IMG/VR virus record: IMGVR_UViG_3300036799_000106
Span: 1-41,054 of that record
Length of the DNA stretch: 41,054 nucleotides
Source: a virus
Strand: one strand, 5' to 3'
Shown: positions 1-41,054 of the stretch, piece by piece
Layout of the letters: every line of letters begins with the position of its first letter
How positions within the stretch are numbered: the first letter of the stretch is position 1
The notes under the pieces: model-generated
What the model was told of the DNA's origin: nothing
What the model saw: the letters and a program-made list of their open reading frames with translations, nothing else
Database searches by the model: none
Position numbers and translations under genes: made by a program

Positions 1-41
1 GAGTGTACTGCTTGCGGATAGCTTCGTCAGTTTCTGCACTC

Positions 42-248
42 TTAGGTCTTATCGCCCAGTACAGTTTCATTGTGACCCTCGTTAAGTGTGCGCCCATCGA
101 CGCTTACGATTAGCTCGAGAAGTTCTTCCACTTCTCCATAATCACCATTATCAATGGTATCTTTGACCCACGAATAGAAGTCGTCTTCCGAGATCTGTTC
201 ATCGTCGATTTCGAATTGGACGTTAATGATGCGTTTTGCCATCTTCAT
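42..248 (-). CDS. Hypothetical acidic small protein
   Basis: A 68-residue acidic protein with no recognised family. It follows the next gene upstream with a 26-base overlap and so is probably translated from the same leftward message. A second ATG two codons in (position 242) is an equally possible start, since neither has a clear ribosome site. The function is unknown; a small acidic early phage protein of this sort often binds a host factor, but nothing here shows that. Confidence 0.6.
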   Translation of the reverse strand: MKMAKRIINVQFEIDDEQISEDDFYSWVKDTIDNGDYGEVEELLELIVSVDGRTLNEGHNETVLGDKT

Positions 249-588
249 ACTCTTTGTTGATTGACTGTAGAAAGTCGTTAAGAACGAGTCGCACGATGTT
301 TAGCTTGGTTTCCCTCGAGGCGGCGTTCACCACAGGTAGGCTCTTAAAGAATGTCTCGATATCCTTGCCTTCCTCAACAATCGCTAAGTAGCCGATCATC
401 ACTACCTGTAGAGGAATTCGATCCATCTGAACTTCGGCTCTACCTGTTTCAATGACGGTAGGATCGTTCGACGGAACTTTTCCGTCATAGACACGGCCCC
501 ACAAAATCGTGGGCGTATTCTCCTGATCTTTGATCAACTGATCAGTTACGGGGCCAATCTTGCCACCAAGCCGCCGATGAAAGATCAT
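223..588 (-). CDS. Hypothetical protein
   Basis: A 121-residue soluble protein without a recognised domain. Its ATG overlaps the stop of the gene upstream as ATGA (585-588), which fixes the start and indicates translational coupling in the leftward early operon. No catalytic motif or membrane segment is visible. Confidence 0.7.
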   Translation of the reverse strand: MIFHRRLGGKIGPVTDQLIKDQENTPTILWGRVYDGKVPSNDPTVIETGRAEVQMDRIPLQVVMIGYLAIVEEGKDIETFFKSLPVVNAASRETKLNIVRLVLNDFLQSINKEYEDGKTHH

Positions 589-767
589 GGTTCTTTCTCC
601 AGCCGATCGTTAGTGATGTCATCCCAGTCTTGATCCATATCGTAAAGATTAGCTCCAGCTTCTTTATTCATTTCTTCAATCAGCTTCGCAAGACGCTGAC
701 TGAACGCGTTTGCCTGAGAATCTGTGCCGTCAGTATAGATGGTGAGCATCCATCGTTGATTGGCCAT
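585..767 (-). CDS. Hypothetical small protein
   Basis: A 60-residue protein starting MANQRWMLTIY. An AGAGGT ribosome site sits just before the ATG and overlaps the stop of the upstream 56-residue gene. The C-terminal half is strongly acidic. It is part of the coupled chain that runs from the promoter at 1437-1465. No family recognised. Confidence 0.65.
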   Translation of the reverse strand: MANQRWMLTIYTDGTDSQANAFSQRLAKLIEEMNKEAGANLYDMDQDWDDITNDRLEKEP

Positions 768-774
768 TGTACCT

Positions 775-945
775 CTAGTTATTAGATCTTGGAAAGTCTT
801 CGATTTCAGCTTTTAGAACGCTGATACCATTCTTTTCGAAGATCGATTTAACTTCTTCGAGTGTTTTGATAGCAAGGCCCAGCTCCCTATCCAGCTTCGT
901 AGGATCGCTAGGCCTCTCGATTACGAATGTAATCTTGATTCTCAA
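775..945 (-). CDS. Hypothetical 56-residue protein with TTG start
   Basis: This short frame begins at TTG (945-943), which overlaps the stop of the upstream gene as TTGA, and runs 56 codons to TAG (777-775). The product reads MRIKITFVIERPSD then a lysine- and glutamate-rich helix, ending FPRSNN. It fills the only gap in an otherwise gapless chain of genes, and its amino-acid make-up matches its neighbours. The function is unknown. The overlap and context make it more likely real than chance. Confidence 0.6.
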   Translation of the reverse strand: MRIKITFVIERPSDPTKLDRELGLAIKTLEEVKSIFEKNGISVLKAEIEDFPRSNN

Positions 946-1202
946 GAATCAACCGGCTTGTAAGACTTGCCTGGATAGAGCATCAGAAAGAATGTTCTCA
1001 GGACTGCTTCGATCACGGCCATTTCATCTTCCGAATGATCGAGCCCAAGAACTTCAAACATCGCGCCGCGATCGTAATCTGTTTTCAGATTCGACAGTAA
1101 TTGCGCTCCTTTGGTCATCAGATCCGCACTCGATACGTAAGCGCGATCATCGTCTTGACGGAGTTCCTTGATAAAATCTTCGAATGAATTAGGATATGCC
1201 AT
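942..1202 (-). CDS. Hypothetical protein
   Basis: An 86-residue protein starting MAYPNSFEDFIKEL. The ATG at 1202 lies one base after the TAA of the upstream gene; an upstream in-frame ATG at 1226 would overlap that gene by 23 bases and is less likely. The sequence is mostly helical, with an acidic centre. No family recognised. Confidence 0.65.
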   Translation of the reverse strand: MAYPNSFEDFIKELRQDDDRAYVSSADLMTKGAQLLSNLKTDYDRGAMFEVLGLDHSEDEMAVIEAVLRTFFLMLYPGKSYKPVDS

Positions 1203-1203
1203 C

Positions 1204-1410
1204 TTAGTCCCACGACTCGCCGGCATCGCCGGGGTTGAAGTCTCGAGGCTGTTGACGAGGATAGCGGCTATTGATTTTCTGTTCCGTCATCACGCGCTTG
1301 GCATGATGGAACTCGCACCGCGAGAACGCCTTCAGGCGCCCGCTGTAGCTATGATATTCGACTTTACCTTTGCAATCCGGACCATGTTGCAGACACAGAG
1401 GGGTTTCCAT
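1204..1410 (-). CDS. Small Cys/His-rich protein, possible zinc-binding
   Basis: A 68-residue protein starting METPLCLQHGPDC. A GGAGG ribosome site lies eight bases before the ATG at 1410, and a promoter (1437-1465) lies just upstream, so this is the first gene of its transcript. Cysteines and histidines cluster in the first 40 residues (C-x2-H-x3-C, then C-x2-HH), a spacing that could bind a metal. Zinc binding is inference; no named family is recognised. Confidence 0.65.
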   Translation of the reverse strand: METPLCLQHGPDCKGKVEYHSYSGRLKAFSRCEFHHAKRVMTEQKINSRYPRQQPRDFNPGDAGESWD

Positions 1411-1436
1411 ATGTAATACCTCCAAAGTATGGAAAC

Positions 1437-1465
1437 ATTATACCATACCCCTTAGAATAATACAA
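1437..1465 (-). promoter_or_regulatory. Sigma70-like extended -10 promoter, leftward
   Basis: On the minus strand TTGTAT (1465-1460) is followed by a 17-base spacer and TATAAT (1442-1437), with TGG before the -10 (extended -10). It precedes the gene starting at 1410. An upstream box, GTCATAAAATCACTTG, is shared with the promoters at 2998 and 5980. Confidence 0.8.
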
Positions 1466-1479
1466 GTGATTTTATGACC

Positions 1480-1764
1480 CTATTGCTTACTAGGAGCAGA
1501 ACAAAAGCGGGAGCAAGTTAGCTCAACCTTATCTTTTGCTTTAGATGCTTTGTAAGTTTGCCACTGCATGTTCTGAGGCGCGTCAAGTCCACAGCACGCC
1601 AAAGGACACTTGTGGTCAATAACATAGCCACTGCATCTTTTGATAGATCCTTTATCCTTACCGCCTGGACACGGATGCAATTTTCTAAATCTTGAAGCCG
1701 CGTTACTTGAACGGTGAGGAGCTGGACACGGGTTAGTGGCCAAGAGGATCATCAATAAGATCAT
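1480..1764 (-). CDS. Secreted HNH endonuclease-like protein
   Basis: A 94-residue protein. The N-terminus (MILLMILLATNPCPAP) is a short hydrophobic segment like a Sec signal peptide. The rest matches a widespread bacterial family of small exported proteins annotated as HNH endonucleases: HPCPGGK, then GYVIDHKCPLACCG around residues 46-59, then APQNMQWQT and KAKDK. The DH and N residues of the HNH core are present, and the paired cysteines suggest disulfides. The ATG at 1764 follows GAGGT, which overlaps the stop of the gene upstream. A periplasmic DNA-degrading role is inferred from the family. Confidence 0.75.
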   Translation of the reverse strand: MILLMILLATNPCPAPHRSSNAASRFRKLHPCPGGKDKGSIKRCSGYVIDHKCPLACCGLDAPQNMQWQTYKASKAKDKVELTCSRFCSAPSKQ

Positions 1765-1771
1765 ACTTACC

Positions 1772-2209
1772 TCAGTTTGCACCCGCCGTAATCTTCTCGA
1801 CGGTCCAGCGGTTGACTTCAGCAACGCCGTCTTTAGTTACAGTGACTTCTGCCTCGAGATCGCGGCAAAGAACAGCAATCGCCTTAGCGTGGCGGCGCAG
1901 CTGTTCGAGTTTGCTCAGATATTCTACAGGTGCCTTAACTACCTTCCTGGGAGTCGCGTGCTTGACCACCTTTCGCGCCTTTCCGTTGCTCTGCTTGAGA
2001 ATGTCGAGAAGGGCCGGGACATCGGTGCTCGGAATGCAGAGAGGAGTCTTGCCTGCACCGCGCCTCCTCAAATCGGAACGAGGCTTGATATCTAGCCCGA
2101 GTTTGCGAGCAGTCAAACGTACCGTGGTATCAGCTCTGCCTGACTGCGCAACCAAGTCGGAGAGCCTCGTCCAAGAAATCTGTCCATTCGTTTCGGTGGC
2201 CGGAGCCAT
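1772..2209 (-). CDS. Putative HTH DNA-binding protein
   Basis: A 145-residue basic protein starting MAPATETNG; AAGGAAC lies seven bases before the ATG. Residues about 12-40 (LSDLVAQSGRADTTVRLTAR) look like a small helix-turn-helix, followed by a lysine-rich middle (KARKVVKHATPRKVVKAP) and a C-terminal coiled-coil-like helix. DNA binding is inferred from this arrangement; no named family is recognised. It is co-transcribed with the HNH-like gene seven bases downstream. Confidence 0.6.
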   Translation of the reverse strand: MAPATETNGQISWTRLSDLVAQSGRADTTVRLTARKLGLDIKPRSDLRRRGAGKTPLCIPSTDVPALLDILKQSNGKARKVVKHATPRKVVKAPVEYLSKLEQLRRHAKAIAVLCRDLEAEVTVTKDGVAEVNRWTVEKITAGAN

Positions 2210-2211
2210 TA

Positions 2212-2448
2212 TTAATGTTCCTTTCTTCGTGTTTCTTGATAGTGAGTATAGTCTTTGAAGCCACTGCGAGTGACACAATGAATGATAATTCTGGTCAATT
2301 TCTTATTATCTGATGGGTAAAACGTAATTACAGCTTCTGATTCAGTTAAATTCCAATCCTTAGCTCGAGCTCTACGAAGAGCTTTACGCTCAAGAAAAGT
2401 CCTGATCGCAACTGCTTGTTTGAATGCTTCCCATCTGATCTGTTGCAT
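2212..2448 (-). CDS. Hypothetical basic protein
   Basis: A 78-residue protein starting MQQIRWEAF, rich in Arg and Lys, with a beta-like centre (AVITFYPSDNKKLTRIIIHC). The ATG at 2448 lies just after the stop of the upstream gene; an upstream GTG at 2469 is an alternative with a 19-base overlap. No family recognised. Confidence 0.6.
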   Translation of the reverse strand: MQQIRWEAFKQAVAIRTFLERKALRRARAKDWNLTESEAVITFYPSDNKKLTRIIIHCVTRSGFKDYTHYQETRRKEH

Positions 2449-2450
2449 CG

Positions 2451-2768
2451 TCACGGAATTTTCTTCCACGATGCAGCAAGAGGAGTAGTTCCGTAATCCG
2501 CTTCTTTCTCTTCATCAGGAACGTCCTCGAGCTTAGAATATTGATCGTCGCGCCACACGAACCATGCCGCGGTCATCGCATCACCGTCTTCGTTATCTTC
2601 GCTCTTTGGAACGATTGCGTAGTACTGACTCTGGCCGAAACGATTGTTCTCGGTTGTATAGACATTGCCTCCAAGCGCCTCGGCAATGTCTGCAACCATA
2701 CCATCGATATCGCTTCGAAGAGCCTCTGTGTTATCGACGTCCAGAGGAGACGGGACGATCTTAATCAT
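2451..2768 (-). CDS. Hypothetical acidic protein
   Basis: A 105-residue acidic protein starting MIKIVPSPLDVDN. Its ATG overlaps the stop of the upstream gene as ATGA. No recognised domain. It is the second gene of the transcript that begins at the promoter 2998-3026. Confidence 0.65.
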   Translation of the reverse strand: MIKIVPSPLDVDNTEALRSDIDGMVADIAEALGGNVYTTENNRFGQSQYYAIVPKSEDNEDGDAMTAAWFVWRDDQYSKLEDVPDEEKEADYGTTPLAASWKKIP

Positions 2769-2968
2769 TTGACCTTGACCACCAATCCGTCTTTCATCTC
2801 GACTTTTGCATACCAGGTATGCGGAGCCGGAGCGTGGGGACCCTCGACATATTCGATCCCGTTCTCCACAGGAGAGCCGAGGCCGGGAGCGTAGATGCGA
2901 ACTTTAGACCCAGCGGCGACTGCGCGCTTCAGGTCAGCCTTTGATTTGAAGTTACGATCCGTATACAT
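2765..2968 (-). CDS. Conserved phage hypothetical protein (MYTDRNF type)
   Basis: A 67-residue protein starting MYTDRNFKSKADLKRAV and ending in a Trp-Tyr-Ala beta strand followed by GLVVKVK. I recognise this pattern as a conserved small protein of phages and proteobacteria with no assigned function (N-terminal helix, APGLGSPVENG loop, EGPHAPAPHTWYA). AAAGGAAC precedes the ATG, and the promoter at 2998-3026 makes it the first gene of its operon. Confidence 0.75.
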   Translation of the reverse strand: MYTDRNFKSKADLKRAVAAGSKVRIYAPGLGSPVENGIEYVEGPHAPAPHTWYAKVEMKDGLVVKVK

Positions 2969-2997
2969 TTAAGTTCCTTTCGAACTATTTATAACTC

Positions 2998-3026
2998 ATT
3001 ATACCATAGGTGGGTTGACCCTCCAA
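2998..3026 (-). promoter_or_regulatory. Sigma70-like extended -10 promoter, leftward
   Basis: On the minus strand TTGGAG (3026-3021), a 17-base spacer, then TATGG directly before TATAAT (3003-2998). The upstream box GTCAAAAAATCATTTG matches those at 1465 and 6008. It drives the genes at 2765-2968 and onward. Confidence 0.75.
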
Positions 3027-3038
3027 ATGATTTTTTGA

Positions 3039-3269
3039 CTATGTAGATGCCGTAACTTTGTTCCTAGAGATCGCCTGGGTCAAAAGTGTCTGGGCGTCGT
3101 CGGGTTTCCAATCAATCATCTCAGCTTCATTCACTCCAATACGATCTCCGTACTTCTCGATCTGATACTTATCTCCTCCCTTCGCAATGAACTGAAGCCA
3201 CTCGAGCCAAGCCAAACGCCTAAATCGATAGATGGTACCTTCCATAGTCGCATAGACGAATTGTGTCAT
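3039..3269 (-). CDS. Hypothetical protein
   Basis: A 76-residue protein starting MTQFVYATMEGTIYRF, Trp-rich in the middle (LAWLEWLQF). Its ATG overlaps the stop of the upstream gene as ATGA. It is the last gene before the promoter at 2998. No family recognised. Confidence 0.65.
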   Translation of the reverse strand: MTQFVYATMEGTIYRFRRLAWLEWLQFIAKGGDKYQIEKYGDRIGVNEAEMIDWKPDDAQTLLTQAISRNKVTAST

Positions 3270-3502
3270 TTTTGCTCCGGTTTTGGCCAGGTGATCCCTT
3301 CACCGAACTTCCATTCGGCACATAGCAGATCACCACCATCGGTAATGATAACACGGCGAATGATTCCAAGTTTAGAAGCTGGGCGTTGAATTAGATCCAA
3401 GAACCTCTCTTGAGCAGTATCTACATCAACGTATCTAACCTCGGGTCCATCATGAGTATCGTCAGGATAGAACGCGTAGACGGAGAATTCACCTTCGCTC
3501 AT
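3266..3502 (-). CDS. Hypothetical protein
   Basis: A 78-residue protein starting MSEGEFSVYAFYPDD. The ATG at 3502 overlaps the upstream stop as ATGA, which is why it is chosen over the longer reading from 3517. It is mostly beta-like with acidic loops. No family recognised. Confidence 0.65.
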   Translation of the reverse strand: MSEGEFSVYAFYPDDTHDGPEVRYVDVDTAQERFLDLIQRPASKLGIIRRVIITDGGDLLCAEWKFGEGITWPKPEQK

Positions 3503-3879
3503 GGTTGAAGCTTCCACTTTGTAGCAGTCTTCGTTAGGTGTTCGGCCCAGTCCTGAGGATACTGATCGTCGTGAATCTTTTGAAGAGATAACAGGAACCT
3601 TTCATCTTCAGATCCAGATTGATAGATAACACCAGATGCTTGAAGAGCTTTCCATACTTTGTAATCAGTGACTAAATCTCCATTTATCTCAGGTCTGAAA
3701 TGCTCGTCCAGGATCAAACAACCGATCCCACACATCCTACCGTTCGGTCCTCTGTACGCACAACTTATCGCTTTAGCTACCGTCCCATCATTCCTCGTAA
3801 ACTCAACCTCAATCTCAGAAACCGCTAACTGAGTCAGAAGGTGATTCTTAACTTTGTTGTAGACTTCTTGCCTATTCAT
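3499..3879 (-). CDS. Conserved hypothetical protein
   Basis: A 126-residue protein starting MNRQEVYNKVKNHLL. The pattern CAYRGPNGRMCGIGCLI, then LLSLQKIHDDQYPQDWAEHL, is one I recognise from a widespread uncharacterised family in proteobacteria and their phages: an N-terminal helix, a Cys-rich turn that may bind metal, and a C-terminal helix with HD. The ATG overlaps the upstream stop as ATGA. The function is unknown. Confidence 0.75.
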   Translation of the reverse strand: MNRQEVYNKVKNHLLTQLAVSEIEVEFTRNDGTVAKAISCAYRGPNGRMCGIGCLILDEHFRPEINGDLVTDYKVWKALQASGVIYQSGSEDERFLLSLQKIHDDQYPQDWAEHLTKTATKWKLQP

Positions 3880-4139
3880 TTGCCACCTTCACGTTTCTCA
3901 TCACCTTTGATTTCAGCCGCAGATTCCGCATCCGGTTTCGGGGTAGTAAAAGATCCCGTTTGATGAAGAAGCTGTCCCGTAATTAAATTATGGATGCTAA
4001 CCGCGCTTCCTTCAGGCGCGATTCGCTGATATCTATGATCGAGATTTTGCCGGATCATATTTATGAATCTAGCTTCAGCTAGATACTCTTTCTCTTTGCA
4101 CCACTCGGGGAGTTGAATCGTTACTCTAAACACCTTCAT
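3876..4139 (-). CDS. Hypothetical protein
   Basis: An 87-residue protein starting MKVFRVTIQLPEWC. The ATG at 4139 overlaps the upstream stop as ATGA, ruling out longer readings in this frame. A beta-alpha N-terminal half is followed by a hydrophilic tail (KPDAESAAEIKGDEK). No family recognised. Confidence 0.65.
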   Translation of the reverse strand: MKVFRVTIQLPEWCKEKEYLAEARFINMIRQNLDHRYQRIAPEGSAVSIHNLITGQLLHQTGSFTTPKPDAESAAEIKGDEKREGGK

Positions 4140-4318
4140 TTGGCCGCCTTCATAGATTTGAAGAACTCTGCACGCTTGCGCAGATATTCGAGTGAAGTTC
4201 CGCGGCGCAAAGTATCGCGCCAGACCGATTTGCGAACTGTTTCTGGCATTCCACAAGCATCCGCAAAGTCGTCGAATGCCTTGTGAAGCTCGGCTAGTTG
4301 TTCAGGAGTCTTCTTCAC
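4136..4318 (-). CDS. Hypothetical small helical protein
   Basis: A 60-residue helical protein (KKTPEQLAELHKAF...). The start is GTG at 4318, overlapping the upstream stop as GTGA. It is strongly charged and basic at the C-terminus. No family recognised. Confidence 0.65.
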   Translation of the reverse strand: MKKTPEQLAELHKAFDDFADACGMPETVRKSVWRDTLRRGTSLEYLRKRAEFFKSMKAAK

Positions 4319-4566
4319 ACAATTTCCTTCTCCGACACGCTCAGGTTGTCGCTCATGCGCACCTTCTCAGAGCATTCTTTGATGTGTTCGCCCATCATAT
4401 CATACAGCTTCTCGTAGAGATTCCCATACGTCGGAATCCCAATCGAGAAGGGCTTGCTGATATCCTTTGCGCAGAAGGGGCAGATGCATTGAAACTTAGT
4501 GACAGAGACCCGATTGAATGCAACCGGGGCGCCACCGAATGTTAAGATATCGTCAACGTGTCTCAT
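4315..4566 (-). CDS. Hypothetical protein with Cys cluster
   Basis: An 83-residue protein starting MRHVDDILTFGG. Residues 27-32 (CICPFC) and a later HIKEC could form a zinc site; this is inference. A GAGGA ribosome site lies six bases before the ATG, inside the end of the 38-residue gene that overlaps it by 14 bases. Confidence 0.65.
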   Translation of the reverse strand: MRHVDDILTFGGAPVAFNRVSVTKFQCICPFCAKDISKPFSIGIPTYGNLYEKLYDMMGEHIKECSEKVRMSDNLSVSEKEIV

Positions 4567-4669
4567 ACTTCTTCCTCAGAAAGCGGATAAGTAGCATCAA
4601 AGCGTCTTGAAACCTGCCCATCAAGACCATCTGCTCCATCTCGTCCAATTGTTCCACGTCTGTTTTCAT
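4553..4669 (-). CDS. Hypothetical 38-residue protein
   Basis: A frame of 38 codons (MKTDVEQLDEMEQMVLMG... ending LRKKYETR) whose ATG overlaps the upstream stop as ATGA. Its own 3' end carries the ribosome site of the next gene, so it sits exactly in the chain. The product is one amphipathic helix, acidic at the front and basic at the back. The function is unknown. The double overlap supports it being translated. Confidence 0.6.
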   Translation of the reverse strand: MKTDVEQLDEMEQMVLMGRFQDALMLLIRFLRKKYETR

Positions 4670-4920
4670 CGCGGAGTTTTCCCGTCATGGAGGATAAGAT
4701 TGAGATAAGCATCTTTTGAATGGGTCCCAAGATTCGAATCGTTCTTGATGATCTCGACGTACTTGGCCACCATGATCTCGTGCTTCTTTATGATTGAGAC
4801 GACTTCCTCGATATCAGCCTTCTGGATGACCTGGCCGAAGAAAGTCATGTGCCTCATCAATTCGGCGATCCATCTGGTATGGCTCATCGCCATGTGGAAG
4901 GCGCTTTCGGATGAGGTCAT
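4666..4920 (-). CDS. Hypothetical helical protein
   Basis: An 84-residue protein starting MTSSESAFHMAMSHTRW, predicted helical, with Met- and His-rich first helices. The ATG overlaps the stop of the DUF2786 gene as ATGA, so the two are translationally coupled. No family recognised. Confidence 0.65.
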   Translation of the reverse strand: MTSSESAFHMAMSHTRWIAELMRHMTFFGQVIQKADIEEVVSIIKKHEIMVAKYVEIIKNDSNLGTHSKDAYLNLILHDGKTPR

Positions 4921-5630
4921 TTCAGCTCCTTGGGCTTGTTCGCGTGAATCTGTGTCGTCAAGTTGATTGTGTCGGCATACGCCTTGCCGCGCTCAAAAGC
5001 CTCCGTGCGAACTGTAGTCTGGCGGGTCTTGGACTTCAAGAGCTTGGTTCCCATCTCTTGAATAAACGCCAGGTTAGCTTCCGCCTCGCGCTTCGCGATA
5101 TCGTAAAGAACGAGAGCTGATCCTGTATTTGTGATATCCCGCTGGGATGCCGCTACAATCTGGTCAATCCTGTGGTAAAGCCGATTTGCAGCGCCGACAC
5201 AAAATGACCGCGCCGGCGGCGTAAGGCGGTGCTTGTACAGCCTGTCAGCCTCTCTGATCAGAGTTTTGATAATCCAATCGGACATATACATCGCGGTAGT
5301 CGCCGCCGATTCGCGGCCGACGAAGTGATGCTCACCTCGAGTCCCGTTGATTTTGCGACCGAAGTAGTACTTGCAGCGAAAGAGCTTTGCCACGCTGTCG
5401 CGAATTGATTTAGCGTAAGGAGCGTTCCATCCATCCATCATAAGATGGACTCGCGGATCTTCGACGTCCCGAAGCGTTAGCGGGACGTCTTCCATGTCTA
5501 GCTCATACTTGGCGAGAAGATCATGCGCCATCTGGAGCGCATTATCGCGCTCGGCCTCTGTAGCTGCCTCGTTGTTGGCCAGCTCCAGCATTTTGCGGAC
5601 TTTGACTAGGATCTTTTCTTCTGTGGTCAT
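4917..5630 (-). CDS. DUF2786 domain protein
   Basis: A 237-residue protein. The first 45 residues (EEKILVKVRKMLELANN..., then ALQMAHDLLAKYELDM) match the DUF2786 domain found in phage and bacterial proteins of unknown function. The middle holds HHFVGRESAATTAMYMSDW and RSFCVGAANRLYHRI, which resemble the region usually following DUF2786. It is the largest gene of the leftward operon. The biochemical role is unknown. Confidence 0.8.
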   Translation of the reverse strand: MTTEEKILVKVRKMLELANNEAATEAERDNALQMAHDLLAKYELDMEDVPLTLRDVEDPRVHLMMDGWNAPYAKSIRDSVAKLFRCKYYFGRKINGTRGEHHFVGRESAATTAMYMSDWIIKTLIREADRLYKHRLTPPARSFCVGAANRLYHRIDQIVAASQRDITNTGSALVLYDIAKREAEANLAFIQEMGTKLLKSKTRQTTVRTEAFERGKAYADTINLTTQIHANKPKELK

Positions 5631-5691
5631 ATAAGTTATGGCATCCGTTAGGATCTACTTTAGAGGTTGCGAACCGTAAGGGTTTATGGTA

Positions 5692-5916
5692 CTATTCAGC
5701 GTGGCGGTTATCCTCAAACAGCCTAAACAAAGGCTCCTCGAGCTCTCGAACATGTCGCTTAAGCGATTCATATTCTTCCTGGTATTCAAGGTCATCTTTG
5801 TAGATGTCGCCAAGTTCGGTGGTGATGAGGAGATGATCACGGTAGTAGTCTTCCATGGTTTGAAGCTCTTCGCGATCCAGTTCCAGCTCTTCGATATGTT
5901 GAAAATAGAGAATCAT
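5692..5916 (-). CDS. Hypothetical acidic coiled-coil protein
   Basis: A 74-residue, very acidic, helical protein starting MILYFQHIEELELD. It is the first gene after the promoter at 5980-6008. The AGGAAC ribosome site touches a perfect hairpin (5929-5951) in the leader, suggesting control of its translation or message stability. No family recognised. Confidence 0.7.
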   Translation of the reverse strand: MILYFQHIEELELDREELQTMEDYYRDHLLITTELGDIYKDDLEYQEEYESLKRHVRELEEPLFRLFEDNRHAE

Positions 5917-5928
5917 TGAATTGTTCCT

Positions 5929-5951
5929 AAATTTAGATGTTATCTAAATTT
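5929..5951 (-). promoter_or_regulatory. Leader hairpin next to ribosome site
   Basis: AAATTTAGAT and ATCTAAATTT form a perfect 10-base-pair stem with a three-base loop. In the leftward message it ends immediately before AGGAAC, the ribosome site of the gene starting at 5916. The same DNA contains the AGATGTTATC word that recurs at 6029, so it could instead be an operator. Confidence 0.6.
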
Positions 5952-5979
5952 TTGAGGTTGTTAACCATTTACATCTAAC

Positions 5980-6008
5980 ATTATACCATATACCCGAGAT
6001 CCTTTCAA
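5980..6008 (-). promoter_or_regulatory. Sigma70-like extended -10 promoter, leftward
   Basis: On the minus strand TTGAAA (6008-6003), 17 bases, TATGG then TATAAT (5985-5980). The upstream box GTCAAGAAATCACTTG is shared with the promoters at 1437 and 2998. It drives the long leftward operon beginning at 5916. Confidence 0.8.
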
Positions 6009-6028
6009 GTGATTTCTTGACCCCACGT

Positions 6029-6045
6029 AGATGTTATCAACATCT
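6029..6045. promoter_or_regulatory. Inverted repeat, candidate operator
   Basis: AGATGTT-ATC-AACATCT is a perfect 7-base-pair inverted repeat between the leftward promoter and the first rightward gene. The ten-base word AGATGTTATC recurs at 5935-5944, and TTAGATGT appears inverted at 5972-5979. Such repeats between divergent phage operons usually bind a repressor; no repressor gene is identified here. Confidence 0.5.
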
Positions 6046-6057
6046 TAGGATGATGAT

Positions 6058-6489
6058 GTGAGCTATCACTATAAGAAGGTACTTCAGATACCTAAGACGC
6101 CAGCAGAGATCCGCGAGGAGATGCGCCTCGAGGGTCATATAATGCTGAACCAAAAGGTGCAAGCTCGAGACAGTGATGGCGATATTGTACTAATAGGTCT
6201 TGTTCAATACGTCGGCCCTGGATACGCTAGAGTTGTTATCAAGAAACAGTTCTGGGATCCACCAACAAAACTAATCTGCTTTAAAGTATGGCTCTGTACT
6301 TCTAATGGTCACATAAACATGAAGAAATGCTATAGAGATGACCACAATAGATCTCTATGGTTTGAAAGAGCGTCGGCGGCATCTACGTTTGCTCCCACAC
6401 CCCTAGCAGATACGCCGTGGCCTCCAGACGAGAACCCATACGATGTTCCGCACCCTGGATATGATACTAAAGTACAGGAGGACAAATGA
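6058..6489 (+). CDS. Hypothetical protein
   Basis: A 143-residue protein with a GTG start (6058) behind AGGAT. It is the first gene of the rightward early operon. The central part is beta-rich (DGDIVLIGLVQYVGPGYARV) and the C-terminus is Pro-rich and probably unstructured. No family recognised. A weak rightward promoter may lie at 6017-6046 (TTGACC, 18 bases, CATCTT), but the -10 is poor. Confidence 0.65.
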   Translation: MSYHYKKVLQIPKTPAEIREEMRLEGHIMLNQKVQARDSDGDIVLIGLVQYVGPGYARVVIKKQFWDPPTKLICFKVWLCTSNGHINMKKCYRDDHNRSLWFERASAASTFAPTPLADTPWPPDENPYDVPHPGYDTKVQEDK

Positions 6490-6878
6490 AGACGATCTAT
6501 CTATGCGGCGGTATCTATTCTCTCGATCGCGATGCCTACAAAGATTGGAGAGAAGCCGCTAAGAAGAAACTAGAACCAGACTATTTAATTCTGGACCCTA
6601 CCCGGCGTATCTACAACAACGCAGATGCTGACTCTATTCGACAGCTAGTGAATATGGACATTCGCGATATTTGTCATTCACACATACTGCTCGCAAATGT
6701 AAGTCAGCCGTCGTGGGGAACGGCGATGGAGATCTTCTACGCTCATCGGCAGAACAAGAAGGTAATCTCATTCGGAGTACCATCTAGCTATCGCAGCCCC
6801 TGGCTTCTGCATCATTCAACTGTTGTAGTTCCTACCCTCGAAGAAGCTATCACTTACATCAAGGAGCAAAAACTATGA
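6486..6878 (+). CDS. Nucleoside 2-deoxyribosyltransferase-like protein
   Basis: A 130-residue protein matching the nucleoside 2-deoxyribosyltransferase fold: IYLCGGIYS at the N-terminus (substrate loop), DPTRR near residue 38, MDIRDICHSHILLAN, and WGTAMEIFYA around residues 77-86 with the Glu that is the usual nucleophile. Family members move deoxyribose between bases or hydrolyse deoxynucleotides; in a phage this may serve nucleotide salvage or breakdown of non-canonical nucleotides. The start overlaps the previous stop as ATGA. Activity and substrate are inferred from family only. Confidence 0.8.
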   Translation: MKTIYLCGGIYSLDRDAYKDWREAAKKKLEPDYLILDPTRRIYNNADADSIRQLVNMDIRDICHSHILLANVSQPSWGTAMEIFYAHRQNKKVISFGVPSSYRSPWLLHHSTVVVPTLEEAITYIKEQKL

Positions 6879-7147
6879 AGACGATTTATAAGTACATGGT
6901 GACTTTCGGCGATAAGACTGAGTTCTCGGCCCCTAGTGATTTCAAAGCGCTAAGCCTACAGATGCAGAATGGGGTTCCGTGTATCTGGGCTATTGTAGAT
7001 ACACAAGCAGAGATGAAAACTTACACAGTCTATTGCCTCAATACAGGAGAGACTATGCTTCTTGGAATGATTTTGAATTCGCAGTATCTTGGAACAGTTG
7101 TTCTACCTCGAGAAGGTTTAGTGAAGCATTTCTATATCAAGTCATAA
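6875..7147 (+). CDS. Conserved phage hypothetical protein (DUF7352-like)
   Basis: A 90-residue protein starting MKTIYKYMVTFGDKTEF. The layout, with VPCIWAIVDTQAEM in the middle, then TGE, then YLGTVV, matches a small conserved phage family that I associate with DUF7352. It is all beta and of unknown function. The start overlaps the upstream stop as ATGA. Confidence 0.7.
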   Translation: MKTIYKYMVTFGDKTEFSAPSDFKALSLQMQNGVPCIWAIVDTQAEMKTYTVYCLNTGETMLLGMILNSQYLGTVVLPREGLVKHFYIKS

Positions 7148-7164
7148 CTTTTGGGGTCACCACA

Positions 7165-7368
7165 ATGCGAGTCGGCGATAAAGTTCAAGGTTACTACAAA
7201 GAAGGTGATAAGGCTCCTGGCAGAGATGGTGAAGTTATTAGAGTCTTGAAAAATGTAGTCGTCGTCAAATTATCGAATGGAGAAGTCTGGAATATTAAGC
7301 TGACTAAGAGAGGACATATAGATCTGAGACTATTTTATGGTCTAGTGAAGTATGTAGAGGTATACTAG
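7165..7368 (+). CDS. Small KOW/SH3-like protein
   Basis: A 67-residue basic protein starting MRVGDKVQGYYKEG. The pattern GDKV, then DGEVIRVLKNVVVVKLSNGEVW resembles a KOW or SH3-like barrel. GGGGT precedes the ATG. The longer reading of this frame from 6979 overlaps the upstream gene deeply and is rejected. RNA or protein binding is possible, not shown. Confidence 0.6.
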   Translation: MRVGDKVQGYYKEGDKAPGRDGEVIRVLKNVVVVKLSNGEVWNIKLTKRGHIDLRLFYGLVKYVEVY

Positions 7369-7371
7369 AAT

Positions 7372-7530
7372 ATGAGTACTCAACTGTTAATGACGTTAAG
7401 GGATGTTACGGGGGGGCTTAACAGTAGATTCCTTAATAGTTTCAATAGGTTAATGCCACTGTTTGTGAAAAAAGGGGTCCCCAATATTAAAAGGGGAAAA
7501 AAGTGCAGAACTCTGAGTAAAGATTCGTAG
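7372..7530 (+). CDS. Possible 52-residue basic protein
   Basis: A frame of 52 codons (MSTQLLMTLRDVTGGLNSR...), basic, without a strong ribosome site. It starts two bases after the previous stop. It lies at the edge of an AT-rich repeat region and carries one copy of a 12-base repeat, so it may be non-coding. Low confidence. Confidence 0.3.
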   Translation: MSTQLLMTLRDVTGGLNSRFLNSFNRLMPLFVKKGVPNIKRGKKCRTLSKDS

Positions 7531-7764
7531 AAATCAATGAGCTTTAGATATAGATATAGGAGGGTATTATTAACATTATTAACATTATTATCATGATATA
7601 AAGAATAAGCAGTAATCAAGCTACTTCTACTGAATACCAAAACTCATATGTTAATGATCTGATAATAAAAACAGCCTATCCTCTTAACAGTAGAATCAGA
7701 GTGATAGATACCACTTGGGAGAGTAATAAGAATTAGAAGAGACTAACTGATCTATGGAGGTAGA
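7531..7764. repeat. AT-rich non-coding block with tandem repeats
   Basis: No convincing gene is present. It holds a 9-base tandem repeat (ATTATTAAC, ATTATTAAC, ATTATTATC at 7566-7592), a shorter AGATAT repeat just before it, and the second copy of CTTAACAGTAGA (7683-7694; the first is at 7417-7428). The low GC and short repeats resemble a DNA-unwinding element, so a replication origin is one reading; a regulatory leader for the gene at 7765 is another. Confidence 0.5.
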
Positions 7765-8073
7765 ATGGAGAGTCAGATTATTAGGTGCACAGATGTAAAA
7801 TTATTCATTGATGGTCGAGAGTATAAGAATGTGAACTATATTAGTTATGATGTGAAGAAGAAAAAGAAACGACGTCCCAAAGGATTCAATAGAAGTTTGT
7901 GGTGGAGGTTGCCCCTTGAAGTAAAAAGATTGATTAATGATGATAATTGGGTGATCTGTTCTGAGATGAGTTTAGAACTAAAACGAGATAATCTGAAGAT
8001 AATTCTAAGAAGAAAGAAGTGGAGAACGTATATCAAAGATCTGATCGGAATCTTACACGAAGTTGAACCTTGA
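7765..8073 (+). CDS. Hypothetical basic protein
   Basis: A 102-residue, very basic protein with a strong ribosome site (GGAGG). It has a poly-lysine stretch (KKKKKRRPKG) near residue 32 and WWRLPLEVKR after it, which suggests nucleic-acid binding. No family recognised. Codon use is AT-rich like the DNA upstream. Confidence 0.65.
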   Translation: MESQIIRCTDVKLFIDGREYKNVNYISYDVKKKKKRRPKGFNRSLWWRLPLEVKRLINDDNWVICSEMSLELKRDNLKIILRRKKWRTYIKDLIGILHEVEP

Positions 8074-8106
8074 GAGAGGATAACTTGAACAAGCACAAGC
8101 AGAACA

Positions 8107-8123
8107 GTTTCGACTGACGAAAC
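8107..8123 (+). promoter_or_regulatory. Hairpin abutting a ribosome site
   Basis: GTTTCG-ACTGA-CGAAAC forms a 6-base-pair stem ending directly before GGAGG (8124-8128), the ribosome site of the nuclease gene. The arrangement repeats what is seen before the gene at 5916. Confidence 0.45.
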
Positions 8124-8136
8124 GGAGGATTTCATC

Positions 8137-8919
8137 TTGAATAAGATGAAGGCTAAGGGGATGCGAGGGGAGTATGAGATCAGAGATATACTTCAACCTC
8201 ATATTGAGATGGTGTATCGAGGGTTTGGGATCGTGGAGGAGAATATACCACAGATCAGACGCAACGTGGATCAAATCAGAGATGGAGGATGTGACCTCGA
8301 GGGGATTGATTGGATCGCAATCGAGGTTAAACGGGTTGAACGTGATAACTTATATCACATGAACGAGTGGTGGGATCAGTGCAAGCGATCTGCAAATCAG
8401 CCTACGAAGAAGGAGATAGAAGCTAATCAAGGGAAGTCAATGAATCAGGTTTTAAGTTCTCCTGAACCTCCGCTACCGGATGACGGTGTTTCATTCAAGC
8501 GCGAGCCGGTTCTAGTGTGGCGGAAGAATTGGTGCCCATGGAATGTTAGAATGTTTGGGTATCTTTTGATTACAGATAACCCGAAAGCAGCGAGGGTACG
8601 AACTCCTGTGGACATATCCTTCGAGGCTTTCCTCGAGTGGTTCAGAATAAGATTAATGTCAGAGCTGGTACTTCAGTTTGGTAGAGGAGACTCTAAACTC
8701 TTTATAAGCGGATCAGTCTCGCAGATTTTGCGTAAAAATGGGGAGAATTTCCCCAATGATCCTGAGCAGATTCTCCTATGGACGGCTCAGAAGGAGTTCC
8801 AGTACGGGATCAAAGATCCCGCCGTTCGGCGTGTAGATAGACCTAGACAGGTTCAGGTGATCAAGAAAGATCCCATAGTGACCGGTGAAAAGAAGTTCAA
8901 ACCTCCTTGGGAAACGTGA
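8137..8919 (+). CDS. PD-(D/E)XK nuclease, Holliday-junction-resolvase-like
   Basis: A 260-residue protein. Near the N-terminus GMRGEYEIRDIL provides the first acidic residue; RDGGCDLEG then WIAIEVKRVE (about residues 48-68) gives the D...E-x-K active-site pattern of PD-(D/E)XK nucleases. WWDQCKRSANQP follows, as in phage resolvase-like proteins. The function is probably cutting branched or replicative DNA. The start is TTG at 8137, eight bases after GGAGG; an ATG at 8146 is too far from that site. The C-terminal third is basic and of unknown role. Confidence 0.7.
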   Translation: MNKMKAKGMRGEYEIRDILQPHIEMVYRGFGIVEENIPQIRRNVDQIRDGGCDLEGIDWIAIEVKRVERDNLYHMNEWWDQCKRSANQPTKKEIEANQGKSMNQVLSSPEPPLPDDGVSFKREPVLVWRKNWCPWNVRMFGYLLITDNPKAARVRTPVDISFEAFLEWFRIRLMSELVLQFGRGDSKLFISGSVSQILRKNGENFPNDPEQILLWTAQKEFQYGIKDPAVRRVDRPRQVQVIKKDPIVTGEKKFKPPWET

Positions 8920-9007
8920 TCATTTGGCTGATCATACCCACGGGATCTCGTGCGGTGATCTCGGAACAGACCCCGGCTCTGCCGGAGATCTTCTCGGCGC
9001 GGGTACC

Positions 9008-9029
9008 TAAAAGCGCCCAGTGGGGCGCT
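9008..9029 (-). terminator. Rho-independent-like terminator of leftward operon
   Basis: AGCGCCC-CACT-GGGCGCT followed by TTTA on the minus strand: a perfect 7-base-pair GC stem with a short T run, placed 18 bases after the stop of the leftward gene at 9047. Confidence 0.65.
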
Positions 9030-9046
9030 GTTGATCCTATGGGATC

Positions 9047-9334
9047 TTAGACTCCTTTCTGCTTGACCTTCCCGATTTTATGATCGATCAGGACGGTAAG
9101 CGACTCGTTGTGGGACTTCAGGCTCTGAAGATCATGAAGGTGATCTCGGTAAGAATCCTCGAGGATCTCCTGGGTACGTTCGGCTCTATTTACCTCTTCG
9201 CAGAGAAGCAACATCAAAAGCTCCTCATTACTGTAAATACGATGACCTGATCTAACATCATCGAGGCGCTTGACAACGTTGTTGAAAATGCGCTCGGGAA
9301 TATGGTTGAGAATCGGGATCTCTGACTTGATCAT
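9047..9334 (-). CDS. Hypothetical helical protein
   Basis: A 95-residue helical protein starting MIKSEIPILNHIPERIF, with a heptad-like C-terminal half (EEVNRAERTQEILEDS...). GAGGA lies before the ATG and overlaps the stop of the gene upstream; the start at 9334 is chosen because longer readings run through that gene. The DNA is extremely rich in GATC. No family recognised. Confidence 0.65.
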   Translation of the reverse strand: MIKSEIPILNHIPERIFNNVVKRLDDVRSGHRIYSNEELLMLLLCEEVNRAERTQEILEDSYRDHLHDLQSLKSHNESLTVLIDHKIGKVKQKGV

Positions 9335-9335
9335 A

Positions 9336-9596
9336 TTAATCCTCGTAGACCTTGAATGGGAGAGCCTGATGAAGATCATCTTGCATCGTCGCCTGATCTT
9401 CAAGGGCGTTCGTATAGACATGTTCAATGTGTTCTTCGGCCGCGTAATGCGCCTGATCTGCATCGAGGGGCTCATTGCTGACTGCGATCCAAGATCCCGC
9501 ATACATGAACTTGCCGCCGAGCTTCTTGGCAACCCAATCGAGCTCTGCAAGTTCTTGCTTGGAAGGATCATCAGAGAGGAACGTGACGTGAATCAT
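9336..9596 (-). CDS. Hypothetical protein
   Basis: An 86-residue protein starting MIHVTFLSDDPSKQEL, alpha/beta, with a WIAVSNEPLDADQAHYAAE segment. Its ATG overlaps the upstream stop as ATGA. No family recognised. Confidence 0.65.
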   Translation of the reverse strand: MIHVTFLSDDPSKQELAELDWVAKKLGGKFMYAGSWIAVSNEPLDADQAHYAAEEHIEHVYTNALEDQATMQDDLHQALPFKVYED

Positions 9597-9952
9597 TTTG
9601 CACCCATCGTGAGCAGAAGGTCGATGTAAACATTGCGCAAGGTGATCAGTGCTACTCTTCGGCGAAGATTCTCTGCGTACTCCGGATCATCGGGATCTTG
9701 CAACCGAACTCGGATACCGCCGGCGAGAAGCTCTTCAGGTTCGGCGGTCCCGTGTTCGTACTCGCCGAGCGTCTCGTGCATCGTCTTCGCGACGTCCTGG
9801 ACCTGATTGAAGTTAGCCTGATGAATGTTCTTAGGCTCGAGAGGAAGATCCCAGAAGAGCTCTCCATTGACTTCATTCATGATGTGCATGAGCTTCAGCT
9901 GATCTTCGAAGCCAGCGGTGATCGGATATACGCTAGGATTTGATTTCTTCAT
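9593..9952 (-). CDS. Hypothetical acidic protein
   Basis: A 119-residue protein starting MKKSNPSVYPITAGFED, helical and acidic, ending TLRNVYIDLLLTMGAK. It is the first gene after the promoter at 9976-10005, with GGAGAT eight bases before the ATG. No family recognised. Confidence 0.7.
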   Translation of the reverse strand: MKKSNPSVYPITAGFEDQLKLMHIMNEVNGELFWDLPLEPKNIHQANFNQVQDVAKTMHETLGEYEHGTAEPEELLAGGIRVRLQDPDDPEYAENLRRRVALITLRNVYIDLLLTMGAK

Positions 9953-9975
9953 TGTGCGATCTCCATTGTGGAAAC

Positions 9976-10005
9976 ATTATACCACAAACCTATTAGATCC
10001 GTCAA
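9976..10005 (-). promoter_or_regulatory. Sigma70-like promoter, leftward
   Basis: On the minus strand TTGACG (10005-10000), an 18-base spacer, TGG and TATAAT (9981-9976). The initial transcribed sequence GTTTCC equals that of the promoter at 1437. It drives the three-gene operon 9952-9047. Confidence 0.8.
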
Positions 10006-10034
10006 GCGGTAAAATGAGTAGGTGATCTTCCATG

Positions 10035-10058
10035 GAGCAGAGAACGCATTCTCTGCTC
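10035..10058 (-). terminator. Hairpin terminator
   Basis: GAGCAGAGAA-CGCA-TTCTCTGCTC is a perfect 10-base-pair stem with a four-base loop lying 11 bases after the stop of the leftward gene at 10069. There is no T run, so it may work only as an RNA-end hairpin. Confidence 0.55.
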
Positions 10059-10068
10059 GAGCAAGATC

Positions 10069-10209
10069 CTACTTGGACTTCAGAATCTTGTTGGCGCAGA
10101 ATGATCTGATCCGATGAGGCTTGTCGGGATTGGTCCTGCACCCGAAGCACTCACAGGCTGCGCTGATCCTGCTCAACTTGTGATAGACCCTCATGTAGAT
10201 GAGATTCAT
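10069..10209 (-). CDS. Small Cys-rich basic protein
   Basis: A frame of 46 codons starting MNLIYMRVYHKLSRIS with AGAGGA before the ATG, immediately after the stop of the micro-protein gene 10220-10306. It contains CECFGC, then DKPHRIRSFC, a four-cysteine pattern that could bind zinc, and a basic C-terminus (NKILKSK). A hairpin terminator follows. The function is unknown. The Cys pattern, ribosome site and terminator together support it. Confidence 0.65.
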   Translation of the reverse strand: MNLIYMRVYHKLSRISAACECFGCRTNPDKPHRIRSFCANKILKSK

Positions 10210-10219
10210 TATGATCCTC

Positions 10220-10306
10220 TTAGATCAAGCGATCTGCTTCATTGCAGATCTTCTTGAGCTTGAAAAAGATGCCACCAGCGGTGATCAGAAGGATAGCGGT
10301 GATCAT
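10220..10306 (-). CDS. MITAI-family membrane micro-protein, copy A
   Basis: A 28-residue protein, MITAILLITAGGIFFKL followed by KKICNEADRLI. AAGGA lies seven bases before the ATG. It is one hydrophobic helix (residues 2-15) with a basic-amphipathic tail. Two more genes in this window, 12976-13053 and 14646-14723, start with the same MITAI and have the same shape, on the same strand and also between hairpins. Codons differ among the copies, so protein conservation is indicated. The role is unknown; a small membrane-active protein is inferred. Confidence 0.7.
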   Translation of the reverse strand: MITAILLITAGGIFFKLKKICNEADRLI

Positions 10307-10322
10307 GATTGATCCTTAGAAG

Positions 10323-10355
10323 TGGGGCGGGGAGCTGAACTAGCCTCCCCACCCC
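10323..10355 (-). terminator. Hairpin terminator of the gene at 10369
   Basis: GGGGCGGGGAG and CTCCCCACCCC pair (one C-A mismatch) across a 10-base loop, starting 14 bases after the leftward stop at 10369. A strong GC stem without a clear T run. Confidence 0.55.
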
Positions 10356-10368
10356 TAGGTGATCTAGC

Positions 10369-10959
10369 TTACTGCGCCTGCGCAGCCTGGGCAGCGGCGG
10401 CGTTCTTCAGCGACTCCCGGCGCGCGGTGAACCAGGCCTGATACTGCGTGCGGGCGGTGTAGAAGGCGATCCCCGCCTTGATCCCAGCCTCGATCATGTC
10501 CTTGCGGCGGGCCGTGGGATCCGCGGCGATCATCAAATCGCAGATGGCCCACATCGTCTTCACGGGGCTGACGATCTCGCTCCGCTTCTTGCGATCCGGG
10601 TAGCGATCCACCTTGGGCTGCACCGGAAGCTTGCCCGTTGCGGCTACCGCTGCGGCCGTGGCGGCCAGCATCGCCTGGAGATCCTGCACCGGGGTAACCG
10701 GCGCCACCATCGGCTGATCTGCCACCAGCGGCTCCGGCTGGGTGATCACCTGCACCGGCTGCTCCACCGGCGCAGGTTCGCTGATCAGATCCGCCGGCTT
10801 GGTCTCCTCGATCGTCTCGGGGGCGAGGGCATCCACCTGCGCCTGGAAGCCAGCCTCCTCTTCGGCGACATCATCCTGGGTAGGTGCCACGGGCTCCTGC
10901 TCAGCCGGCTCATTGATGGAGTTGTAGAAGCTGCGGTTCTTGTTCTTGTTCTTGGCCAT
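10369..10959 (-). CDS. Protein with disordered N-terminus and YTARTQYQAW domain
   Basis: A 196-residue protein. Residues 1-10 are basic (MAKNKNKNRS), residues 15-110 are acidic and rich in Pro, Glu and Ala (probably unstructured), and the last 70 form a compact domain: SPVKTMWAICDLMIAADP, RRKDMIEAGIKAGIAF, YTARTQYQAW. The same domain makes up the gene 11467-11787. I have seen related segments in plasmid and phage proteins of unknown function; a small winged-helix-like DNA-binding role is a guess. GGGAG precedes the ATG at 10959; the promoter is at 11023-11051. Confidence 0.7.
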   Translation of the reverse strand: MAKNKNKNRSFYNSINEPAEQEPVAPTQDDVAEEEAGFQAQVDALAPETIEETKPADLISEPAPVEQPVQVITQPEPLVADQPMVAPVTPVQDLQAMLAATAAAVAATGKLPVQPKVDRYPDRKKRSEIVSPVKTMWAICDLMIAADPTARRKDMIEAGIKAGIAFYTARTQYQAWFTARRESLKNAAAAQAAQAQ

Positions 10960-11022
10960 GATTATTGCTCCCTTTTGCTGCATTGCGGGCTAGCACCATT
11001 GCTTGCCCTCATTTCTAAAACC

Positions 11023-11051
11023 ATTATACCCCGGCCCCCTGCCCTTGGCAA
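11023..11051 (-). promoter_or_regulatory. Promoter of the gene at 10959, leftward
   Basis: On the minus strand TTGCCA (11051-11046), 17 bases of G-rich spacer, TATAAT (11028-11023), then GGTTTTA. CCATTTGCCC lies just upstream, as at 11124 and 11941. Confidence 0.75.
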
Positions 11052-11123
11052 CCGGGGCAAATGGAGGCAAATTGCTCTTGCCTGCCCTGCCCCTTTATTT
11101 GCCCCGCGCCAATTCATAAAACC

Positions 11124-11152
11124 ATTATGCCCCATGGCCGGCCTTAAAACAA
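11124..11152 (-). promoter_or_regulatory. Second leftward promoter, no clear gene of its own
   Basis: On the minus strand TTTGCCCACTTG carries the -35 TTGTTT (11152-11147), then 17 bases and CATAAT (11129-11124), then GGTTTTATG. It lies about 100 bases upstream of the promoter at 11023 with similar sequence, so it may be a tandem promoter or the remnant of a lost cassette. Confidence 0.65.
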
Positions 11153-11184
11153 GTGGGCAAATGGAGGGAAAAAGATCCAGCTGA

Positions 11185-11427
11185 TCTAACCAACTGATCA
11201 GTATGAGCAAAGAGGCGAGGAGCAGAAGCGAGCATCTTTGCTTACATGGAGGTGAATGTGGGGAAATGGCGTACATGTAGGGTCGAGTAATCCACGGAGG
11301 GGCGTGTGTAATCCAAAGGGCGGACGTCCCCCCTCCCCGAGGTCTTCCAGGGGTCTTCCAGGGGCGAGTCTCCTACTTTTGCCTACGTTTGCTTACATTG
11401 TCCTCCCTTGGATGCTGTTATAAGGAA
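11185..11427. other. Non-coding stretch in the accessory zone
   Basis: No supported gene. It contains the palindrome ACTGATCAGT (11193-11202), an 11-base tandem repeat (GGTCTTCCAGG twice, near 11341-11362), the TTACATGGAGG and CCTACGTTTGC words typical of this zone, and a short 25-codon rightward frame at 11203 without promoter or ribosome site. It separates the promoter at 11124 from the hairpin at 11428. Confidence 0.5.
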
Positions 11428-11458
11428 ATGGAGGGGGAGGTCATCCCTCCCCCTCCAT
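11428..11458 (-). terminator. Perfect 13-base-pair hairpin terminator
   Basis: ATGGAGGGGGAGG-TCATC-CCTCCCCCTCCAT begins eight bases after the stop of the leftward gene at 11467. It is a strong stem; no long T run follows. Confidence 0.65.
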
Positions 11459-11466
11459 GTACTCCC

Positions 11467-11787
11467 TTAGGCTGCCTTGGCGGCAAGTTCGGCAGGCTTC
11501 CTTACATTGGCGTACCATGCCTGATATTGGGTCCGAGCGGTATACAGCGCCACCCCATACCCTACAGCGGCGCTAACTACCTCCTTACGGGTAACTTGTG
11601 GGTTCTTCTCCCACATCAGGGTAGCAATGGCCCACACCGCCCTAACAGGGCTGCCAATGGAGGACTTGCGGAGCCGATCAGCATCCTTCGGCGCCTTCTC
11701 GCCTCCCTTTCCCTCCTTCGCCTCCATCTCCCCCACCTTAGCAGCCACTTCTTCCATCGTAATCCCGTTGCCCACATTCGCTTCCAT
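11467..11787 (-). CDS. YTARTQYQAW-domain protein with MEANV leader
   Basis: A 106-residue protein. The N-terminus MEANVGNGITMEEVAAK is shared with the gene at 12850 (and its first five residues with 13436). A charged linker follows, then the compact domain SPVRAVWAIATLMWEKNP, TRKEVVSAAVGYGVAL, YTARTQYQAW, paralogous to the end of the gene 10369-10959. AGGAG lies before the ATG; the promoter is at 11835-11863 and the terminator at 11428-11458, so it is a self-contained cassette. The function is unknown. Confidence 0.75.
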   Translation of the reverse strand: MEANVGNGITMEEVAAKVGEMEAKEGKGGEKAPKDADRLRKSSIGSPVRAVWAIATLMWEKNPQVTRKEVVSAAVGYGVALYTARTQYQAWYANVRKPAELAAKAA

Positions 11788-11834
11788 TTGCTTACTCCTG
11801 GGTTAGGGGGGCTTGCTTGCCCCCATCTAAAATA

Positions 11835-11863
11835 ATAATACCATGCCCCCGGCCCCCAAACAA
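11835..11863 (-). promoter_or_regulatory. Cassette promoter, leftward
   Basis: On the minus strand TTGTTT (11863-11858), 17 bases, ATGG then TATTAT (11840-11835). TTTGCCC sits a few bases upstream as in its sister promoters. It drives 11467-11787. Confidence 0.75.
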
Positions 11864-11899
11864 GAGGGCAAACTCCCTACATTTCCTTACATCGTATAC

Positions 11900-11924
11900 C
11901 AATGGAGGAGGCACACCTCCATTG
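11900..11924. terminator. Hairpin between divergent cassettes
   Basis: CAATGGAGG-AGGCACA-CCTCCATTG, a 9-base-pair stem between the leftward promoter at 11835 and the rightward promoter at 11941. It does not follow a gene, so it may be an insulator, an operator or a leftover terminator. Confidence 0.45.
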
Positions 11925-11940
11925 TCCCACGTTTGCCCAC

Positions 11941-11969
11941 TTGACCGGGGGGCAGGGGTATGATAAGAT
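11941..11969 (+). promoter_or_regulatory. Cassette promoter, rightward, leaderless start
   Basis: TTGACC (11941-11946), 17 bases, TAAGAT (11964-11969). TTTGCCCACTTG covers the -35, exactly as in the leftward promoter at 11124. The gene's ATG is at 11976, seven bases past the -10, where transcription normally begins. Confidence 0.75.
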
Positions 11970-11975
11970 TAGTTT

Positions 11976-12182
11976 ATGGAAAAGCATTGGCGGCAGGCAA
12001 AGGCAGCAAGGCAAATGGCATCCAACAGCATCAATCCGGCTCCCTTCCAAAAGAAGGAGCTAATGGAGGCAAAGGCATGCATGTGGCTCCAAGATAGGGC
12101 GCAAGCCGCCATCGCGAGGGAGGCAAGTGCCTTCCTTAAGCAGCACGGGTATACCGCTGGAGGGAAACGTAGGGTCAGGTAG
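11976..12182 (+). CDS. Hypothetical basic helical protein, leaderless
   Basis: A 68-residue basic protein, MEKHWRQAKAARQMASNS then an Ala-rich helix and a Gly-Lys-Arg tail (AGGKRRVR). It is flanked by its own promoter and a terminator (12197-12216). The ATG coincides with the expected transcription start and there is no ribosome site, so translation is probably leaderless. Nucleic-acid binding is possible from composition; no family recognised. Confidence 0.65.
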   Translation: MEKHWRQAKAARQMASNSINPAPFQKKELMEAKACMWLQDRAQAAIAREASAFLKQHGYTAGGKRRVR

Positions 12183-12196
12183 GCAAACGTAGGCAT

Positions 12197-12216
12197 GGGG
12201 GAGGCAAACCTCCCCC
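12197..12216 (+). terminator. Hairpin terminator
   Basis: GGGGGAGG-CAAA-CCTCCCCC, an 8-base-pair GC stem 14 bases after the stop at 12182 and directly before the -35 of the next promoter. Confidence 0.6.
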
Positions 12217-12217
12217 G

Positions 12218-12246
12218 TTGCCAAACAAACCGCGGTATGGTATTAT
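12218..12246 (+). promoter_or_regulatory. Cassette promoter, rightward, leaderless start
   Basis: TTGCCA (12218-12223), 17 bases ending TATGG, TATTAT (12241-12246). The gene's ATG follows at 12253, again seven bases past the -10. Confidence 0.8.
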
Positions 12247-12252
12247 CTTTGT

Positions 12253-12435
12253 ATGGATAACCGAGCCGCGGACGTATTGGTGGAGTATGTAGAATCCTTT
12301 GACCTAGATGCCCCCCTACCTACGGTAGGGGAGGCCATGGAGGAGATTAGACGCTGTGGGGAAAAGGCGTCGGAGGAGGAGGTGGAGGAGTTTTTGGCGA
12401 AGTACGCCGAAACGTGGCAGCTAAAGCGGAAATAG
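12253..12435 (+). CDS. Hypothetical acidic protein, leaderless
   Basis: A 60-residue, very acidic helical protein (MDNRAADVLVEYVESF..., with EEIRRC and a Glu run near residue 42). A promoter and a terminator bound it tightly, and its ATG sits at the expected transcription start without a ribosome site. The small size and strong negative charge recall DNA-mimic or inhibitor proteins of phages, but this is speculation. Confidence 0.7.
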   Translation: MDNRAADVLVEYVESFDLDAPLPTVGEAMEEIRRCGEKASEEEVEEFLAKYAETWQLKRK

Positions 12436-12441
12436 GGTCCG

Positions 12442-12468
12442 AGGGAGGCTATTCGCCTCCCTTTTCTT
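12442..12468 (+). terminator. Rho-independent terminator, convergent
   Basis: AGGGAGGC-TATTC-GCCTCCCT followed by TTTCTT on the plus strand, directly after the stop at 12435. The stop codon of the convergent leftward gene lies in the loop (12449-12451). Confidence 0.75.
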
Positions 12469-12592
12469 CCAACTGATCGGTGATCAGTGATCTGATCTTG
12501 GTGAAATCAGAATCGCGAAGTGCGGCAGCACGTGCATGCCCAAACCCCACAGGGGTTGTGGCGGATGCAAATCCCAGTTTGTTTCCCTCCAT
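12449..12592 (-). CDS. Hypothetical 47-residue protein
   Basis: A frame of 47 codons starting MEGNKLGFASATTPVGFG, then HARAAALRDSDFTKIRS and LITDQLEEKGGE. The residue pattern (a GHARAAAL turn followed by an amphipathic helix) looks like a folded protein, and the stop lies exactly at the convergent terminator. It follows the gene at 12626 on the same leftward message. The ATG lies in the stem of a hairpin (12582-12611). No family recognised. Confidence 0.55.
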   Translation of the reverse strand: MEGNKLGFASATTPVGFGHARAAALRDSDFTKIRSLITDQLEEKGGE

Positions 12593-12611
12593 TTACCTAC
12601 ATGGAGGGAAA
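12582..12611 (-). promoter_or_regulatory. Intercistronic hairpin covering a start codon
   Basis: TTTCCCTCCAT and ATGGAGGGAAA form an 11-base-pair stem with an eight-base loop between the leftward genes at 12626 and 12592. The ATG of the downstream gene is in the stem, so it may end transcription or limit translation of that gene. Confidence 0.55.
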
Positions 12612-12625
12612 CGTAGGCTTTTAGC

Positions 12626-12850
12626 TTACGTATAAATCTCTTCGCCCACCTTTACCTCCACTCCCCTATACAACTCCTCCAACTCCTCCAATCCCATATC
12701 ATACCTTACATCCCACCCATCGCAAACGCAAGGCAGCCAATACTCTACAAAATCCTCCATACCATACTCATTCCCTCCATAAATCGCCTCTTCCTTATAT
12801 TCCCTTACAATCGCTTCCATCGTAATATACTCGCCCACGTTAGCCTCCAT
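12626..12850 (-). CDS. Hypothetical acidic protein with MEANV leader
   Basis: A 74-residue acidic protein. It begins MEANVGEYITMEAIVRE, nearly the same as the gene starting at 11787, then diverges into a Tyr- and Glu-rich part (YWLPCVCDGWDVRYDMG). The AAGGGG ribosome site lies inside a perfect hairpin (12852-12870). The promoter is at 12885-12913. The function is unknown. Confidence 0.7.
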   Translation of the reverse strand: MEANVGEYITMEAIVREYKEEAIYGGNEYGMEDFVEYWLPCVCDGWDVRYDMGLEELEELYRGVEVKVGEEIYT

Positions 12851-12851
12851 C

Positions 12852-12870
12852 GCGCCCCTTTATGGGGCGC
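12852..12870 (-). promoter_or_regulatory. Hairpin sequestering a ribosome site
   Basis: GCGCCCC-ATAAA-GGGGCGC on the minus strand, a 7-base-pair GC stem ending one base before the ATG at 12850. The only ribosome site (AAGGGG) is in the loop and 3' arm, so the folded message should be poorly translated until it opens. Confidence 0.6.
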
Positions 12871-12884
12871 TCCATCTAAAAAAT

Positions 12885-12913
12885 ATTATATAGCGCCCCC
12901 GATTTTAAATCAA
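12885..12913 (-). promoter_or_regulatory. Cassette promoter, leftward
   Basis: On the minus strand TTGATT (12913-12908), 17 bases, TATAAT (12890-12885), then ATTTTTTAGATGG. It drives 12850-12626 and probably 12592-12449. Confidence 0.75.
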
Positions 12914-12925
12914 GAGCGCCAAGTA

Positions 12926-12958
12926 CCCTACATGTAGCTTTTTAGCTTACATGTAGGG
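12926..12958 (-). terminator. Perfect 11-base-pair hairpin terminator
   Basis: CCCTACATGTA and TACATGTAGGG around an 11-base loop, 18 bases after the stop of the micro-protein gene at 12976. Confidence 0.55.
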
Positions 12959-12975
12959 CAATGGAGGACGTTTCC

Positions 12976-13053
12976 CTACCTGAGCTGCTTAGCGGTGGCG
13001 TATAGCTGCGAACCGATGCCAAGGAGCGCCACAAGGAGGATAGCGGTAATCAT
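12976..13053 (-). CDS. MITAI-family membrane micro-protein, copy B
   Basis: A 25-residue protein, MITAILLVALLGIGSQLY followed by ATAKQLR. GAGG lies seven bases before the ATG; the promoter is at 13108-13136 and a hairpin follows at 12926. It closely matches copy C (14646-14723) along its whole length (GSQ, then AKQL at the end) and copy A in the first seven residues. One hydrophobic helix with a short basic tail indicates an inner-membrane peptide. The function is unknown. Confidence 0.75.
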   Translation of the reverse strand: MITAILLVALLGIGSQLYATAKQLR

Positions 13054-13107
13054 TGTATGCCTCTGTAGGACGTTTGAGCACCATGCCCATTTGCCCTTAC
13101 AAAAATC

Positions 13108-13136
13108 ATATTACCATATCCTCTGCGGCGCCGCAA
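13108..13136 (-). promoter_or_regulatory. Cassette promoter, leftward
   Basis: On the minus strand TTGCGG (13136-13131), 17 bases ending ATGG, TAATAT (13113-13108), then GATTTT. TGTTGCGGCGCC is shared with the promoter at 13473. It drives copy B of the micro-protein. Confidence 0.75.
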
Positions 13137-13193
13137 CACCTCCATCGACCTCCAATGGAGGACGTGCTTCTTAATCTCACGGTGTGGGTGTGA

Positions 13194-13220
13194 TGCCTCC
13201 ATCTACCTCTCATGGAGGCA
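13194..13220 (-). terminator. Hairpin terminator
   Basis: TGCCTCCAT-CTACCTCTC-ATGGAGGCA, a 9-base-pair stem 22 bases after the stop of the leftward gene at 13242. Confidence 0.55.
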
Positions 13221-13241
13221 GATGGAGGCAACCGTACTACT

Positions 13242-13436
13242 TCAGCGGCACTCCTCCCACCTTTCCCTCACTACTTCCATCTCCCATGTATTCCACTGGA
13301 GGACAATTCCATACTTTTCCCTCATGTATTTCATCATGGAGGGAAATCGCATCCTTTTCCCTGCATTGAAGGAGGTTTCCAGATATTCATCCACAATGTG
13401 GGTTAACCGATTCGCATTCTGCACGTTTGCCTCCAT
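13242..13436 (-). CDS. Hypothetical protein with MEANV leader
   Basis: A 64-residue basic protein starting MEANVQNANRLTHIVDEY, third member of the MEANV set, with a helical, Met-rich remainder (FPSMMKYMREKYG) ending VVRERWEECR. AAGGAG lies six bases before the ATG at 13436. An in-frame ATG at 13466 sits seven bases past the -10 and would give a leaderless form with ten extra residues (MNCEGAKENT). The function is unknown. Confidence 0.65.
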   Translation of the reverse strand: MEANVQNANRLTHIVDEYLETSFNAGKRMRFPSMMKYMREKYGIVLQWNTWEMEVVRERWEECR

Positions 13437-13472
13437 TGTATTCTCCTTGGCGCCTTCGCAATTCATAAAATC

Positions 13473-13501
13473 ATAATACCATATATCTGGAGGCGCCGCA
13501 A
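13473..13501 (-). promoter_or_regulatory. Cassette promoter, leftward
   Basis: On the minus strand TTGCGG (13501-13496), 17 bases ending TATGG, TATTAT (13478-13473), GATTTTATGAATT. It drives 13436-13242. Confidence 0.75.
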
Positions 13502-13509
13502 CAGCCACG

Positions 13510-13540
13510 TTTCCCTCCACCGTGCACCGATGGAGGGAAA
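13510..13540 (-). terminator. Hairpin terminator
   Basis: TTTCCCTCCA and TGGAGGGAAA pair over an 11-base loop, 14 bases after the stop of the leftward gene at 13555. Confidence 0.6.
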
Positions 13541-13554
13541 TGGAGGACGTGCTG

Positions 13555-14058
13555 CTACGGTGACGGGTCCCATCCGGCAGCGCGTTCTGCACGCCGCACT
13601 TCTTCCGGCACGCCATCATCAGTTTCACACCTGTGAAACTTGTTTTCAAAATCATGTGTTCCGCACGGGCAGTGAGTGAGCTCGCAGTCATGCCCGGTGA
13701 GCTCATATTTCTGTTGACATTTCGCCGTCTTTGCTTCACGGCGCTTCTGTGCAGCCTGTGCGCGCTGCACGGACCAGTGAGCTCGCTTGGAGCTCAGTGC
13801 AACCTCTTTGAGCATCGCCTCCTGGCGCTTTTGGTCACGGGCGAAGCGCCAATTCTGTGCGGTGAAGCCATACTCACTCGCCCCAGACCGCTTTTCCTCG
13901 TTGATGAGAAAATCAAGTTGCTTCTGGAGATGCTCCAGTGTGAAGTTAGGTTTCTCATCATTCTCAATGGAGCCGTCACATTCATTTTCATACACACATT
14001 CGGCGAGGTCACGGAGGATGGTGCGGTATTTCGCTTCGGCTTTGGTGTGCTTGTCCAT
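13555..14058 (-). CDS. Hypothetical helical protein with C-terminal Cys/His cluster
   Basis: A 167-residue protein starting MDKHTKAEAKYRTIL. The middle is long, charged and helical (KEVALSSKRAHWSVQRAQ); near residue 126 CELTHCPCGTHDF then FHRC form a cluster that could bind zinc. GGGAGA about ten bases before the ATG lies in a leader repeated before the gene at 14321. The words GAGCTC recur four times within it. No family recognised. Confidence 0.65.
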   Translation of the reverse strand: MDKHTKAEAKYRTILRDLAECVYENECDGSIENDEKPNFTLEHLQKQLDFLINEEKRSGASEYGFTAQNWRFARDQKRQEAMLKEVALSSKRAHWSVQRAQAAQKRREAKTAKCQQKYELTGHDCELTHCPCGTHDFENKFHRCETDDGVPEEVRRAERAAGWDPSP

Positions 14059-14321
14059 GTGAAACATTCTCCCACAGTTTGCAGCTGCTGGCAGCTGCTT
14101 GTTTGGAGCTTCGGGTTGTGCACCCAGGACGGTGCGCAGCTCGGATGGAAGACTTTCCATCCATCAGCCCCCTTGATGAGACACGCCTTGTTTTTCGGCG
14201 TCACCGCCATCCCGTGATTGAGACACTTTGACCCAGCTGCACACTTCTGGATGAAGCGCGGCTCTTGCCACTGTGCAGTTTCATTGGTTTCAGGATTCTT
14301 GAATTTTGCGATGTAGGCCAT
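13794..14321 (-). CDS. Cys-rich protein overlapping the next gene
   Basis: A 175-residue reading starting MAYIAKFKNPETNETAQW with GGGAGA before the ATG. Only the first 80 or so residues look protein-like: CAAGSKCLNHG, then KNKACLIKGADGWKVFHPSC, a zinc-ribbon-like pattern. The remaining 88 residues run 265 bases into the next gene in another frame and are low-complexity, Ser- and Arg-rich. Either the overlap is real or a one-base shift has removed the original stop. Confidence 0.5.
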   Translation of the reverse strand: MAYIAKFKNPETNETAQWQEPRFIQKCAAGSKCLNHGMAVTPKNKACLIKGADGWKVFHPSCAPSWVHNPKLQTSSCQQLQTVGECFTWTSTPKPKRNTAPSSVTSPNVCMKMNVTAPLRMMRNLTSHWSISRSNLIFSSTRKSGLGRVSMASPHRIGASPVTKSARRRCSKRLH

Positions 14322-14339
14322 GTGAAGATTCTCCCACAG

Positions 14340-14367
14340 ATCGGGCCCCCGGTCACGGGAGCCCGAT
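14340..14367 (-). terminator. Hairpin after the gene at 14371
   Basis: ATCGGGC and GCCCGAT close a 14-base loop that can itself pair further. It follows the stop of the leftward gene by three bases and precedes the leader of the gene at 14321. Confidence 0.5.
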
Positions 14368-14370
14368 TGC

Positions 14371-14574
14371 TTAGATGGAGGCAGGAAGCGGCGTCTGGTC
14401 GACCCAGGCATCCACTATCGCCATGGCCGTCACGAGGCCTTTGTCGGTGTGCGTAATGTAGCTCCCGTTGGGGAAACAGATGCACCAGTAGGGAGTGTGC
14501 GGCGGCACACCCACCGTGTACTCCACGATGATGGTATAGCCCCTGTAGTGCAGCCGGCGCTTGTTGTTATCCAT
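14371..14574 (-). CDS. Hypothetical protein, possibly leaderless
   Basis: A 67-residue protein starting MDNNKRRLHYRGYTIIVEY, mostly beta (YWCICFPNGSYITH) with a C-terminal helix (AMAIVDAWVDQ). The ATG lies eight bases past the -10 GATACT, so a leaderless message is likely. No family recognised. Confidence 0.65.
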   Translation of the reverse strand: MDNNKRRLHYRGYTIIVEYTVGVPPHTPYWCICFPNGSYITHTDKGLVTAMAIVDAWVDQTPLPASI

Positions 14575-14581
14575 GGTTAGT

Positions 14582-14610
14582 AGTATCCTATAACTAGAGT
14601 TTGTTGGCAA
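14582..14610 (-). promoter_or_regulatory. Cassette promoter, leftward
   Basis: On the minus strand TTGCCA (14610-14605), 17 bases, GATACT (14587-14582). It drives 14574-14371 and probably the two genes beyond it. Confidence 0.6.
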
Positions 14611-14617
14611 CGAGGCA

Positions 14618-14640
14618 AGTGGAGGCTTTGTGCCTCCACT
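14618..14640 (-). terminator. Hairpin terminator of micro-protein copy C
   Basis: AGTGGAGGC-TTTGT-GCCTCCACT, a 9-base-pair stem starting five bases after the stop at 14646. Confidence 0.65.
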
Positions 14641-14645
14641 GGAGG

Positions 14646-14723
14646 CTAGTTAAGCTGCTTGGCCATCTTATAGAACTGGCTGCCCACACCGAGGACCGTA
14701 AGGAGGATAATGGCGGTAATCAT
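14646..14723 (-). CDS. MITAI-family membrane micro-protein, copy C
   Basis: A 25-residue protein, MITAIILLTVLGVGSQFY followed by KMAKQLN. It aligns end to end with copy B (MITAI, LG-GSQ-Y, AKQL) and shares MITAI and the hydrophobic helix with copy A. AAGGGG lies before the ATG; it has its own promoter (14768-14796) and terminator (14618-14640), making it a monocistronic micro-gene. The function is unknown; membrane insertion is inferred. Confidence 0.75.
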   Translation of the reverse strand: MITAIILLTVLGVGSQFYKMAKQLN

Positions 14724-14767
14724 TTGCTTGCCCCTTTGCTTTGGTTTGCTTGCCCTAACTGAAAACC

Positions 14768-14796
14768 ATTATGCCATGCCCCTTGCCCCCGGTCAA
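14768..14796 (-). promoter_or_regulatory. Cassette promoter, leftward
   Basis: On the minus strand TTGACC (14796-14791), 17 bases ending ATGG, CATAAT (14773-14768), then GGTTTT. It drives only the micro-protein gene 14723-14646. Confidence 0.75.
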
Positions 14797-14811
14797 CGGC
14801 TCCGATGGAGG

Positions 14812-15001
14812 ACAACGTGGCAGATTTCAAAGGGGCTCCCCGTCACAGCGGGGGTTCACTGTTTTCGAACGAATCCAATTCTAAACGGGTAGATCCTGTT
14901 CAGACGACTAAACAGTCCTGTCTAAATAAAGTTAGACAGCAATGGAGTCAACTCCATTGATCCTAAAATAAATCAGGTTCTCTGTAGGATCTAGAAAACA
15001 T
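14812..15001. repeat. Inverted-repeat-rich region upstream of packaging genes, candidate cos/pac
   Basis: No gene. It contains CTGTCTAA/TTAGACAG (14918-14939), AATGGAGT-CA-ACTCCATT (14941-14958), GATCCTA/TAGGATC (14959-14991), and CCCCG/CGGGG near 14838-14853. A 13-base direct repeat GGTAGATCCTGTT occurs at 14888-14900 and again at 15042-15054 within the leader of the packaging genes. Its place immediately before the putative small terminase is where cos or pac sites usually lie; that role is inferred. Confidence 0.45.
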
Positions 15002-15031
15002 TTGCGACTCCATTTTGCGGCTCCTTATAAT
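15002..15031 (+). promoter_or_regulatory. Promoter of the packaging and head operon
   Basis: TTGCGA (15002-15007), an 18-base spacer, TATAAT (15026-15031). The -35 region is a near-perfect direct repeat, TTGCGACTCC and TTGCGGCTCC. It lies 48 bases before the first gene of the virion operon. Confidence 0.65.
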
Positions 15032-15078
15032 AGGTGCAGAAGGTAGATCCTGTTTCACATTGGATCCCAGGTGACCAG

Positions 15079-15654
15079 ATGGCAGCTGGAAACCAAAAAC
15101 TCTCTGATAGCGTAGTAGAGCAATGCCTTGTCCGTCAGGGTCAAGGCTACACTTATGATGCTATCAGAGAATGGCTGTTCAACGAATACCAAGTCAAAGT
15201 AACGACTCAATGCCTTTCGAAGCGGATCAATAACCTGCGCAAACAGCGCGCAGAAATGACCGCATCAGCAGTCAGTAATATCGTCGCCAAGAAGGTGACG
15301 GCTGACCTTGATGCGATGGACGAACTCATCAAGCGAGCGCTGGACGATGAACTCCGTGCTCGAGGAATTGCTTGGAATCTTGGTACGGACGCGCAAGGAG
15401 CACCGACCACCAGTACCATTTCGGGTTCCGAAATATGGTCCCGTCTTATGCATGTGGTCAAAGCGTCGCGTGGCACTTTGATGGATGCCCTCGCGCTTCG
15501 CTTGAAGTTGGCAGGGGCCGAAGACAAGAACAAGTCCTCTGCAGATCCCGAGGAGGTTAAGAATCGCCTCATGGCGAAGATTGACGATCTCGTTGAGAAG
15601 GCTGGTAACTTCAAGAGGACCGAACTCGTTAAGACGCCTACTTTCCTCCAGTAG
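15079..15654 (+). CDS. Putative terminase small subunit
   Basis: A 191-residue protein starting MAAGNQKLSDSVVEQCL. Residues 17-50 (GQGYTYDAIREWLFNEYQ..., LSKRINNLRKQRAE) look like a helix-turn-helix, followed by helices suited to oligomer formation. It is the first gene of the virion operon, three genes before the large terminase, so recognition of the packaging site is the likely role. The ATG at 15079 follows AGGTGA; a GTG at 15034 lies too close to the -10. No direct family match, so the call rests on position and the HTH. Confidence 0.55.
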   Translation: MAAGNQKLSDSVVEQCLVRQGQGYTYDAIREWLFNEYQVKVTTQCLSKRINNLRKQRAEMTASAVSNIVAKKVTADLDAMDELIKRALDDELRARGIAWNLGTDAQGAPTTSTISGSEIWSRLMHVVKASRGTLMDALALRLKLAGAEDKNKSSADPEEVKNRLMAKIDDLVEKAGNFKRTELVKTPTFLQ

Positions 15655-15664
15655 AATTGACGCA

Positions 15665-15760
15665 ATGAAACCAACTATTAAACAGTTAACTGAAATCTTT
15701 AAGTCCGTTAAACCTGTGTTCATTCCTAGGTTGCCAAGACTTCGAGATTTTCTTCCATGA
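15665..15760 (+). CDS. Possible 31-residue basic peptide
   Basis: A short frame (MKPTIKQLTEIFKSVK, then PVFIPRLPRLRDFLP) between the putative small terminase and the transglycosylase-like gene. It fills the gap and is basic, but has no clear ribosome site. Uncertain. Confidence 0.35.
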   Translation: MKPTIKQLTEIFKSVKPVFIPRLPRLRDFLP

Positions 15761-15764
15761 CCCT

Positions 15765-16430
15765 GTGATACTAGAGAAGATACTAGCGTTGAAACTGCCA
15801 TCAAGGCACGCGGCGTATGCAACAGCGTACGCTGAAGCCGCTCAGGTGAACAGAACGGCGCTTTTATCTTCTCTAGAGTTTGCTTTGATTCACGCGGCGC
15901 TGATTGATCGCGAATCTTTTACCAAAGACGGCTACTGGGCACTACGGCCTCCGGGTCCCGCCGGTACTGGAGATCCCAGTAACCGTTGGTACAATGATGA
16001 CGCGATTCCAGAAGCTGTTGAGCCGTTGATTGAGGCTCTCTTTACTGGTCGCAGCCGCAAAGACAAACACGGCAAAACGCAGTTAGAAGTGAGACCCCCG
16101 AAATGGGTGGACGCTACGTATCCTGGATGGGGGTATGGGCTCGGTCAAATCGATTTTGCGGCGCCGAAGAAGTTTGAAGGTCTCACCAATAAAGATTGGC
16201 TCGCGAAGTACGACTGGAAGAACCCGCGATTTAATCTGATGCGGTCGGCTGCCATCTTGTTGGACTCGCTTGTACATTTCAATGATATTAGAATGGGGAT
16301 TGCTGGCTACAATGCGCGCTTTGATTTGGTAGACCCCAAAGATCCCGACAAGTTTACCACAGGTCATGATTATAGCGAAGACGTGCTAACGCGCGCAACC
16401 CGTTTTGGCCTCGATAGGAAACTGGTATGA
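15765..16430 (+). CDS. Lytic transglycosylase-like protein
   Basis: A 221-residue protein with the three hallmarks of SLT/goose-lysozyme-type transglycosylases: a catalytic Glu in HAALIDRESF (about residue 50), GYGLGQIDF (about residue 122) and GIAGYNARFD (about residue 178). It would cut peptidoglycan glycan strands. The start is GTG at 15765. It lies upstream of the large terminase, away from the spanin and holin genes, so it may be virion-associated for DNA entry, or be the endolysin. No signal peptide is seen. Confidence 0.75.
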   Translation: MILEKILALKLPSRHAAYATAYAEAAQVNRTALLSSLEFALIHAALIDRESFTKDGYWALRPPGPAGTGDPSNRWYNDDAIPEAVEPLIEALFTGRSRKDKHGKTQLEVRPPKWVDATYPGWGYGLGQIDFAAPKKFEGLTNKDWLAKYDWKNPRFNLMRSAAILLDSLVHFNDIRMGIAGYNARFDLVDPKDPDKFTTGHDYSEDVLTRATRFGLDRKLV

Positions 16431-16894
16431 CCCAAAGTGTGTACATGGATCTAACGGCGAATGCGCCGGGAGCTCCAAACGGGCCGAACGGGGCAGTCAT
16501 CAAAACCATGTTTGGATTGGATGATTATGATATCTGGATCCTTACAGCGACTCTGCGAGGCGTTACTGGCGGAACCCTTGATCTTTGGCTTCAAAGCGCT
16601 GATATTCCTCGGAATACTGTTCCTGCAAACTTTGCAGGTCCTTGGTGGGATGTTGCGCATTTTCCTCAACTAGCCGCGGCTGCGCCAGTAGCTCGCTATC
16701 GGGCCATGTTTAATAGAGGCTACGGGACACCAGCTTCACCACAACTCATCAATGCGACTGACTTACCGCCGACGCTAGCTGTAAATACCATCAATCCGTG
16801 GAATATTGGTAACGCTTTGAGGGTAGTTGCACTGACTGGAGCGGGTGTAACGGCTGGTTCTCAACAGATCTTAACTTTGCGATTAAGTCTCTAA
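16427..16894 (+). CDS. Putative virion protein
   Basis: A 155-residue beta-rich protein (MTQSVYMDLTANAPGAP..., GGTLDLWLQSADIPRN, WWDVAHFPQL). The start overlaps the previous stop as ATGA. Similar small beta proteins occur among phage head or tail genes; a decoration or fibre-associated role is possible. No named family. Confidence 0.55.
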   Translation: MTQSVYMDLTANAPGAPNGPNGAVIKTMFGLDDYDIWILTATLRGVTGGTLDLWLQSADIPRNTVPANFAGPWWDVAHFPQLAAAAPVARYRAMFNRGYGTPASPQLINATDLPPTLAVNTINPWNIGNALRVVALTGAGVTAGSQQILTLRLSL

Positions 16895-16942
16895 AATGTG
16901 CTAAATCGCATCAAAAATGATGAAAATCAGTGAAAATCGCTC

Positions 16943-18307
16943 ATGAAAGAGGTTACTTCTAGAGCATTACGATTTGCGGCGTTGCCAGCAGAGAAGAAGA
17001 AGGAAGTTCTTTCACAACTGAATACTGTTGAGCAGGAATTAATTCTGCGAACCTGGGATTTCTGGGCTCGCCCTGAACAACTGCTTCCTGAGAAGTGTTT
17101 GTGTCACCATGGTAATTGGACCTACTGGATGATATCGGCAGGCCGCGGGTGGGGGAAGACGAGAACAGGTTCAGAAGCTGTACGAAAGTGGGCCGAGAGA
17201 GCTGATACTGAGCATATGATCCTAGCTGCCGCGAAGGCACTTGATATTCGCGACATCATGGTGGAGGGTGAAAGTGGTATTCTATCGATCTCGCCCAACA
17301 ATTTTCGTCCCAAGTATGAACCTTCGAAGAGAAGGCTCACCTGGCCAAATGGCGTTAAAGCATTGCTTCTGTCAGCCGATGAACCGGATACGTTCCGCGG
17401 CCCTCAATGCGGTAAAGCGTGGGCAGATGAACTTGCGAAGTGGCCATATCCCGACGCGTGGGACATGATGAAGCTAGGACTGAGGCTTGGAAAAAAGCCT
17501 CAGTGTGTGATCACTACAACGCCTAAGCCTACGAAGCTGATTAAAGAAATCATCAAGGATCCTCATACGCATTTCACGCGAGGAACTTCGTACGAAAACT
17601 TTGCGAACCTCGCGACAACGTTTATCAACGAGATTATTAAGTCATATGAAGGAACGCGGCTCGGACGCCAGGAACTTCATGCCGAAATCTTGGATGATAA
17701 TCCTGGTGCTCTTTGGAAGCGCGATATCATTGAAAAATATCGAGTCAGGATGGCTCCTATCCTGATCAGGATTGGCGTCGGCGTTGACCCGGCGATTACT
17801 TCAGAAGAAACGTCAGATGAAACTGGGATCGTTAGTGCTGGAATTGGGATTTGTTTCTGCAAAGGATATCCTGATACACACGGTTTCATATTAGATGATA
17901 ACAGCGGGATTTATAAACCGCATGAATGGGCGAAGAAGGTAACTACGAACTTTAATGAGCGACAAGCTAACAAAGTCGTAGCTGAAACGAACAAAGGCGG
18001 AGATCTTGTTATCTCGAATCTTAGGACCTTTAACAAGAGCATCCCAGTTCAACCTGTTCACGCTACCCGTGGTAAACAGACCCGAGCTGAACCAGTTGCA
18101 TCTCTATATGAGCAAGGAAAAGTACATCACGTTGGATGTCTTCCAGACCTGGAGGACCAACTCTGTGATTGGAACCCTTTGATGAGCGAATCTCCTGATA
18201 GGCTGGATGCGCTTGTCTGGGTTCTAACGTGGTTGATGGTAGGACTTGCGAGACCTGTTTACACTGATTCGGGAATGCCGGCAGAAGGTATTCAGAGGAG
18301 AATGTGA
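16943..18307 (+). CDS. terL: Terminase large subunit
   Basis: A 454-residue packaging motor. Walker A is SAGRGWGKT (residues 65-73), Walker B is KAWADE (ending at Glu 163), and the coupling motif is VITTTPKPTKL (189-199). The nuclease domain begins at VGVDPAITS (Asp 282) and continues with VVAETNKGGD and SPDRLDALVW. It cuts concatemers and pumps DNA into the prohead through the portal. The length is usual for the family. There is no strong ribosome site; a nine-codon frame ending ATGA precedes the start. Overlaps the portal gene by four bases. Confidence 0.95.
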   Translation: MKEVTSRALRFAALPAEKKKEVLSQLNTVEQELILRTWDFWARPEQLLPEKCLCHHGNWTYWMISAGRGWGKTRTGSEAVRKWAERADTEHMILAAAKALDIRDIMVEGESGILSISPNNFRPKYEPSKRRLTWPNGVKALLLSADEPDTFRGPQCGKAWADELAKWPYPDAWDMMKLGLRLGKKPQCVITTTPKPTKLIKEIIKDPHTHFTRGTSYENFANLATTFINEIIKSYEGTRLGRQELHAEILDDNPGALWKRDIIEKYRVRMAPILIRIGVGVDPAITSEETSDETGIVSAGIGICFCKGYPDTHGFILDDNSGIYKPHEWAKKVTTNFNERQANKVVAETNKGGDLVISNLRTFNKSIPVQPVHATRGKQTRAEPVASLYEQGKVHHVGCLPDLEDQLCDWNPLMSESPDRLDALVWVLTWLMVGLARPVYTDSGMPAEGIQRRM

Positions 18308-19656
18308 GCTTAGTAACCTCGCTCGCTAAACAGACTCCTTCGGTTAGTCCTACACCGGATCTTCCTAGAGATCCTGGTCAAGGAGAGTATCAAGATCTGC
18401 CTGCGAGAGTCCCAGCGTTTACTGAATGGGATTCTGTTCAAGTTGTCCAAATGGCGATCACACAGTTGGAGTGGGGCCAGTTCCAGATGGCTGCGCTCCT
18501 GTGCGATGCTATCCTACGCGATGATCGCGTCCAAGCCGTTCTGAACACGTACATCAATGGTGTATTGGGTCTCCCATTCGATATGGATCCTGCGGGAGAT
18601 CCTGATAAGCCTCAATTGAGAGCTATCAAGGTTGCAGAAGCGTGCAAATCTGAATGGCCAACGATGGTTCCGAAGTCCCAGTTAACATCTTGGCTACTAA
18701 AAGGAGAGATGCTTGGACTCGGGATCGGTGAATTAGTTTGGAAGAAGACCGATTCTAAGTGGACGCCTACACTTAAAGTCCACCATAATCAATTTGTCAC
18801 TTGGGATTGGGAAGAACGAGTTTATAAGTTCCATGTTAAAGATGGTCAAGCAAATCTTATTCCTGGTGACGGACACTGGGCTCTCTATATGCCTGGTGGA
18901 TACCAATACGGGTGGATGTATGGTCTTATCCGTTCAATTTGGATGCAATGGATGGTCCGCCAGTTTGCGTATCGCGATTGGGCGCGCTATTCTGAAGTCC
19001 ACGGGTCGCCTATTCGTGGCGCAGTCATGCCTGCGGAGACGACTGATGACGAAGCAAGACTCTTCGTCAACGCAATCGCAAGGGTCGCTCGAGAATCAGT
19101 TGTTAAACTGAAGCAGAACCAGCAAGGCGATAAATTCGATCTAAAACTTATCGAAGCAGTAGCGAATAGCGAGCAATCCTTTGATAGGCTTATTCAAAGA
19201 GCTGAAGAGAGCATTGCGATTCGCGTGCTCGGCCAAAACCTATCGACGCAGGTTCGGGGAGGAAGTTTTGCGGCTGCCTCTGCCCACGAAAACGTGCGCC
19301 AAGACGTCAAAGACTCGTTCGCCGGAACGATCACAACGGACGCTAGACATCAGATTCTGAAACCATATGTTTATTATAACTTCGGAGACACGGAACTCGC
19401 ACCATACCCTGACTGGGATACATCGCCTCCTGGGGATGATAAGACCAATGCTGAAGCGTCTGAGAAGCACGCTAAAGCGATCCAAGAATACCGAGCGGGT
19501 CGCCTAAACCTCGATGCTAAGAAGTATTGCGATAAGTATGGCATTCCGCTCGTTGAAGGTGAGGATCCTTGGCTACCGGATCTTCCAGTCCCAGTTCCTA
19601 TAGCGCCTGATGATCCTGCAGAGCCTGCTGCAAAGCCGCCTCCGGAGAACCAATGA
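18304..19656 (+). CDS. Portal protein, Mu gp29-like (DUF935)
   Basis: A 450-residue protein, GTG start overlapping the terminase stop as GTGA. Features of the Mu gp29/DUF935 portal family: LLCDAILRDDRVQAVLNTYI early, FAYRDWARYSEVHGSPIRGA in the centre, then SEQSFDRLIQRAEESIAIRV and GQNLSTQVRGGSFAAASAH. It forms the dodecameric ring at the head vertex. It ends in a Pro-rich tail. No MuF-type gene lies between it and the protease, unlike Mu. Confidence 0.85.
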   Translation: MSLVTSLAKQTPSVSPTPDLPRDPGQGEYQDLPARVPAFTEWDSVQVVQMAITQLEWGQFQMAALLCDAILRDDRVQAVLNTYINGVLGLPFDMDPAGDPDKPQLRAIKVAEACKSEWPTMVPKSQLTSWLLKGEMLGLGIGELVWKKTDSKWTPTLKVHHNQFVTWDWEERVYKFHVKDGQANLIPGDGHWALYMPGGYQYGWMYGLIRSIWMQWMVRQFAYRDWARYSEVHGSPIRGAVMPAETTDDEARLFVNAIARVARESVVKLKQNQQGDKFDLKLIEAVANSEQSFDRLIQRAEESIAIRVLGQNLSTQVRGGSFAAASAHENVRQDVKDSFAGTITTDARHQILKPYVYYNFGDTELAPYPDWDTSPPGDDKTNAEASEKHAKAIQEYRAGRLNLDAKKYCDKYGIPLVEGEDPWLPDLPVPVPIAPDDPAEPAAKPPPENQ

Positions 19657-20888
19657 ACTACCAAGTTTGGTGTAAGAAACAGGGTACGGATGGCGAACTC
19701 CATATCTATGGCGATATCGGAGAATCTTGGTGGGGAGAAGGCATCTCTGCTAAGATGGTGGCAGAATCATTGAAGGAACTGAAAGATGGGAATTCGACAA
19801 ATCTTCATGTATATATCAACTCTTTAGGTGGCAACGTCTTTGATGGAATGGCCATCTATAATCAGATTAAACGCTGGGATTCTGGTAAGATTACTGTTCA
19901 TGTAGACGGTATCGCTGCGAGTGCTGCTTCTCTTATCGCTATGTCCGGTACTCGAATTCATATGGGTACCGGATCTATGATGATGATTCATGAACCGTCG
20001 TCTTTTACCATAGGTAAGTCGGCGGATATGAGAGAAGCGGCCGTTAAGCTCGAAAAAATCACTGAAGAACTAGTTGATGTCTACACTACGAGGACTAAGT
20101 CTCCCAACGATAAAGTCAGACAACTGATGCGTGATGAGACTTGGCTAACTTCAAAGGATGCGATCAAAGAGGGTTTTGCTGACGCTGAAGAGAGCGGTGA
20201 GCTTAAAGTTGCTGCTACTGGTTCAGCTTCTAAGTGGTTTTCCCACTATAAACATGTTCCAAACTCTGTGCTAGCAGCAGCTCAGGCATTCCCTGAGAGA
20301 CTCAAGAAGGAGGAAAAACAGATGAATAACGCTGACTTGGCGAGGATCCTGGGTCTCTCTGAGAACTCTACAGATCAGGTCCTGCTTTCGGAAGTTTCTA
20401 GCCTTCTTAGTTCAACCCGAGAGTTGCTTGTAGCGACTGGATCCAAGACTTCTGGTGAGGCTCGAGGCGTAATCCTTGCTTGGAAAGAGAGCGCGGATAA
20501 GGTGGCTAGTCTCACGACTCAGCTCGCGACTTTTCAGGCTATCAACGTCGAACGCGAAGTTACCTCACTTGTGGACAACGCGGTCCGCGAAGGCAAGATT
20601 GCTCCCGCTCTGAAAGACTTCTGGATGACCGAAGGCCGGAAAAATATCGAGATGCTTCGAGGATATGTAAGCAAAGCGCCTCAGATGCTTACTCCTCCGG
20701 TCAACGAGAACCAGCCTGATCCCGCTGTTCCGACTGGAGCGATTGCGGTAACTAGTGACGATCAGGAGAAGATCTTCACTCAGCTGGGAATCACTGATCC
20801 GAAGGAGAAGGAGAAGATCAAGAAGCAGATTGTTGAGCAAAATGCTCAACTGGCACGCCACGGGATTCGCTTGGCGAACCAGCTTTAA
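19653..20888 (+). CDS. ClpP-like head maturation protease fused to scaffold
   Basis: A 411-residue protein. Residues 1-190 are a ClpP/SppA-type serine protease: INSLGGNVFDGMAIYNQI, catalytic Ser in DGIAAS (Ser 90) and His in MIHEP (His 113), with an Asp likely in GFADAEE. Residues 224-411 are a helical scaffold ending in a Gln/Glu-rich segment. It cleaves itself and scaffold during prohead maturation. A strong ribosome site inside the gene (near 20308) probably gives a separate scaffold. It overlaps the portal stop as ATGA. Confidence 0.85.
   Translation: MNYQVWCKKQGTDGELHIYGDIGESWWGEGISAKMVAESLKELKDGNSTNLHVYINSLGGNVFDGMAIYNQIKRWDSGKITVHVDGIAASAASLIAMSGTRIHMGTGSMMMIHEPSSFTIGKSADMREAAVKLEKITEELVDVYTTRTKSPNDKVRQLMRDETWLTSKDAIKEGFADAEESGELKVAATGSASKWFSHYKHVPNSVLAAAQAFPERLKKEEKQMNNADLARILGLSENSTDQVLLSEVSSLLSSTRELLVATGSKTSGEARGVILAWKESADKVASLTTQLATFQAINVEREVTSLVDNAVREGKIAPALKDFWMTEGRKNIEMLRGYVSKAPQMLTPPVNENQPDPAVPTGAIAVTSDDQEKIFTQLGITDPKEKEKIKKQIVEQNAQLARHGIRLANQL
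20322..20888 (+). CDS. Nested scaffold protein from internal start
   Basis: AAGGAGG sits eight bases before an in-frame ATG (20322, residue 224 of the protease), giving a 188-residue protein starting MNNADLARILGLSE. This repeats the arrangement of lambda C/Nu3 and Mu I/Z, in which the scaffold is made separately in excess. That it is translated is inferred from the ribosome site. Confidence 0.7.
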   Translation: MNNADLARILGLSENSTDQVLLSEVSSLLSSTRELLVATGSKTSGEARGVILAWKESADKVASLTTQLATFQAINVEREVTSLVDNAVREGKIAPALKDFWMTEGRKNIEMLRGYVSKAPQMLTPPVNENQPDPAVPTGAIAVTSDDQEKIFTQLGITDPKEKEKIKKQIVEQNAQLARHGIRLANQL

Positions 20889-20915
20889 CCTCAAAAGGAT
20901 CACTAGGAGATCCCG

Positions 20916-21383
20916 ATGGCAAATATTACCAATATCAGGAATACTCGGCAGTACGGCGACCGACCGATCCCAGATTTCCTTCCGGTCCCCGTAGCTGCTG
21001 GAGTTATTCTTTACCAAGGAACGATGGTTTCGGTCGGCGGACCGACGTCGACTAATGCAGGATATCTTCAGCCTGTAACTGTCCCGAATCCGACGGGCGG
21101 CCAGAGAATCGTTGGTCGGATTGAGAAGACTATCGATAACTCTGGTGGTTTGGCAGGTGCTCGTATCGGAGAACCTCATCAGGGGGTCTTCGACTGGGAC
21201 AATGGGACAGCTGCGGATTTGATCGGAAATGCCAATATCGGCGCTCCATGCTACGCAATCGATAACCACACAGTAGGTCTGACAGACGGAGGCGCGACTC
21301 GTCCGCTTGCAGGAATTATTCAGTTCGTGGATGCCGATTCTGGTCGCGTTTGGGTTGAACAGCGCGTGAGTGCGCGGCCCTAA
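20916..21383 (+). CDS. Head decoration/cement protein
   Basis: A 155-residue beta-rich protein (FLPVPVAAGVILYQGTMVSV, then GRIEKTIDNSG, VDADSGRVWVEQR) between protease and major capsid. Size, composition and position fit a capsid-stabilising protein of the DUF2190 or Mu type. AGGAGAT lies before the ATG. Confidence 0.65.
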   Translation: MANITNIRNTRQYGDRPIPDFLPVPVAAGVILYQGTMVSVGGPTSTNAGYLQPVTVPNPTGGQRIVGRIEKTIDNSGGLAGARIGEPHQGVFDWDNGTAADLIGNANIGAPCYAIDNHTVGLTDGGATRPLAGIIQFVDADSGRVWVEQRVSARP

Positions 21384-21411
21384 CTAGGCCACAGGCACAC
21401 GGAGGATAACA

Positions 21412-22365
21412 ATGCTGCTGACTCCTGCAAATCTTCAGTTCATGTTTCAGACTTTCGACCGAAGGTTGCAACTCGGTTATGACACTGCGGCGAGTGTGTA
21501 TCAGCGCCTCGTGACGGAAGTACCGTCCACCACCGAAATGAACGTCTACGGGTGGATGGCGCGTCTCCCGAAGATGCGTGAGTGGCTCGGCGAACGCTAC
21601 ATGAACAACATCGGCGCTCGCTCTACCACGGTTGTCAACAAGACCTACGAAGACACCCTCAAGATCGGGCGCGAGAAGTTTGAAGACGATCAGTTCGGTC
21701 TCTTTGGACCAGCAGTTCAGATGCTCGGTGAAGAAGCGAAGATTCTTCCCGATCGCTTGATTGCTACTCTTCTCGACACCGGGAATGCTGCTGGATCCAC
21801 TGGATTTGATGGTCAGCCATTCTTCTCTGCGAACCATCCGCAGGATCCGGATAACCCTGGAAGCCCTGTTCAGGCAAACCTTTTTACCGGGATGCCGCTG
21901 ACTCCTCAGAATGCCATCACCGTCTATAATGCGATGAGGGTGTATAAAGGAGAAGATGCATTGTCTCTTGGAATTCGTCCTCGTCTTCTGATCGTTGGGC
22001 CTACCAACGAGATCGCAGCTCGCCAGATTACTCAGATGGAGTTTGTTTCTCCGTCTGGTGCGCTTGCAATCAACGCACCTGGAGCTGTTCAGTCCAACGT
22101 CCTCAAAGGGTTCTTTGATTACGTAGTTATGGATTGGGTTGACCAGTCGACTACGAGTGCTCAGGGAACGTGGTACATGGCCGACGTTTCTCGGCCTGTT
22201 AAGCCGTTCATCTGGCAGACTCGGCGTCCGTTGCAGAGCACTTACCTCAATCAACTGACTGATGCGAATGTCTTCCTTCGTAGAGAATTCATCTACGGAG
22301 TCGATATGCGCGGAGCTGCTGGCCTCGGCCTCTGGTTCATGGCAGCCAAAGTCATTCCGGTTTAA
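21412..22365 (+). CDS. Major capsid protein, Mu gpT-like
   Basis: A 317-residue protein matching the Mu-like gpT family: start MLLTPANLQFMFQTFDRR, early WMARLPKMREWLGERY, then FEDDQFGLFGPAVQMLGE, GFDGQPFFSANHP and LLIVGPTNE. It builds the icosahedral shell with an HK97-type fold. The size is usual. GAGGA precedes the ATG. Confidence 0.9.
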   Translation: MLLTPANLQFMFQTFDRRLQLGYDTAASVYQRLVTEVPSTTEMNVYGWMARLPKMREWLGERYMNNIGARSTTVVNKTYEDTLKIGREKFEDDQFGLFGPAVQMLGEEAKILPDRLIATLLDTGNAAGSTGFDGQPFFSANHPQDPDNPGSPVQANLFTGMPLTPQNAITVYNAMRVYKGEDALSLGIRPRLLIVGPTNEIAARQITQMEFVSPSGALAINAPGAVQSNVLKGFFDYVVMDWVDQSTTSAQGTWYMADVSRPVKPFIWQTRRPLQSTYLNQLTDANVFLRREFIYGVDMRGAAGLGLWFMAAKVIPV

Positions 22366-22391
22366 GCCGTTTGGCTTAGGAGACTGAATAA

Positions 22392-22862
22392 ATGGCTGAA
22401 AAAATGTTCCGTGTGACGGCTCAGGCGAAGTCTCGAAACGTGAATGGCCAGATCTTCAACAGTTTCTGGTCAGGTGGAAAACAGTGGTCGGCTCTTGATG
22501 AGTCGACTCATGTTTTGACACAAGCTCAGATGGACGATATTCAGCGGGATCACGACGGCGGGTTCCCAATCAATATCGTCAAAATCGAAGAAGTTTCGGA
22601 AGACGATGCGAAGACAGTATCTCGACCCGAAACTCCTCAGGCAACTGCATCTGCCCCTGGTGCTGATCAAGCTGGAGCAGCGGCCGGATCCGCTGCTGGC
22701 CAGCCTCCGAGACCTCCAGCTACTCCTCCTGGTGATGTGAGGACTCTGTCGGCTGGAACTCATCCCGCCGGAGCGGGCGGTTCTACTACGCAGCCTCCGC
22801 AAGATGTACTGAAACCTCCTCAGGGCGACACCAAGCCTCCGTGGGAGAAGCCTCAAGGATAA
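22392..22862 (+). CDS. Hypothetical head-region protein, Mu gp35 position
   Basis: A 156-residue protein. The first 75 residues form a small domain (MFRVTAQAKSRNVNGQIF, WSALDESTHVLTQAQMDDI); the rest is a Pro/Ala/Gly-rich unstructured tail ending KPPWEKPQG. It takes the place of Mu gp35. The tail ending KPPWE also appears at the end of the nuclease gene 8137-8919 (FKPPWET), perhaps by chance. Confidence 0.55.
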   Translation: MAEKMFRVTAQAKSRNVNGQIFNSFWSGGKQWSALDESTHVLTQAQMDDIQRDHDGGFPINIVKIEEVSEDDAKTVSRPETPQATASAPGADQAGAAAGSAAGQPPRPPATPPGDVRTLSAGTHPAGAGGSTTQPPQDVLKPPQGDTKPPWEKPQG

Positions 22863-22865
22863 CAA

Positions 22866-23372
22866 ATGCCAGGATACGCGGTCACAGCGGATATTCCGAC
22901 TTTCGGATTAGCGTCCGAAACGCTTGCTAACTTTGCACCTGAACAACAACAGGCGCAACTGGACGCTGCTAGTGATTTCGCAGACAGCTACCTTTCTGCG
23001 AGATTCCCAGTACCGCTCGCGAACCCTGGTCTTGCACTTAAAGAAGCCGTCGTAGTTATTGCATCGTGGCGTCTTCTTACCGTTCGCGGGTTTGATCCCG
23101 AAGACAAAGGAGACGTTGAATTAAAGCAGCGTTATGACGAAGCACTTGCTTGGTTGAAAGGCATCGCAGAATCTGATATTACTCCAGCTGGTGCGCTTCT
23201 TGGGGCAGGAGGTGCACCAGCTACAGTTCCTTCAGGAGCTGGAGTTGTTGTTCAAATGAATACGATTCCAGCGCGATCTGGATATAATTCGCTTGCTAAG
23301 CAAGACGAATCCATAGATGCCGATGGAAACGTCATCTACATTAGTACTCCAAAATCTCGAGGATGGTACTAA
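22866..23372 (+). CDS. Head completion protein, Mu gp36-like (DUF1320)
   Basis: A 168-residue protein with the DUF1320 pattern: ALDAASDFADSYLSARF-type segment near residue 35 (here QLDAASDFADSYLSARF), PVPL, then ASWRLL and a C-terminal Gly/Pro-rich part ending SRGWY. Family members link portal and tail. The stop overlaps the next small gene as TAATG. Confidence 0.75.
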   Translation: MPGYAVTADIPTFGLASETLANFAPEQQQAQLDAASDFADSYLSARFPVPLANPGLALKEAVVVIASWRLLTVRGFDPEDKGDVELKQRYDEALAWLKGIAESDITPAGALLGAGGAPATVPSGAGVVVQMNTIPARSGYNSLAKQDESIDADGNVIYISTPKSRGWY

Positions 23373-23476
23373 TGAGGCGAACTCGTAGAATGACGCTGCA
23401 TTTACCTCATCTGGACTACGGTACAGATGTGATACATGTCTTTGTCCATCCAAAAATGAGGTGGTGGTGTAGGTGA
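23372..23476 (+). CDS. 34-residue basic protein in the head-tail operon
   Basis: A frame of 34 codons (MRRTRRMTLHLPHLDYGTD, then VIHVFVHPKMRWWCR). It begins in a TAATG overlap with the upstream stop and ends in a GTGA overlap with the next gene, filling the gap exactly. The product is very basic with aromatic residues at the end. Translation is well supported by the coupling; the role is unknown. Confidence 0.6.
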   Translation: MRRTRRMTLHLPHLDYGTDVIHVFVHPKMRWWCR

Positions 23477-23898
23477 GCGACTTTGAGTTTAGACAGACGG
23501 AAGGAGATCTAGGCACAGCCATTAAACAGATGGCCTTTATCTCTTCTCTTGAGTTCAAAACTCAAATCCTTCAAGAGATTGCTGAAGAAACGATTCGGTT
23601 AGTTCAAGATGGTTTTTATAGCGAGACTGATCCATATGGTAAGGCGTGGGCTCCAACTAAGAAGAAATCTGGACGTATACTAGAACAGTTCGGTACTTTG
23701 TTGAGAAGTATTCGTAGTGAAGTTAGAGAAGAAGTATTTCGTATCATCATGGCGGACTATGGTGGTGTTCATCAGGTAGGTACTAAGCATATTCCTCAGA
23801 GAATGATCGTTCCGGATGAAGGTAAAGGTCTCCCAGAGAAATGGGAACAGGCATACGAAATCGCAACTGAAAAAGTAATAAACAGGATCTTTGGGTGA
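23473..23898 (+). CDS. Virion morphogenesis/tail completion protein, Mu gpG-like
   Basis: A 141-residue protein with the PF05069-type pattern: RLVQDGFYSETDPYGKAWAP, LEQFGTLLRSIRSEV, then YGGVHQVGTKHIPQR. GTG start overlapping the small gene upstream. It probably completes the head-to-tail joint. Confidence 0.8.
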   Translation: MSDFEFRQTEGDLGTAIKQMAFISSLEFKTQILQEIAEETIRLVQDGFYSETDPYGKAWAPTKKKSGRILEQFGTLLRSIRSEVREEVFRIIMADYGGVHQVGTKHIPQRMIVPDEGKGLPEKWEQAYEIATEKVINRIFG

Positions 23899-24461
23899 GT
23901 CTAAAAACGATCGCTCAATCAGTAATGTCTGAACTCCAAACTCTTGGCACCGTCAAGGTCGCCACGGTTCATATCGGCTCGTCTACAAAAGGTTTTAAGA
24001 CTACTCCTCCTTCGATTTTTTGGGTACCAAAGAGGGGTACGGGGGTTGGTCCTACCCCAGCTATGTCAAGCGCCCAGCAAGCGGCGTGGGAGGCTGCAAA
24101 CCCGGGAAAAGCCCTGCCCCGCGCCCTGCATACGCGCCAGGTTGAGGTGGACATCCATATCTGGGGAGATGCAGGACCTACAAGTACTGATGATTATCAT
24201 ATCACCGAGAATTTGATAAACGAATTCCTTTCTGCTCTTCATCATCAAGCGTACGGGTCTTATCGATTTAACGGAGAAGATTGGGTAGCTACTGGAGCCG
24301 ATGCTATGTACTATGGTCGTAGAGTTGTCTTGCATATTACTATCTACATTCCAGTGCTTGAAACCCAACTCGATGCCGGTGCTACAACCATTCAGAGTAC
24401 TGAACCAACAACAATATCGATGGGTCCGCTTCCTCCTGGAAATACAGTCTTTACCGGTTGA
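23895..24461 (+). CDS. Putative tail terminator protein, Mu gp37 position
   Basis: A 188-residue protein starting (GTG) SLKTIAQSVMSELQTLG, containing FKTTPPSIFWVPKRG and RQVEVDIHIWGD, then YYGRRVVLHITIYIPVL. The alpha/beta pattern and position match Mu gp37 and tail terminators that cap the tube. It overlaps the upstream stop as GTGA. Confidence 0.65.
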   Translation: MSLKTIAQSVMSELQTLGTVKVATVHIGSSTKGFKTTPPSIFWVPKRGTGVGPTPAMSSAQQAAWEAANPGKALPRALHTRQVEVDIHIWGDAGPTSTDDYHITENLINEFLSALHHQAYGSYRFNGEDWVATGADAMYYGRRVVLHITIYIPVLETQLDAGATTIQSTEPTTISMGPLPPGNTVFTG

Positions 24462-24469
24462 GGTAAACT

Positions 24470-24751
24470 ATGGCAGACGAGAACGTTGCTCAAAAAGGCG
24501 GACCGCTCTTTTGGAGATCTCGCAAGCGCCCATCGCTCGGGGCTACTCCGATCCAAGATGAAAGAACTAAGCAAGTCGAATGGGACGTTTTTTACTCAGG
24601 TGCCAGGTCGTTCCTCAAGTGGGAAGACGAGTGGCCCGAAATGACTGAAGCTGAATTTGATAAGGCTCTTGAAGACGTTTCCAAACTGAGTCTCGGTGGC
24701 CACTACCCAGATGGATCCCATCCCGAAAATGCTTCAAAAACGCAGGAGTAA
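24470..24751 (+). CDS. Hypothetical tail-region protein
   Basis: A 93-residue acidic protein (MADENVAQKGGPLFWRSR..., YSGARSFLKWEDEWPEMT) directly before the sheath gene, in the place of Mu gp38. No family recognised. AGGTAAACT precedes the ATG. Confidence 0.6.
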   Translation: MADENVAQKGGPLFWRSRKRPSLGATPIQDERTKQVEWDVFYSGARSFLKWEDEWPEMTEAEFDKALEDVSKLSLGGHYPDGSHPENASKTQE

Positions 24752-24754
24752 TCT

Positions 24755-26482
24755 ATGGCCAATCCTAATGTCAACATTTCAATTCGGGATCAGGGGCTCG
24801 GGATCATTCCTGCCGGTTCTGGAGGAATGTTTGCAAAGATTGGTCCATCTCCACTCGGAATTCCCAACTCGGTAGTATCGGTTGCGGATAACGATACGCT
24901 CCGTAAGTCTCTCGGTAGCGGAGGGCCTCTAGTAGAGGCGTCTGCGATCGCTTTTAGCGCAGGAGCGCAGGGATCAGTTAGGCCGTCCGGATTGTTGCTC
25001 GTTCCCGTGAATCCTTCGACCTATGGAGTAGCTACTCCAGTTATCCATTCAGGTCCTGGGACAGGAACAGTTACGATCACTATTCGACCTTCGACCTCTT
25101 TCTTGATTAGAGCTGTCCTGGGTGGTGCTGTTGGAGTCGCTACGTTCCAAACATCGGTTGATGGTGGAGCGACGTGGGGTCCTGTTTGGACTAGCGCAGC
25201 AACTGTCCAGATTCCTGGAGTTCCTTTTACAACTCTGGCTTTCGGAACTGGCGCCGCCGTTTCTGGTGATACGATTCAAATCTCTACTATCACCGGCGCT
25301 GGAACGCTTACTTCGGGAACCGGGACTCTGGCTGTAACTCATTCTTCGTCGAGCCCGGTCGACGCGTACTCTGTGGTTATTACTATCACTTCCACGGGAG
25401 GCGCTGGCGTCGGAATGTTTACGTATTCTCTTGATGGTGGGAATACAGTTTCCGCTCCGCAGATGATTCCTGGTTCCGGAACTTATCCGATCCCTGATGG
25501 ATTGGATCCGAACAAAACCGGGAATAACCAGACTGGAGTTGTTCTCACCTTTGCGGGAGCATTTACTGCTCCTGATACGTATACCTTCAATACGACGTCG
25601 GCTAGCTACAGCACGACGGATATGACGAATGCTATCAACGCTCTTATTGCAGATGCTCGTCTTGGATCTTCGGTAGGCGTGCACGTCGTTGGTCCCGCTG
25701 CGACCTCTGCTGCATCAGCGACGCTTGCAGCTGCTCTCGAAACCTTGATGGTAGCTGCTACTACAAGTAACTACAAGTTTAATCGAGCGATGATTGAAGC
25801 GCCTTTGGATACTGATGCTGCTTTGCTGGCTGCTTTTGCAAACGTATCAGCTGTTCATGTGGCTGTCGCTTCTGGGTGGGAGTCTCAAGTTTCTCCACTA
25901 AACGGGCGTATTATGTCACGTCCGTCAGCATGGCAAGCCATGGCTCGAGCTGGAAGCATTGCTCCTGCTGAGGCTCTTGGTCTTGTCGTGAGAGGATCTT
26001 TGCCTGGTGTCGTTGCTATTCAGCGTAATGAAGAGTCGACTCCTGGTTTGGATAATGGGCGCTTCGTTACGTTGACTACGATTACTGGACGTCCTGGATT
26101 CTATATCACCGGTCCAGGTCGCTTGATGGCACCTCCGGGATCAGATTTTACCTTCTGGCCTTACGGAAGAGTGATGGATCTTATTTCGATCCTATCCCGT
26201 CAGGCTCTCTTGAATTTCTTGAACTCGAACGTGAGAGTTAACAAAGACGGAACTATCCTCGAAAAGGATGCTGTCAATATCGAACTATTTGTAGATAACT
26301 TCGTACGCCAAGGAGCTCGAGGTCAGATTAGCGATCTTATCGTTTCTATCTCTCGAACCAATAACGTACTTCAGACTCAGGCAATCTGGCCATCGATTAG
26401 AGCTATTCCTCTTGGCTTTGCATTGTTTATCAACGCTGATCTCGGGTTTACTAACAACGCTCTTCAAATCAGAGCAGCATAA
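24755..26482 (+). CDS. Tail sheath protein
   Basis: A 575-residue contractile sheath protein. The N-terminal part (GGMFAKIGPSPLGIPNSVVSV) and C-terminal domain (FYITGPGRLMAPPGSDFTFW, then AIPLGFALFINADLG) fit the sheath family seen in Mu-like phages. Between them, about residues 95-285, lie two copies of a beta module (FQTSVDGGATW and FTYSLDGGNTVSAPQ) also found in the baseplate J protein. These modules probably face outward on the sheath. Confidence 0.85.
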   Translation: MANPNVNISIRDQGLGIIPAGSGGMFAKIGPSPLGIPNSVVSVADNDTLRKSLGSGGPLVEASAIAFSAGAQGSVRPSGLLLVPVNPSTYGVATPVIHSGPGTGTVTITIRPSTSFLIRAVLGGAVGVATFQTSVDGGATWGPVWTSAATVQIPGVPFTTLAFGTGAAVSGDTIQISTITGAGTLTSGTGTLAVTHSSSSPVDAYSVVITITSTGGAGVGMFTYSLDGGNTVSAPQMIPGSGTYPIPDGLDPNKTGNNQTGVVLTFAGAFTAPDTYTFNTTSASYSTTDMTNAINALIADARLGSSVGVHVVGPAATSAASATLAAALETLMVAATTSNYKFNRAMIEAPLDTDAALLAAFANVSAVHVAVASGWESQVSPLNGRIMSRPSAWQAMARAGSIAPAEALGLVVRGSLPGVVAIQRNEESTPGLDNGRFVTLTTITGRPGFYITGPGRLMAPPGSDFTFWPYGRVMDLISILSRQALLNFLNSNVRVNKDGTILEKDAVNIELFVDNFVRQGARGQISDLIVSISRTNNVLQTQAIWPSIRAIPLGFALFINADLGFTNNALQIRAA

Positions 26483-26496
26483 GCTGAGAGGATATC

Positions 26497-27012
26497 ATGC
26501 CAGATACTCTTTCATATCCAGACATTGCCGGCGTACGCTTCGATGCATCTAGCGTTGAGTTGCGATTAAATGGAAAACGCTATATTGGCGTACAAGAAGC
26601 AGAATATGAACAGACTCTTGATCCGGGAGAAGTTCGCGGTTTTTCCTCTCAGATCTTGGGTTATACTAGAGGCGTACAGAAGGCTAGCGGTCGTATTGTG
26701 ATGCTCAGAGAAGAATTTCAAGACATGAGCATCGATCTCCAGACTCTCGCCGTCGGTCTTCTAGAAGCTAACTTCCTTTGCACGATTCTTTACTCCGAAA
26801 GACCTCCAAGCTCGGTTCCAGGAAATCCTGCGGCGACTTCTGCCGACTCAATCTGGGGTATGAGATTCACTGGAACTAGGCATCGTATTACGCAAGGCTC
26901 TTCCGATCCGATCACCGTAGAAATGCCTTTCGTTGCGAGACTCATTCTCGTCAACGGATTGCAACCGATGAATAACATTCTTCGTCATGCAATCGCAACT
27001 TTCGCTCCGTAA
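26497..27012 (+). CDS. Tail tube protein
   Basis: A 171-residue beta-rich protein directly after the sheath gene, the usual place of the tube (Mu gpM/gp40). It includes SSVELRLNGKRYIGVQEAEY and GRIVMLREEFQDM. It forms the inner tube that DNA passes through. Confidence 0.8.
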   Translation: MPDTLSYPDIAGVRFDASSVELRLNGKRYIGVQEAEYEQTLDPGEVRGFSSQILGYTRGVQKASGRIVMLREEFQDMSIDLQTLAVGLLEANFLCTILYSERPPSSVPGNPAATSADSIWGMRFTGTRHRITQGSSDPITVEMPFVARLILVNGLQPMNNILRHAIATFAP

Positions 27013-27023
27013 CCGAGGTTTAA

Positions 27024-27374
27024 ATGTCATTGACATTGCTACAGACATCTGACGAGCGTAAGAAGAAGGTCACTGAATATGCGGAGAAACACAAGAGACG
27101 CGCAGCATTGGTAACCACAAGAGGCCATGAATTCTATATCATCGCTCCTACGAGGATCCATTGGCATCAGTTCAAAGATGCTTTCTTGGATCCTAAGAGG
27201 AAACGTGTCGCGATGGAGAACTTCGCGGCAACTCACTGCGTAGAGCCTGATCCCGAATCGGTACAGCAAATGTTCGAAGGCGAACCAGCTCTCGCAGAAG
27301 TATTGAGCGAGAAAGTCGCTGAACTTGCTGGATACGACGACAAAGCGGAGATGACGGATTTCAGCGACGCCTGA
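27024..27374 (+). CDS. Tail assembly chaperone, shorter product
   Basis: A 116-residue protein starting MSLTLLQTSDERKKKV, placed between tube and tape measure as Mu gp41. It ends AEMTDFSDA; just before its stop another frame opens that continues the protein (see 27323-27514). Such pairs prevent premature polymerisation around the tape measure. Confidence 0.75.
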   Translation: MSLTLLQTSDERKKKVTEYAEKHKRRAALVTTRGHEFYIIAPTRIHWHQFKDAFLDPKRKRVAMENFAATHCVEPDPESVQQMFEGEPALAEVLSEKVAELAGYDDKAEMTDFSDA

Positions 27375-27514
27375 ACGCGACACATGCAGATCCTCGAATC
27401 GCCGCGAGAGCTTTGCTTGCGTTCAGGAACGGTAAACCTCGGCGTGAAGCAGAACTAGGAGCGATGCTTATTGCTGAACTGATAGAGCTACTAAAGTTTA
27501 GTCCTTGGAGGTGA
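27323..27514 (+). CDS. -1 frameshift extension of tail assembly chaperone
   Basis: In the -1 frame relative to the chaperone, a reading with no start codon of its own runs to TGA at 27512-27514: QRRLNATHADPRIAARALLA, FRNGKPRREAELGAML, IELLKFSPWR. The shift must occur between 27323 and the chaperone stop (27374); GGATTTC near 27356 is one candidate, although it is not a classic slippery heptamer. The extension (about 50 residues) is clearly protein-like and ends at the ribosome site of the tape measure gene. Confidence 0.7.
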   Translation, partial: TCWIRRQSGDDGFQRRLNATHADPRIAARALLAFRNGKPRREAELGAMLIAELIELLKFSPWR

Positions 27515-27517
27515 CCG

Positions 27518-29095
27518 GTGGCGTTTGAGTGGCTATTGAAACTCAATGATATGGTTTCTGATCCAGCCACTCGGATCGAGCGTCAGCTTAGTCGCGTTCA
27601 AAATCAGATGAAGGCAGTTAGCATCGCTGCTGCTCAAAGCAAACTAACTACTGTTACAGATCCTATAAAGAAGCAATCACTGGAGTTAGGAATCCAACGT
27701 GATCGGCTTCTAATGTCAAGACGCGCTCTCGAACAAAACACGCGCGCCATGAAGGATTTGTGGTCACCTACAAAAGCCACTCGCGAAGCAATGCGCGATT
27801 GGGCGATGATTCTGTATCCCCTTGCTAAAGGAGTTGAATTTGTCTGGAGTGCTGTTTCTGCAGTGGCGACTAAGTTGACAGGTATTATCCGTGTTCAAGA
27901 AGATGCCATGTTAGGCGCGAAGTATGCATTTGGTTCTAGTGCATCTGATATGGTAAAAATGTCTCAAGATCTTTCTGTTCGTACAGGGCGTCCAGTAGAA
28001 GATTTATATCAACAGATGTTAAAGTTTGGTCATCTCGGTGCTCCTGATCAAATAATTCGACCTATGATGCTTGCGATTTCGGATATGCAAGCAATGGGTG
28101 GAGATGCAGGAAAATTGCAGTACGTGTTTACACAGATGTTTTCAAAACCTGTTCTCGATATCAATGAAATTCGTAGAGGTATGATCGGTATCGTTGATGA
28201 AACTAAGTTTTGGCAGCAACTTGCTAAAGATCTAGGCGTTCCATACGCTAATATTTCTAAGATGGTTGAACAGAATCTTATAGGTCGCCAAGCTGGCGTT
28301 ACAGCTTTACTCGAAACTCTCCAAGCTAAAGAAGGAATGAAACTAGGTAAGATCTCGTTCGAAAGAGCAGATACTACTCTTGGTGGAATTCTTGATAGAT
28401 TTGAAACTAAGTTAACTCAGATCCTTTCTACGATTACCGATACTCCAGGATTTAAGACATTTAAAGATGCTCTTAATAATCTTTTATCTGTTCTTGGAGA
28501 ACAGAAAACTGAGAGTTTTGTTAAGGATATCGCAAATAGTCTTGGTGCAATGGTAGAGCCTTTGACTGGCGATGCGGGCCGCGAAAAAATGCGTAAGTTT
28601 TTTGATGATCTAATTGGTAAACTAAAAGAACTTTGGCCTATTATCAAGGATGTTGCTGGTGAAATAGGTACTCTTGGGAAACTAGCTGTTATGTCTGTAG
28701 AAGGTTGGCATCAGATTAAGCATCTTGGAGAGTTGACTCCTGAAGAACAAGCTCGGATGGATCGTGGAGAATTGATTCAAGGAGGTAAACCCAGTTTTTT
28801 ACCAGAAGTGTATAATCCTTTTTCGACTACAGGAGGTCCATATACTCCTGAAGCAGCTGCTAGAGTTCGTGAATACCTTTATCAAACTGGTCAAGAAAAA
28901 TATAGAGTCTCTCCTGATTCTCCATGGGGATATCACGGTCCTGGATTGCATATTCATACTGAAGTTCATGCTCCTGGTGCAACTAAAGATGATGCAGAGC
29001 ATATTGCTAGTAAAGCAGCAGAAGCAACCAAGAAGGCAGTTCTTGAGCTTCATGAACAAATAAATACTGAATCAGGCGCTTACGATGGCACATAG
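27518..29095 (+). CDS. Tape measure protein
   Basis: A 525-residue, mainly helical protein, GTG start seven bases after GGAGG. It contains LVQ- and coiled-coil-like N-terminal helices, a WSAVSAVATKLTGIIRV membrane-active segment near residue 110 and a helical centre. Tape length sets tail length; 525 residues predict a short tail of roughly 75-80 nm by the usual 0.15 nm per residue. Overlaps the next gene by 11 bases. Confidence 0.8.
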   Translation: MAFEWLLKLNDMVSDPATRIERQLSRVQNQMKAVSIAAAQSKLTTVTDPIKKQSLELGIQRDRLLMSRRALEQNTRAMKDLWSPTKATREAMRDWAMILYPLAKGVEFVWSAVSAVATKLTGIIRVQEDAMLGAKYAFGSSASDMVKMSQDLSVRTGRPVEDLYQQMLKFGHLGAPDQIIRPMMLAISDMQAMGGDAGKLQYVFTQMFSKPVLDINEIRRGMIGIVDETKFWQQLAKDLGVPYANISKMVEQNLIGRQAGVTALLETLQAKEGMKLGKISFERADTTLGGILDRFETKLTQILSTITDTPGFKTFKDALNNLLSVLGEQKTESFVKDIANSLGAMVEPLTGDAGREKMRKFFDDLIGKLKELWPIIKDVAGEIGTLGKLAVMSVEGWHQIKHLGELTPEEQARMDRGELIQGGKPSFLPEVYNPFSTTGGPYTPEAAARVREYLYQTGQEKYRVSPDSPWGYHGPGLHIHTEVHAPGATKDDAEHIASKAAEATKKAVLELHEQINTESGAYDGT

Positions 29096-29780
29096 TGATC
29101 TAACAGACTTTAGAATTCTTAACAGTTTAAGAGGTCCTCCGTTTTGGGATCAAGCAGCTGCATCTCCGGCTCGGCCTATTGATGCTGTTGCTTCTGGAAC
29201 TCTAGTTGCTCCTGGAATTATAACCGCTCTTCCTGAAAGTCCTCTTGATCCTTGGCCTCCTGAACTCTCGTTGTGGGATACGATTAAAGTAGCAGGAATG
29301 AGAGCGCCTGGGCTTCCTAGGGTCTTGGGTGGTAAAGGAAAACGTATTCAAGTTAAACTGTCTGCTGGATCTAATGGTGCAGTACCGACTTATCTAGGAG
29401 AAGATCCTTGCGATTTTTCTATTCGACTTACACTCTGGACTCCGAATCAGTGGAAATGGTTGAAGCAGTTTGTAGATTTAATTTCACCTCCAGCTACAGT
29501 ACGAATTGCACCGAAGATTGCTAAAGTTGAATATCCTGCTTTAGCTCTTATTGGAATTTATGATATGTACGTTGTACGAGTTGCTATTCCGACTGTAGAT
29601 GATCAAGGACGTGGAACGCAAGAAATTCATTGCGTAGAATATTTGCCATCAGTTCTTACGACATCTGGTCCAATGGAAGCTACTCCTGAAGTTACTACGA
29701 ATCCAGACGGTACTATGACTGTTACATCTAAACGATCAGATATAGCATCGCCTGCTAAAACAAACACGAGACCTTTTTGA
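29085..29780 (+). CDS. Putative tail/baseplate hub-associated protein
   Basis: A 231-residue protein in the place of Mu gp43/N. It carries LWDTIKVAGMRAPGLP and LGEDPCDFSIRLTLWTPNQW, with a Ser/Thr-rich tail. It probably joins tape measure and hub. No firm family. Confidence 0.55.
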   Translation: MAHSDLTDFRILNSLRGPPFWDQAAASPARPIDAVASGTLVAPGIITALPESPLDPWPPELSLWDTIKVAGMRAPGLPRVLGGKGKRIQVKLSAGSNGAVPTYLGEDPCDFSIRLTLWTPNQWKWLKQFVDLISPPATVRIAPKIAKVEYPALALIGIYDMYVVRVAIPTVDDQGRGTQEIHCVEYLPSVLTTSGPMEATPEVTTNPDGTMTVTSKRSDIASPAKTNTRPF

Positions 29781-30451
29781 ACACTGTCTGTTCAATCAAT
29801 GGATTGGCAGTTTCGGAATTGAATCTTTCTCTTCCGAGAATTGGCGTTTGGCATGCTACTTATTTAATTGATTCACCAACTCAATTATCCGGTAAAGCAG
29901 AATTAAAGTTCGGTAGTCAAGTATTCCAAGGGACATTTGGTCATAACGATGTTGATTCCAATTTGATGGTTCGAGGGCGCCTTATAGGTGGAGCAGGATC
30001 ACTAGGGAAGATGCTTCCGCCAAGAGGGTACAGATCTGTTCCTATTAAGATTCCGCTCCAAGATGCTTTATTTGATGCTGGAGAAAAACTTTCACCAGAT
30101 TCAGATAGAACTTTGCTCCAAATCCAACTCGCTGCTTGGTCGCGACTTCAAACGACAGCGGGACAGGTCATTGAATCTCTTTTAAGATCAACTCGTCTTC
30201 CATCTCCGGTTTGGCGAATGTTACCGGACGGAACAATCTGGATTGGTTACGAAGTTTGGAAAGAAGCTAAACCTATTCAATTTGAAATTATCAATTCTGA
30301 ACCAGAACGTCGAATTCTTACAATTGCGTCGTTCGATCCTGTGGTTATGCCAGGAACCGTTTTTCGGTTCAAGAATACTAACCGAAAGATCTCGAATGTT
30401 AATCATGTATTAACACCTCGAAGTTTTTATACGACTATCTATTATGAGTGA
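29777..30451 (+). CDS. Putative baseplate hub protein
   Basis: A 224-residue beta-rich protein, TTG start overlapping the previous stop as TTGA. It contains LPRIGVWHATYLIDSP and VFQGTFGHNDVDSNLMVRGR, which look like hub/spike-domain strands. Its place matches Mu gp44 (P) and P2 gpD. The function is inferred from order. Confidence 0.6.
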   Translation: MNTVCSINGLAVSELNLSLPRIGVWHATYLIDSPTQLSGKAELKFGSQVFQGTFGHNDVDSNLMVRGRLIGGAGSLGKMLPPRGYRSVPIKIPLQDALFDAGEKLSPDSDRTLLQIQLAAWSRLQTTAGQVIESLLRSTRLPSPVWRMLPDGTIWIGYEVWKEAKPIQFEIINSEPERRILTIASFDPVVMPGTVFRFKNTNRKISNVNHVLTPRSFYTTIYYE

Positions 30452-30968
30452 AGAAGTAAATGCAATCAAGAATGCGTGGGAACGTACTATTCGGCGCGTT
30501 CTCCATGCATTCATCATTAGTGATATAGATCATCTTGCGAACTATGAATTCATTGTAATAGAACAACATGATGATGGAACTCTAGATCTTAATCCATTGG
30601 ATAATAGAATATCACAACTTACAGGAGTTCCGATTAAGTACGGTGTTCCAGGAATTACTGCAAAAGTTCAACAAGGATCTAGATGTTATGTTACCTGGGA
30701 AGGAGCTAATCCTGAAAAACCAATTGTTGTAGGATGGGCTCCTGGAACGATTCTAGAACTAATAGTTGCGAAGGGTTCAGAAGGAGTTGCTCGTGTAGAT
30801 GATACTGTTGATACAGATACGACAATGAAAATATGGATTCAAAAAGTTACAGTTCTTTTGGCTGGATCTCCAACTGCACCAGCTCCCATAATATCTGATC
30901 CTACTCTTTTGGCACCTCTTGATTTTGGTAAGATCTCTAGCGGTTCAGATGTCGTAAAGGTAGGATAG
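30444..30968 (+). CDS. Baseplate spike protein, gpV/gp45-like
   Basis: A 174-residue protein with an OB-fold-like core: GVPIKYGVPGITAKVQQGSR, CYVTWEGANPEKPIVVGW. This pattern is typical of tail spikes of the P2 gpV and Mu gp45 type. The C-terminal part is beta and may form the needle. It overlaps the hub gene by eight bases. Confidence 0.75.
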   Translation: MSEEVNAIKNAWERTIRRVLHAFIISDIDHLANYEFIVIEQHDDGTLDLNPLDNRISQLTGVPIKYGVPGITAKVQQGSRCYVTWEGANPEKPIVVGWAPGTILELIVAKGSEGVARVDDTVDTDTTMKIWIQKVTVLLAGSPTAPAPIISDPTLLAPLDFGKISSGSDVVKVG

Positions 30969-30969
30969 G

Positions 30970-32028
30970 ATGGGTGCCTTCATCACTGGCAACACGCCGC
31001 TCCCGACGCCCAAGATCAACGATCCGGCGCATCCTCCGACCGGCAACCCGGCTGAATACACGGCCGAAGACGTAAATCCGATCTGGGTTGCGCTCGGCGA
31101 CTCGCGTACCGCGATCTACGATCTGCAGGCAGCAGGAGGTGGCGGAATCGCGCCAACCCTGCTCACCGCCAAGGGCGACCTGATCGCCGCTACCGCCGCG
31201 TCTACTCCGGCACGGCTTGCGGTCGGATCCGACGGGCAAGTCCTGACCGCTGATAGCACGCAGGCCGACGGCGTGAAGTGGGCGACTCCTAGCGGGAGCG
31301 TAAATAGCCTGTTTACGACGACGCCGCGACAAAACAAGTCGTGGTGTCTTCTGGGTATTGCTGATGCTAACTTCAGCCCTGGGCCCAACACCGGCTCTGG
31401 AATCACATCGTTTGGGGCTGGTACCCGTGTAAACATTGCTACAGATCGCAACTGGTTGCAATTCAATCCTAATGCTCAAATAGGGGCAGGAACATCGTTC
31501 GGTAACTGGTGGGGAGGAAATGCCAGCAATGCCTGGACGCGCGGAGCGAATCTCCCGAAGTTCTCGACTCGGTGTCACCTCAATCAGTTGGTAACCATTT
31601 TCACTTACTTCGGAGCGGTTGGCCCATCTGGTGGATCAAATGCTGGGGCGCAAGGCGGCTATATTCCAACGCTCGGCGGTACAAATCCTGATACCGCTAG
31701 TTTTGCTGATATTGCATATGACTCCAGGGTAGGGCCAAATTGGATCATTGGGAGTGGAAATGGTACTACAGCATCGTGGGTCGATTCTGGTGTTGTCGCA
31801 AATATGGTGGATGATTGGTTACTAATCATCGAATATCTTACGGCCACGTCATTCAAGGCGACGATCACTAATTGTACTACTGGTGTGAGCGTGAGCGTAA
31901 CTAAGAACAACAACATAGCAGTAGGGACGATGTTGCTAGGACCCAGTATTGGTGCTGTGAATTGGACAGCAGTAGCTATTACGACTACCGGCCCGTTATT
32001 CGAGTATGTCTACATGGAGCACAACTAG
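30970..32028 (+). CDS. Tail fibre-like protein inserted between spike and gpW
   Basis: A 352-residue protein. The first 110 residues contain an attachment segment with the phage-fibre repeat LLTAKGDLIAATAAS, VGSDGQVLTADSTQADGVKW; the rest is a beta-rich Gly/Asn/Thr domain ending LFEYVYMEHN, perhaps host- or glycan-binding. The first 350 bases are distinctly GC-richer than both neighbours. In Mu and P2 nothing of this sort lies between spike and gpW, so it is likely a later insertion. Confidence 0.65.
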   Translation: MGAFITGNTPLPTPKINDPAHPPTGNPAEYTAEDVNPIWVALGDSRTAIYDLQAAGGGGIAPTLLTAKGDLIAATAASTPARLAVGSDGQVLTADSTQADGVKWATPSGSVNSLFTTTPRQNKSWCLLGIADANFSPGPNTGSGITSFGAGTRVNIATDRNWLQFNPNAQIGAGTSFGNWWGGNASNAWTRGANLPKFSTRCHLNQLVTIFTYFGAVGPSGGSNAGAQGGYIPTLGGTNPDTASFADIAYDSRVGPNWIIGSGNGTTASWVDSGVVANMVDDWLLIIEYLTATSFKATITNCTTGVSVSVTKNNNIAVGTMLLGPSIGAVNWTAVAITTTGPLFEYVYMEHN

Positions 32029-32529
32029 ATGGCGCTCCTCGGCGGAGAATTTCTGCTCGGCGGCGAGATTCCGGCTATTCCTCCTCTTATAACTAAATTA
32101 CTACCTGGAACTCCTCCTGTCGCAGTTCTTCAACAGGCGAGCTATGGTACAGATATCTCATCATATCCGGACTATGATCCCTTGGGTACTCTTGTTTCTG
32201 GGAATATTGCTCTTGCTCAGCGTGTTGCAAGACGTTTAACGAATCCTCGAGGAGCTTGGTTCTGGGCTCCTAACGAGTGTACAGATCTTCGAGCGTATCT
32301 AAACGATATCATTACACCAGATAGACAGTCATCTATTAAGTCAGATGTTGAACGAGAAACTCTACATGAAGAACAAGTTCAATCGGTAAGTGTTGAAGTA
32401 ACTATCAGCGATTTTTCGATGGCTGGCCAATCTATTACAATCAGCGCAATAGGATCTACTAGAGATGGACCTTTCAATTTCGTGATGAGTGTTAGTCAAG
32501 TTACTCTGGCGATTCTCCAGGCAGGATAA
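32029..32529 (+). CDS. Baseplate wedge protein, gpW/gp25-like (Mu gp46)
   Basis: A 166-residue protein with PDYDPLGTLVSGNIALAQRV, ARRLTNPRGAWFWAP and a later VSVEVTISDF, consistent with Mu gp46 and the GPW/gp25 wedge. It starts directly at the stop of the fibre gene. Confidence 0.75.
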   Translation: MALLGGEFLLGGEIPAIPPLITKLLPGTPPVAVLQQASYGTDISSYPDYDPLGTLVSGNIALAQRVARRLTNPRGAWFWAPNECTDLRAYLNDIITPDRQSSIKSDVERETLHEEQVQSVSVEVTISDFSMAGQSITISAIGSTRDGPFNFVMSVSQVTLAILQAG

Positions 32530-32530
32530 G

Positions 32531-34030
32531 ATGGGACTACCTCTTTCACAACTGGTCATTTCACTCACTTATGATCAGGCTAGAGATCTCGTTCTAAGTG
32601 CATGTAAAGGTCTCGGTTATATAATCAAAGGAGGACCTGGAGCTGGCGGTGTGGCCGTTGGTTCTGGAATGATTTCGCTTTCAGGTACTCCACAGGTAGG
32701 AATCCCTAAAGTTATAGTTAAGATAGTATCATCTGGAGAATTGGGTGCATCAGAATTTCAGTATAGTTACGATGATAGTAAAACGTGGTCTGGTAATCAA
32801 ACAGTTCCCACATCTCCAGGAACATATGTTCTAGGAACAACTGGAGTTAATATCACGTTTGTTCCAGGTCCGGCAGGAACCGGAACATCGTTCGTAAGTA
32901 ATGATACTTTTACGTTCGCGATTAATATTCCATCACTTCCAGTTACTTCGTGGCCTGCATCTGGAGGATGGAGACAATTAGCAGAAGTGATCGCTCAAGG
33001 TTTTGCTCAAGGATCCGCACAAGCTGCTCAATTAGCTGCTGGAGGCTATCGTTCCCTTGCGACTGGACCTTGGCTCGATTTGCTTGGTGAGAACTTTTAT
33101 AACTTGCCTCGAAATAAGCCATCTTTTACTCAAGGTCTTGTACTACTAACAGATGAACTTGGAGCTGGGCCATTCAATATATCAGTTAATCAGATGACCT
33201 ACGCCGCAACTTCTGGACAACTCTATTCTAATACGACTGGTGGTACCCTCCCGAAGAATGGTACTTTGATTCTGTCTACGATTGCTTCAGATCAAGGAGC
33301 TTCGTTCAATGTTGGGAATAACTCGATACAATCCATCGTCGGCGGAGTCCTTCCCGGTGTTTCAGTTAACAACTCTGACCCCGGTAATGGAACCTGGATT
33401 ACATCTCAAGGAGCCGACGTCGAATCCGACGATGCCTATAGTCTTCGGATGCAGCAGCGATGGCCAGCTCTTGGTACGGGATCTCCGGCTGCTGCTTACC
33501 AACTCTGGGCCACACTGGCAGAGAGCAATTATGGTCATGCAACAACTGTAACTAAGACTCTAGTAATTCCTGATCCTGATATACCCGGACAAATCGATAT
33601 CTTCCTCGCAGGTACTAGCGGTGGAGTAGGATCTCAAGCTGTAGCAGATGTGACTGCATATATCCTTCCAAGAGTTACAATTCCTTCTACTCTTAAAGCT
33701 CAGTCAGCATCTAATGTGGATCTAGTAGTTGGAGGACAAGTAAACTATTTCGCTTCTAAAACCACGCTTCAAGCAGTTGCGGCAGCAGTTGCTGCTGCTC
33801 TTGGCACTTATGTTAATTCTCTTCCAATCGGAAGTGATACAACCGGAAGTAATTCAAAAGCATATTACACAGAGATGGAAGCTGAAGTTGGAATGGCTGG
33901 TGCAGTTGCGAATAGTCCTATTATTCGTGATCTTATCAACTTCTCGTTAAATGGTGGAACTGGAGATATAGGATTGACTATTGGTCAAATTGCAGCACTA
34001 ACCAACAATCTGACATTCAATGCTGTCTAA
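32531..34030 (+). CDS. Baseplate J-like protein
   Basis: A 499-residue protein. The N-terminus has a beta insertion (FQYSYDDSKTWSGNQTVP, GTYVLGTTGVNITF, NDTFTF) like the modules in the sheath. The rest is Baseplate_J-like: GADVESDDAYSLRMQQRWPA, LVIPDPDIPGQIDIFLAG and YTEMEAEVGMAGAV. It forms the wedges of the baseplate. The ATG at 32531 is preferred over one at 32489 that lies inside the gpW gene. Confidence 0.8.
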   Translation: MGLPLSQLVISLTYDQARDLVLSACKGLGYIIKGGPGAGGVAVGSGMISLSGTPQVGIPKVIVKIVSSGELGASEFQYSYDDSKTWSGNQTVPTSPGTYVLGTTGVNITFVPGPAGTGTSFVSNDTFTFAINIPSLPVTSWPASGGWRQLAEVIAQGFAQGSAQAAQLAAGGYRSLATGPWLDLLGENFYNLPRNKPSFTQGLVLLTDELGAGPFNISVNQMTYAATSGQLYSNTTGGTLPKNGTLILSTIASDQGASFNVGNNSIQSIVGGVLPGVSVNNSDPGNGTWITSQGADVESDDAYSLRMQQRWPALGTGSPAAAYQLWATLAESNYGHATTVTKTLVIPDPDIPGQIDIFLAGTSGGVGSQAVADVTAYILPRVTIPSTLKAQSASNVDLVVGGQVNYFASKTTLQAVAAAVAAALGTYVNSLPIGSDTTGSNSKAYYTEMEAEVGMAGAVANSPIIRDLINFSLNGGTGDIGLTIGQIAALTNNLTFNAV

Positions 34031-34919
34031 TCCATATAGGCAACTGAGTTTTCAAGACTGGCAGATCTACTTAGCCCAGATCTCTACTACTCAAATGCTC
34101 CAACCTGTTGGAGCTGCGTTTATTTCTGCTTACGGATCGTTGCTTGATTATTTCGCGTACCAAATGAGAAGTTCAGTTCTAGTTCGTTTTCCAAAGTACG
34201 CGCCGGCAGATGCTTTGCAGACTATTGGAGTTGATCGACTACTACCTCGATCGCTAGCTGATACTGATGCCACTTACGCAACTAAGTTGATCAATGCTTG
34301 GGATACATGGAATGGAGCTGGAACAGCTCAGGGTATACTTCGAGCATTGAACAACGCCGGATATCCCAATACTGCTATCGTTCAGCAGCTCGGAGGATGG
34401 TGGGAGTTAGATGATAACTTGAACATCACTTATTCTCCATTCCAACGAATGAATTATGATTACAAGAGCCCTGTGCGAGTTCCAGTGAAGTGGTCCGCAA
34501 GTGCATCATTTAATCAGAACACGGTATTGTTTACATCACCTGCTAATAATCTAATCTATGAAGCGGCGAATACTGGAGTATCGGGTATTATAGAACCTAT
34601 CTGGCCTACGGCCGTTGGAGATATAATTCAAGATAATCAGATTAGCTGGTTCGTACGTGGGTTAAACCAATGGAACAGGTTTTCGGTTATCTTCTTCCAG
34701 CCTCTTCCAGTTGCGTGGGCTGGAGTCGTTCCTGATTATGATTCTAGCGAGGCCCATCGAATTCGCGATCTTATTAATCTTTGGAAGAGCGCGAGCGGGC
34801 TTGTTCAATCTGTGGATATATCGGTTGCTGGCCAACAGTTAGGATATCCTGCTGGTCGAAAGATTGGTGATGGTACTAAGCTTGGTGGTAGCACTTCTGT
34901 GCATTGGAGTCCTGTTTAG
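34020..34919 (+). CDS. Tail protein I-like (Mu gp48)
   Basis: A 299-residue protein in the usual place after baseplate J: PADALQTIGVDRLLPRSLAD, WDTWNGAGTAQGILRALNN, then EAHRIRDLINLWKSASG near the end. It links the wedge to the fibre. Overlaps the J gene by 11 bases. Confidence 0.7.
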   Translation: MLSNPYRQLSFQDWQIYLAQISTTQMLQPVGAAFISAYGSLLDYFAYQMRSSVLVRFPKYAPADALQTIGVDRLLPRSLADTDATYATKLINAWDTWNGAGTAQGILRALNNAGYPNTAIVQQLGGWWELDDNLNITYSPFQRMNYDYKSPVRVPVKWSASASFNQNTVLFTSPANNLIYEAANTGVSGIIEPIWPTAVGDIIQDNQISWFVRGLNQWNRFSVIFFQPLPVAWAGVVPDYDSSEAHRIRDLINLWKSASGLVQSVDISVAGQQLGYPAGRKIGDGTKLGGSTSVHWSPV

Positions 34920-34928
34920 GAGATACAA

Positions 34929-35957
34929 GTGCCGGCACCCTATACTGGAGTAGGAGCTCATGTTGTTCAATCACTATCTCCTACTATTCAAGAATATTCT
35001 GATCTAGACGATTTAAATGCAGCTAATCTTGTACCTCCAATTAGAACTATTCTTGACCATATTGCGCTAATCTGGAAAGGTCAGTTTATTGGACAAGATA
35101 TTAATCTTCCTGGAATTATAGCTACTGGAGGAACTAACTCTCCGGGAATTATAGTTCAATCAGGATCAGGTAATCAACGAGGAGCATTAAATCTTGTAGC
35201 TCAGTCTCCTGATCCGACAGTTCCTAGTGATGGAGACATCTGGGTAGATAATCAAACGATTAAAGCTTCTCTAGGAGGCGCTACTCGAACAATGGCCGCA
35301 CTTGGACGTTTGAATACGTTTACTGTATTCCAAACATTCAATGCTGGATTGAGTGCGAATAACGCGCGAATTCAAAGCGTTGGTGCTCCGACTCAGCCGT
35401 CAGATGCGGCGAGACTTCAAGATATACCGACTATTTTTTATACAAGAGTTATGGGATCTTTGCAATTTCAAAATGCTAATAGTGCATCATTATCAGCGCA
35501 AACAACGATGCCGACTTACTCGACTGTTCCAGTACCAGTTGCAGTTGTGGGTTGGAGTAGTAATATTCAAATTGGTGGTGCAACAGCAAATGCGGCTAAT
35601 GGTCAAATTCAAGTTCCTGCTGCTGGAACATACCGAGTTAGAGCGGCTGGTAAGTTGATTGAAACCGAGCCTCCTACCGAACCAGGTTCTTACGGTATTA
35701 CAGCAATGTTATCTATTAGAGTAAACAGTATTACACAAACTGAATCAAATCAAGTTGGAACTTGGAATGGTGTTGGTGGTACTGGCGGTCCGGGATCATT
35801 AGCTGGAAACGTTTTACTTACTTGGGAAGGAGTACTAGCAGCTAATGATGTAGTGACTCTTGGTGTTTATAATCTACAACCAACATCACCAGATGTTGAT
35901 CAAGACTATATACAGCTAACTCCTGGGTTTGTATTTGAAGTAGAACGTATCAGTTAG
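34929..35957 (+). CDS. Tail fibre protein with C-terminal jelly-roll
   Basis: A 342-residue protein, GTG start after GGAGATACAA. The N-terminal 60 residues attach it (LDDLNAANLVPPIRTILD), a repeat-like middle follows (NLVAQSPDPTVPSDGDIWVD) and the last 130 residues (GWSSNIQIGGATANAANG, VPAAGTYRVRAAGKL, LTPGFVFEVERIS) resemble a C1q/TNF-like trimeric beta domain that often binds receptors. Its stop overlaps the convergent gene at 35950. Confidence 0.7.
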   Translation: MPAPYTGVGAHVVQSLSPTIQEYSDLDDLNAANLVPPIRTILDHIALIWKGQFIGQDINLPGIIATGGTNSPGIIVQSGSGNQRGALNLVAQSPDPTVPSDGDIWVDNQTIKASLGGATRTMAALGRLNTFTVFQTFNAGLSANNARIQSVGAPTQPSDAARLQDIPTIFYTRVMGSLQFQNANSASLSAQTTMPTYSTVPVPVAVVGWSSNIQIGGATANAANGQIQVPAAGTYRVRAAGKLIETEPPTEPGSYGITAMLSIRVNSITQTESNQVGTWNGVGGTGGPGSLAGNVLLTWEGVLAANDVVTLGVYNLQPTSPDVDQDYIQLTPGFVFEVERIS

Positions 35958-36420
35958 AACAATGCCCGTTAGATAAACAACTAGACTCTTGATCGCAAGT
36001 AGTATATCCAAAAGTACAAGATGGAATACACGCTCCTTCACCCATCTTAAAATCACAAATAGACTTATCAGCACAGTCAGAATCACGTTCGCACGGTCGA
36101 TAACAAAATCCAGACGTTAGATCTTCTAATCTTCCATGATCTGGATTAGGACAAAATGTTCCAGAAGGGCAACTATCTACACACCATCGAGTACAAAAAA
36201 TAGATGAAGATTGCAATTCTTTTTCAACATTATCAATCGATCCATTAACTGAAGATCCGCAATCGTTTGGTAAAGGTCCACATTGAGCAGTAATGGCCAT
36301 TGGATCGCCAAAATCGCAGGCTTGCCCAAAGGATCTTGCAACAGGATCAAGAGACCCATAATCTTTTCTACCGCATTCAACTATAGTCGCTAAAAGGATC
36401 ATGATAATTAGAATCTTCAT
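35950..36420 (-). CDS. Secreted cysteine-rich protein
   Basis: A 156-residue protein starting MKILIIMILLATIVECG: a signal peptide, with a cysteine where a lipobox could end although the residue before it (Glu) is unusual. It has 17 cysteines in regular modules (CPSGTFCPNPDHG, CYRPCERDSDCADKSIC, CIPSCTFGYTTC). Such modules are common in secreted proteins of Myxococcota and relatives and rare in phages. It lies against the transcription of its neighbours, like a host-derived gene. It could alter the cell surface or exclude other phages; this is speculation. AGGAGA precedes the ATG. Confidence 0.75.
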   Translation of the reverse strand: MKILIIMILLATIVECGRKDYGSLDPVARSFGQACDFGDPMAITAQCGPLPNDCGSSVNGSIDNVEKELQSSSIFCTRWCVDSCPSGTFCPNPDHGRLEDLTSGFCYRPCERDSDCADKSICDFKMGEGACIPSCTFGYTTCDQESSCLSNGHCSN

Positions 36421-36439
36421 TGTGGATCTCCTAGATATA

Positions 36440-36469
36440 GTGACTTCAGCTCTTATGAAGTCATATAAT
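36440..36469 (+). promoter_or_regulatory. Possible promoter of the lysis genes, leaderless start
   Basis: GTGACT (36440-36445), 18 bases, TATAAT (36464-36469); the GTG start of the spanin-like gene is seven bases past the -10. A hairpin (GACTTCA/TGAAGTC, 36442-36462) lies in the spacer. The -35 is weak. Confidence 0.45.
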
Positions 36470-36475
36470 TAAGAT

Positions 36476-37015
36476 GTGACTGCCAACACCTATAAACACT
36501 TCTTCTGGATGATCCTATTAGCGGCTGCTTGTAAAACAGCATCATCATCTTCGTCTCAGTCGTCTTCTGATACTCAAACTAATACGGCGTCTAATGAGAA
36601 GCAAACGACTGATGAAACTTCTCAAACTACGACGACCAAAACCGTCGAACAAGATCCATCGAAAACCACCACGACAGAGAATGAGTATGAACTTATTCCT
36701 GTTCCAGGTGAGCCTTCCAAGCCTCCTGTTCCTGTCTTAAAGCATCAGAAAATCAAAGTTGAAGAAAAAGGAAAGAAAACAGCTTCTGTAGATACTCAGA
36801 AGCAACAAGATACTAAGACTAGTTTTGAAGGATCTATACAGCAACAAGTTCTAGATCATCAAAAGAGGAGCGAAGAGGATGAATTAAAATCGGCTCCATC
36901 TGTTGGATGTGCGATGGCCGGATGGATGTGGGCTGTCCTAATTATAAGCGGCGCATTAGGGTTGATCACTGGTTTCTTAAAGCTGGCTGGTAAGAAGATT
37001 CCATTCGTGGGGTAG
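36476..37015 (+). CDS. Candidate unimolecular spanin (u-spanin)
   Basis: A 179-residue protein with a GTG start. The N-terminus MTANTYKHFFWMILLAAAC has a lipobox-like LLAAAC, so lipid attachment to the outer membrane is expected. Residues 22-135 are Ser/Thr/Gln/Lys-rich and extended; residues 147-168 (MAGWMWAVLIISGALGLITG) form a membrane helix followed by KKIPFVG. A lipoprotein end plus a C-terminal inner-membrane helix is the layout of u-spanins such as T1 gp11, which fuse the two membranes at lysis. Confidence 0.7.
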   Translation: MTANTYKHFFWMILLAAACKTASSSSSQSSSDTQTNTASNEKQTTDETSQTTTTKTVEQDPSKTTTTENEYELIPVPGEPSKPPVPVLKHQKIKVEEKGKKTASVDTQKQQDTKTSFEGSIQQQVLDHQKRSEEDELKSAPSVGCAMAGWMWAVLIISGALGLITGFLKLAGKKIPFVG

Positions 37016-37018
37016 ACC

Positions 37019-37243
37019 ATGGCAGACCGAGTCGTCGCAAAGTTTAACGTCGATCAGTTCAACGCGAACGAAGTAACCGGTCGCGCTGTTACATCAGATG
37101 GTATTGCGGAGCATGAGCGTTTCCACAAGTATACTCCAACCGGGACCTTCTTCTTGAATATTGACAATGCTCCCGCGCTGGAGTTTTTCCGCAACAGAGT
37201 CAACAAACCGGTCTATGTAACATTCTCTGATTCGCCGCTATAA
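37019..37243 (+). CDS. Hypothetical protein
   Basis: A 74-residue protein starting MADRVVAKFNVDQFNANEV, alpha/beta, without recognised motif. It is in the lysis-region operon just before the lyase-like gene. Confidence 0.6.
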   Translation: MADRVVAKFNVDQFNANEVTGRAVTSDGIAEHERFHKYTPTGTFFLNIDNAPALEFFRNRVNKPVYVTFSDSPL

Positions 37244-37260
37244 CCAAGGAGCAAGGCACC

Positions 37261-38220
37261 ATGGCGCAACCAAAACCTGACTGGCTAGAGCCTTCGAATC
37301 GTATCCAGCAAGTTACTCAAGACGGTAGGCCTTGCTGGAAGTTTAGCATCTTGAAGAACGACAAACCTCTTGCCTGGGATGTTGCGAACGGGAACTACGG
37401 TCCTGGTGGTAGACTGCTGAATCCGCCTCAGGTCAATCGGCGAGCGGAGATGTCCTTTGCGCCAGCGGATCCGAAGTTTAAGCAAAACGGACCCTACAAC
37501 GTTAGAGCCGGCATGACAGTAACCTACGGGATCTGTATGTATTTTGATCCCGGCTGGCCGATCAATAAAGGCGTGAACCACGACTGGAAGTTGCCGTTCC
37601 AGATCCATCCTCCAGATGGATATCAAGGCAAACCGTACGATGGATTCCACGGTATCTCAGAGCACAACGGAAATATAGATCTTGCAACTCCTGGTGATCC
37701 AAACGGGACGCCCTTCTACAGTGCTCCTGTAGAGACAGGAAGGTGGGGTCCTCACGATTACTATCTTGTGTTGAAAGCATCGAAGAACCAAGATGGTTAC
37801 GTGAAGATTGGTGATGCGAACAAGAGAGTTATCGGGCAGTGGAATGGAACGACGTTCTTAACAGGTCCGAATGGCGATTACATGTACGGCCCGATCATCG
37901 GGCTCTACATGGATGCTGTCTCTCTTACGGCGGATGCGATCATCTATCTCTCTGGGTTCGAAGGACCGCTTCCGGACATCTGGGAAGGTGATTTGCTTGC
38001 TCAAGCAGCCCCTGCTCCTACTCCTGCTCCTACTCCTACTCCAGCTCCTGCTGCTACTTCTACACTACCTGCACCTCAGTGGCTCGTTGACTTGAGGATC
38101 CACCTGAGAGATCTAGTTGCAAGCAATACTATTACTCCTGAACAAGCACTTGCCGAGTTGAGGATTGCTCACAACGCGATTGCAACAAAACTAGACACTG
38201 GACCAAACTGGATGAAGTAA
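37261..38220 (+). CDS. Jelly-roll polysaccharide-lyase-like protein
   Basis: A 319-residue protein. Residues 1-240 are beta-rich with patterns seen in jelly-roll glycan lyases (RRAEMSFAPADPKF, GMTVTYGICMYFDPGW, WKLPFQIHPPDGYQGKP, GPHDYYLVLKASKN). Then come a Pro-Thr-Ala linker (APTPAPTPTPAPAAT) and a 45-residue C-terminal helical domain (WLVDLRIHLRDLVASNTITP). No signal peptide. It could degrade host surface glycan or bind carbohydrate; the lyase call is by resemblance only. Confidence 0.5.
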   Translation: MAQPKPDWLEPSNRIQQVTQDGRPCWKFSILKNDKPLAWDVANGNYGPGGRLLNPPQVNRRAEMSFAPADPKFKQNGPYNVRAGMTVTYGICMYFDPGWPINKGVNHDWKLPFQIHPPDGYQGKPYDGFHGISEHNGNIDLATPGDPNGTPFYSAPVETGRWGPHDYYLVLKASKNQDGYVKIGDANKRVIGQWNGTTFLTGPNGDYMYGPIIGLYMDAVSLTADAIIYLSGFEGPLPDIWEGDLLAQAAPAPTPAPTPTPAPAATSTLPAPQWLVDLRIHLRDLVASNTITPEQALAELRIAHNAIATKLDTGPNWMK

Positions 38221-38240
38221 ACATCACGTAGGAGTACATC

Positions 38241-38966
38241 ATGGGTATTCCACAAGGCAGAGGTCTAGGTAGGAAGTTTGCGCCAGATCCGCGAGATAGA
38301 AAATATCTCATGGCGGTGCATCCGAAATCGACAGCTATAGTAAAGACTGCTCGAAAGCGTTGGAGCTTCAGACATAAAACTTTAAATCAAGGAGACACCG
38401 GTACTTGTGTCGGCCATGCTTTGAAGCACTATTTGATGGCAGCCCCGATTGAACACAGATTCCAAGAAGCACCAAGTGCATTCGAGATTTACGATATTGC
38501 GACCAAACTCGATGAGTGGCCTGAGAACGATAACGATACCGCGCGGCAGTTTGGAACATCAGTTCGGGCGGGCGCTAAAGCTCTCCAGTCAAAAGGTCTT
38601 CTTAAAGAGTATCGTTGGTTGACAACAGCGGATGAAATTGAGACGTTTATCTGTGGTCAAAATGACAAGGGAGATTTTATTGGAAGTCCTGTAGTTATTG
38701 GTGTTCCTTGGTTCACGGGAATGTTCGAGATCAACTCAGCAGGGTTTGTTAATATCACAGGAATTATTGAAGGTGGACATTCTGTTCTAATTCTAGGAGC
38801 AGATCCTATCACTCATAACTTTGATCTAATCAACCAGTGGGCAGACTGGGGTCTCGATAATCGAGGTGATTTCAAGATGACTAGAGATACTTTAGATCGC
38901 CTAATGCAACAGAATGGTGAGGCTTGCGCCGCGATTGAAATGCGCGGAGTGCATCCTACGTCTTAA
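38241..38966 (+). CDS. Papain-like (C1-type) cysteine protease
   Basis: A 241-residue protein. LNQGDTGTCVGHALKHYL (about residues 48-65) carries the oxyanion Gln and catalytic Cys; GGHSVLILGAD (about 178-188) the catalytic His; and NQWADWGLDNRGDFKM (about 197-212) the Asn-Trp region of C1 peptidases. No signal peptide or propeptide is apparent. Its place in the lysis region suggests a role in cell-wall or cell-envelope breakdown, or virion protein processing; both are inference. Confidence 0.75.
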   Translation: MGIPQGRGLGRKFAPDPRDRKYLMAVHPKSTAIVKTARKRWSFRHKTLNQGDTGTCVGHALKHYLMAAPIEHRFQEAPSAFEIYDIATKLDEWPENDNDTARQFGTSVRAGAKALQSKGLLKEYRWLTTADEIETFICGQNDKGDFIGSPVVIGVPWFTGMFEINSAGFVNITGIIEGGHSVLILGADPITHNFDLINQWADWGLDNRGDFKMTRDTLDRLMQQNGEACAAIEMRGVHPTS

Positions 38967-38975
38967 GAGGTAGTT

Positions 38976-39353
38976 ATGGATTGGCAGCCTATCATACTGA
39001 AAGCTTTAGATACGCTGCCAATCACTGTAACTGCAGTTGGTGGAACTGCTATTACGTTCTACAAGATCTTAACTAAGATGATGGAGAAAAGATTAAAGCC
39101 TCTCGAAGATGGACAAGCAGATATTAAGAAAGCTACTAAGTCTGTGATTCAGTCTCAAGGAAAGATGAAGAAGCAGTTAGATGGTCATACTAAGATGTTA
39201 ACTAAAGCAACTGAAGCTCAAGGCATCATCAAAGGTTATCAACGAGCTAAGAGAGATGCTCGGTATGATCGCAGAGAATTAGTGAAAGTTCGCAAAAAAG
39301 TTGCTCAACCGCCTAAGTCAGGTATTCCAAGAAGGCGACGTACAGATAGGTAG
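38976..39353 (+). CDS. Holin-like membrane protein
   Basis: A 125-residue protein. One membrane helix (residues 12-32, TLPITVTAVGGTAITFYKIL) is followed by a coiled-coil-like middle and a very basic tail (RRELVKVRKKVAQ, IPRRRRTDR). This is like single-helix phage holins, and it sits two genes after the spanin candidate. Holin activity is inferred from topology and place. Confidence 0.55.
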   Translation: MDWQPIILKALDTLPITVTAVGGTAITFYKILTKMMEKRLKPLEDGQADIKKATKSVIQSQGKMKKQLDGHTKMLTKATEAQGIIKGYQRAKRDARYDRRELVKVRKKVAQPPKSGIPRRRRTDR

Positions 39354-39383
39354 CCCTTATAACGGGTGAGGACCATAGGGTTG

Positions 39384-39653
39384 TCATTGGGTAACACCTG
39401 GGCTCGGTCCCACAATCAGCGTTGTCGCGGGCGGGTTTTCCCGGGATTTTTCTTTATGGTGCAGACTAAGAGCTAGCACCGCTAGTTGGATAACTCTTGT
39501 TGCAGTTTTAATAGCTGCATTCGCTCTTCTAAACCGTGAACTAATCTCTGAGCACGTAGTGCAAGGTGGAGGTAGTTTTTTACCCTCAGAGTCTAAGTAT
39601 GATTTAGGTTTCAACCATTCAGCAAATTCATCGCACCATAGTGCAGATTTCAT
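39384..39653 (-). CDS. Hypothetical protein with CxxC
   Basis: An 89-residue protein starting MKSALWCDEFAEWLKPKS, with PPPCTTCSEI and a weakly hydrophobic helix (VIQLAVLALSL). The ATG overlaps the stop of the 37-residue gene upstream as ATGA. It ends the leftward operon and converges on the holin-like gene. No family recognised. Confidence 0.55.
   Translation of the reverse strand: MKSALWCDEFAEWLKPKSYLDSEGKKLPPPCTTCSEISSRFRRANAAIKTATRVIQLAVLALSLHHKEKSRENPPATTLIVGPSPGVTQ
39410..39472. terminator. Possible terminator region between convergent operons
   Basis: Between the convergent stops, GGGTTTTCCC followed by GGGATTTTTCTTT on the plus strand resembles a weak terminator for the rightward operon. 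It overlaps the 3' end of the leftward gene, and the stem is short. Confidence 0.35.
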
Positions 39654-39763
39654 GACGTTCCCCAAACTAAGAACGCAATGACTGATCTAATTGCTTCGAA
39701 TTCACACCATGCACAGTAGTCCTCATGACCTCCTGTTCGCCAAAGTGGTCGTCGATGGCTCAT
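39650..39763 (-). CDS. Hypothetical 37-residue protein with CxxC
   Basis: A frame of 37 codons (MSHRRPLWRTGGHEDYC, then AWCEFEAIRSVIAF) tied at both ends: its ATG overlaps the polymerase stop as ATGA, and its stop overlaps the next gene as ATGA. CAWC may bind metal. The tight coupling makes it a likely gene; the role is unknown. Confidence 0.65.
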   Translation of the reverse strand: MSHRRPLWRTGGHEDYCAWCEFEAIRSVIAFLVWGTS

Positions 39764-41054
39764 GCAGCTGCTCCCCAGTTAGCTAGATCTTCTTCCTCAT
39801 CTGCTACGATCGGGATACTGATCGGAACTACGTTTTCCATAATACGGCCAACTTCCTTGAATCCTTCTTCTGATTCCTTTGTCTTAGGATCGGAGAAGTC
39901 GAGCTCGTCGTGAACCATCATACGAGGAACTCCCGTCGCCTTAAAGACTCCATCTTTCCAACACTTGACCATAGCGGCTTTGATCAGGTCCGCTGCCGAT
40001 CCCTGGAGCAACCGGTTGAGAGCCTTATGGAGATAGGCTCTACGTACGTTCCCGTATATACGGATCGCTACTTGATATGGAAGTGCAGGATACTCCTGGC
40101 CTTCTCTCATGCGTGCAGGTTCCCACAAATCGAACCGCGCCTTACGCCCAAGCAGCGTTGTGATCACGCCAAGGTTCCTAGCTGTGGTCATTGCCCAGTC
40201 CATCGTAGGCTTTGCGAACGGAACTCCTTTATGATAAGCTTCTAAGAATTCGTCAGCTTCGCGTTCAGTCTTTAATTCCATGCTTCGGATGAGTTTTTTC
40301 TTGCCCATTCCGAAGGTTAATCCAAAGTTTAGGTTTTTGATTGGTCGTCGATCAACTTGGCGCCTGAAGATGCCCTCGACAAGCTCCTGAACCCATTTAT
40401 GATAGTCTGTATCTGGACGGTCACGATAACGCTGTCTAGCTTCCTCACTTCCTGGACCGACTGCATAGTGCACGAGCATCCGGTATTCAATTTGACTGTA
40501 ATCGAACTTGCGCCAAAATGGGTGTCCTGGGTCCGGAATGAAGATGGATCGAATAAGTTTACCAAGCTCTTTATCACGAATCGGGAGGTTTGTAAGATTA
40601 GGATGATCACTTGAAAAACGACCTGAAACAGTACCGCCGTCATCTTTGCGTAGAGGATTAAACGATCCGTAAACTTTACCGTTGATGTTACCATTAAGAA
40701 TGTAACCTTTAATGAATGTTCCGTTAAGTTTTTCAATCCGTTTGATTTCGCGAATCAGTTGAGCTACGGGATGGTCTACTGTTTTGAGGAAGTCTTTCTT
40801 GAAAGAAGGTTTACCTTCAGGAGCCTTTTTTGACGGTTTGGTTCTTGGATATTTAAGTCCAAGGGAATCGAAAGCGTGCGCCAGTTCGTTTGAGGAACCA
40901 ACCCGAACCGAGAATCCCAGAGTCTTGTCAAGCTCCGTCTGGTATGCCCGAACTTTATGATCAAGAACATCCGTAAGCTCCTCCGCTTTTTTTGTATCCA
41001 CAGATACGCCGGCGAAGCGCATCTCAATGAGAAGCGGGATGATGTCGCATTCCA
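39760..41054 (-). CDS. Family A DNA polymerase, partial (C-terminal part)
   Basis: The reading is open to the window edge, so the N-terminus is missing; the visible part begins ECDIIPLLIEMRFAG, the usual start of the polymerase domain after the exonuclease. Motif A is DYSQIEYRMLVHYA; motif B is RRPIKNLNFGLTFGM; motif C is MMVHDELD. It is the replicative polymerase of the phage, like T7 gp5 or bacterial Pol I. Whether it has a 3'-5' exonuclease cannot be seen here. It is read leftward and coupled to two small genes. Confidence 0.95.
   Translation of the reverse strand, partial: ECDIIPLLIEMRFAGVSVDTKKAEELTDVLDHKVRAYQTELDKTLGFSVRVGSSNELAHAFDSLGLKYPRTKPSKKAPEGKPSFKKDFLKTVDHPVAQLIREIKRIEKLNGTFIKGYILNGNINGKVYGSFNPLRKDDGGTVSGRFSSDHPNLTNLPIRDKELGKLIRSIFIPDPGHPFWRKFDYSQIEYRMLVHYAVGPGSEEARQRYRDRPDTDYHKWVQELVEGIFRRQVDRRPIKNLNFGLTFGMGKKKLIRSMELKTEREADEFLEAYHKGVPFAKPTMDWAMTTARNLGVITTLLGRKARFDLWEPARMREGQEYPALPYQVAIRIYGNVRRAYLHKALNRLLQGSAADLIKAAMVKCWKDGVFKATGVPRMMVHDELDFSDPKTKESEEGFKEVGRIMENVVPISIPIVADEEEDLANWGAAA

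Follow-up and report, generated by a model that had tools for sequence, protein, structure and literature searches.

MITAI, a family of predicted membrane micropeptide genes in a contractile-tailed phage

A virus record of 41,054 bases, analysed whole and called the window here, carries a family of very short leftward genes, named MITAI after the first residues of their products. That the family exists is well supported; its function we infer only. On the reading we prefer, which we put at a probability of roughly 0.45, the MITAI genes encode three translated and selected single-pass membrane micropeptides that are made early and modulate a host membrane protein. Annotation usually overlooks genes as short as 25 codons, and one genome by itself gives no means of testing them for selection; in this phage an internal duplication supplies the comparison, and protein-level selection on an orphan micropeptide can be demonstrated.

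The record is that of a contractile-tailed phage and encodes a Mu-type portal (Pfam Portal_Mu), a large terminase, a major head protein and a tail sheath; at one of its ends lies a fragment of a DNA polymerase. A TerL search of IMG/VR matched one contig, at 45% identity, and no portal or capsid relatives were found there, suggesting that the phage has almost no close relatives.

Coding evidence and family membership

The three leftward MITAI frames reported by a first-pass annotation of this DNA were confirmed in the list of open reading frames: copy A at 10220..10306 (28 aa, MITAILLITAGGIFFKLKKICNEADRLI), copy B at 12976..13053 (25 aa, MITAILLVALLGIGSQLYATAKQLR) and copy C at 14646..14723 (25 aa, MITAIILLTVLGVGSQFYKMAKQLN). 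B and C are paralogues of each other, while A is diverged and does not have the GSQ. The ribosome sites claimed for them also held up, as words resembling such a site stand 5' of each frame (AAGGA in A, AGAGG in B and AAAGGGG in C). Each peptide has an N-terminal hydrophobic stretch of about 14 residues followed by a basic C-terminal part; the best 14-mer scores 2.3-2.6 on the Kyte-Doolittle scale and the net charge is +2 in A, B and C alike. One hydrophobic segment with a basic tail, as previously described, is therefore supported for all three copies. With so short a hydrophobic stretch, the helix could also be peripheral or tilted. Given the constraint between B and C described below and the ribosome-site words, the frames appear to be protein-coding, and their products are predicted to be phage single-pass membrane micropeptides.

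A chance origin of the set was rejected, and its rarity was tested in two ways. The window has three occurrences of the degenerate start pattern ATGATYACCGCNATHHTNCT, and 100 shuffles had none. A micro-ORF filter that makes no use of the MITAI motif (an ATG, a ribosome-site word and a hydrophobic 14-mer, with ORFs overlapped by a larger one discarded) returned exactly A, B and C over the 41-kb window, and ten shuffled windows gave zero or one micro-ORF each even without the overlap filter.

B and C align end to end, as the first-pass annotation had proposed, with 16 of 25 residues (64%) and 50 of 78 bases identical. By the NG86 method pN is 0.27, pS 0.68, dN 0.33 and dS 1.76, so that dN/dS is about 0.19 and not near 1. 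Third positions hold 16 of the 28 differences, and when the same 28 substitutions were placed at random, 16 identical residues were reached in 0.02% of 20,000 trials (P 0.0002). Conservation is confined to one reading frame, the alternative frames having stops or diverging. From their sequences, then, B and C are genuine paralogues that code for protein. The earlier claim of selection for the peptide is likewise supported, by the dN/dS, by the one-frame conservation and by the retention of three copies. B and C agree at G12, G14, S15, Q16, Y18, A21, K22, Q23 and L24, which include the GSQ and AKQL noted earlier. Since these positions are fixed while substitutions in the hydrophobic half are conservative, the small and polar G-x-G-S-Q-x-Y..AKQL segment suggests, from one pair, a specific contact surface and not hydrophobicity alone.

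No relatives were found beyond this genome. Profile searches of Pfam or NCBIfam (E up to 0.1) and PHROG (0.001) gave no match for MITAI, a tblastn search of phages with B and C gave no credible match, and a MITAI profile run without a positive control against 16 related virus records returned none. The start pattern was present in 18 IMG/VR contigs, none of which encodes a peptide resembling MITAI along its length; the 70-aa MITAILLTAF family that dominates them is unrelated. The pattern GSQ[FL]Y..AKQL had no match in IMG/VR and four in GTDB, which is about the chance level, one of them within a LysR-like ORF. As profile, tblastn and degenerate-DNA searches all found no homologue, MITAI appears to be an orphan family among the phages, IMG/VR and GTDB searched. 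The first-pass annotation had counted a lack of homologues anywhere against its proposal; outside the genome that lack holds, yet within it the paralogues B and C by themselves supply the evidence for coding. The case for selection accordingly depends on a single pair of 25-codon genes.

Copy A is probably a third, diverged member, and the proposed family of three paralogues thus stands firmly for B and C and with probability for A. The first 20 nt of A and B are identical at 18 positions, and the first seven residues, MITAILL, are common to both. After residue 7, the body of A is similar to that of C (shuffle P=0.0014) and does not match that of B (P=0.37), both comparisons being of very short sequences. 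Recombination could have spread promoter-start segments, in which case A would have borrowed its MITAI start and would not be homologous. The fading of the likeness between A and B past residue 7 fits such an exchange, as do the genes at 11787, 12850 and 13436, leftward in the window, in which a common MEANV start precedes different bodies, as though such segments had been swapped between genes. We nevertheless hold a borrowed start to be quite unlikely, since the similarity of B and C runs to their last residues, the body of A is like that of C, and A shares neither the promoter nor the leader of B and C.

Promoters, hairpins and the surrounding small genes

The MITAI genes lie in a leftward block of small genes (9.9-14.8 kb) with 11 host-type promoters against 3.4 expected. 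The promoter of C (14768..14796, leftward) reads TTGACC-17-CATAAT with a TG before the -10 box and scores 10/12 in a consensus scan. That of B (13108..13136, leftward), TTGCGG-17-TAATAT after TATGG, was located by aligning the two cassettes and includes a match to TATGGTAATAT at 13118; it is homologous to the promoter of C. Of the promoters that the first-pass annotation had assigned to B and C, the latter is therefore strong, and the former is present but weak by consensus. Because the cassettes of B and C match in the -10 region, the leader (AGGGCAA..) and the coding sequence, from promoter to stop, the alignment shows the duplicated unit to be promoter, leader and gene.

The hairpins described for B and C were also recovered. 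Leftward of C, a stem formed by AGTGGAGGC and GCCTCCACT, without a T run, occupies approximately 14612..14640, limits read from the sequence, and the RNA fold of 14580-14645 has a z of -2.8. Two strong hairpins follow B on the same strand (12891..12960, z -8.3); the distal one overlaps the promoter of the next gene, and 12921-12891 is a terminator-like site.

Copy A has no promoter of its own. It begins 62 nt downstream of a gene for an RTQYQAW-domain protein (protein 1, 10369..10983, leftward), from which a hairpin-bearing spacer (10307..10368, z -3.0) separates it, and it is presumably read through from the promoter of that gene (11023..11051, leftward, TTGCCA-17-TATAAT, consensus scan 11/12). 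A leftward Cys-rich ORF of 46 aa without a PHROG match (10069..10209) starts 10 nt after A and is possibly coupled to it.

Two other features of the block were observed. Start codons lie 6-7 nt past a -10 box at window positions 11976 (+), 12253 (+) and 14574 (-), suggesting leaderless transcripts. With up to one mismatch allowed, the decamer AYGKAGGSAA has 37 copies on the two strands of 10900-14900, where 1.8 are expected; some copies are in tandem at 10-bp spacing and some extend over start codons of MEANV genes, and they are possibly binding sites or repeats.

Possible functions of the peptides

Bacterial single-pass micropeptides such as KdpF, AcrZ, MgtS and CydX have about 25-50 aa and one transmembrane helix and bind membrane protein complexes. 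The MITAI peptides are similar in size and have one predicted helix, and differ in being phage-borne, in forming three paralogues and in showing no sequence relation to those proteins. Mainly because of this analogy and the conserved small and polar segment, we consider it most likely that the MITAI peptides modulate a host membrane protein in early infection. The membrane micro-ORFs found after RTQYQAW genes of other phages, described below, also speak for this reading. Host RNA polymerase would make the peptides early, a timing suggested by the promoters only. In the inner membrane their N-terminus would face outwards and their tail the cytoplasm, the side on which the positive-inside rule places a basic tail. 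The conserved G-x-G-S-Q-x-Y..AKQL segment would then pack against a hypothetical host partner whose modulation would serve host takeover or exclusion, and copies under different promoters would be dosage or timing variants. Among the roles raised by the first-pass annotation, a membrane toxin and exclusion or modulation are thus possible, and holin or antiholin activity is disfavoured. The passages drawn on from a review of phage small proteins of <100 aa concern mainly soluble regulators (PMC11323111); like these, the MITAI peptides would be encoded by short phage ORFs and would act on the host, and unlike the regulators in those passages they are membrane-type and triplicated.

The main rival, unlikely in our estimation, is that MITAI resembles type I toxins and depolarises or perforates the host membrane, which RNA or expression timing would check. 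Type I toxin families such as Ldr and Ibs occur in several copies, as MITAI does. Small size, a hydrophobic helix and a cationic C-terminus are common features of type I toxins (PMC8309996), and TisB, IbsC, LdrA, Fst and AapA1 are like MITAI in length, in having one helix and in the cationic C-terminus, which in MITAI is predicted to be cytosolic. MITAI may differ from them, no antisense antitoxin having been detected. An Rfam search gave no antisense RNA family, no rightward promoter scoring 9/12 or more lies close to C, and the single rightward site before B (+12804) is at chance level. Nor did the Pfam, NCBIfam and PHROG searches match a known toxin family.

That translation of MITAI controls the next gene, as a leader peptide or cis-regulatory upstream ORF whose own product is unimportant, seems very unlikely. 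Short ORFs followed by hairpins would suit this arrangement, as would the 46-aa ORF so close behind A. However, the genes downstream of the three copies are unrelated, the successor of B has its own promoter and that of C a promoter-like site, and the purifying selection seen between B and C acts on residues, those of the C-terminal half included.

A late role in lysis beside the endolysin (holin, pinholin or antiholin), raised by the first-pass annotation in its holin and antiholin forms, is highly improbable: the peptides are suitably short, hydrophobic and basic-tailed, but known holins are much larger than 25-28 aa, B and C each have a host-type promoter, and MITAI lies on the strand opposite to the structural genes and the lysozyme-like ORF at 15765-16430, which are rightward. 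This ORF was recognised by eye and has no family match; with opposite strands and own promoters, MITAI shows no late-operon linkage to the endolysin, and PHROG and Pfam gave it no holin match. A 125-aa ORF with a hydrophobic N-terminus (38976-39353), beside a peptidase gene (phrog_16701), is a better-placed candidate.

RTQYQAW genes and downstream micro-ORFs

The C-terminal domain of RTQYQAW protein 1, the gene before copy A, is paralogous (E 2e-20) to that of a second gene in the block, protein 2 (11467..11787, leftward, 106 aa). The true start of protein 1 may be the ATG of MAKNKNKN at 10959, preceded by AAAGGGAG, and not the called start at 10983. AlphaFold predicts three helices for the domain (pLDDT 92), HTH-like in arrangement, and the Foldseek matches, weak ones with a best E of 0.9, include many homeodomain-type or other DNA-binding folds; DNA binding is suggested by these models.

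The domain is present in 14 IMG/VR contigs and in named phages of Stenotrophomonas, Pseudomonas, Variovorax, Vibrio, Burkholderia and Achromobacter, and further of Shewanella, Rhizobium, Sulfitobacter, Aminobacter and Microcystis. A DUF2786/DUF7168 protein is encoded elsewhere in the window at 4917-5630 (-), and its relatives occur in BcepGomr, ART, Me-ZS1 and S0112, which likewise carry RTQYQAW.

With the micro-ORF filter fixed and genes fixed by position, same-strand micro-ORFs were counted up to 600 nt downstream of each gene. An initial run, whose poor gene calling left out most of the RTQYQAW genes, gave p=0.19. Micro-ORFs followed 3 of 13 RTQYQAW genes in the discovery loci (3 of 227 other genes) and 3 of 15 in later, fresh loci (2 of 143 other genes, p 0.006); for all loci pooled the counts are 6/28 against 5/370 (p 2.6e-5), with the 600-nt limit chosen after viewing loci that are not fully independent. 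None of the last four loci added had one. The positive loci are L025, L033, L034, L062, L063 and L065, with peptides unlike MITAI in sequence. In Achromobacter phage vB_Ade_ART, Shewanella phage S0112 and Rhizobium phage RHph_X3_2 the micro-ORFs resemble copy A in position and architecture and differ from MITAI in being single copies without sequence similarity to it. As most members of the RTQYQAW family have no downstream micro-ORF, the pairing is an association worth testing and no rule. Unrelated membrane micro-ORFs recurring after one gene family would offer a searchable handle on unannotated phage micropeptides.

It is a long shot that the two genes form a module in unrelated proteobacterial phages, in which an HTH-like DNA-binding RTQYQAW protein and a small membrane anchor would act together, for example by holding phage DNA, or its repeat-rich early region, at the host membrane. 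Were this so, the phage studied here would have the DNA-binding part duplicated and the membrane part triplicated.

The RTQYQAW gene is also doubled, as in the window, in L066 and L071 (Rhizobium phage RHEph05). Over the whole window GATC reaches 352 occurrences, a 2.2-fold excess, of which 71 fall within 8-11 kb and none within 13-14 kb. A similar patchy bias is seen in Shewanella phage S0112, where, beside the RTQYQAW gene, GGCAGCGATG words recur and one stretch is rich in GATC (L063, 2300-5300).
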